Assembly: GCA_013820875.1 (NCBI GenBank)
Contig: JACDHS010000041.1
Location: 1-37,796, forward strand
Direction: 5' to 3'
DNA: 37,796 nucleotides
From: Verrucomicrobiota bacterium
GTDB taxonomy: Bacteria > Verrucomicrobiota > Verrucomicrobiia > Limisphaerales > JACDHS01
The position numbers were made by a program, and so were the translations under genes. Positions 1 to 37,796 of the stretch are shown piece after piece (within the stretch, counting starts at the first letter, position 1; the number at the start of each line of letters is the position of its first letter). The notes under the pieces are model-generated. The model saw only the letters and a program-made list of their open reading frames with translations, was not told the DNA's origin and searched no databases.

Positions 1-3000
1 GAGGCTGAATGTCACTGCGTCGGTATCCGTTGCGCTCGCCGTGAAGGTCAGCGTGCTGCCGGTCTTCATTGTGAACTCAACCAAACCAGTGTCTTCGTCG
101 CTGTTCAGCGTTGGAATAACTCCCACAACCTGGAAGTTATCAACATAAACAGTGTAAACGCCTGTCCCGCCTTCACCCTTGAGGATGAGGTGTTCCAAAA
201 CCTGCTGGCCTGCTGCGAGCACGCTGTTACCGGTCAAGGTTTGGCATGGTTCATTCGGCAGGTCGAATTCAAGCGTGGTCCAGGTGCCGGCGCTAACTGT
301 GCGGGTAGGCACTGGTGTTGTGCCGACTTTGCTGCCTACACCGACGTATTCGATCGCACCGCTGATGCCGCCGTTGGCGCCGTTTTCAGCCGAGGTGCCG
401 GTTTCGCGGATACCGACGCCCACCTTCAGAGTCTTGGTGGTGTAGATATCGAACTTCAACCGCGCACTGGCGTTGATGGTCGTATTCGGCAGGAAGGCCG
501 TGTCGGTGGTGGTCAGACGCAACCAGTAATTGCTGGTGCCGGTCTTGAAGGACCATTCGGCACGGAGCACTTTGCTGCCCGCGTTTGCGTTTCCAGCCGG
601 GAACGAGGTCGTCACGGTGGTGTAGTTTGTCACACCCATGTCGAGGAAGTTCGTGGTCGTGCTGGAGAACGATGGTTTGCGGAACATCACCTGTTCGTTC
701 GGCGTTCCATTGGTGAAGCTTTCATAGTTCACCACTGCTTCAGTGATACGCGCTGAACCGAGGTTCAACACCGGAGCGGTGTTGGCTGGCGTCACGATCA
801 CTTTGAATGATTCGTCAGTGAAGAGCACTGGTGAACCATTGTCTTGCACGCGGACCGTGAAGGTGTTGGTGCTGCTGCCAGAAGACGGCGCAGTCCAACT
901 GATTACACCACTGCTGTTGATTGTCGCGCCGGTCGGCTTGACAATAAGCGAGAAGCTCAAGATATCGCCCGGGTTATCGTCGTCACCTGCATCCACATCC
1001 CAGCTCAAGACTTCGCCATTGCCGAGATATATCTCTTCGTCCGGCATATTGCCGAAGTAAGGTGCTGTATTCACTTTGTTCACGATGATAGTGACGTTCT
1101 TCGAATTGCTCAAAGCAGGTGAGCCATTATCGGTCACACGAATGCTAACGACGTTTGTGCTCGGGCTCTGTTCAGGCGTAGGAGTCCAGGTAAACACACC
1201 TGTGATTGCATCGATCTCAGCGTTTGTCGGAGCGCCAGCATTGAGGCTGAAGCTCAGATCCTGCAGAGCACCACCCGCCAGGCGATCCGCATCGGTTGCG
1301 GTGCACTGGAATGTGATTGCGGCTCCAGTATCAACGACGAACGTGCTGCTGGTTTCGACGACTTCAAAGTCATCGAAGTAAACGTTGTAAGCGCCCATGC
1401 CGCCGTTCGGCACAATAGCGATTTGTTCGATGGTCCCTTTGCCACTGGCCAGAATACCATCGCCACTCACAAAGCTGGCGCATGGTTCGGACGGCAAATT
1501 GAACTCGAGCGTCGTCCAGGATCCTGCCGCGATGGTGCGGGTTGGAATTGGACAACCGTTAGCTTGCTTACCCGAAACACCGACATACTCAACTGGACCG
1601 GCAACACCACCGTTGAAACCGATTGGAGCATTGATACCGGTTTCACGCACAGCGAGTGCGAGTTTGATGGATTTGTCAGTATAAACCTTGAAGCGCAATT
1701 TCGAATTCAAGCTGATCGTTGGATTCGGAACAAACGCATGGTTTGTGTTCAAGGTGTAGGTGGTCAGACGCAGCCATGGATTGACCGTGCCAGTCTTGAA
1801 GCTGAACGTCGTGCGAAGAGCTTTGTGGCTGGTGTTGTCATCGGGCAGCGGGAAATTCGGCGAGGTCACCAGAACACTGCTGTTCGGAGTGGCATCGAGA
1901 AACGCGCTTGATGTCGATGAATAGAGCGGGTGACGGAACAACACCACGCCGTTTGGTTCATCATCTGTGTCGTCGAAACGAGCGATGGTGTTAACTTTGG
2001 TCGATGTGGTTGGGGTCGTGAGGACAGGAGCCACATTAACTTCATTGACCGTCACGTTGAATGTCCGGCTGGCGTTCAATGAAGGAACACCGTTATCGGC
2101 TGCCCGGACAGTCACTTGAACGACGTCAGGACCTTGCAGTTCGGTCGGAGTCCAGCTAATGGCACCACTCGAAGGGTTGATCGTCATCCCGGAGGGAGCA
2201 TTCAACAGGCTGTAGGTGATGGTGTTCGCAGGAATGTCTGAATCGGTCGCGACCGCAGTCACGTTCAGAGCAGTGAGTTCATTAATCGTCTGGTTGGCAA
2301 TCACAGCCAGAACCGGTGCGGCATTCACTTCGTTAACTGTTACCGTGATGGTTTGCTGCGCATTGCTGCTTGGAGAACCATTGTCGGTTACACGAACGGT
2401 GATCGGATAGCTTCCCGGTCCTTGTGCTTCTGTCGGAGTCCAGCTAAAGGCGCCCGATGTGCTGATGCTGGCTCCTGCAGGAGCGCCAGACAACAAGCTG
2501 AAGGTCAACGTTTGACCTGCATTCGCGTCAGTTGCGGTGGCAGTGAAGCTCAAGTTGCTGAGTTCGTTCACTGTTTTGTTGCCAATTGTTGCGAGGACCG
2601 GAGCTGCATTGCCGGTTCCTGTGACAGTCACGGTGATCGTCTCGGAATCAAGTGCGCCCAACTCATCCGTTACGCGAACGGTAAAGGTATGTGCGCCAAC
2701 CTGTCCCGTGGTAGGAGTCCAGGAAAACTTACCGTTACGATAACCGATCGATGCGCCAGAAGGAGCTCCAACCAGTGTGAAGAATTTTTTGTTGGAGACA
2801 ACGACCTGAAAATCATCAAACCAAACAGTGTAGGCGCCCGTGCCACCTTCACCCTTGATGATGACGTGTTCCAATACGCCTTTAACACTGGTTTGCGGAA
2901 CGACGCCATCGCCAGTGAACCCGGCTTGCGGTTCGAATGGGATGTTAAAGTTAAGAGTAGTCGCAGTCGTGGCAGCAACCAGTTTGTTGGGAATCGGAGC

Positions 3001-5031
3001 GCCGCTCACGACGTTCGTGACGCCAACCCATTCGATAGCCCCGGTGGTGCCGCCGTTGGCACCATAAGCTGCAGTGGTGCCCGTTTCACGAACACCCAAA
3101 CCGATTTTTACGGCTTTGTTCGCGTAAACCTTGAATTGGACGCGCTGATCCAAAGCGATCGTTGGATTTGGATTGGTCGCGGTATTGAAGGTGTTCAAGC
3201 GGATCCAATAATTGGCTACGCCAGTCTTGAAGGTCCAGCCAGCCAGAATGCTCTTGTTACCAGCGCCCCAGGCAGTTGGCCCGTTGCTCACAACACGAGT
3301 ATAATTTGTAGCCGTCGTTAAGAATGCACTAGTGGTAGCAGAGTTCGATGGACGCCTGAACAACACGGTTTCATTCGGTGTGTTGTGTCCGAAACTGGTG
3401 AAGTTCTGCCATGTTGTCGTCGTCGTGGTAGCGTTCGGATCGGTGGCCGTGGCTGTAAAGGCCAGAGAAGATCCAGCAGCCACAGTCTTGTTGCCAATCG
3501 CTCCTAATACTGGAGGCGCATTTGGGGTGGCCCGACTCACAACAGGCGTATAGGTCGAGTTGCCGTTCGCATTGTAGGAACGAACACGATAGTAATAGGT
3601 CGTCGTCGCAGACAGACCGGTGTTTTGATAACTGGCAACACCAGCGGCCGTGGTTGCGATCTGGGTGAATGGACCTGCGGCAGCAGTGCCTCGTTCTATT
3701 TTGAAACCAGTTTCAGCACTGGAATTGTCGGTCCATGCCAACTGCAGTTTATTCCAGTTGGTGGTACCCGAAACTATGTTCACCGTCAGATTACTCGGGG
3801 CGTGCGGTGCTGTGGTGGTGCTCGCAGTGTTGGAGTTTCCGGAGTTGCCGGCGGAGTTGTAGGAAGCCACGCGGTAGTAATAGAGCCGGTTTCCAGCGAG
3901 ACCGGTGTTATTGTAGGTCTTCACATTGACTCCGACGCTTGCGATTTGCGTGTAGGTCGAATTGTCGGTGGAACGGAAGATACGAAACCCATCTTCGTTT
4001 CCAGAGTTGTCAGCCCAGGAGAGATTGATCTGCACATCAGACGCAGTGGTCGCAGTCAATCCGCTGGGAGCGGTTGGGATGGTTTGTTTAGTTGTTGTAT
4101 TGGCGGTGTTGGAGTAAGACGAGTTGCCGGCGGCGTTGTAGGCGCGAACGCGGTAATAGTATCTCGTGCCTGCAGCCAGGCCGGTTGAAGAATAAGTCTT
4201 AACATTGGCTCCAACCGTGGCGATTTGAGAGAAGCCGCTGCCCGAAGAGAGGGAGCGTTCGATCTTAAATCCGGTTTCGATTCCTGAGTTGTCTGTCCAC
4301 GCCAAATTGATCTGGGTGGTGGTGGCAGCGGTGGCAGTCAATCCGCTCGGGGCGGATGGAGTTGAACTCGTGCCGTTTTTCTTGTTCATCACGCCAGTGC
4401 GGATGGAGCCAAGCTGGTTGATAATGATCGTTCCAGGACAGGCGGTGGCTTTTACTTTGTAGTGACCATCCAGGTAGCCGACCGTGTTGCCGTTGTAGGT
4501 GCCGGAACCATTAGCCGACCACGCAGAGGGCATTCTCCAGGCAATGACCGCTTCGAGAGCATTCTTTTGCGCGCTGGTGAGGGCGTTGTTCCTTGGTGAG
4601 TGGAAGTAGCCCATGGCCGTGAAACCGAAGCTGTTGAAATTATTAGCGTCGTGAGCGCCGCGAGGCAGGCTGCTCATAGAACCTAAACGGCCTTCGAAAG
4701 TGTTGCCGAATTTGTCCACCGTAAAGTGATAGCCAATATCGCCCCAGCCATTAACGTTCTGATGGAGGTTCTGAATGCTGCGTTGATACGATTTGGATGA
4801 TTCGAGTCCAGTGGTGTTGTATTCACTGCCGGCGGTGTGATGGATAATCGCTCGAGTCAGTCCAGACATCTGCGAGGCTGAATTTGAGGATTTGGCGCCC
4901 CAACAGGAGCGACTGCATATAGAGGGTTGCGGTCCCTTGGCTGCGATGACATCGGCAGCAAGGAGCAGCACCGTGATTGCGGCACCTGTAAATGCCGCAA
5001 ATTGTTTGGATTTGATTAGTTTTCTTTTCAT
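1..5031 (-). CDS. Giant secreted PGRP-type N-acetylmuramoyl-L-alanine amidase with FN3, Ig-like and repeated ~205-aa modules (partial, C-terminus beyond window)
   Basis: The frame is open from the ATG at 5031 to the left edge (1677 codons, no stop), so the protein is cut. Residues 1-31 are a signal peptide. Residues ~38-215 are a peptidoglycan-recognition/Amidase_2 domain: an IIHHTAG motif (His64/65), DIGYHF (Tyr101), and GHYKVKATACPG (His190, Cys198), matching the family's zinc and catalytic residues. The likely reaction is hydrolysis of the amide between muramic acid and the stem peptide, outside the cell. Three FN3 domains follow (~223, ~316 and ~406 onward), then cadherin/Ig-like modules with the NxAPVL...GxxSWTP...ITVTV pattern. 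Three related ~205-residue domains ending in (D/N)FxVV lie at ~538-743, ~1017-1224 and ~1432-1635. Each sits within or beside the N-terminal strand of an Ig-like module. All three are in the same frame as the start, which I checked by codon phase. The family call is firm; the role of the tail (binding or adhesion) is inference. Confidence 0.9.
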   Translation of the reverse strand, partial: MKRKLIKSKQFAAFTGAAITVLLLAADVIAAKGPQPSICSRSCWGAKSSNSASQMSGLTRAIIHHTAGSEYNTTGLESSKSYQRSIQNLHQNVNGWGDIGYHFTVDKFGNTFEGRLGSMSSLPRGAHDANNFNSFGFTAMGYFHSPRNNALTSAQKNALEAVIAWRMPSAWSANGSGTYNGNTVGYLDGHYKVKATACPGTIIINQLGSIRTGVMNKKNGTSSTPSAPSGLTATAATTTQINLAWTDNSGIETGFKIERSLSSGSGFSQIATVGANVKTYSSTGLAAGTRYYYRVRAYNAAGNSSYSNTANTTTKQTIPTAPSGLTATTASDVQINLSWADNSGNEDGFRIFRSTDNSTYTQIASVGVNVKTYNNTGLAGNRLYYYRVASYNSAGNSGNSNTASTTTAPHAPSNLTVNIVSGTTNWNKLQLAWTDNSSAETGFKIERGTAAAGPFTQIATTAAGVASYQNTGLSATTTYYYRVRSYNANGNSTYTPVVSRATPNAPPVLGAIGNKTVAAGSSLAFTATATDPNATTTTTTWQNFTSFGHNTPNETVLFRRPSNSATTSAFLTTATNYTRVVSNGPTAWGAGNKSILAGWTFKTGVANYWIRLNTFNTATNPNPTIALDQRVQFKVYANKAVKIGLGVRETGTTAAYGANGGTTGAIEWVGVTNVVSGAPIPNKLVAATTATTLNFNIPFEPQAGFTGDGVVPQTSVKGVLEHVIIKGEGGTGAYTVWFDDFQVVVSNKKFFTLVGAPSGASIGYRNGKFSWTPTTGQVGAHTFTVRVTDELGALDSETITVTVTGTGNAAPVLATIGNKTVNELSNLSFTATATDANAGQTLTFSLLSGAPAGASISTSGAFSWTPTEAQGPGSYPITVRVTDNGSPSSNAQQTITVTVNEVNAAPVLAVIANQTINELTALNVTAVATDSDIPANTITYSLLNAPSGMTINPSSGAISWTPTELQGPDVVQVTVRAADNGVPSLNASRTFNVTVNEVNVAPVLTTPTTSTKVNTIARFDDTDDEPNGVVLFRHPLYSSTSSAFLDATPNSSVLVTSPNFPLPDDNTSHKALRTTFSFKTGTVNPWLRLTTYTLNTNHAFVPNPTISLNSKLRFKVYTDKSIKLALAVRETGINAPIGFNGGVAGPVEYVGVSGKQANGCPIPTRTIAAGSWTTLEFNLPSEPCASFVSGDGILASGKGTIEQIAIVPNGGMGAYNVYFDDFEVVETSSTFVVDTGAAITFQCTATDADRLAGGALQDLSFSLNAGAPTNAEIDAITGVFTWTPTPEQSPSTNVVSIRVTDNGSPALSNSKNVTIIVNKVNTAPYFGNMPDEEIYLGNGEVLSWDVDAGDDDNPGDILSFSLIVKPTGATINSSGVISWTAPSSGSSTNTFTVRVQDNGSPVLFTDESFKVIVTPANTAPVLNLGSARITEAVVNYESFTNGTPNEQVMFRKPSFSSTTTNFLDMGVTNYTTVTTSFPAGNANAGSKVLRAEWSFKTGTSNYWLRLTTTDTAFLPNTTINASARLKFDIYTTKTLKVGVGIRETGTSAENGANGGISGAIEYVGVGSKVGTTPVPTRTVSAGTWTTLEFDLPNEPCQTLTGNSVLAAGQQVLEHLILKGEGGTGVYTVYVDNFQVVGVIPTLNSDEDTGLVEFTMKTGSTLTFTASATDTDAVTFSL

Positions 5032-5124
5032 TACTCTTTGGGTTTTTGTCGTTAAACAGGCCGAGCGATCGATTCTCCCCGGACAGAGGATTCCGAGGGG
5101 GCAGCGGCTTGATTCCTATAGATT

Positions 5125-5145
5125 AACTGGGATAAAATCCCAGTT
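5125..5145. promoter_or_regulatory. Perfect 8-bp inverted repeat upstream of the giant amidase gene
   Basis: AACTGGGA and TCCCAGTT flank a five-base TAAAA loop, about 95 bp upstream of the amidase start. It could be an operator or a small hairpin in the leader. There is no T-tract on either side, so it is not a convincing terminator. No known regulator is recognised for it. Confidence 0.35.
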
Positions 5146-5292
5146 GCCAATGTGACTCTATTCAGAAAAAACTGTGATTTTGTTTTTCCTCCCTGGCTTC
5201 GGTAAAAATGCGCATATATTAAAAGGTTTGAGCCTTACACTCGTTGTTTTTGCGGCCTGAAGATTTGCGGGAATATTTGGAAATATGCTTTT

Positions 5293-5372
5293 CCCGAGCG
5301 GCTTTTGAATAGTTTGATGCAACGGGCTATTGTTGGTTGAGGGGAACCATGGCATCGGCTAAGGACTATTTA
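5293..5372 (+). repeat. Partial duplicate of the promoter and 5' end of the 10726 membrane-protein gene
   Basis: This stretch matches 10668-10749 with only a few differences (about three substitutions or single-base gaps over ~80 bp). The copy keeps the putative -35 (TTGAAT, 5305-5310), a 17-bp spacer, the -10 (TATTGT, 5328-5333), the GAGGGG ribosome-binding site and the ATG at 5349. The reading frame then ends at TAG (5373-5375) after eight codons, MASAKDYL, against MESAKDYLIGK in the full gene. It is a broken copy made by duplication or recombination and could still be transcribed. Confidence 0.8.
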
Positions 5373-5418
5373 TAGCGACATATTTGCGAGCGCGTTCTGT
5401 TACGGTAAGCATGGTTGA

Positions 5419-5697
5419 TTCTCCTTTGTTCACGAACGACCATTATCTTTTGCGGACGACAATACCTACGCCAGTTCGGGAGAACTGGACGCCTGCGATA
5501 TCCGCCGTTCAGAATATTTCTGGATCGTTCCCGACACTGCCGAAAGCAACCTGGGAAAAAGGAAGTGCGCCTACGACCGAATTGTCCTGACCGCCAGCAC
5601 CGCCAGCAACTACACCGGCCAATGGGGCGTCGACCAAGCCTTCACCGACAAAGCCATCTCCGACCACCTCCCCGTCTGGGCAACTTTCTGGCCCTGA
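5419..5697 (+). pseudogene. 3' remnant of an endonuclease/exonuclease/phosphatase (EEP, DNase I-like) gene
   Basis: The frame from 5419 to the TGA at 5695-5697 has no suitable start and no N-terminal domain. It encodes about 92 residues, including FADDNTYASSGELDACD, then a conserved CAYDRIVLTAS block and, close to the end, ISDHLPVWATFWP. SDHLPVWA is the characteristic C-terminal motif of the EEP superfamily, containing the catalytic histidine. Full-length members have about 250-300 residues, so roughly two thirds is missing. It lies just downstream of the broken duplicate at 5293-5372, suggesting a locus eroded by recombination. Confidence 0.6.
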
Positions 5698-5911
5698 TAG
5701 AGGGCAGCCAACGGCGCGAGGCGTGTTCTAGGGGGTCCTTCGCTTTGCTGAACTTTAAAAGACATGAATTTTTTTTTTCATTTTTACGAGTGTGTACCCG
5801 TTTGCACACATGACTCAAACCCTTCATGGCATCTAACGCGGTTCCGCGTGTTTGGTTCTTCGAGAGTCACACCACACTTTACATTTTTTGGAGCGTGGCT
5901 CAGCTTCGTTC

Positions 5912-8218
5912 ATGGATCACAGAACATTCTCCCGGCGAAGTTTTGCTAAAGCAGCTTTGCTGGCATCCGCCGCATGGGCCCTCCCTCGCAACCTGGTGTT
6001 TGGTTCGGAGTCGACAGTTTTGCCAGTCGGACACGCGCCGTCTGCGCTGAAATTTGAGCATTTTCCATCGCGAGTTCATGCGTTTATTTTTCGCAATTGG
6101 CCGCTGGTTCCAAAGGATCGACTTGCCAAGGTGCTCAATACGACCTCCTCACAGGTGGATAAAATTGCTCGTGAGATGGGATTAAAAGAACAGCCGAAAT
6201 TGTCGCCAGAAATTGAGAAGCGCTCTTATTTGTCGGTCATCAAACGCAACTGGCATCTTCTGCCGTATGATCAACTGTTGCAGCTTCTAAACTGGCCCGC
6301 GGAGGAGCTAAAATTCATTTTGCGCGAGGACGATTTTTTCTTCATCAAGCTCGGCAGTTTGAAACCGAAATGCGAACCGCTCACTTTGAACGCGCCGAAA
6401 AGCAGTTGGACGGTTGCTGACTTTCGACAGGCTCACGCGAAGGCTACTTCCTCCAAAGTTCGCAATCCTGAACCGTTGTTTTCTTTCGTGCGTGATTTGT
6501 CGGCGTCAGTAAAATCCACCCGCAAGCAAAGCCTGTTTAGTCCTCGTTTTTGCTATTCGTATTTTGCTGTTTACGGAGATCCGTTGCTGGACGACGCCGT
6601 GGATCCTTATCCCGACGGATTGCTCGCGCGACTTGCTGAATCCGGTGTGGATGGCGTGTGGCTCCAAGGCCTGCTAAGTCGGATGCATCGGTCTCCCTAT
6701 GCTCCGCACGAGGCTGAACGAGCTGCCGAACGTCTTAGAAATTTAAACAAACTCGCTGAGCGCGCCCACAAACATGGCATTTCCATTTATCTCTACTTGA
6801 ACGAACCCCGGGCTCTTCCTGTGGCGAGTTTCGAAAAATTCAGCGAATTGAAAGGTGTGGTTGAAGGTGATTACGCAGCGTTGTGCAGCTCGCGTCCGGA
6901 AGTCCAAAACTATCTGCGGACTGCCACTGAACATGTGGCCCGATCGGTCCCGAAGCTTGGCGGATTTTTCACCATCACTGGTTCTGAAAACCTCACTAAT
7001 TGCTGGTCGCACCACAACGGCCACGCCTGTCCCCGCTGTGGCAAACGGGCTCCGGCTGCGGTCATTGCCGAGGTTAACCGTGTTATTCATGAAGGCATCA
7101 AACAGGCCGGAACGTCGGCGCAGCTTTTGGTCTGGGATTGGGGATGGCAGGATGGGTGGGTTCCGGAAATCATCGCGGCCCTGCCGCAGGAATGCTCATT
7201 AATGAGCGTCAGCGAGTGGAGCATCCCAATCGAGCGGGGCGGCGTAAAAAACGAGATCGGCGAGTATTCTATTTCGACGATTGGTCCAGGTCCTCGCGCC
7301 CAACGTCATTGGGAACTGGCGCGCAAACGGGGATTGAAAACCCTGGCAAAAATCCAGGCTGGAAACACTTGGGAAATCGCGGCTGTTCCTTACATTCCCG
7401 CTCTTGAAAACGTAGCCCAACACGCCGCCAACCTGCGCGACTCTGGCGTCAGCGGGCTGATGCTGGGCTGGACTTTGGGCGGCTATCCTTCGCCCAACCT
7501 GGAGGTGGTTGCCGAGCTGACGCAGCCAAGCAAAAAACCTACCGTGGATGAAGCCATGGAAGCGGTGGCGCAACGAAGATTCGGAAAACATAGTGCTCAT
7601 TCAGTGGTTGAGGCATGGAAGATTTTCAGCGCGGCTTTCCGGGAATTTCCCTTCAATGGTCACCTCGTTTACTCAGCACCCTTGCAAACCGGCCCGTCTA
7701 ATTTGCTGTGGCCACAACCGACCGGTTACACGGCCACAATGGTGGGCATCCCTTATGATGACCTGAATGGGTGGCGCGCGAATTACCCGGCGCCTGTTTT
7801 CATAGCGCAGTTCGAAAAAATGGCCAGCGGTTTTGAGCGGGGCATCGAGAGGCTCAAGAGAGCAGCAAAGAAGACGAGGAAAAAAGAATTCAGAAAAAGT
7901 CTGGAACGGGAAATCGGCATTGCGGAAGTGGTGCGGCTTCATTATCAGAGCATCGCCAATCAAGCGCGGTTTTACCTGCTTCGGAATGAATATGCTTCAT
8001 TGAAAACGGACGCGGAAAAGCGAACCGCTAAAGCCGAGCTCGCGCGATTGTTAGAAGCTGAAAAAGCGCTCGCGCTTACATTGCGAAATCTACAACTGGC
8101 CGATTCACGGATCGGCTTTGAGGCGTCCAATCACTATTTTTACATTCCCGAGGATCTGGAAGAAAAGGCGATCAACTGCGAGTATTTACTCAAAAGCTGG
8201 CTGCCGGATTTGAAGTAA
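5912..8218 (+). CDS. Tat-exported putative TIM-barrel glycoside hydrolase, family not assigned
   Basis: The protein has 768 residues from the ATG at 5912. That start was chosen because it places a twin-arginine signal (SRRSFAK, residues 7-13, then AALLASAAWALP) at the N-terminus; a TTG at 5852 is the only longer start in frame and would bury the signal. The middle (~190-520) reads like a glycosidase (beta/alpha)8 barrel: SGVDGVWLQG, HKHGISIYLYLNEP, GFFTITGSE, LVWDWGWQDGW, and SGLMLGWTLGGYP late in the barrel. A CPRCGK pair (ACPRCGKRAP) after the GSENLTN stretch resembles the cysteine pair of some GH20-like and DUF4838-like enzymes. The C-terminal ~160 residues are charged and helical (coiled-coil-like). 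The substrate is unknown; carbohydrate hydrolysis in the periplasm is inference. Confidence 0.7.
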   Translation: MDHRTFSRRSFAKAALLASAAWALPRNLVFGSESTVLPVGHAPSALKFEHFPSRVHAFIFRNWPLVPKDRLAKVLNTTSSQVDKIAREMGLKEQPKLSPEIEKRSYLSVIKRNWHLLPYDQLLQLLNWPAEELKFILREDDFFFIKLGSLKPKCEPLTLNAPKSSWTVADFRQAHAKATSSKVRNPEPLFSFVRDLSASVKSTRKQSLFSPRFCYSYFAVYGDPLLDDAVDPYPDGLLARLAESGVDGVWLQGLLSRMHRSPYAPHEAERAAERLRNLNKLAERAHKHGISIYLYLNEPRALPVASFEKFSELKGVVEGDYAALCSSRPEVQNYLRTATEHVARSVPKLGGFFTITGSENLTNCWSHHNGHACPRCGKRAPAAVIAEVNRVIHEGIKQAGTSAQLLVWDWGWQDGWVPEIIAALPQECSLMSVSEWSIPIERGGVKNEIGEYSISTIGPGPRAQRHWELARKRGLKTLAKIQAGNTWEIAAVPYIPALENVAQHAANLRDSGVSGLMLGWTLGGYPSPNLEVVAELTQPSKKPTVDEAMEAVAQRRFGKHSAHSVVEAWKIFSAAFREFPFNGHLVYSAPLQTGPSNLLWPQPTGYTATMVGIPYDDLNGWRANYPAPVFIAQFEKMASGFERGIERLKRAAKKTRKKEFRKSLEREIGIAEVVRLHYQSIANQARFYLLRNEYASLKTDAEKRTAKAELARLLEAEKALALTLRNLQLADSRIGFEASNHYFYIPEDLEEKAINCEYLLKSWLPDLK

Positions 8219-8614
8219 TGTCTCTCGTCTAAGAGGTGCAAAAAGAACGGCAACGGTGATTTCGCATTCCGTCGAACGAGCAATGGCAAGTGACTTTGGT
8301 CCAAGAGAAAAGCCAGACAAGACCGAAAAGGGGTCGGTTCTTGGTTTTATATCATCCCGGCATCAAATATCTCGTGTCACCATTCAGCCTAACTCAATTT
8401 CAACCCTCGCCGGCCATTCACCGAAACCTCAACGCACACTCCAGCCGTTTCTCCTTTTCCTTCCGTTTCAGCAACCCCTCGAAACTCCCGCTGCGATACC
8501 CGCATCCGGCGCGCCGATAAATTGTCCCTTCAAACCCGCACTCCAAATTTCTCGCGTGCAACCGGTCCGCCGCGGCCCGATCCGTCGCCTCGTCCCACGG
8601 CACCACCCACCACG

Positions 8615-8773
8615 GTGAGAAAAACCGCTGTATGGGAATTGACGATTACTTTCACAGCGAAAACAAAGGCTGAAGCCGAACGCATCGCTGAGTCGACCGT
8701 TCAGAAACAATCAATGCCGACCTCTGACGCGCTTCTGAAAACAGAAGTGCGGTCTATAGAAGAATCCGATTAG
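8615..8773 (+). CDS. Possible small hypothetical protein (52 aa)
   Basis: A frame beginning at GTG 8615 encodes VRKTAVWELTITFTAK followed by an amphipathic helix (KAEAERIAESTVQ) and LLKTEVRSIEESD. The alternation looks like a small beta-alpha-beta fold, not noise, and ends at a clean TAG. The upstream in-frame sequence (from 8522) is proline-rich and probably untranslated. There is no good ribosome-binding site, so it could equally be the end of a decayed gene. Confidence 0.3.
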   Translation: MRKTAVWELTITFTAKTKAEAERIAESTVQKQSMPTSDALLKTEVRSIEESD

Positions 8774-8832
8774 CCACAACTTCAAAAACATTCAGTATCC
8801 GGACGGAATCACACCCTTTGTAAACCCTTTGC

Positions 8833-8860
8833 TTGACACGCCCTGAGCGGTCCTGAAAAT
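8833..8860 (+). promoter_or_regulatory. Candidate sigma-70-type promoter upstream of the S74-chaperone protein
   Basis: An exact TTGACA at 8833-8838 is followed, after a 16-bp spacer, by GAAAAT (8855-8860, four of six consensus bases). It lies about 80 bp upstream of the ATG at 8939, on the same strand and in non-coding DNA. Confidence 0.45.
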
Positions 8861-8938
8861 ACGTGGCGGCGAAAAGCCATTTCTTCCCATGGAGCGTCAA
8901 AAGGTCATTTTCTATCAATTTTCCTAAACTACTCGCGC

Positions 8939-10510
8939 ATGAAATGTCACATTCCTATATCATCCGTTGTTAATGACCTCACTGGGATTTGGCGATGGAG
9001 CAAGCGATTTATGTTCCTGGTTCTCGTCGTGCTGACCATCGGCAGCGGCGTGCCCCGAGCATGGGCTTTGTCGGACGTTTACCCGACCGTTGACTGTTGG
9101 GACTACGATCCCGCCACCGACCTGTTCACAGCATGGTTTGGCTATGTGAATGAGAACGAGGAGGCTGTGACCATCACTCCCAGTGCCAGCAACTTTTTCA
9201 GCCCGTCTCCCGCCAATCGCGGGCAACCCTTCAATTTTTATCCCGGAGTAAACACGCTTGTCTTCTCACAAACCTGGAAATTAAGTGATTACCCGGCGCT
9301 GACCTGGACCATAATCGGTAATACAGCTACTGCCGGAGTGACGAACCTCACACCGCCGGTGACGTTCCAGGGGCGGCTCTCGAGCGTCGGCACTCCTGTT
9401 AATGGCCCGACTGAAATGCGCTTCACTTTCTTCGACGCGCTGACGAATGGAGCTGCGCTTGGTTGCACGCAACTGTTTGAAGGAAGCAACGCCGTCCAGG
9501 TCGCCAATGGCTTATTCGTGGCGCAACTGCGGTGGACACCGGCTTATCGGGCCAGTGGTGCGTGGGTCGAGATCGCTGCCCGCGCGCCGGGAAGTGAATA
9601 CGTCACCCTTAACGAACGCTTGCCGCTGGGCGCTACTCCGTGGGCATTGTCGGCGCGAACTGCGCAAACCGCAGTGACTGCCGAAACCCTGCAGGGCTAC
9701 GAAGCTTCAGAGTTCCTGTCCGGCTCGGTATCAGACGATCGGATCTCCACAAACATCGCGCGTCTGGCAGCCAACCAGGTTTTCACCGGCGCCAACGCAT
9801 TCACACAATCCCTCGGGATTGGCACCACTACTCCGGCGGCACGGCTTGAAATCAGCGCCGGCGCGAATCAGTTGCGCCTGACTGGCCCGGGCGGACCCAA
9901 CGCCAAAAGCTCGATCGAGTTTGCCACCTACATTCCCGGCACGAATCAACCAGCGCTCCGCATTGACGCGATTGACAACAACTGGGGCGCAGCCCTCGAC
10001 ATCGCCAGTAAACAAACTGGCGCCATTACCAATGCGTTGGTCAGCCGATTGCACATCACCGCTGCTGGCCTGGTTGGCATCGGCAACACCAACCCGGCCA
10101 CCGCCTTGCACGTAAATGGGGCGGTGACTGCAACCACGTTCGAGCCCTCGAGCGATCGCAATCTCAAGGAGAACTTCACTCCCGTGTCGCCCATTGAGGT
10201 GCTGAACGCTTTGGTGCAACTTCCCATCACTCGCTGGAATTTCATTGGCGAGACCACCAAACCTCACATCGGACCTATGGCGCAGGATTTCCACAGCACC
10301 TTTGGACTGGGGGCGGACGACAAACATATTGCAACGGTTGATAGCGATGGCGTCGCTCTCGCAGCCATCCAGGGATTGAACCAGAAAATGGAACAGGAAA
10401 ACGCCGCGCTGCGGTTACAGCTCGAAACCCGGCAAGTGGAAATGGACGATTTGAAAGCCCGCCTCCGTGCTCTCGAAGAAATCATCCATCCCGAAAAACG
10501 GCAAAAATAA
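8939..10510 (+). CDS. Exported tail-fibre-like protein with C-terminal S74 intramolecular chaperone
   Basis: The protein has 523 residues. The N-terminus carries a signal segment (MFLVLVVLTIGSG..., residues 25-44), so translation may start at ATG 8939 or at ATG 9011; neither has a clear ribosome-binding site. Residues ~45-130 form a domain with FGYVNENEEAVTIT and NFFSPSPANRGQPFNF, seen in bacterial surface proteins. The centre has head-fibre-like repeats (LGIGTTTPAARLEIS, VGIGNTNPATALHV). From ~400 on it matches the Peptidase_S74 chaperone of endosialidases: SSDRNLKENF holds the Ser-Asp self-cleavage site and the downstream lysine, and the end is a coiled coil (MEQENAALRLQLETRQVEMDDL). In known members the chaperone trimerises, folds the fibre, then cuts itself off. 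No phage genes are nearby, so this is probably a cellular adhesin. Confidence 0.85.
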   Translation: MKCHIPISSVVNDLTGIWRWSKRFMFLVLVVLTIGSGVPRAWALSDVYPTVDCWDYDPATDLFTAWFGYVNENEEAVTITPSASNFFSPSPANRGQPFNFYPGVNTLVFSQTWKLSDYPALTWTIIGNTATAGVTNLTPPVTFQGRLSSVGTPVNGPTEMRFTFFDALTNGAALGCTQLFEGSNAVQVANGLFVAQLRWTPAYRASGAWVEIAARAPGSEYVTLNERLPLGATPWALSARTAQTAVTAETLQGYEASEFLSGSVSDDRISTNIARLAANQVFTGANAFTQSLGIGTTTPAARLEISAGANQLRLTGPGGPNAKSSIEFATYIPGTNQPALRIDAIDNNWGAALDIASKQTGAITNALVSRLHITAAGLVGIGNTNPATALHVNGAVTATTFEPSSDRNLKENFTPVSPIEVLNALVQLPITRWNFIGETTKPHIGPMAQDFHSTFGLGADDKHIATVDSDGVALAAIQGLNQKMEQENAALRLQLETRQVEMDDLKARLRALEEIIHPEKRQK

Positions 10511-10667
10511 AGCAGGCTTAATACAGCAGCCCCATTTAGCGAATCGACAACGGTGCGGCAGCGGCAGCCTTATCGGGATAATACTTCACTGTTTTTTGGC
10601 GGAATGTCATGTTCCCTGGCAAATCTGAGCTTGAGAGGTGGAACACGGGTTTTCTTTCTCACCCTGA

Positions 10668-10749
10668 CCCCGAGCGGATTTTGAATAGTTTGATGCAACG
10701 GGCTATTGTTGGTTGAGGGGAAACCATGGAATCGGCTAAGGACTATTTA
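10668..10749 (+). repeat. Parent copy of the ~80-bp duplicated promoter/5' region
   Basis: Matches 5293-5372 (see that entry). It spans the promoter, ribosome-binding site and first eight codons of the 10726 gene. The relationship shows which copy is ancestral: here the frame runs on for 214 codons, there it stops after eight. Confidence 0.8.
10681..10725 (+). promoter_or_regulatory. Candidate promoter and strong ribosome-binding site of the 10726-12014 operon
   Basis: TTGAAT (10681-10686), a 17-bp spacer and TATTGT (10704-10709) resemble a sigma-70 promoter. GAGGGG is placed six to seven bases ahead of the ATG at 10726, one of the few strong Shine-Dalgarno sites in the window. The same elements are kept in the broken copy near 5.3 kb. 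Confidence 0.5.
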
Positions 10750-11370
10750 ATTGGGAAAGGCATCGCACCACTTTGGTTGAAGCTGGGTTACGCTGCTTTC
10801 GTGGCGGTTCTGATACCGGTGTATTGGATACATTATGGGCCTGGTAATTTTCTTTGGTTTTCGGACGTCGCACTGTTTGCCGGCCTGGTGGCGCTTTGGC
10901 GGGAGGATTCATGGCTGCCGAGCATGATGGCTGTCGCTGTGCTGGTTCCAGAGCTTGCCTGGAATATTGGCTTCTTCTTCCGATTGCTTACCGGGATTCC
11001 CATTTTTGATCTGACCAACTATATGTTCGATTCGGACCTGCCACTCTATCTGCGCGGGCTCTCTCTGTTTCACGTTATCATTCCGCCGGTTTTAATCTGG
11101 CTGATCTACCGCCTGGGCTACGATCGCAGGGGATTCTGGTTCGCAACAATCATGGCGTGGATACTCCTGCCGTTGAGCTATCTGCTTACGGAGCCGTCAG
11201 AAAATATCAACTGGGTGTATGGCTTCGGAGATGATCCGCAGGACCGATTTCATCCGCTGGCATATCTCGGAATGCTGATGCTCTTCTTTCCAGTTGCCAT
11301 CTATCTCCCCACTCACCTGGCGCTCAGAAAAATATTTCGTAAACCTCATCCAAAACAACACCCTCAATGA
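10726..11370 (+). CDS. Integral membrane protein of unknown function
   Basis: The protein has 214 residues and about six hydrophobic segments (WLKLGYAAFVAVLIPVYWI, FLWFSDVALFAGLVAL, MMAVAVLVPELAWNIGF, LFHVIIPPVLIWLIYRLGY, ATIMAWILLPLSYLL, LGMLMLFFPVAIYL). Several charged residues and prolines lie within or beside membrane segments (ELAW, FHVIIPP, NWVYGFGDDPQDRFHP), as expected for a conserved polytopic family. Its stop overlaps the start of the next gene (ATGA), so the two are probably translationally coupled. The first 24 bases of the gene and its promoter are duplicated at 5.3 kb. I do not recognise a function. Confidence 0.85.
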   Translation: MESAKDYLIGKGIAPLWLKLGYAAFVAVLIPVYWIHYGPGNFLWFSDVALFAGLVALWREDSWLPSMMAVAVLVPELAWNIGFFFRLLTGIPIFDLTNYMFDSDLPLYLRGLSLFHVIIPPVLIWLIYRLGYDRRGFWFATIMAWILLPLSYLLTEPSENINWVYGFGDDPQDRFHPLAYLGMLMLFFPVAIYLPTHLALRKIFRKPHPKQHPQ

Positions 11371-12014
11371 AGAATACACGGCACGATTCGCCCGGAAAAA
11401 AAGCGCGTTCGAAAGTCCGCCGCATCGCGACAAACCCGCTGGTCTTGTTTGTCACAGCCCTGGTGGTGTTCCTGTTGAGTGGTTGCACGACGACCCTTGT
11501 GCCGCCGCGAGTCGAGGGGCAGACCGCGTCGGTGGCTATTGTTGATTACGGGTATCACGCCAGTTTGGTGCTGCCGGATGGGCCGGACGGCGCGATCGAA
11601 TTTGAATATGGCGAATGGCGCTGGTTTGCCCTGGGACAAAGCACATCGCCCCGCCTGGTTCCCACCCTTTTTTGGCCGACGCAAGGTGCTTTGGGCCGCC
11701 GCATTTTGTCTTATCCACCGGACCTGGCGAGGTTGCGGGAAGAAAAGGAAAATTTTGAGGAAATCCTGTCATTGGAAGTTTCAGTGGCAGCGGCGGAACA
11801 CCTTCGTAAACGGCTGACCGCCCGCTATGAGGCCAACATAGCCACTGAAGTTGAGAACAACGAATGGGAGATGACATTTGTGAAAGATCCCGCGCGTTAC
11901 TCAACATTTCACAACTGCAATCATCGGCTCGCCCTCTGGCTGCGCGAACTCGGCTGCGAAACCCGGGGCCATGCCACTTTCGCCCGGTTTCGAATCAGGG
12001 ACGTAAAAAATTGA
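11367..12014 (+). CDS. DUF2459-like lipoprotein
   Basis: The protein has 215 residues. A basic N-terminus leads to a hydrophobic segment (PLVLFVTALVVFLLSGC), whose LLSGC is a lipobox, so it is probably lipid-anchored after processing. The mature part resembles DUF2459 proteins: a beta-strand with VDYGYHASLVL near the start, FEYGEWRWF, and a late NCNHRLALWLRELGCE that parallels the NTCNTW...LRAAG block of that family. The cysteine and histidines could form a papain-like (NlpC-type) active site, but that is inference. The start overlaps the stop of the membrane protein by four bases, implying coupled expression and a possible shared role in the envelope. Confidence 0.65.
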   Translation: MKNTRHDSPGKKARSKVRRIATNPLVLFVTALVVFLLSGCTTTLVPPRVEGQTASVAIVDYGYHASLVLPDGPDGAIEFEYGEWRWFALGQSTSPRLVPTLFWPTQGALGRRILSYPPDLARLREEKENFEEILSLEVSVAAAEHLRKRLTARYEANIATEVENNEWEMTFVKDPARYSTFHNCNHRLALWLRELGCETRGHATFARFRIRDVKN

Positions 12015-12118
12015 AAACCCGGCAGTTCAATACCGCTAATCTACGCTAATGACCGCTAATCAGAGGGGGGATTGCGAAGAAGGCCGCTTGAAAAGCCAAC
12101 CACCTGTTGGGTGAAGTT
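12012..12118 (+). repeat. Partial copy of the palindromic intergenic element found complete at 36476-36635
   Basis: The sequence beginning at the stop codon of the DUF2459-like gene is closely similar to 36473-36569, including the core GATTGCGAAGAAGGCCGC and CCAACCACCTGTTGGG. It starts with three ~10-bp direct repeats (CCGCTAATCT, ACGCTAATGA, CCGCTAAT). Only the left arm and core are present; the right inverted arm of the other copy is missing. Confidence 0.75.
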
Positions 12119-12390
12119 TCCGATCAAACTTGAGTGCCTATCCGGAAATTACTTTTGGTAATCGCTATAGGATGCGCAGCAATCCAATGACTCAAACCAA
12201 ACGCAACTTGGGTTAGTGTAAAAAGTGAGGATCCCTTCTTAAAACGACGGCATAGCGTTTTGCAAAATTATAAACGCTGGTGTGGTTTGTAATCCTTCAC
12301 TGGTCGCCGCAGTGCGTTTGGTTGAGCAGCCCACCTTGAATCCATCCCAAAGGGAAGCTGTCCATCTCCTCTGGACTACCCCCTGTTTCA
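12119..12390. other. Intergenic region between convergent genes, no gene seen
   Basis: This lies between the plus-strand DUF2459-like gene and the minus-strand amidase. Open frames here are short and unconvincing, and no obvious terminator with a T-tract was found for either gene. Confidence 0.4.
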
Positions 12391-14991
12391 CTACCATCTC
12401 ACGCGGTAGTAGCGGTTGCCTGGGGACAAAGACTCACTCCATTCAATATGGCCACTCAGATTGAGATTTGTGCTTGTGGCAGACCAGGAAACCAAATCAT
12501 TTGAGGTTTCGATGATGTAAGAATATCCGGGTTCAGCCGCGAAGCCGAGGGCGACCTGCGAACCAAGAATTGTAGCAGAGTAAAACTTCGGCGTCTGCGC
12601 GAAAAATCGCAGGATTTTTTTCATGTAATCTGTTCGAGGCGCGGCATCAACTATAGTTTCAAACGGAAACCCGCAGAGCACGACGCGTCCCCCTCCTTCT
12701 GACCCGTCATATTGGATCGCGGCGTTCCCGCCGATTCCACCGCTGTAATTCATCGCGGCTGTCGAACCAGGGCCGCTTGGAAGCAATACATCTGGATGCT
12801 GCACGCAATACGTCCCCTTTCTTCCATCGTCAACAGATGTCCCTCCCAGGCCAGCAAAAATGCTGCTGCCAACCGGGGCAAAAACGCGCGTTTGCGAGTT
12901 GCTGTTGCTGTCCGGCCCGAGCGTCGCGCGCAGATAGTTTTGCAGGAACAGCTTGTCTCCATTGGCGGCAGCGGATCGTCCGAGGCTCGATACGACATCC
13001 GCGCCTGAAACAAACAAATGTCCTCCGTTGCTGGCGAAATTTGCGAGCAAGGTTTGAGCGGCGACCGGGATCGCGTTAGTGGCTTCCTGCCCTGCCGCCC
13101 ATATAACGATGTTGTAGTTGGTCAGAGGAACATGCCCGGACAGCACGGCGGCGCGTTGGCATGAATCGAATGGCAACAGGCCCGCTGCGGCTATGGCTTT
13201 TCCGTGTTGCACCACATAATCAAAAGAGTTCGCGAAACGTGGCATCACTCGCTCCATGGTTCCGGAAGCTCCGGGAGGTGACCAATTTAGCACTGTGGGT
13301 GTCTGCCGGAGGTTCAGCGTGCGATCGAATCGCGTAAATCCATTCACGAAAAGAACTTTCGAGGCAAACGCTGTGGACGGCGTACGGCACCCAGCCGTTT
13401 CAGAAGGCATCGATTCGCCCCCTGCATTCACAGCAGTGATCCGAAAGTAGTAGTCGAGCCCTGGAGCGAGGCCGCTGACAGTGAAATTGGTGGAGTTAAC
13501 ACCGCTAACCGTGACAGGATTGCCGAAACCAAAACCGTTCGTGGAGCGGTAAACGACATAGCCGGTCGGATTACCACTATTCATTATGTTCACAGGTCGG
13601 TTCCAGGTCAGGGCGATGGCATTGTTCGTGGAAGCGATTGCCCGCAAATTCGTTGGCGGCTCAGGTAGATAGACGAGCGGGGCCGCATCAAACTGGTTCA
13701 TGTACTTGAGCACGCCATGGTAACTGGCTCGAGCCACCCAGTTGCGGACCTTGGGATCGCGCATCAAAGGGCCGTCCTGGACCTGGTCGTGAAATGCGAC
13801 TTCAACGATTGTTCCGGACATTTCCCCATTGAAATTGGTGTTGTCGATCTCGTGATAGGAAGGACCACTAAACGTGATCCCGCTGCCGCGATTGTGCCAG
13901 GGATACTCCAGCCGAGAGTTCATCGACACCATGTTCGTGGTCACTTCTCCGCCCATTAAAACCGCAAGTCGTTGCTGGTTCGGTGTCGGGTTGACAGTAT
14001 GGTAGAGCGCGAGCGAACCACGAGCCGTCGCGGTGTTCGTGTTGCCGGTAGTCGCATTGGAATGGAAGCTGATGTAAACCCGCTTGTTGATGGAACCGGC
14101 CGATTCACGATTCATTTCGGCGCACATACGCGGCCTGGATTTGCGATCTTCAATGTCGGCGGGATCCGCCGGAAAGCTGTAGATGTTGGTGGATTGCCCC
14201 TGCCCGAGCGAATTTTGTATCCACCACCGGCCCCCTTCATCCTCTCGTGGGTAGTTCGACCCTGAGTTGCTCATCCCGTTGCCAAATCGGACGGCATCTG
14301 CCACGACGACTGTTCCTGCGGGAGACGGTTGCAGGTTGCTGACGACGACCGCTCCGTTTTCGGGGTTGGAACCGGAGTTGAAGTGATAGGTTCCAACGTA
14401 AACCCACCCATTTCCCACCATATGGTGAGGCACGCGCACGGGTGATTCACCGCCAGAATGCAGGATTTTGTACAATTGATTGGTTCGATCGGCTCCATGC
14501 GGAGCCCAGACGTAAACGGGGTAGAAGTCGGCCCTGGGTATGTTTGGCGTATACGTCGCTGTTGCGGTTTCCGTGGCCGATGACATCGCTGTACGCAATC
14601 GTATGCCGCCGACCGGCCCATAATAAACCGTCGAAGATGTGTCATTGATCCAATTCCCGGAAAAGACCACGCCGGCGCTGGAGTTATCGAGAACCACTTC
14701 GTTGGTTTGGTATCCTATGGGACGAAGAGGAACGACGGTCGCGCCCGCATTGAAGCAATAATACGCAAACAGCGCGTCCTGATCCATGTTGCCGTAGTCC
14801 TCATTCATTTCGACGAGGATGCCACGTTGCAAACTCCAGTTCGCGAACTTCACCCAGCCATGTCCGCCGCTCGTGAACACAATGCGGCCAGACAAAGACC
14901 CCGTTGCTTGATTCACGGACGGAACCACTACAGACGCACGCGCCCAGTTGGAAAAGAAAAGGGAGAAGATCAACGCTAACACGAGCTTCAT
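12391..14991 (-). CDS. Secreted Amidase_3-type N-acetylmuramoyl-L-alanine amidase with golvesin-like insert, FN3 and GATase-like domain
   Basis: The protein has 866 residues from the ATG at 14991, which gives a clean signal peptide (MKLVLALIFSLFFSNWARA); an ATG nine codons upstream (15018) is possible. Zinc ligands of the Amidase_3 fold can be placed: SGGHGW (His44), ILVEMNEDYG (Glu64), ISFHSNA (His310) and the catalytic glutamate in TIVEVAFHD (Glu397). Between the second and third lies ~150 residues resembling golvesin C-terminal/XlyCBD-type domains (YTPNIPRADFYPVYVWAP ... VVVADAVRFG), so the catalytic domain is split. An FN3 domain follows (~430-520). Next comes a flavodoxin/GATase-like domain (YNIVIWAAG, GGHLFVSGADV, GGRVVLCGFPFE). 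The end is the '...YSYIIETSNDLVSW ... NRYYRVRW' module. It is predicted to cleave peptidoglycan cross-peptides at the muramoyl amide outside the cell. Confidence 0.85.
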   Translation of the reverse strand: MKLVLALIFSLFFSNWARASVVVPSVNQATGSLSGRIVFTSGGHGWVKFANWSLQRGILVEMNEDYGNMDQDALFAYYCFNAGATVVPLRPIGYQTNEVVLDNSSAGVVFSGNWINDTSSTVYYGPVGGIRLRTAMSSATETATATYTPNIPRADFYPVYVWAPHGADRTNQLYKILHSGGESPVRVPHHMVGNGWVYVGTYHFNSGSNPENGAVVVSNLQPSPAGTVVVADAVRFGNGMSNSGSNYPREDEGGRWWIQNSLGQGQSTNIYSFPADPADIEDRKSRPRMCAEMNRESAGSINKRVYISFHSNATTGNTNTATARGSLALYHTVNPTPNQQRLAVLMGGEVTTNMVSMNSRLEYPWHNRGSGITFSGPSYHEIDNTNFNGEMSGTIVEVAFHDQVQDGPLMRDPKVRNWVARASYHGVLKYMNQFDAAPLVYLPEPPTNLRAIASTNNAIALTWNRPVNIMNSGNPTGYVVYRSTNGFGFGNPVTVSGVNSTNFTVSGLAPGLDYYFRITAVNAGGESMPSETAGCRTPSTAFASKVLFVNGFTRFDRTLNLRQTPTVLNWSPPGASGTMERVMPRFANSFDYVVQHGKAIAAAGLLPFDSCQRAAVLSGHVPLTNYNIVIWAAGQEATNAIPVAAQTLLANFASNGGHLFVSGADVVSSLGRSAAANGDKLFLQNYLRATLGPDSNSNSQTRVFAPVGSSIFAGLGGTSVDDGRKGTYCVQHPDVLLPSGPGSTAAMNYSGGIGGNAAIQYDGSEGGGRVVLCGFPFETIVDAAPRTDYMKKILRFFAQTPKFYSATILGSQVALGFAAEPGYSYIIETSNDLVSWSATSTNLNLSGHIEWSESLSPGNRYYRVRW

Positions 14992-15380
14992 TGTGGGTGG
15001 ATACTGCCAGCCTTCCATTTCACGCGCGAGTTGCGATTACAGTTAACCCACGGATGAGGGTGAGCCTCACATCAATTCACCGGATGTGTCCGGAATTGAT
15101 ACAGACCAGGCAAGTAATTTACGGAGAACTGCCGATAGCCAGAGAAAAGGGGTTGGAGAAAAACCCTGCGGACTGATTGGAATCGCTGGTTCTCCGCCAG
15201 TTTAGAATGACGCGACCGTGTCGTGAGTCCAAAATGGGTTGGGCTGGAATCCATCAGTGATGGATCTGTGAACCACACCCTGTGAAAGAAATGCGCAAGC
15301 ATCTTGGAACCGTTCGTCAGGCTTCCAATTAAGCTGCGGCTGTCTGCTTTTACCGCAGCAGGCTCAACGGGAATACCCTC
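14992..15380. other. Intergenic region upstream of the amidase gene; weak hairpin only
   Basis: No gene is seen. A 7-bp inverted repeat (GCTGCGG at 15333-15339, CCGCAGC at 15353-15359) lies just beyond the pgsA stop on the minus strand and might serve as a weak terminator, but it lacks a T-tract. Confidence 0.3.
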
Positions 15381-15974
15381 TCAAACATCATCTAGGTATA
15401 TGGCGCTATTGCGCCAGAGATACATGGCTCCGGAGAAAGCGGTGAGGCTGACGGCGAGCCATTTGGCGAAGGCAGTAAACCAGATGACCCATGGTCCCCA
15501 GCCGAAGAGATTCAAGCCAAAAATGTTTTCTCCGATAATGCCCCATTCGCCGTAACTGGCTGCGACAAGGATGGCAATGATGGCAACAATCTGGGAAATG
15601 GTTTTATGCTTTCCATAGCGTTCTGCCGCGAGCACAACGTTTTTAGAGGCCGCCAGTAATCGAAGGCCAGTGATCGCCAATTCACGCGCGACAATGATGA
15701 CGACCATCCAGGCAGGCATCCAGCCCCGTTCGACAAAGGCGATGAAAGCCGAACAGATCAGAATCTTGTCAGCCAACGGATCCATCAGGATGCCGAAGTT
15801 GGTGATCAAGTTTCGTTTGCGCGCAATTTCTCCGTCGAAATAATCGGTGAGGCTCGCAAGGGAGAAGAGGACGAGCGCAATCGTTTCATGATAAGGCCCA
15901 TTTGAAAACAGCACCGCCAGGAACGCCCCTGTTAAAAACAGGCGCGACACGGTGAGTTTGTTCGGCAGATTCAT
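15381..15974 (-). CDS. pgsA: CDP-diacylglycerol--glycerol-3-phosphate 3-phosphatidyltransferase
   Basis: The protein has 197 residues, the usual length for PgsA. It transfers the phosphatidyl group from CDP-diacylglycerol to glycerol-3-phosphate in the inner membrane, the committed step to phosphatidylglycerol. The N-terminal MNLPNKLTVSRL is typical. The CDP-alcohol phosphotransferase signature D-x2-D-G-x2-A-R-x8-G-x3-D-x3-D is complete within TDYFDGEIARKRNLITNFGI plus LMDPLAD. Several membrane helices follow, including WMVVIIVARELAITGLR and the C-terminal AFAKWLAVSLTAFSGAMYLW. It lies 80 bp downstream of the DsrE-like gene on the same strand and may share its transcript. Confidence 0.93.
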   Translation of the reverse strand: MNLPNKLTVSRLFLTGAFLAVLFSNGPYHETIALVLFSLASLTDYFDGEIARKRNLITNFGILMDPLADKILICSAFIAFVERGWMPAWMVVIIVARELAITGLRLLAASKNVVLAAERYGKHKTISQIVAIIAILVAASYGEWGIIGENIFGLNLFGWGPWVIWFTAFAKWLAVSLTAFSGAMYLWRNSAIYLDDV

Positions 15975-16054
15975 TCAGCGTCGAAAAAAGTAACAAGTTT
16001 GGGCTCAACTTGCCGTGAGGGATAAGCCTGATTTTAACCGGCAGTGTCAATCGC

Positions 16055-16372
16055 TTAGTTGAAACTCACGAAACGATCGGTCCCGGCAATGATGTCATTA
16101 ACGATGGTTAACCCGGCAAAAACGGCCTTGTCATTGAGCGGATAATGGTGGCGATGCGCCCCGTAGGCACAGCCATATAATTTGAGACCGCGCGACTTGA
16201 GATCCTGCATGGCAGGCGTTTCCACTCCTTTGACCGCTTCATCAATGCAGTAAAGGTAAACATCCGCGCCTTCATTGATCGCGGCCTCCGCCAGCTTCAC
16301 TCCATGAGTGAAGTTAGGTTGCTCCGGGCGGCACGAAATCAAAATGCCCAGTTTTTTTCCGCGTAACGACAT
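16055..16372 (-). CDS. DsrE/DsrF-like family protein
   Basis: The protein has 105 residues from ATG 16372 (MSLRGKKLGIL); a TTG 36 bases upstream is a less likely start. The fold signature of DsrE/TusD-like proteins is visible: a first strand KLGILISCRP, a helix with HGVKLAEAAINEGADVYLY, and the conserved cysteine in GLKLYGCAYGAHRHH, where sulfur-relay members carry persulfide. It ends with AGLTIVNDIIAGTDRFVSF. A role in sulfur transfer is possible from the cysteine, but many DsrE-like proteins have no proven function. It is upstream of pgsA on the same strand. Confidence 0.75.
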   Translation of the reverse strand: MSLRGKKLGILISCRPEQPNFTHGVKLAEAAINEGADVYLYCIDEAVKGVETPAMQDLKSRGLKLYGCAYGAHRHHYPLNDKAVFAGLTIVNDIIAGTDRFVSFN

Positions 16373-16478
16373 CAGAGGCAGCGTAGAGGAAGCAGAAAAG
16401 GGTGTCAAACGAGGGCCTGCGATTGTGGTCGGCGCACGGTTGCCAGAAAGGCGGGGACAAATACATCAAGGACAATTT

Positions 16479-16664
16479 ATGACCTCGACCTCGGTTGCAG
16501 AAGACGAAAACCATCACGCTACAACCTTGCGGGAGATGACCGAGGAAGAAGCGCGGCGAATCCGGGAGGAGGAGATGAAGTGCCTACGATGGACAACGGA
16601 AGATTTGTTGCAGTGGGCCAAGGGTGATCCTGAAAAGATTCGAATGGCGCCGATTGCGCACTGA
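16479..16664 (+). CDS. Possible small charged hypothetical protein (61 aa)
   Basis: ATG 16479 is preceded by AAGGA at a workable distance. The product starts MTSTSVAEDENHHATTLREM, then a charged helix (TEEEARRIREEEMKCLRWTT) and EDLLQWAKGDPEKIRM. It is strongly charged and helical, has no signal peptide and no recognised domain. It is divergent from the DsrE-like gene. The composition and ribosome-binding site favour a real gene, but it is short. Confidence 0.45.
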   Translation: MTSTSVAEDENHHATTLREMTEEEARRIREEEMKCLRWTTEDLLQWAKGDPEKIRMAPIAH

Positions 16665-17449
16665 AACCAGCATAACCTTGAAAAGAATCGCCGAACATCT
16701 GCACATGGGAAGCTGGACGCATGTCTCCAATCGCCTATATGAATGCGTAGCACACCGATGATTCAAATCAGAACCAATCGGCTTGGTGATAAATAGTGAG
16801 GACTGGGTCTATGCAGTTGCAAACAGGGGCGTGACATTAAACACGGCCAGTGGGTCACCCCTTACCGGCATGCTCGCCCTTGGTATCCGGGCCTGTAGCG
16901 ACAGGAAAAATGCGCTGAGCGCCTATGAAGAGTGCTAACGATCCACCGGGAATCGCCAACCCGATCAGGATTGAAAGGAGGCCATTGCCGAATACGATCG
17001 AATCAATCTGGGAAATGATCTCACTTTCGAGCGTCTGGAAGAGCATTCCGACGCTACCCTTGATAACCGCTGCTTCTGGATTTTCTTCGATCGTCGCCGC
17101 TAACTTTGGGTCATCGGTGGCACCGAATTACGGGTTGACCGAGGCGCGCTATCGAACGTCAAGCGAATGGTTTTTTATCTCTGGATTTTTTTTGACTAAC
17201 GAACGTCAAGGCTGACCCACACCGAGCAAGCCTTGAGCACGTTGTATTTCAGCTTCCTAGATGGGAATGCCCCGTTACCTGGGTTAAGCGAAGATCCTCG
17301 TTCCTGAACCGCTACCGGAAAGTCCAATCGGGAAGAGTTCTTCTCCGGGGTGAACGATGGCAACCGTCAGGGTGAGACCGTAAATGTCCCCTTCCCTTTG
17401 GGAACGCTCGCGGGGGTTTCCACCTCCTGGATTTACCGGGGCGGACGGT
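16665..17449. other. Gene-poor region preceding the palindrome array
   Basis: The only hint of coding is a minus-strand frame at 16855-17046 (63 aa from an ATG) with one membrane helix (NGLLSILIGLAIPGGSLALFI); the frame also reads sensibly for 25 codons upstream of that ATG but then meets a stop, so it looks like a fragment of a membrane protein gene. The 11-bp word CGAACGTCAAG occurs twice (near 17154 and 17201). Nothing else was recognised. Confidence 0.4.
16855..17046 (-). pseudogene. Possible fragment of a single-pass membrane protein gene
   Basis: 63 residues from ATG 17046: MLFQTLESEIISQIDSIVFG, a hydrophobic helix NGLLSILIGLAIPGGSLALF, then a short polar tail ending EHAGKG. In-frame sequence upstream (ATDDPKLAATIEENPEAAVI) also looks protein-like but has no start codon before a TAA. 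It could be a truncated gene or a small protein using an unusual start. Confidence 0.3.
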
Positions 17450-17940
17450 CGATGTAAGAGTTACATCGACGGCCAAACCGAAACAGGGCATCGGAAGTAA
17501 CTTTTCCCGAGTGGGCTGTAAGAAAACGGACGTCGTTGTAAGACTTACATCGGTGCCCAAACACAGAAAAGGGGTCGTTGTAAGAGTTACAGAGACCGCC
17601 AAAAACGTTTTTGACAGCCCATGTAAGTGTTACATCGATGGTCTAAAACAATTTTGGGCATCGATGTAACTCTTCCCGAGTGGGCTAAACGAATTTTGAC
17701 GTCGTTGTAAGACTTCCCGAGGCGACAAAAACATTTTAGACGGCTCGGGAAGACTTACATGGGTGGTCAAAATTAGTTTTGGCCTCGTTGTAAGACTTAC
17801 ATGGGTGGCCAAAACCGGTTTAGACGCCGTTGTAAGACTTCCCGAGACGCCAAAAACAGTTTAGACACCTCGGTAAGACTTACATGGGTGGCCAAAAACA
17901 TTTTAGGCGCCTCCGTAAGTCTTACAACGACGTCTAAACT
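17450..17940. repeat. Array of 12 degenerate ~42-bp units, each with a TGTAAG-N-CTTACA-type palindrome
   Basis: Unit cores begin at 17453, 17496, 17537, 17579, 17622, 17665, 17706, 17747, 17789, 17831, 17872 and 17914, a period of 41-43 bp. Each core is a palindrome with a one-to-three-base centre. Half-sites come in two types: A (TGTAAG / CTTACA) and B (CGGGAAG / CTTCCCG). Most units are A-A; those at 17665, 17706 and 17831 are A-B and that at 17747 is B-A. The spacers hold a second, weaker palindrome of the form GGCCAAAA...TTTTGGCC (clearest at 17764-17783). Translated frames are broken by the irregular period, so it is not coding. It is unlike CRISPR, because repeats vary and spacers are themselves repeated. 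Confidence 0.85.
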
Positions 17941-18296
17941 CCAGCAATTCCCACATTTTCTCCCGTTTTGACCCTTGGAACGCGCTTTTCCAGAGCTTTT
18001 TAGCTACGTTAAGGATCAAAGCGCTAGTTAACTCGGGACTGGAAAGTGGCCAGTTCCTCAACGCTGTCATCAACCTGCGTCAGTTGGCCCGGTTGCTCGA
18101 TAGCAGCTTCAGCCTCGGCAGTGCATGAAAGTTTATGCAGCCCCAACCATCCGACAAACCGCCTCCATTTTTCCCTGACGTGCGATTCGGCAATCGCACC
18201 TCGGTTTTTGGGGAATTTTCGTTTGCACGGGTTGCGCCTTATGAACCATAGTTCGCAGGCAATTAGTTCGCTCTTTTCCCTCAGACGGTTGCATTT
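17941..18296. other. Leader region of the DUF4912 gene, no separate gene supported
   Basis: Open frames on both strands overlap the start of the DUF4912 gene and have no recognisable domain. The region presumably holds the promoter of the 18297-21952 cluster; no clear -35/-10 pair was seen. Confidence 0.35.
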
Positions 18297-19721
18297 ATGA
18301 AATCCGATAAAAAAATTTCCGCGGCGAAGAAGGTGGCGAAAGGGAAGAAAGCTCTTTCCGCCAAGGCACCCTCCACAACAAAGAAAGCGCCCGAAGTCAA
18401 AAGCGCAGCCAAAGCAGGTAAAAAACAATCCACCGCCCTGCGCAAAAAGCCCAGCAAGACCGCTAAAGCAGTCGAACCTGTTGCAAAAGCACCGCGGAAA
18501 GCCGTTGCAAAAGTAAAGGCAGTCACGAGGAAAGCGGAGCCTCCCGCAACCACCGCTCGCAAAATCCGGACGCCGGCCAGGAAAAAAAAGTTGGTGATCC
18601 CGTCCATTTTGCTGGAAGGCGACAAACCGATTGCACCTCAAGCCAGTGGCCCTGGACAAAAATTTTCACTGGGCCCCACACCACCGGCTGAGCATTTCGA
18701 AGAAGCCCAGGATTTACCTGAATCTTACGGAACGAAACGCCTGTTGATTGCCGCGCGCGATCCGCAATGGATTTACGCGCATTGGGATTTCACCACGGAA
18801 CAACTGCGAGAATACAATTCGAAATCCGCGGATGGACATCTTGTGGTGCGGGTGTTCAAAGACGCAATCGGCGGAAAACCGGTTGCCGAAGTTCACGTCC
18901 ATCGCGAGTCGCGTAATTGGTTTATTCACGTCGGCCAGGGTGGAACAAAGTATCAGGCTGAACTTGGGTATAATGACAAGGCCGGCAAATGGAATCGCAT
19001 TTCCGTTTCTGGCGCGACTCTCACGCCGCCCGATCAGATGTCCGAAGATACCTCCGTCCGCTTTGCCACCATCCCGGTGGATGTGCCGTTCGAAGAATTG
19101 CTTCGCATCGTCAAAGCGGCGGTGACTGAAAACGTGCCGCTCGCCGAAGCGATTGAGCAGTTGCGCGCGGCTGGATTCAAAAAAATTCCCGCAGTAGGAC
19201 AATGGGCATCAACGTCATGGACGCCCGCACAGGAACGCGCGCTGGCTTCCATCATCACGATGGACACCGTCCGGCGTTTATGGATTGGTTCGCTGGAGAT
19301 CACTGAATTGGTGCGTCGGCAATTGGTCCAGGGTGTTTCTTCCATGGGCGCGGCGCAGTTCTCACTGCCGAGTTCCATTTCCCTCGCCAGCCTGTCGAGT
19401 CCCTTTGGTGGAGTGGAGCGGCGCAAGGGCTTTTGGTTCAACGTCAATGCGGAGCTGATCATTTATGGAGCGACCGAACCAGATGCGGCGGTGACGATCG
19501 GCGACCGGCAAATCAAGCTGCGACCGGATGGAACATTCAGTTACCGGTTCATTTTGCCAGATGGAGATTATCATTTGCCTGCGCAGGCTACTTCGGTGGA
19601 CGGTGATGATACGCGCTCGGCGGGTTTGAAGTTCACACGCAAGACCGATTACCGGGGCGATGTCGGTGAGCATCCGCAAGATCCGAACATGCGCGCGCCC
19701 CGGGTGGAGAACATTAGTTAA
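18297..19721 (+). CDS. DUF4912 domain protein with histone-like Lys/Ala-rich N-terminal tail
   Basis: The protein has 474 residues. The first ~105 are a lysine/alanine/proline-rich, probably disordered tail (KKISAAKKVAKGKKALSAKA, further KAPRKAVAKVKAV), like histone H1-type bacterial tails. The DUF4912 domain follows at ~140-260: LPESYGTKRLLIAARDPQWI, YAHWDFT, and WFIHVGQGGTKYQAELGY. A later beta-rich part (FWFNVNAELIIYGATEPDAA ... IKLRPDGTFSYRFILPDG) looks like a carbohydrate-binding or Ig-like fold. DUF4912 genes often lie near GH57 glucan enzymes, and here one is three genes downstream, so a role in glucan handling or binding is plausible but inferred. No strong ribosome-binding site. Confidence 0.85.
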   Translation: MKSDKKISAAKKVAKGKKALSAKAPSTTKKAPEVKSAAKAGKKQSTALRKKPSKTAKAVEPVAKAPRKAVAKVKAVTRKAEPPATTARKIRTPARKKKLVIPSILLEGDKPIAPQASGPGQKFSLGPTPPAEHFEEAQDLPESYGTKRLLIAARDPQWIYAHWDFTTEQLREYNSKSADGHLVVRVFKDAIGGKPVAEVHVHRESRNWFIHVGQGGTKYQAELGYNDKAGKWNRISVSGATLTPPDQMSEDTSVRFATIPVDVPFEELLRIVKAAVTENVPLAEAIEQLRAAGFKKIPAVGQWASTSWTPAQERALASIITMDTVRRLWIGSLEITELVRRQLVQGVSSMGAAQFSLPSSISLASLSSPFGGVERRKGFWFNVNAELIIYGATEPDAAVTIGDRQIKLRPDGTFSYRFILPDGDYHLPAQATSVDGDDTRSAGLKFTRKTDYRGDVGEHPQDPNMRAPRVENIS

Positions 19722-19722
19722 A

Positions 19723-20130
19723 ATGAACCAGGATGCCGAACATCTGCGGTTGCTTGCGATCTTCCATTACGTTTACGCGGGATTAACGGCATTGTTCGCC
19801 TGTTTCCCGATGATCTATGTGTTCATCGGCTTGGCGATGGTTGGGGGGGCGTTTGGTCGCGGGGATGGTGCGCCGCCAGCGATAGCGGGAGGCTTCCTTG
19901 CGCTCGTCGGCATTGTGGCTTTCATCTTTGTCATGGCGATGGCCGCGCTGAACGCTTATGCGGGGAAATGTTTGGCTGATAAAAAATATTACGTCTTCTG
20001 CATCGTCATTTCGGCGATTAATTGCCTGTCATTTCCATTTGGAACAGCCCTTGGCGTTTTCACCATTGTCATTTTGCAACGTCCTGGAGTCCGCGCCATG
20101 TTTGGTAAACCAGTCACTCCGCAAACATGA
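19723..20130 (+). CDS. Small membrane protein of unknown function
   Basis: 135 residues from ATG 19723, directly after the stop of the DUF4912 gene; an in-frame ATG at 19660 inside that gene is less likely. It has about three hydrophobic stretches (VYAGLTALFACFPMIYVFIG, AGGFLALVGIVAFIFVMAMA, YYVFCIVISAINCLSFPFGT) and starts MNQDAEHLRLLAIFHYVYAG, a pattern seen in a common family of small bacterial membrane proteins. Its last codons overlap the next start (ATGA). The function is unknown. Confidence 0.8.
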   Translation: MNQDAEHLRLLAIFHYVYAGLTALFACFPMIYVFIGLAMVGGAFGRGDGAPPAIAGGFLALVGIVAFIFVMAMAALNAYAGKCLADKKYYVFCIVISAINCLSFPFGTALGVFTIVILQRPGVRAMFGKPVTPQT

Positions 20131-20357
20131 GTCCGTACCGACGCGCCGCTTTGCTTCTCATCCGGTTGGTCGCCTTTGGCCTGATGCTCTTTAGCATTCT
20201 GCAGATGGGTGCTTACTTCTTTCTCGTTCGCACCGGCAAAACCCCGGACGACAGCCTGGTGATGATCAGCTTGAAAACCCTTCCTCTCCTGATTGGTTTC
20301 GGGTTGTTGATCAAAAGTTCTTCCATTGCGAAAAGAGTAACCGAGGATTTTGAATAG
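20127..20357 (+). CDS. Small two-helix membrane protein
   Basis: 76 residues with two hydrophobic helices (ALLLIRLVAFGLMLFSILQM and LKTLPLLIGFGLLI) around a short polar loop. It starts in a four-base ATGA overlap with the preceding gene and ends 20 bp before the branching enzyme, so it is almost certainly part of the same operon. No family recognised. Confidence 0.7.
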   Translation: MSPYRRAALLLIRLVAFGLMLFSILQMGAYFFLVRTGKTPDDSLVMISLKTLPLLIGFGLLIKSSSIAKRVTEDFE

Positions 20358-20377
20358 ATTTTTTAAAAGCTAATTTC

Positions 20378-21952
20378 ATGCAAGGTCATCTCGCTATTGT
20401 TTTGCACGCGCACCTCCCCTTTGTGCGCCATCCCGAGCACGAAAGATTTCTCGAGGAGAACTGGCTTTTCGAAGCTATCACAGAAACCTACATCCCACTG
20501 ATCCAGGTGATGGATGGCTGGCTAAACGACGGCATGGACACGCGCATGACCATCACGTTGTCGCCAACGCTCTGTTCAATGCTGCTCGATCCATTGTTGC
20601 AACAACGTTATGAGCGACATTTGAACAGGTTGGTTGAACTTTCCGAAAAGGAGTTGTATCGCACGCATTGGGAGCCGCATTACCATGAACTGGCGCAGAT
20701 GTATCATCAGCGGTTCATTGCCATCCGGGAGACCTATTATGGTTACGGCAAAAATCTGGTTGGGGCATTCCGAAAGTTCCAGGAGCAGGGCAATCTCGAA
20801 ATCATCACCACTGCGGCGACTCACGCTTTGCTTCCGTTGATGGTGGATTGTCCGCAATCCATTCGAGCGCAAATCCTGGTCGCACGCGATCATTACCGGA
20901 GTTGTTTCGGGCGCGACCCGCGAGGGATCTGGTTGCCGGAATGCGCTTACGTGGATGGCGTGGAAGCGATTCTGCAGGAGGCGAACATTCGCTGGTTCAT
21001 CATGGACACCCATGGTGTGCTCCACGCCAAACCACGTCCGCGCTACGGAGTGTTCGCGCCTGTCTTTACGCCCAATGGCATTGCGGCTTTTGGACGTGAC
21101 CTCGATTCGGCGCGGCAGGTATGGAGTCGGCAGGAAGGTTATCCGGGCGACGCCAACTACCGGGATTTCTATCGCGATGTCGGTTTCGATCTGGATCTGG
21201 ATTATATAAAACCGTTTTTGCCTTCGCCCGATCACCGCGGTTTCACCGGGGTCAAGTATCATCGGATCACCAATCACGGTTGGGAAAAGTTGCCGTACGA
21301 TCGCGATATAGCGTTGGAGACGGCCGCCCAACACGCGCAACATTTTCTCGACGCCCGCATCGGACAAGTGGGGCATCTCGCGCAGATCATGGAGCGTCCG
21401 CCGCTGGTTCTTTCGCCTTATGACGCCGAATTGTTCGGCCACTGGTGGTACGAAGGGATTGAGTTTCTGAATTTTTTAATCCGCAAGGCTTACTACGATC
21501 AACAAGCCTTCACGTTGACGACGCCGAATGATTATTTGCGCCGTTACCCGACTCAGCAGGTTGCCACGCCGAGCGCGTCAAGTTGGGGTGAAGAAGGGTA
21601 TTGGCGGGTGTGGCTTAACGAGACGAACGAGTGGATTTATCCGCACTTGCAGGTTGCCCAGGAACGGATGACCGAGTTGGTGGATAAATATCCGGATGCA
21701 ACGGGCCTTACCGAGCGCGCCCTGAAACAAGCCGCGCGGGAACTGTTGCTGGCGCAATCGAGTGACTGGCCATTTATTTTGCGAACCGGGACGAGTCCGG
21801 ACTACGCGCGCAAACGGGTGAAGGACCACCTGCTGCGGTTCATCACATTCTACGAGCAACTCACCATCACACAAATCGACGAGACGTATCTCAGTCATAT
21901 CGAGTCGCTCGACAACATTTTCCCGGATGTAAACTATCGCTACTGGGCGTGA
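20378..21952 (+). CDS. 1,4-alpha-glucan branching enzyme, GH57 family (DUF1957 type)
   Basis: The protein has 524 residues, the usual length for GH57 branching enzymes. It cuts alpha-1,4 glucan and rejoins the piece as an alpha-1,6 branch in the cytoplasm during glycogen synthesis. GH57 motifs are clear: HAHLPFVRHPE at the N-terminus; GIWLPECAY with the nucleophile Glu188; SPYDAELFGHWWYEG with the acid/base Asp349; both fit the positions known in Thermus thermophilus branching enzyme. The C-terminal helical DUF1957-type part has LLLAQSSDWPFILRTGTSPDYA. It ends the operon that starts with the DUF4912 gene. No signal peptide. Confidence 0.92.
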   Translation: MQGHLAIVLHAHLPFVRHPEHERFLEENWLFEAITETYIPLIQVMDGWLNDGMDTRMTITLSPTLCSMLLDPLLQQRYERHLNRLVELSEKELYRTHWEPHYHELAQMYHQRFIAIRETYYGYGKNLVGAFRKFQEQGNLEIITTAATHALLPLMVDCPQSIRAQILVARDHYRSCFGRDPRGIWLPECAYVDGVEAILQEANIRWFIMDTHGVLHAKPRPRYGVFAPVFTPNGIAAFGRDLDSARQVWSRQEGYPGDANYRDFYRDVGFDLDLDYIKPFLPSPDHRGFTGVKYHRITNHGWEKLPYDRDIALETAAQHAQHFLDARIGQVGHLAQIMERPPLVLSPYDAELFGHWWYEGIEFLNFLIRKAYYDQQAFTLTTPNDYLRRYPTQQVATPSASSWGEEGYWRVWLNETNEWIYPHLQVAQERMTELVDKYPDATGLTERALKQAARELLLAQSSDWPFILRTGTSPDYARKRVKDHLLRFITFYEQLTITQIDETYLSHIESLDNIFPDVNYRYWA

Positions 21953-22006
21953 CCGGCATTCCGGCTCTGCTAACCCCGAATGAATACAAATGAACTGGGG
22001 TGGCCA

Positions 22007-22110
22007 ATCCCCGGACCGGAGCGCGGCGCAACCGCAGAGCGGTTCGTTGTTTCTATAGTTCTGACTTGTCCGAAGGATCAGCGCAGCGATGGAATTGTAT
22101 GCTTGGAATT
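22007..22110 (+). repeat. Dispersed intergenic repeat, copy 1
   Basis: The sequence around 22011-22090 (GGAGCGCGGCG, CGGTTCGTT, TTTCTAT, GTTCTGACTTGT) is similar to the reverse complement of 35341-35412. Both copies lie in non-coding DNA next to genes. The similarity includes the words GGAGCGCGGCG, CGGTTCGTT and TTTCTAT at the same spacing, so chance is unlikely. Confidence 0.6.
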
Positions 22111-22193
22111 TTTCAGACGACTCGACAATCACGCGCTGTGGCTTTGGAACCGCTATCTCCGCGTGTGTATCAGTGTCCATGCGTGGTTGAATA

Positions 22194-22754
22194 ATGAATA
22201 TCAACAAACTGTCATCGTTTGAGATTTGCATTCTGGCCGGTGGTACGAGTTCCAGGATGGGCACGGATAAGGCGCGCTTACGAGTGGGGAGACGGACGTT
22301 GCTCGGGATCATCCGCGGTGAAGCGGGAAAACTGGGTGTTAAGGTGCGGGTAATTCGCCGTGATTTGGTCGAACGCTGCGGTCCGCTTGGTGGCATCTTT
22401 ACTGGATTAAAAACAACCCGTTGCAATGCGGTTTTGTTTCTGGCTTGTGACATGCCATTGATTTCAGTGGATTTGCTGCTGAAAGTTTTGTCGCAACTGT
22501 CCCCCGGAACCGGCGCCGTATTTGTGCAAAGTAAATCAGCAGGTTTCCCGTTCGTGTTGCGCAAGGAGCTGTTGGCGGTCGTTGAGGAACAGATTGCGGC
22601 CAAAGCGTTTTCGATTCATCAACTTTGCAGGGCGTTACAGGCGAAAACGTATCAGCCTGATGAATCCGAGATGGCGCAGTTGTCTAACATCAACACTCCG
22701 CAGGAGTGGGGTGGCCTAAGGAAAAAACTCTCCACAGGTCCAGCCAAACCGTAG
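22194..22754 (+). CDS. mobA: Molybdenum cofactor guanylyltransferase
   Basis: The protein has 186 residues, matching MobA. It transfers GMP from GTP to molybdopterin-Mo to make the guanine dinucleotide form of the cofactor in the cytoplasm. The nucleotide-binding motif ICILAGGTSSRMGTDKARL is intact, followed by CGPLGGIFTGL, the metal-binding LACDMPL, and the C-terminal LSNINTPQEW. No other molybdopterin genes are visible in the window, so it is an isolated member of the pathway here. It is 42 bp upstream of the protease gene on the same strand. Confidence 0.92.
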   Translation: MNINKLSSFEICILAGGTSSRMGTDKARLRVGRRTLLGIIRGEAGKLGVKVRVIRRDLVERCGPLGGIFTGLKTTRCNAVLFLACDMPLISVDLLLKVLSQLSPGTGAVFVQSKSAGFPFVLRKELLAVVEEQIAAKAFSIHQLCRALQAKTYQPDESEMAQLSNINTPQEWGGLRKKLSTGPAKP

Positions 22755-22795
22755 CCGTCACTTGTCATTTCCCATTAGTGCGGTAAAATCCACCC

Positions 22796-23827
22796 ATGTT
22801 AATTCGGTCCCTCTCCCTGGCAGTTCTTTTGGGCGCAGCTCCAGCGTTTGTCGCTACCGCCCAGTTGATGGACAAGAGTATGGTCACCGTCCAAATGAAG
22901 GACAAAAGCTCGTCTGTCACAGGTCGGGTGCTTGCAGAAAAGAAGGACCAGGTGATCGTTGATATTGGCTTCACGGCACTGGTTATCCCCCGGGATCAGA
23001 TTGCAAAGATTGTTTCCGCTGATCCGGCCAGTGTTCCCGCAAAGAAGGTTTCTCAAGCGAAACGCGGTGAATCGCAGCCTGAACCGATGGTTGCCTCCAC
23101 TGCGGCAGATGCCATGGCAAGCTTTTATAATATTGCAAAAACACCTCCCCCGGAACGTTCTGTTCGTGAGTTGGTGCAACAACTCGGACAGGGTGTCGTT
23201 CAAGTGCGCACACCGGGTGGGCTTGGTTCGGGATTTTTCCTCAATGAAGAAGGTTTCCTGATTACCAATTTTCATGTGATCGAAGGTGAAACCCAGATTT
23301 CCATTGAAGTCTATCATTTGGTCAAGGGACAACTCGACCGCCGCAGCTATCGACAGGTGCGGATTGTGGCGATGAACAAATTTTCCGATCTGGCCCTGCT
23401 GAAAGTGGAGGACAAAGATTCGCCGAAATTCGCGCGTGTTTCACTTGGGAACTCAGACATCCTTGGGGTGGGTGAACGCGTTTTCGCCATCGGCAGTCCG
23501 CTCGGATTGGAACGCACCGTTACTGAAGGAATTGTCAGCACCAAGACCCGTCCATTTCAGGGCGAGCTGTATCTCCAGACAACCGCCCAGATCAATCCCG
23601 GCAACAGCGGTGGCCCGTTGTTCAACATGCGTGGGGAAGTGATTGGGGTGACGAATATGAAAGTCACCTCTGGCGAAGGACTCGGGTTTGCCATTCCGAT
23701 TGAAGAGGTGAAAAACTTTCTGCATCATCGCGATGCATTCGCCTATGACAATGATAACCCGAGTAATGCGTATCGCTATTTGCCGGCGCCCAGTCGAGTG
23801 CAGAGTGCCTCCATTGTCGCGCAATGA
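22796..23827 (+). CDS. Exported HtrA/DegP-like trypsin-fold serine protease without PDZ domain
   Basis: The protein has 343 residues with a signal peptide (MLIRSLSLAVLLGAAPAFVATAQ). An N-terminal ~60-residue beta domain (VTVQMKDKSSSVTGRVLAEK ... TALVIPRDQIAKI) precedes the catalytic domain. The triad is complete: His160 in TNFHVIEG, Asp198 in FSDLALLKV, Ser271 in NPGNSGGPLF. The usual DegP landmarks AIGSPLGLERTVTEGIVS and GLGFAIPIEEV are present. DegP and DegS carry one or two PDZ domains after this point; here only ~35 residues follow, so there is none. It probably acts in periplasmic protein quality control or signalling. The 616-residue exported protein follows 28 bp downstream. Confidence 0.9.
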   Translation: MLIRSLSLAVLLGAAPAFVATAQLMDKSMVTVQMKDKSSSVTGRVLAEKKDQVIVDIGFTALVIPRDQIAKIVSADPASVPAKKVSQAKRGESQPEPMVASTAADAMASFYNIAKTPPPERSVRELVQQLGQGVVQVRTPGGLGSGFFLNEEGFLITNFHVIEGETQISIEVYHLVKGQLDRRSYRQVRIVAMNKFSDLALLKVEDKDSPKFARVSLGNSDILGVGERVFAIGSPLGLERTVTEGIVSTKTRPFQGELYLQTTAQINPGNSGGPLFNMRGEVIGVTNMKVTSGEGLGFAIPIEEVKNFLHHRDAFAYDNDNPSNAYRYLPAPSRVQSASIVAQ

Positions 23828-23855
23828 TTTTCCTTTCGGTTGCTAAACTTTTAAC

Positions 23856-25706
23856 ATGAAAAAATACTTCGTTCTTTTAACGCTGGTTCTGGCGTTCGCT
23901 GCTCATGCAGCGGTTCCATCTGCGGAAAAACTTCTTCCCAATGACACGATCTTCATGCTCAGCGCCCCTGATGCGCTCAAATTGAAGTCTGTCTTTGGTT
24001 CTTCTCCACAGGGCCAGCTTTGGAATGATCCAGCGATGCGGCCTTTCCGGGAAGACTTCAACAAGAAATTCGGCGCCGAATTTCTTGCGCCACTGGAGAA
24101 GGAACTCGGGATCAAAATCGCCGATTACCAGGATCTGGCGCAGGGGCAGATCACTTTCGCCGTCATTCAAAATGGTTGGACCGGTAAACCGGAAGATAAG
24201 CTTGGCTACATTCTATTGGTGGATACACAGGGCAAGAGCGAACAACTGAAGACCAATCTGGCTGGGTTGAAACAGCGCTGGATCGATGGCGGCAAACAGA
24301 TCAAAACAGAGAAACTCCGGGATCTGGAGTTCACCACCATCATCACCAGCGATGAAGAGATTGGAAAATCTCTCGGGAACATTTTTCCGGGACGGGAACA
24401 AACGGAGGGCGAAACGAATACGATCCAGATTACCGTGGGACAGGCTGACACACTGCTGCTGGTGGGAAATTCGCCGCAAGTGATCGAGAAGATTCTTATT
24501 AAATTGTCGGGCGGCCTGGTCCCGGGGCTGGGGGAAGAACCGGCTTACGAGAATAATCACAATGCTCATTTCCGTGGCGCCCACGTTTACGCCTGGGCAA
24601 ATCCGAAGCCCCTCTTCGACGCCTGGAAAGCTGCTCCCGTGGACGGTTCGGATCCTTTTGCTCCAAAGCCCGATAAAGTTTTATCAGTAGGCGGTTTGAA
24701 CGGCCTGAAAAGCCTCGCGCTGTCCTATGTTGATGCCCCTGAGGGTGGCACGGTTAAATTTTTCCTGGGCGCACCGGAATCCAGCCGGCAGGGTCTGCTC
24801 AAACTGCTGGTTCCAGAAACCAAAACTGCCGGGCCGTTGCCCTATGTGCCAGCAGACACGGCAAAGTTCAGTCGTTGGCGGCTCGATTTGCAGAAAACCG
24901 TCGCGGGAATCGAAAAAATGGCCACTGAAATCTCTCCGGCGGCAGCGGGCGTTTTCCGACTCGTGTTGGAAAGTGCCGGAAAAGACCAGGATCCGAACTT
25001 CGACCTGCGCAAGGAGTTGTTCGGCAACCTGGGAGATGACATGATCACTGTGCAAAAGAACCCGCGCAGTTCGTCGCTGGAAGATATCAGTTCCCCTCCC
25101 AAACTATATCTGATTGGTTCAGCCAATCCCGATAAACTCGCGCATGCATTGAAGGTTGCCCTAACTTCCCTCGGGCAGGACACGTTCAAAGAACGCGAAT
25201 TCCTCGGGCGCAAAGTCTATTCGTTGACGATGCCCGGAGCAGCAGCAGCGCCCAATGCCCAGCCGAAGAGTTTTCACTTCTCTTCCAGTGGTGGTTATTT
25301 TGCGAGTTCAGGTGATGTGGCTCTGCTGGAAGAGTTTCTGCGCAGCAGCGAGTTCAAGGGCAAACCGCTTTCCGAACTGGCCGGATTAGGCGATGCAATC
25401 CAGAAAATTGGCGGATCGACTACTGGTTTATTCGGTTATGAAAGCCAGCGCGAACAGGCGCGTGCTGCCTTCGACGCTTTGAAAAAGGATCCGAAAGTGG
25501 CCGATACAATGTTCGGAGTGGCGGCTATTTTAGGCTCAACAGAAACCGGGGAAAGCAAAGTGCAGCAATGGGCGGATTTCACCTTGTTGCCGTCCTTCGA
25601 TGCTGTGTCCAAGTATTTCCATTTTAGCGTCTATGCGGGTGCATTCGATGCGAATGGATTTAATCTGCAACTTTTTAATCCTACCCCGCCACTGTTGAAG
25701 AAGTAG
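23856..25706 (+). CDS. Exported protein of unknown function
   Basis: The protein has 616 residues with a clear signal peptide (MKKYFVLLTLVLAFAAHAA). The mature part has no membrane helix and begins VPSAEKLLPNDTIFMLSAPD, reminiscent of DUF3352-type exported proteins that start with a 'P.dt...v...d' segment, then regularly alternates strands and helices (LGYILLVDTQGKSEQLKTNL; TLLLVGNSPQVIEKI; GGYFASSGDVALLEEFL). This suggests a repeated alpha/beta domain, roughly 25-230, 240-400 and 410-600. It follows the HtrA-like protease by 28 bp and could be a substrate or partner. I do not assign a function. Confidence 0.8.
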   Translation: MKKYFVLLTLVLAFAAHAAVPSAEKLLPNDTIFMLSAPDALKLKSVFGSSPQGQLWNDPAMRPFREDFNKKFGAEFLAPLEKELGIKIADYQDLAQGQITFAVIQNGWTGKPEDKLGYILLVDTQGKSEQLKTNLAGLKQRWIDGGKQIKTEKLRDLEFTTIITSDEEIGKSLGNIFPGREQTEGETNTIQITVGQADTLLLVGNSPQVIEKILIKLSGGLVPGLGEEPAYENNHNAHFRGAHVYAWANPKPLFDAWKAAPVDGSDPFAPKPDKVLSVGGLNGLKSLALSYVDAPEGGTVKFFLGAPESSRQGLLKLLVPETKTAGPLPYVPADTAKFSRWRLDLQKTVAGIEKMATEISPAAAGVFRLVLESAGKDQDPNFDLRKELFGNLGDDMITVQKNPRSSSLEDISSPPKLYLIGSANPDKLAHALKVALTSLGQDTFKEREFLGRKVYSLTMPGAAAAPNAQPKSFHFSSSGGYFASSGDVALLEEFLRSSEFKGKPLSELAGLGDAIQKIGGSTTGLFGYESQREQARAAFDALKKDPKVADTMFGVAAILGSTETGESKVQQWADFTLLPSFDAVSKYFHFSVYAGAFDANGFNLQLFNPTPPLLKK

Positions 25707-26161
25707 AAGAGTTTTTCCGAAGAGAGAAGATTATTTGGGAAATGCTGCATGCGCGGTGAACCCCTGTGGCTGAAAGAAGGACCCTAACCTCCTTCCGGCC
25801 GAAACACCGCGCATGCAGTTTGTTCCCACAACCCGTTGCCTTTGGATCCGTTTGTTGGTGCTGAATTGGTGAAGCGCGTAGTGCAGCGCCGCTCCAATCT
25901 AGTCTCCGAAATCCTTCAAACAACCGTGTGGCGTAGTGTGTTTAACTACTCTAGATGGTTGGGTCAATACTATTTTCGTATTTTTGGTCTTCCATCTAAA
26001 ATTTCTCGTATTCGGACGGGTTTTCTTCATTTTCCGCTGTCTGGTTGGTGATAGGGCAACAGTATGTTCCCCACTAGATGCGCCGAGTACCAGGTATAAT
26101 CAAATCCGCCAAGGCCGCAGCACTGAATGTTTTACACGGGCGGCACGTCCTTAGTAGTCTG
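25707..26161. other. Intergenic region with one strong structured element
   Basis: Apart from the hairpin at 25745-25818, listed separately, no gene is supported. An in-frame ATG at 26078 could extend the next gene by 28 codons, but the extension would hide its signal peptide. Confidence 0.4.
25745..25818. ncRNA. Structured element: 14-bp perfect inverted repeat enclosing a second hairpin
   Basis: CTGCATGCGCGGTG (25745-25758) pairs perfectly with CACCGCGCATGCAG (25805-25818). Between them, GAAGGA (25776-25781) and TCCTTC (25790-25795) form an inner stem with an eight-base loop. The whole is ~74 bases and begins about 40 bp after the stop of the 616-residue protein. It has no T-tract, so it is not a standard terminator. 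It could be a structured 3' end, a small RNA, or a protein-binding cruciform. The class is unknown. Confidence 0.45.
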
Positions 26162-29100
26162 ATGCCTGTGTTCACCTCGATCCGAAACTCTTTATCGTTC
26201 GTGTTCGCCGTCTGGTTGGTCGCTCCGGCAGCTTACGCTGCCAAAAAGGTTGAGTCCGTGGACTTCAATCGCGACGTGCGTCCGATCCTTTCTGACAATT
26301 GTTTCGGATGCCATGGATTGGATCAAAGCGCGCGCAAAGCCAAACTGCGGCTCGACACCCGCGAGGGAGCCACACAATCCCGCGATCCGCATCCAGCCGT
26401 CACGCCGAAAAGCCTTGAGAAAAGTGAATTATGGCATCGAGTCATTACAAAAGATGAAGACGACCTGATGCCTCCGCCTGAATCCAACAAGAAGTTAACG
26501 CCGGAACAAATCGAAATTCTGCGCAGATGGATCCTCGAAGGCGGGGAATACAAGGGACATTGGGCATTTGAAAAGCCGGTCAAATCTGAGCTGCCCGGAG
26601 TCCAGGGCAAGCGTTGGCCGAAAAATGAAGTGGATTACTTTATTGCCGCGCAACTGGAGCAGAAGAAATTAAAACCGGAAGCTGAAGCCAGCAAAGAACG
26701 TCTCATCCGTCGCGTGTCATTTGATCTCACCGGTTTGCCGCCAACTCTTGCGGAGGTGGATGCATTCCTTGCCGACAAAAGGCGCGATGCCTACGAACGG
26801 CTTGTGGATCGGTTGTTGACCTCGCCTCGCTATGGCGAACACCAGGCGCGTTATTGGTTGGATGCGGTCCGCTACGGTGACACCCATGGTTTGCATCTCG
26901 ATAATGAACGCTCGATGTGGCCTTACCGGGATTGGGTGATAGAAGCGTTTAATGACAATTTACCTTTTGATCAATTCACGATCTGGCAAATTGCCGGCGA
27001 TCTTTTGCCCAATGCGACTCGCGAGCAGAAAATTGCATCCGGTTATAATCGCAATAATGTGACCACCAGTGAAGGGGGGTCCATTGAGGATGAATATTAT
27101 GTGCGCTATGCGGTGGATCGCACCGACACCACGGCCGCACTTTGGATGGGGCTGACGGCGGGTTGCGCCGCCTGTCACGATCACAAGTTCGATCCCATTT
27201 CGCAGAAGGAGTTCTATTCGCTCTACGCTTTCTTCAATAACAACACTGAAAAGGCGATGGACGGCAACATTGCGCTGACGCCGCCGATGATGAAGTTGCC
27301 GACCGACGAAGATGAGAAGGAGCTTAAAGCCTTCGACAAAACGCTGGCTGACCTGAAGCGGGAAGCTGGCGAGATACTCCCGAAAGTGGAGTACAAAGAA
27401 CCGGGGCCGCTTGAACTTGTGAAACTGACCGCGGCGCAGGAACTGATTATCATAGATGACGAATCGCCCCAGGAAGCGGCTCCAACCAAGACCGAGGGCA
27501 CGCCCGATATTCAATGGGTCACTGCTGAGAATGGAAAGGTGTTCAGTGGAACGAAAGCCATCAAACGCACCGCGACAGAAGTGGCTCAGGATATCTTCGG
27601 GAACCTGAAAACACCATTGATCCTGAACACCGGCGACAAACTTTTTGCCTACGTTTATCTCGATCCGGAGAATTTGCCGAAAGCCATCATGCTGCAGTTC
27701 AAATCCACCGACTGGAATTTTCGGGCCAATTGGGGCGATGAAGATGCCATACCATTTGGAGAAAAGAAGCGGGGTCAAAAAAGTTTAATGGGCGAACTGC
27801 CAAAAGCAGGTGAGTGGGTGCGACTCGAGGTAGATACCGAGCTGCTTGCCATCAAGGCTGGCCTGCGCATCACTGGAATTTCGCTGACTCAGTTTGGCGG
27901 AACAGTGTATTGGGACAAAGTGGGCGCGATTGTCAGTCTCGAACAAAAAGATCGTTCCGGCGAATCACAATGGGCCTGGGAAGTGCATCAGAAGGCAGAG
28001 AACGCCACAGCTTTGCCCGCGGAGATTTCAAAAATTGTCCGTGCGAAAAGCCGCAAGCCTGAAGAGAAGAAACAGGTCACTGACTATTATCTTCAGCATG
28101 TGCATGCCACCACCCGCGAGATGTTTGGTGTGTTGAACAAGAAAACTGCGGGTGTCCAGAAGCAGCGTGATGATCTTTACAACAAGATTCCAGCAACCCT
28201 TGTCTTCCAGGAAATGGAGAAGCCTCGTGGCGCGTTTGTTTTAACGCGGGGTGAATATGATCAACGGGGCGAACCCGTTGATGCGAACGTGCCTGCGTTT
28301 TTACCTTCCTTGCCGGCAACGGAAAAAACGAATCGGCTGACGCTCGCGCAATGGCTGGTTTCCGAGGATCACCCCTTGATGGCGCGAGTCACGGCAAACC
28401 GTTTCTGGCAGCAATATTTTGGGACTGGGCTGGTGAAGACTTCGGAGGATTTTGGCTCACAAGGTGATTGGCCGAGCAATCCTGAGCTGCTCGATTTTCT
28501 CGCCGTTCATTTCATGGAAAGCGGTTGGGATGTAAAAGCGTTCCACAAACTGATTGTTACCTCAGCGGCGTATCGGCAGGAGTCTCGGGTTGCTCCGAAA
28601 AAGTACGAACTGGATCCGGAAAACCTGCTTGTTTCGCGCGGGCCGCGCTTCCGTATGGACGCAGAAATTATTCGGGACAACGCCCTTTATGTCGCTGGGA
28701 TTCTCAATGAAACAATGGGCGGCAGAGGGGTTCGCCCGTATCAACCGGAAGGCATCTGGGAAGCGGTCGGTTACACGGGGAGTAATACCTACAAGTTTAC
28801 TGCCGACACAGGTGACGCTTTGTATCGGCGTTCACTTTACACTTTCTGGAAACGGACTGCGCCACATCCGGCGATGACGACCTTCGATGCGCCTTCGCGA
28901 GAAAAATCGTGTGTTCGCCGCGAGCGGACCAACACCCCGTTGCAGGCGCTCGTCACCATGAATGACCCGCAATTCGTCGAAGCCTCACGGCATCTCGGCG
29001 CGCGCATGATTCAGCAAAGCAACGACATGGAACAACGCTTGAACTTCGGTTTCCGTCTCGTCACCGCGCGGCAACCGTCGAAGACCGAACGGACCATTTT

Positions 29101-29275
29101 GAAACAGACGTTGCAAAAACATCTGGCGAAATACCAATCCGACAGTGACTCGGCGGAGAAGCTGGTTGCCGTTGGAGATTCGCCTGTGAACAAGGAAATC
29201 GCCGCGCCTGAACTGGCTGCTTACACGATGATTGCAAGCTTGCTGCTGAACCTGGATGAAACGGTGAACAAGTAG
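26162..29275 (+). CDS. Exported PSCyt1/DUF1549/DUF1553 (planctomycete cytochrome C) protein
   Basis: 1037 residues from ATG 26162, chosen because it yields a signal peptide (MPVFTSIRNSLSFVFAVWLV...APAAYA). The order of domains is the classic one: PSCyt1 with a heme-binding CFGCH (Cys47, Cys50, His51); DUF1549 (SFDLTGLPPTLAEVDAFLAD, LLTSPRYGEHQARYWLDAVR, and a second CAACHDHKFDPIS at 335-339); a variable middle with a beta-rich, probably carbohydrate-binding insert (~440-640); and DUF1553 (ANRFWQQYFGTGLVKTSEDF, NTPLQALVTMNDPQFVEA). Such proteins are abundant in Planctomycetes and Verrucomicrobia and are nearly always paired with DUF1501, as here. Their enzymatic role is unproven. Confidence 0.92.
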   Translation: MPVFTSIRNSLSFVFAVWLVAPAAYAAKKVESVDFNRDVRPILSDNCFGCHGLDQSARKAKLRLDTREGATQSRDPHPAVTPKSLEKSELWHRVITKDEDDLMPPPESNKKLTPEQIEILRRWILEGGEYKGHWAFEKPVKSELPGVQGKRWPKNEVDYFIAAQLEQKKLKPEAEASKERLIRRVSFDLTGLPPTLAEVDAFLADKRRDAYERLVDRLLTSPRYGEHQARYWLDAVRYGDTHGLHLDNERSMWPYRDWVIEAFNDNLPFDQFTIWQIAGDLLPNATREQKIASGYNRNNVTTSEGGSIEDEYYVRYAVDRTDTTAALWMGLTAGCAACHDHKFDPISQKEFYSLYAFFNNNTEKAMDGNIALTPPMMKLPTDEDEKELKAFDKTLADLKREAGEILPKVEYKEPGPLELVKLTAAQELIIIDDESPQEAAPTKTEGTPDIQWVTAENGKVFSGTKAIKRTATEVAQDIFGNLKTPLILNTGDKLFAYVYLDPENLPKAIMLQFKSTDWNFRANWGDEDAIPFGEKKRGQKSLMGELPKAGEWVRLEVDTELLAIKAGLRITGISLTQFGGTVYWDKVGAIVSLEQKDRSGESQWAWEVHQKAENATALPAEISKIVRAKSRKPEEKKQVTDYYLQHVHATTREMFGVLNKKTAGVQKQRDDLYNKIPATLVFQEMEKPRGAFVLTRGEYDQRGEPVDANVPAFLPSLPATEKTNRLTLAQWLVSEDHPLMARVTANRFWQQYFGTGLVKTSEDFGSQGDWPSNPELLDFLAVHFMESGWDVKAFHKLIVTSAAYRQESRVAPKKYELDPENLLVSRGPRFRMDAEIIRDNALYVAGILNETMGGRGVRPYQPEGIWEAVGYTGSNTYKFTADTGDALYRRSLYTFWKRTAPHPAMTTFDAPSREKSCVRRERTNTPLQALVTMNDPQFVEASRHLGARMIQQSNDMEQRLNFGFRLVTARQPSKTERTILKQTLQKHLAKYQSDSDSAEKLVAVGDSPVNKEIAAPELAAYTMIASLLLNLDETVNK

Positions 29276-29311
29276 CCGGCGAACTGAAAACTGAATACTG
29301 AACACTTTCCC

Positions 29312-30787
29312 ATGGATCCACTAATCGAACGCCAACTGATCATAAACCGTCGTCATTTCTTCAAGACCACCGGTCTCGCCATGGGGCGCATCGCGCTTGC
29401 CGGAATGATGTTTCCGCAACTGGCCCGCGCGGGCGGGGTGAACCGGGCGATTGGAAGATCGCATCCCGGCCTCCCGGACCTTCCGCATTTTGCTCCCAAA
29501 GCGAAGCGGATGATTTATTTGTTCATGAACGGTGGGCCGTCTCAGATGGATTTGCTCGATCACAAACCGGGGTTGCAGAAGATTTTCGATTCCGATCTTC
29601 CCGAGTCGATTCGCCAGGGACAACGGTTGACCACGATGACCAGCGGCCAGTCTCGATTCCCGATTGCTCCCAGCAAATATGCATTCAAGCAATACGGCAA
29701 ATCAGGAATGTGGTTCAGTGAATTGCTCCAGAACACCGCGAAAGTCGCTGACGACCTGGCGGTGATCAAGAGCGTCAACACCGAAGCTATCAATCACGAT
29801 CCAGCCGTCACATATATCCAAACGGGCCGGCAAATCCCAGGCAATCCCAGCCTCGGTTCCTGGCTGTCTTACGGGCTTGGCAGTGAATGCGATAACCTGC
29901 CTTCCTTTGTGGTGATGACTCCGAGTTGGTCGGCCAAGCGCGACGCGCAGGCGCTCTATCAACGCTTGTGGAGTTCCGGCTTTTTGCCCACCAAACATTC
30001 TGGAGTGGCATTGCGTGGCAAAGGCGATCCGGTGCTCTATATCAACGATCCTCCGGGCGTGGATAAACAAACTCGCCGACATATGCTGGACGGATTGGCG
30101 AAGCTAAATGCGGAACAATACAAGACGATCGGCGACCCCGAAATTAACACCCGCATCGCCCAATACGAAATGGCGTTTCAGATGCAGTCATCTGTCCCTG
30201 AGTTGACGGAGCTTACGAAAGAATCCAAGGCAACCCTCGACCTTTACGGGCCGGAAGTAACCACACCCGGCACGTTCGCGCACAGTTGCTTGATGGCTCG
30301 GCGAATGGCGGAACGAGGTGTTCGTTGTGTCGAAATTTTCCATCGCGAATGGGATCATCATTTTAATCTGACCCGCGATCTGCCGTTGCAATGTCGCGAC
30401 GTCGATCAGGCTTGTTTCGGCTTGATCACCGATTTGAAAAACCGCGGCATGCTGGAGGATACATTGGTGGTTTGGGGCGGCGAATTTGGGCGCACGGTTT
30501 ATTGCCAGGGCAAATTAACGCCGGAGGATTACGGCCGCGATCATCATCCACGCTGCTTCTCGATGTGGATGGCCGGTGGCGGCATCAAAGGTGGCATCAC
30601 TTACGGCGAAACCGATGATTTCAGTTACAACGTTGTGCAAAATCCGGTTCACATCAGCGAGATCAACGCCACCATGTTGCATTGCCTCGGCATTGATCAT
30701 CGCAAGCTGACCTTCAAGTTCCAGGGCCTCGACCAGCGATTGACCGGCGTGGAAGATCGTCATGTGGTGAAGGGAATTTTGGCTTAA
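29312..30787 (+). CDS. DUF1501 protein with twin-arginine signal
   Basis: 491 residues. The N-terminus has a Tat signal ([20 protein letters not shown]). DUF1501, related to the sulfatase/alkaline phosphatase fold, is clear: [20 protein letters not shown], then [43 protein letters not shown] and [20 protein letters not shown]. Histidines and aspartates in HEWDHHFN-like and GRDHHP segments are the probable metal site. It starts 36 bp after the cytochrome-type gene; the two are a conserved pair. Their combined function is unknown; a role in polysaccharide degradation is often proposed and fits the GH43 gene that follows 15 bp downstream. Confidence 0.92.
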
Positions 30788-30802
30788 GACGTCAGACTTG
30801 TC

Positions 30803-32944
30803 ATGTTTAAGAATGTCGCTCTCCAGGAAAACCTCCTCAGGCGAGCGACTTTGTTTTGCCTCTGTTGGATGTTCCTCACGAACGTCCAGGCATCAGACAC
30901 TTATAAGAATCCGATCATCGGCGATGGCGCAGATCCCTGGGTGATTCAGAAAGATGGATTTTATTATTACACGCAGACAACTGGCAACGACGTGAGGATC
31001 CGGAAAGCGGCCCAGATCACCGGCACAAATGGATTGGGCAGCGCGTTGGCAGTAAAAGTATTCACACCGCTCCTGCCGAATAACAAAAACGTCTGGGCTC
31101 CTGAATTACACTTTCTGAACGGTAAATGGTACATTTACTACGCTGCGGATGACGGGGTGAACGCAAACCATCGGATGTATGTCGCAGAATCCATCACCTC
31201 AGATCCTCAAGGTCTTTACACGTTCAAAGGAAAAATTTATGACTCGACGGACCGGTGGGCCATTGATGGAACCGTTCTTCAAATGGACAACGGCAGTCTT
31301 TATTTCCTCTGGTCAGGTTGGCCGGGCTCGGTGGATGGCAAGCAAAACATTTACATCGCATCCATGAGCAACCCGTGGACGATTGATGGTCCACGCGTTC
31401 TGCTCTCAACGCCCACTCACGCTTGGGAAGGATGGATTCATGAAGGACCACAAGTCATCAAACGGAACGGCAAAATCTTCATTGTCTATTCGGCCAACGC
31501 TTCTTGGACCGACAATTATTGTTTGGGGATTCTCACCAACACGGATGGAAATGTGTTGAATACCAATTCCTGGACCAAGAGCTCTACCCCGATCTTCAAA
31601 AGTTATTCCGATTTGAACGGATCTGTTTACGGGCCCGGCCACGGCAGTTTCACGCAGTCGGTGGATGGCGCCGAAGATCTGATTATCTATCATGCGGCCA
31701 AATCCAGCGGGTCAGGTTGGAGTCGCAATGTGCGCGTGCAGAGATTCTCATGGAATCCCGATGACTCCCCGAATTTTGACGTTCCCATTCCGACAAGTAT
31801 TCCATTAACGGTGCCCTCTGGAGAAAAGCCGGCTCCAACTCCAGTAACCACTTACACCCTCGCTGTGAATGCCAGTCACGGGGCCGTTCGGGCTTCACCG
31901 GAACAGCTCAGTTACAAGCCGGGATCGGTTGTCACTCTGACGGCCTATGATTACCAGGGGTTCCGGTTCACCGGTTGGACCGGCGATGTTTGGACCACCA
32001 ACCAGTCGATCACTGTAACGATGGACCGCCACAAAACCGCCACCGCAAATTTCACGCGGCCCCTTGTGTTGATTGATAACCCGAACGCCAGTTTCACCGG
32101 TACCTGGACGCTGAGCACGAACTCGACCGAGAGATTTGGCCCGGACTATCATTACGCCCGGACATCGAATTCCGTGACGCACAGTGCGCGGTTCACGCCG
32201 AACATTTCAACTGCCGGCAAGTACGATGTTTACACCCTGTATTCGAGCGGCAGCAACCGTTCGGCTTTCGCTCCGTGGCTGGTTTCGGCGCAAGGTGGAA
32301 CCAACACAGTTTACATAAACCAAAAAGAAAACGGCGGCTCCTTTCGGACGCTCGCGACCGAAAGAAACTTTGCGCAGGGAACTTCAGGGTTCGTCCAGCT
32401 TTCCAATAACACCGGGGAAACCAACAGTGTTGTTATTGCCGATGTCGTTGCTTTTCTTTACTCCACCAACCAGGACGCAGCGCCGTTCATTTTCTCTCAA
32501 CCGCTCAGCCAGACTGTGGCGGTGGGAAGCAACGTTACTTTGCAGGTTCGAGCTTTAGGGACTCCTGGTTACCAATGGATTTTCCAGGATCAAATTCTGG
32601 AGGGGGCGACCACCTCGATGTTGACCATCGCCAACTTCAATTCCCAAAACGAGGGACAATACCGCGTTGTGGTGAGCAATGCCCTGGGTGTCGTTACGAG
32701 CAGCAATGCTGTGTTGAGAGCCGGGTCTCCGCTTCGCCTTAGTTCTCTCTTCTGGCATCCCTCGGGACTATCCGAGTTTCAAATGATCGGTGCAGTCGGA
32801 TCGAATTACGTTCTGGAAGCCTCCGAAAATCTTCAGGACTGGGTGCAACTGGAAACCAATCTTTCCATCAATGGTTTTTGGGACATTACTATTGGCAACG
32901 CCACGAATGTTTCCCAACGGTTTTACCGAGCCACCTCCCACTGA
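30803..32944 (+). CDS. Secreted GH43-type glycoside hydrolase with B-repeat, golvesin-like, Ig-like and C-terminal modules
   Basis: 713 residues with a signal peptide ending near VQAS. The GH43 five-blade propeller occupies ~30-325 with its three carboxylates in place: Asp44 in GDGADPWVI, Asp155 in WAIDGTVL, Glu214 in IHEGPQVI. Such enzymes are arabinanases, arabinofuranosidases or xylosidases; the exact substrate cannot be read from sequence. Accessory modules follow: an InlB-like B-repeat (~350-416, VNASHGAVRASPE ... GYxFTGWTGDV-type), a golvesin-C-like domain (~419-553), an Ig-like domain (~558-645, ending QYRVVVSNALG) and the C-terminal module (YVLEASENLQDWVQLETN ... RFYRATSH). It sits 15 bp after the DUF1501 gene, so it is probably cotranscribed. 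Confidence 0.88.
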   Translation: MFKNVALQENLLRRATLFCLCWMFLTNVQASDTYKNPIIGDGADPWVIQKDGFYYYTQTTGNDVRIRKAAQITGTNGLGSALAVKVFTPLLPNNKNVWAPELHFLNGKWYIYYAADDGVNANHRMYVAESITSDPQGLYTFKGKIYDSTDRWAIDGTVLQMDNGSLYFLWSGWPGSVDGKQNIYIASMSNPWTIDGPRVLLSTPTHAWEGWIHEGPQVIKRNGKIFIVYSANASWTDNYCLGILTNTDGNVLNTNSWTKSSTPIFKSYSDLNGSVYGPGHGSFTQSVDGAEDLIIYHAAKSSGSGWSRNVRVQRFSWNPDDSPNFDVPIPTSIPLTVPSGEKPAPTPVTTYTLAVNASHGAVRASPEQLSYKPGSVVTLTAYDYQGFRFTGWTGDVWTTNQSITVTMDRHKTATANFTRPLVLIDNPNASFTGTWTLSTNSTERFGPDYHYARTSNSVTHSARFTPNISTAGKYDVYTLYSSGSNRSAFAPWLVSAQGGTNTVYINQKENGGSFRTLATERNFAQGTSGFVQLSNNTGETNSVVIADVVAFLYSTNQDAAPFIFSQPLSQTVAVGSNVTLQVRALGTPGYQWIFQDQILEGATTSMLTIANFNSQNEGQYRVVVSNALGVVTSSNAVLRAGSPLRLSSLFWHPSGLSEFQMIGAVGSNYVLEASENLQDWVQLETNLSINGFWDITIGNATNVSQRFYRATSH

Positions 32945-32984
32945 CCCAATTGCAGAAAGCTTTTTTAGGATTTAACACCTCTCC

Positions 32985-33016
32985 AAAAAGAAAAACTGCG
33001 GCTGAAACAGCCGCAG
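32985..33016 (-). terminator. Rho-independent terminator of the beta-strand repeat gene
   Basis: Read on the minus strand, CTGCGGCTG-TTT-CAGCCGCAG (33016-32996) is a perfect 9-bp stem with a three-base loop, followed directly by TTTTTCTTTTT (32995-32985). It lies 37 bp beyond the stop of the minus-strand gene. On the plus strand the stem lacks a T-tract, so it mainly serves the minus-strand gene. Confidence 0.85.
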
Positions 33017-33052
33017 CTTTGAATGGATCGAATGTTTTACTGACCGCAACGC

Positions 33053-35119
33053 TTACTGAACGCGCACACGGTAGAAGCGCTCATCGCTGGTGGCAGTCGT
33101 ATCGGTGCTGGAAGCAGAACTGCCGGAAGCGACCACTGGATCGAGGTCAGTCCAGGTGACGGTGTTCAAGTCGGTCTTGTATTGCAAGAGGTAGGTCACA
33201 CCGTTCATCGCGCTCCAGGTAACAGTCACACTTGAGGTGCCTGCGCCGGTGATGGAACTGATGACCGGTTCCGGCACGACCACTGTCGATGGGGCGTAGT
33301 TCAAAACCACGTTCCCGCTGCCATCCACCGAGGTGGTGAAGGTTCCGGCAGTGATGCCGTTGGTTCCTTCGATAGAACTGAAGTTCGAGGAACCGGAATT
33401 GGAACCGCCGTCCACATTAACAACCGTCCAGGAGCGAGCCGATTGCCAAAAGGCAGTGCCGGCGTTTGGAACAGTGGCTGATCCAGTGAAGTTCAAGGAA
33501 AGGACAGATGAACCGCCGAGGTCGAGGTTGCCGCCCGTGACGGCGATTAGATCGAAGTTACCAGCGACTTCAGTATTGGCGGTGAGATCCCAAAGATAGG
33601 TGCCGCTGCCCAAGTCCACGCCGTTGGCAAAGGCGAGTGTGCCAGCGCCAGTGGTGCCGGGAGCAACACTGCCATTGACGGTAGCCGCGCCGCCGACTGA
33701 GCCGGTCCCACCGAGGGTTGCGCCAGAGTTCACGATGACCAGTCCACTGCCAGTGCCACTGCCGGAAATGTTGTTCACGAGCAATGCGCCTGTGTCAACG
33801 ATGATGGTGCCAGAATTAATGTTGTCGCCGCTCCAGGCGAGTGTTCCGGTGCCTGCCTTGGTGATGTTTGCGCCACCGGAGATCTGACCGGAAAAAGTGG
33901 TCAGGCCGGAGTTGTTCACGACGAGTGAACGGGCGGTGCTATTAAGATTCAGAGAACCGGTCATAGTGAGATCGTTTGCACCCGGAATCTGGAGATTGAA
34001 AGCCACGTCGCCGAAAACAACATCGTTTCCGATCGTGCGCGCAGTGCCATGTGCGAAGATACCAATGACGGTATCGTCGAGAATGGTAAGCGGGCCTGTG
34101 CCAATCGGACCGGAAGTGACCGGGTTGCCAGTGGAAGACCGGGCGAAACCGATCATTCCACCATTAATTTCTGTCCCGCCTGAATAAGTGTTGTCGCCGG
34201 AAATGATCGTGCTGGCGCCGTTACCGGTAAGGTTACTGGTGCGGCGAAGCACACCTGGACCGGAAATCGTTCCGCTAAAGATCTGGTCAGGCCAATTGGT
34301 GTTTCCCATGAATTGCAACTGGCAGAGTCCGTCGCCGGTCTGACCAATGATCCAATTGGCATCACTGTTTGCACCACCGGTGAAGCGAAGATTGAAGGTT
34401 GCGGAACCCGGATTGCGCAGTGACACCGTCACTCCAGGGCTGGTCGTCAGGGCGTTCGTAAACGTCGCTGTCCTGACACTGGCCCCGGTGTCTTTGGAAA
34501 AAACAGCGTTTTGCAGGATGGACAGCGGGTTCCAGGTAGTTCTCGTGAGGGCCGTGCGCAGTTCTCCACCCTCCATGGTAATCGTCCCCGTTGGATTGCC
34601 AAAGCTATTGGCAGCGCTGGCGGTGGTTTGAAGGATGCCACCTTTGATTTTGGTTCCACCCGTGTAGGTATGTGCGGAGGCATTGTTAATCAACGTGCCC
34701 GCTCCCTCTTTGGTCATGCCAGCCGAACCGGCGATGATCGTCGTGCCGATGGTAGCCGTCCGCTCGCTCGCGACTTCAATCGTGGCGTTGCCATTCAAAG
34801 TCAAAGTTGAACCGTTGAAAGTGGGTGTTCCCTCTTCTACAACGATTTTACCAACCGTTTGGGCTGATCCAACCGTCACCGTGAAAGCATTCACCGCATC
34901 TGTTCCCGCTGAAAAGATAGCCGTTGCGCCGGGCGTCCATGCTCCGGGAGTCGCGGTGCCGTCGGAATCAGTGCTCCAAAACAGGCTGGTTCCCCAGGTG
35001 CCGGTGGGCGTCGCGCCAGCGCCTGCAACGGTGCCATTGGAATCCCAGTACAAAGACTGGGCCGTCATCGATGAGGCACACGTCATAAGAGCGCATGCAA
35101 CGAATAGAATTTTTTTCAT
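33053..35119 (-). CDS. Exported autotransporter-associated beta-strand repeat protein
   Basis: 688 residues with a signal peptide (MKKILFVACALMTCASSMTA). The body is low-complexity glycine/threonine/asparagine-rich beta-helix sequence with the autotransporter-associated repeat (GMTKEGAGTLINNASAHTYT then GGTKIKGGIL; a second at NITKAGTGTLAWSGDN, and GSVAPGTTGAGTLAFANG), opening with the typical YWDSNGT...WSTDSDGT segment. There is no C-terminal beta barrel; instead it ends in a ~75-residue module (TYLLQYKTDLNTVTWTDLDP ... RFYRVRVQ) like that of the amidase and GH43 protein. It is probably a surface-located adhesin or matrix protein. Its terminator is just downstream. Confidence 0.87.
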   Translation of the reverse strand: MKKILFVACALMTCASSMTAQSLYWDSNGTVAGAGATPTGTWGTSLFWSTDSDGTATPGAWTPGATAIFSAGTDAVNAFTVTVGSAQTVGKIVVEEGTPTFNGSTLTLNGNATIEVASERTATIGTTIIAGSAGMTKEGAGTLINNASAHTYTGGTKIKGGILQTTASAANSFGNPTGTITMEGGELRTALTRTTWNPLSILQNAVFSKDTGASVRTATFTNALTTSPGVTVSLRNPGSATFNLRFTGGANSDANWIIGQTGDGLCQLQFMGNTNWPDQIFSGTISGPGVLRRTSNLTGNGASTIISGDNTYSGGTEINGGMIGFARSSTGNPVTSGPIGTGPLTILDDTVIGIFAHGTARTIGNDVVFGDVAFNLQIPGANDLTMTGSLNLNSTARSLVVNNSGLTTFSGQISGGANITKAGTGTLAWSGDNINSGTIIVDTGALLVNNISGSGTGSGLVIVNSGATLGGTGSVGGAATVNGSVAPGTTGAGTLAFANGVDLGSGTYLWDLTANTEVAGNFDLIAVTGGNLDLGGSSVLSLNFTGSATVPNAGTAFWQSARSWTVVNVDGGSNSGSSNFSSIEGTNGITAGTFTTSVDGSGNVVLNYAPSTVVVPEPVISSITGAGTSSVTVTWSAMNGVTYLLQYKTDLNTVTWTDLDPVVASGSSASSTDTTATSDERFYRVRVQ

Positions 35120-35649
35120 ACTTGTGGGTTTTTGACTCCTTTTCCTCGGAGGATAATGGCTTATGTGAATTTCCCTGCGAAGTCAATATCAGTGAAAACT
35201 TACCTATTCCATGGTGCGTGATTTTAAGCGGGTGAGATGGCGTAAAAACGGAGCGCAGCTGTGCTCGAAGAGTCAGCCGCAGCGGGTACGGCAATAATTG
35301 CGGCGTTCAGATTTTGCAGGCCCACTTGATATCTCACGTGCTGCGGCTGATGCTGCGCACAAATCAGAACAATAGAAAGAACGAACCGCGTCCCGGTTAC
35401 GCCGCGCTCCGATTCCATCTCACCCGGAAAAAATCGCACCCCGCTGATCCCGTCTATGCGTTCTTTGCATTACAATGTCTTCAAATCTTCTTTTCCTGAG
35501 AAGATTTTCAGGAGCACCACCTGCTCCTTTTCACCTCTTCTCCTTTTCTCCCCTTCACCGGGGACAGGCAAGATGCGCTGTCCTACTTTATTTGCGGCTC
35601 CGCCCGCGCTATGCAACTAATTCGAACTGCATAAAGGCAATCCGAGACG
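35120..35649. other. Intergenic leader region upstream of the beta-strand repeat gene, containing a dispersed repeat
   Basis: No gene is supported. On the minus strand, TTGACT (35186-35181) lies about 60 bp upstream of the 35119 start and may be part of its promoter, though no matching -10 was clear. The dispersed repeat at 35341-35412 lies in this stretch. Confidence 0.4.
35341..35412 (-). repeat. Dispersed intergenic repeat, copy 2
   Basis: In the minus orientation this resembles 22011-22090, sharing GGAGCGCGGCG, CGGTTCGTT and TTTCTAT in the same order and spacing. It is located upstream of the beta-strand repeat gene. Confidence 0.6.
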
Positions 35650-35813
35650 TATTTCACGGAAGCGGAAGTCTCGAACTGTCGTCATTTTTATATTTCACGG
35701 AAGCGGAAGTCTTCAATCGTCGTCATTTTAATATTTCACGGAAGCGAAAGTCTCGAATCGTCGTCATTTTTGTATTTCACGGAAGCGGAAGTCTCGAATC
35801 GTCGTCATTTTTT
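35650..35813 (+). repeat. Four direct tandem repeats of 41 bp
   Basis: Units start at 35650, 35691, 35732 and 35773, each beginning TATTTCACGGAAGCG and containing CGTCGTCATTTT. Differences between units are few (for example CGGAAGTC against CGAAAGTC). A partial fifth unit (GATTTCCCGG) follows at about 35815. The 41-bp period is not a multiple of three and frames are disrupted, so it is non-coding. Confidence 0.9.
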
Positions 35814-36213
35814 TGATTTCCCGGAGTTTCAGAAGACATTTCCCCTCGAATCTTCCAAAAACGCGTTAGGAAAGAGGTTTTATCCGCAGATTACGCAGGT
35901 TTCCACAGATTTCAAAAAGCTAACGGCTGGTTTAACGTCAGAGACAGGTAATCAAAGGGGCGACTGCCAGGCTTGGAAGATAATCGGCCAATTTGAAGAG
36001 TTGTTTCAGCACACTGCCGAAACTCCCGTTCAATCCGCGCCAGGTGAGGTGTAATCCAATGAAAACGGTGGCAGCTAAACTGCGGTTCAGGTTAACAGCT
36101 TTGTCCCGACCCTTCGATCGTGGTTCCTGAGCGAGAAAGGCTTTGCTTGTGTGGCGCTCCGTCAGCGACCCTGCTTACCTGGTTGAATTCTTCAACTAAA
36201 CGAAAGTAATAAT
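35814..36213. other. Intergenic region with no gene recognised
   Basis: It contains the phrase CCGCAGATTACGCAGG (about 35884-35899), a type of word often repeated between genes in Verrucomicrobia and Planctomycetes. Its purpose is unknown. No promoter for the 36214 gene was clear. Confidence 0.35.
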
Positions 36214-36390
36214 ATGAAGTTGATCAAAAGTATCTTGTTTATTTTTGTCCTGGGCGGCGTGTTGAGCATCACCGGATGCGAAAAAGGTCCGATGGAGAAA
36301 GCAGGCGAAAAAGTTGATAAAGCCGTTGAGAAGACTGGCGAAGCCTTGGAAGACGCGGGAGACGCTGTCAAAGACGCCGTCAACGAATAA
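36214..36390 (+). CDS. Small lipoprotein (58 aa)
   Basis: ATG 36214 encodes MKLIKSILFIFVLGGVLSIT then the lipobox cysteine (LSITGC, Cys22), so the mature peptide is about 37 residues and lipid-anchored. The rest is a charged amphipathic helix with a heptad-like pattern (EKAGEKVDKAVEKTGEALED, then AGDAVKDAVNE), like small envelope lipoproteins such as the entericidins, but no precise family is claimed. A strong terminator follows, supporting a real transcribed gene. It has no clear ribosome-binding site. Confidence 0.8.
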   Translation: MKLIKSILFIFVLGGVLSITGCEKGPMEKAGEKVDKAVEKTGEALEDAGDAVKDAVNE

Positions 36391-36426
36391 CGAATCGAAC
36401 CCGCAAAAAGTTCATTCAGTTGTCAT

Positions 36427-36458
36427 GAAGCCGAAATTCCGTTTCGGCTTCTTTTTGT
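36427..36458 (+). terminator. Rho-independent terminator of the small lipoprotein gene
   Basis: GAAGCCGAAA (36427-36436) pairs with TTTCGGCTTC (36442-36451) around a five-base loop, followed by TTTTTGTT. It is 37 bp after the stop of the 58-residue gene. Confidence 0.85.
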
Positions 36459-36475
36459 TAAAACCGGAGGTCGAA

Positions 36476-36635
36476 AACCGCAGTTTAACCGCTAATCTTC
36501 GCTAATTACCGCTAGAGGGGGATTGCGAAGAAGGCCGCTTGAAAAACCAACCACCTGTTGGGTAAAGTCTTTGTTTCGCATATCCACTTCTCCATTAGCG
36601 GCTATTAGCGAAGATTAGCGGTTAAACTGCCGTTT
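36476..36635. repeat. Palindromic MITE-like element with ~35-bp inverted arms
   Basis: The left arm (36480-36514) and right arm (36596-36630) are inverted copies matching at about 33 of 35 positions, enclosing ~80 bp of unique core. The arms contain ~10-bp direct words around GCTAATCTTC / GCTAATTACC. A left half of the same element is at 12012-12118. There is no coding sequence inside, so if mobile it would depend on a transposase encoded elsewhere. Confidence 0.75.
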
Positions 36636-36699
36636 TTAGGTTTAAGATCTGAAACAGCGGTTTTTAGTTTTTGCCCACCAGCAGGCGAGGCAGGGCAAC

Positions 36700-36727
36700 A
36701 AAAAAAGCGGACCCTTGCGGGCCCGCT
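36700..36727 (-). terminator. Rho-independent terminator of the Ig-like protein gene
   Basis: On the minus strand, AGCGGGCCC and GGGTCCGCT (one G-U pair) form a 9-bp stem with a four-base loop, followed by a run of T (36706-36700). It lies ~20 bp past the stop of the 36748-37647 gene. Confidence 0.8.
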
Positions 36728-36747
36728 TATGTTCAACGTTACAGAGA

Positions 36748-37647
36748 TTATTGCACTTCGATGGAAACGCGGTCTGTGTATTCGGATTTTGTGGTGACAG
36801 GTTCTTCATCCGTGGAGGTCGTGATCGCGGACCACGCACCGGAGATGTATTGCACCGTTCCTGAGCTGTTCTTCGGCACAGTTCCGGTCATGTTGACGAG
36901 GAGATGCACTTCTTCTCCGGCAGCCAAATCGCCAACGGTCCACAAGACGACGGTCGTCTTGTTGTTCTGCTTACGAACCACAGCCGTGCCCTTGGATGCA
37001 ACCAAAGATCCGGAAGTGGTGAGACTGAGCCAACCGCTGGTGCCGCCCTGCGCGCTGACGTTCGATACTGCATCGCACGCTTTGAGAGTGATGCGGTAAC
37101 TCCAGTTGCCCGTTTGGCCTGCCACTGGATTGCCACTGCCTGCAGCGACATCGGCAGTGATCGTGAAACCGGTGCAGGTCTCTGAGGCCTTGACGGAAAC
37201 CGGGATGGCACTCGACCAAACAGATCCGAAACCAGCTCCCGGAGGAGGGCTTGGCGGGACATAATGTGCTTTGAAGCTAAAGCTTTCGCCACCGAAACCG
37301 GTCGTATCGAAAGTCGTGGATGCGCTGCCAGCGGAGTCTCCAGTGATGGTGCTGGTTCCAATGTGTTCGGATACCAGGAGCAATGTCTCCTCATTGATGT
37401 ATTGCCGATAGAACTTAACGTCGCCGGCAGGAGCGGGCACAGCGCCGTTTGCGGAGTAAACGATCGCCTCTAAAGCGATGATTTCGCCTTCATTTGCGAT
37501 GGATGGTGTGACACTGAAAGAAATGCTCGCCTGGCCGCTTCCTGTTGGCGAGGGGGCTGGAGGCGCCGCATTCAATGTGAAACCACACGCTATGGTGGCG
37601 ATTAAGGTGCTGATTCTTTTGAAACTATTCGGGATGGCTGTGATCAT
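36748..37647 (-). CDS. Exported Ig-like domain protein
   Basis: 299 residues with an N-terminal signal (MITAIPNSFKRISTLIATIA CGFTLNA). Residues ~40-130 look like a bacterial Ig-like (Big_3_5-type) domain: SISFSVTPSIANEGEIIALE ... GDVKFYRQYINEE ... ASTTFDTTGFGGESFSFKAHY. A second beta domain (~150-285) has GFTITADVAAGSGNPV ... VVLWTVGDLAAGEEVHLLVN, like DUF11/CARDB-type adhesive domains. There is no enzyme motif. The function is probably structural or adhesive in the envelope. An insertion element begins ~25 bp upstream of its start, which may have displaced its promoter. Confidence 0.8.
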   Translation of the reverse strand: MITAIPNSFKRISTLIATIACGFTLNAAPPAPSPTGSGQASISFSVTPSIANEGEIIALEAIVYSANGAVPAPAGDVKFYRQYINEETLLLVSEHIGTSTITGDSAGSASTTFDTTGFGGESFSFKAHYVPPSPPPGAGFGSVWSSAIPVSVKASETCTGFTITADVAAGSGNPVAGQTGNWSYRITLKACDAVSNVSAQGGTSGWLSLTTSGSLVASKGTAVVRKQNNKTTVVLWTVGDLAAGEEVHLLVNMTGTVPKNSSGTVQYISGAWSAITTSTDEEPVTTKSEYTDRVSIEVQ

Positions 37648-37672
37648 ACGATTTCTGATTTTTGTTTTGTTA

Positions 37673-37796
37673 GAGCCTGTCTGAAAAGTCGGTTAAAGTG
37701 AGGAATCAAGCGAGGCGGCGGATTTGGATTCGTATCATGGCGATATAGATCCAAGCTTGGGCGCTGGTTGCTGTTGTTTCGTAATCGCGCACGAGG
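37673..37796 (-). mobile_element. Right-edge-truncated IS5-type insertion sequence
   Basis: GAGCCTGTCTGAAAAG at 37673-37688 looks like the terminal inverted repeat of IS5-group elements, and the transposase C-terminus is directly inside it. The rest of the element lies beyond the window, so its length and the other end cannot be seen. Confidence 0.75.
37706..37796 (-). CDS. IS5 family transposase, C-terminal part
   Basis: The last 29 codons before the TGA at 37708-37706 read LVRDYETTATSAQAWIYIAM then IRIQIRRLA. This matches the conserved C-terminus of IS5-family (DDE_Tnp_1) transposases, typically RLVRDYE...SAEAFIYIAMIRIMLRRLA. The catalytic DDE residues lie outside the window. No frameshift is seen in the visible part. 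Confidence 0.8.
   Translation of the reverse strand, partial: LVRDYETTATSAQAWIYIAMIRIQIRRLA

Follow-up and report, generated by a model that had tools for sequence, protein, structure and literature searches.

A Dyad-Unit Array in a Verrucomicrobiota Genome Belongs to a Genome-Wide Class of Intergenic Arrays with a 41–43-bp Period

The array described here is a member of a class of tandem arrays that extends through the genome; its members share a 41–43-bp period and are otherwise mostly unrelated in sequence. It is probably the satellite core of a dispersed BOX-like element, non-coding and non-autonomous, in which a left module, a run of n dyad units and a right module follow one another and the unit is kept close to four helical turns in length. 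The window, meaning the whole stretch of DNA analyzed (37,796 nucleotides), is the entire contig C40 of a 5.7-Mb genome in 239 contigs.

Structure of the Array

The array spans positions 17444–17941 (no strand assigned) and consists of twelve ~42-bp units. Each unit joins two ~21-bp half-units in inverted orientation, and half-units of the consensus STTNCNNNGNNGNCNAAA therefore alternate in orientation throughout. The dyad centers are at 17459, 17501 (degenerate), 17543, 17585, 17628, 17671, 17712, 17753, 17795, 17837, 17878 and 17920. They are spaced 41–43 bp apart with a mean of 41.9, a regularity far beyond chance. The best centers in the array region have a palindromy of 0.70–0.80 over 20-bp arms, whereas the window averages 0.25 and reaches 0.70 at its 99.99th percentile. 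The pattern of invariant positions, TTTNGNCNNCNNNGNAASNSTTNCNNNGNNGNCNAAA, has six matches in the window, all inside the array, and none in 100 dinucleotide shuffles. No open reading frame of 100 or more residues lies over the array. The centers, spacing, palindromy and shuffles together bear out the earlier note, which had placed a twelve-unit array with a 41–43-bp period here; it was also correct in describing a 1.6-kb gene-poor setting upstream of the gene at 18297–19721. Within the array, three units (125 bp) form a higher-order repeat present in two copies (17680–17926, no strand assigned), which was detected as a period of 125 at 17694–17926 and as repeat family D3.

The half-sites had been described as two interchangeable types, here called A and B. 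Tallied over the 65 distinct units of all copies, the combinations are A-A in 44, A-B in 12, B-A in 9 and B-B in none. The mixed combinations do occur, but the half-sites grade into one another (TGTAAG, CGGGAAG, CGGTAAG, CCGTAAG and TGTAAC), the two types being the ends of the series. The lack of B-B at the dyad center is not significant on distinct units (P = 0.14), and an avoidance of this combination was rejected. Similarly, the second palindrome reported in the spacers is present, but it is no separate feature; it results automatically because a dyad unit is repeated in tandem.

The Dispersed Element Surrounding the Array

The array region matches 14 loci in the host genome at ~77–95% identity. 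Local and flank alignment of these copies outlines a whole dispersed element, family 1, at 17256–18020 on the forward strand, made of a left module, the array and a right module. The element is ~780 bp long with a ragged right end, which extends up to ~25 bp further in other copies. In the flank alignments, the left module (17256–17440, forward strand) is common to the copies in C238, C224 and C92 and partly to that in C145; its first ~66 bp also adjoin a different array family in C137. The right module (17942–18020, forward strand) is joined to the array end in 10 copies, again by flank alignment. Besides C40 itself, the loci are in C238, both ends of C191, C145, C140, C92, C20, C214, C135, C109, C70, C129 and C224. 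Several contigs terminate within family-1 copies. Copy numbers are lower bounds because the assembly breaks inside arrays, and repeat arrays account for the many breaks of this assembly at contig ends. At the right end of the window (37670–37790), a 121-bp stretch is identical, in reverse-strand orientation, to the opening 121 bp of C191. That contig begins beside a family-1 copy, and the identity is likely an assembly link broken by the repeat.

The family-1 copies are intergenic. Their neighbors are ordinary genes that differ by locus, and the orientation is not constant; a recA-like protein, identified by eye, adjoins the copy in C20. The earlier note had held that ordinary scattered repeats without palindrome conservation would speak against its reading. 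The units are indeed scattered genome-wide, yet the dyad motif is conserved. Among 58 relatives, none has the family-1 element. Of 388 genomes in the phylum, only that of the host carries the motif pattern, at 54 sites, and each of the 2 matches in 84,980 species genomes is a single palindrome with no 42-bp array. A plasmid, phage or viral origin was rejected, no such matches to the element having been found. We identified no target-site duplication, terminal inverted repeat or mobilizing enzyme for family 1; its ends are ragged, and the flank alignments, which compare occupied sites, contain no inverted repeat. Conserved end modules flanking a tandem core, dispersed in intergenic DNA, make this a BOX-like architecture. 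Other repeats are found in the vicinity of arrays. The family-1 copies in C238 and C140 are bordered by a further dispersed repeat, a small hairpin with the sequence CGTGGAATAA..AATTCCACGGCTACAAGGCGGGGCGTCGCT. In the window at 36470–36640, the stretch AACCGCTAATCTTCGCTAAT ... ATTAGCGAAGATTAGCGGTT resembles an inverted-repeat element of the MITE type, and close copies of it flank other arrays.

Exchange and Constraint among the Half-Units

The units keep positional homology between family-1 copies in the alignment, and therefore whole elements were copied together with their arrays. Aligned copies differ by swapped whole half-units in an otherwise near-identical context, an example being CTT-CCCGAGGCGAC versus GTTACATGGGGGGCC at ~17713–17727. 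The copy in C145 is a mosaic, the left part following one subfamily and the right part the other (runs test p = 0.006). Recombination or gene conversion between half-sites had been proposed from the sequence, and the replacement of whole half-units and the C145 mosaic support such exchange.

Seven positions of the half-unit (2, 3, 5, 9 and 16–18) are nearly fixed across units and copies, and others are near saturation. Position by position, the diversity between copies follows the diversity within arrays (Spearman 0.92). Judged from these alignments, the fixed positions beside free ones look like a constrained site array, though homogenization by exchange contributes. The earlier note had also proposed two binding specificities mixed in one array; the conserved positions are compatible with an array of sites for a putative ligand. 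Overall, the array is no more conserved than its flanks, so that any function is putative.

A Class of Arrays with One Period

A census of tandem repeats over 1.22 Mb of the host genome, about a fifth of it, found 16 arrays with a period of 41, 20 with 42, 9 with 43 and one with 40, counting at least 2.5 copies and periods of at least 12. The same census yielded four multiples (82, 123, 125 and 126) and only four other periods (12, 14, 16 and 21). At a lower threshold over the same 1.22 Mb, 62 of the 68 arrays with a period of at least 25 bp fall at 40–44 bp or multiples of it. The arrays of the host and of a sister genus (G001) sort into ~30 unit clusters, mostly without detectable mutual similarity, and 9 of the 30 are more palindromic than shuffled units (p < 0.05). 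Unit similarity across families is slightly over that of shuffles (mean z = 4.9), driven by few pairs, and most pairs are shuffle-like.

Individual families illustrate the range. The family in C137 has a 41-bp dyad unit, AAAATCGGCAATTTTAGTCCTCCAAACTATTTTGGAGCGTT, that is unrelated to family 1 and matches ~30 places, many of them 94–100% identical. The window contains a second array at 35650–35825 (no strand assigned), with 4.3 units of 41 bp of unrelated sequence and no significant palindromy; related arrays occur in C71, C118, C147 and C66. It is preceded at 35560–35614 by a module, GGGGACAGGCAAGATGCGCTGTCCTACTTTATTTGCGG..., with more than 30 other matches in the genome, which is a separate small dispersed repeat. 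Two further families, c and d, have a common array-adjacent end module of ~65–100 bp, and their units have no above-chance similarity (score 21; null mean 19.5, 95th percentile 25). Shared ends, here and at the C137 junction, suggest that the ends outlast, or recombine with, fast-changing cores.

Beyond the host, the family was sampled by one other member, the sister genus, in which a 0.2-Mb census of that one genus found its own 41-bp arrays and multiples with different sequences. One of these arrays is dispersed within the G001 genome and absent from the genome of the window. In 0.385 Mb of four order-mates, no such arrays were found. One period over ~30 mostly dissimilar families, extending to the sister genus and not to the sampled order-mates, implies a length rule that holds regardless of sequence. 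Searches of a literature collection found no published description of a 41–43-bp length rule or of these arrays.

Two general properties were considered for the class and rejected. DNA curvature is one: relative to shuffled units, the arrays lean toward stronger curvature (13 of 48 have z < −1.64 and none has z > 1.64), but the window array does not (z = −0.65), the families are not independent, and A-tracts alone could produce the excess. The other is coding for 14-residue repeats. Where arrays are open to translation, they are so in several frames or on both strands, and most such frames close near the array, from which we take the arrays to be non-coding. Stops are present in families 1 and 2.

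Alternative Explanations

The array is predicted to fold strongly on either strand (z about −12 and −17 relative to dinucleotide shuffles), as would be expected of a structured RNA, that is, an array transcribed to act as a string of hairpins or as one long hairpin. However, when half-units were permuted among positions, the fold energy was the same in seven copies (z −1.5 to +2.3). Facing halves match no better than distant halves (0.62 and 0.64 versus 0.63), and local compensatory pairing of facing halves is thus not seen. The RNAalifold covariation term is unfavorable (+2.56), with double changes in 5 of 119 pairs, and there are no Rfam matches. The permutation and the absent covariation led us to reject an evolved RNA fold, and we regard a structured RNA of any kind as quite unlikely. 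Less credible still is a local regulatory operator array serving the gene that begins downstream at 18297. In its favor are the conserved dyad motif and a position ~0.35 kb upstream of that gene, but the same element adjoins unrelated genes in every orientation.

Two other alternatives address the period itself. In the REP literature, arrays have been proposed to arise from circular intermediates (PMC3733652). The corresponding product of an HUH/RAYT (Y1 transposase) system would be ~42-nt single-stranded circles with one palindrome; rolling-circle copying and insertion would then yield tandem arrays whose period is set by the circle size. Such a model would explain all of the sequence-independent period, and the genome has 7 Y1_Tnp (PF01797) matches, one of the genes being surrounded by BIME-like repeats. 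Even so, we consider this origin unlikely: the family-1 array lacks the GTAG tag (0 GTAG, 0 CTAC), its units have both AA and TT palindromes over the whole 42 bp, unlike REP hairpins, the arrays show no clear clustering at Y1_Tnp genes, and palindromy is significant in only 9 of the 30 families. We give more credit, while not favoring it, to a neutral satellite of common descent, in which all families go back to one ancestral 42-bp array and have kept its period by inheritance alone while the sequence saturated. Some families are related, as the top pair scores exceed those of shuffles, and end modules are common to unrelated cores. Against this, most unit pairs score as shuffles do, so that under common descent indels would have stayed almost absent while substitutions saturated, and the family-1 motif sets fixed positions next to saturated ones. 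Shared descent with saturation may account for part of the period sharing, as far as the sequence comparisons reach.

Relationship to Known Repeat Systems

The closest architectural parallel is the BOX element of Streptococcus pneumoniae, organized as boxA-(boxB)n-boxC (PMC3049150). Both are composite intergenic elements whose end modules enclose a tandem core of variable size, occur in many copies, cluster with other repeats and are presumed to be non-autonomous. The likeness drawn here is one of architecture, and none in sequence would be expected; the core here is made of 41–43-bp dyad units in which some positions are constrained, a single period is common to dozens of families, and no terminal inverted repeat or partner IS was found. 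The REP/BIME/REPIN mosaics and their RAYTs (PMC3733652, PMC2817692) are likewise dispersed intergenic palindromes in alternating orientation and mosaic combinations, and the host genome likewise has Y1 transposases. The array differs from them in lacking the GTAG tag and in having up to twelve contiguous units at a fixed period, and the host genome has BIME-like repeats separate from it. In C145, at 15279–16259, a RAYT-like Y1_Tnp gene is flanked by BIME-like palindromes, GGACTGAAAGTCCGCCATGTGAAAGCCCGGG, of a repeat different from family 1; similar palindromes are found near the copies in C92, C224 and C191. The common period across array families is a new feature relative to both BOX and REP/BIME.

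The array shares with CRISPR the regular spacing of palindromic repeats. As the earlier note had recognized, the resemblance ends there: the whole 42-bp unit is repeated, the dispersed copies have homologous units, there are no unique spacers, and no cas genes were seen near the array. Intergenic minisatellites and VNTR loci such as MIRU are likewise dispersed between genes, with tandem units some tens of bp long. Bacterial minisatellites normally have many different periods. The arrays here differ in sharing one period across unrelated sequences and in having dyad symmetry and end modules.

Proposed Behavior of the Element and Meaning of the Period

The reading that we prefer, a BOX-like element with a satellite core, suggests the following course. 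The element would spread by means of a putative trans-acting enzyme. Its core would grow as one unit or a block of three is duplicated, and gene conversion or unequal exchange would reshuffle it, such that the sequence turns over fast while the unit length stays near 42 bp. The presumed cause is that neighboring dyad sites must sit about four helical turns apart for their putative binder or copier. Over a long run of units, families with a period of exactly 41 or 43 bp would lose their helical phase, and strict long-range phasing is not found; therefore, the constraint, if real, acts between neighbors.

More tentatively, a family-wide and sequence-independent mechanism, either a copying enzyme or a DNA-binding or packaging constraint, could be building or maintaining the 41–43-bp intergenic arrays in dozens of unrelated families. 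The length rule thereby poses a testable question, namely whether it reflects a binding or packaging protein, a copying enzyme or shared descent.
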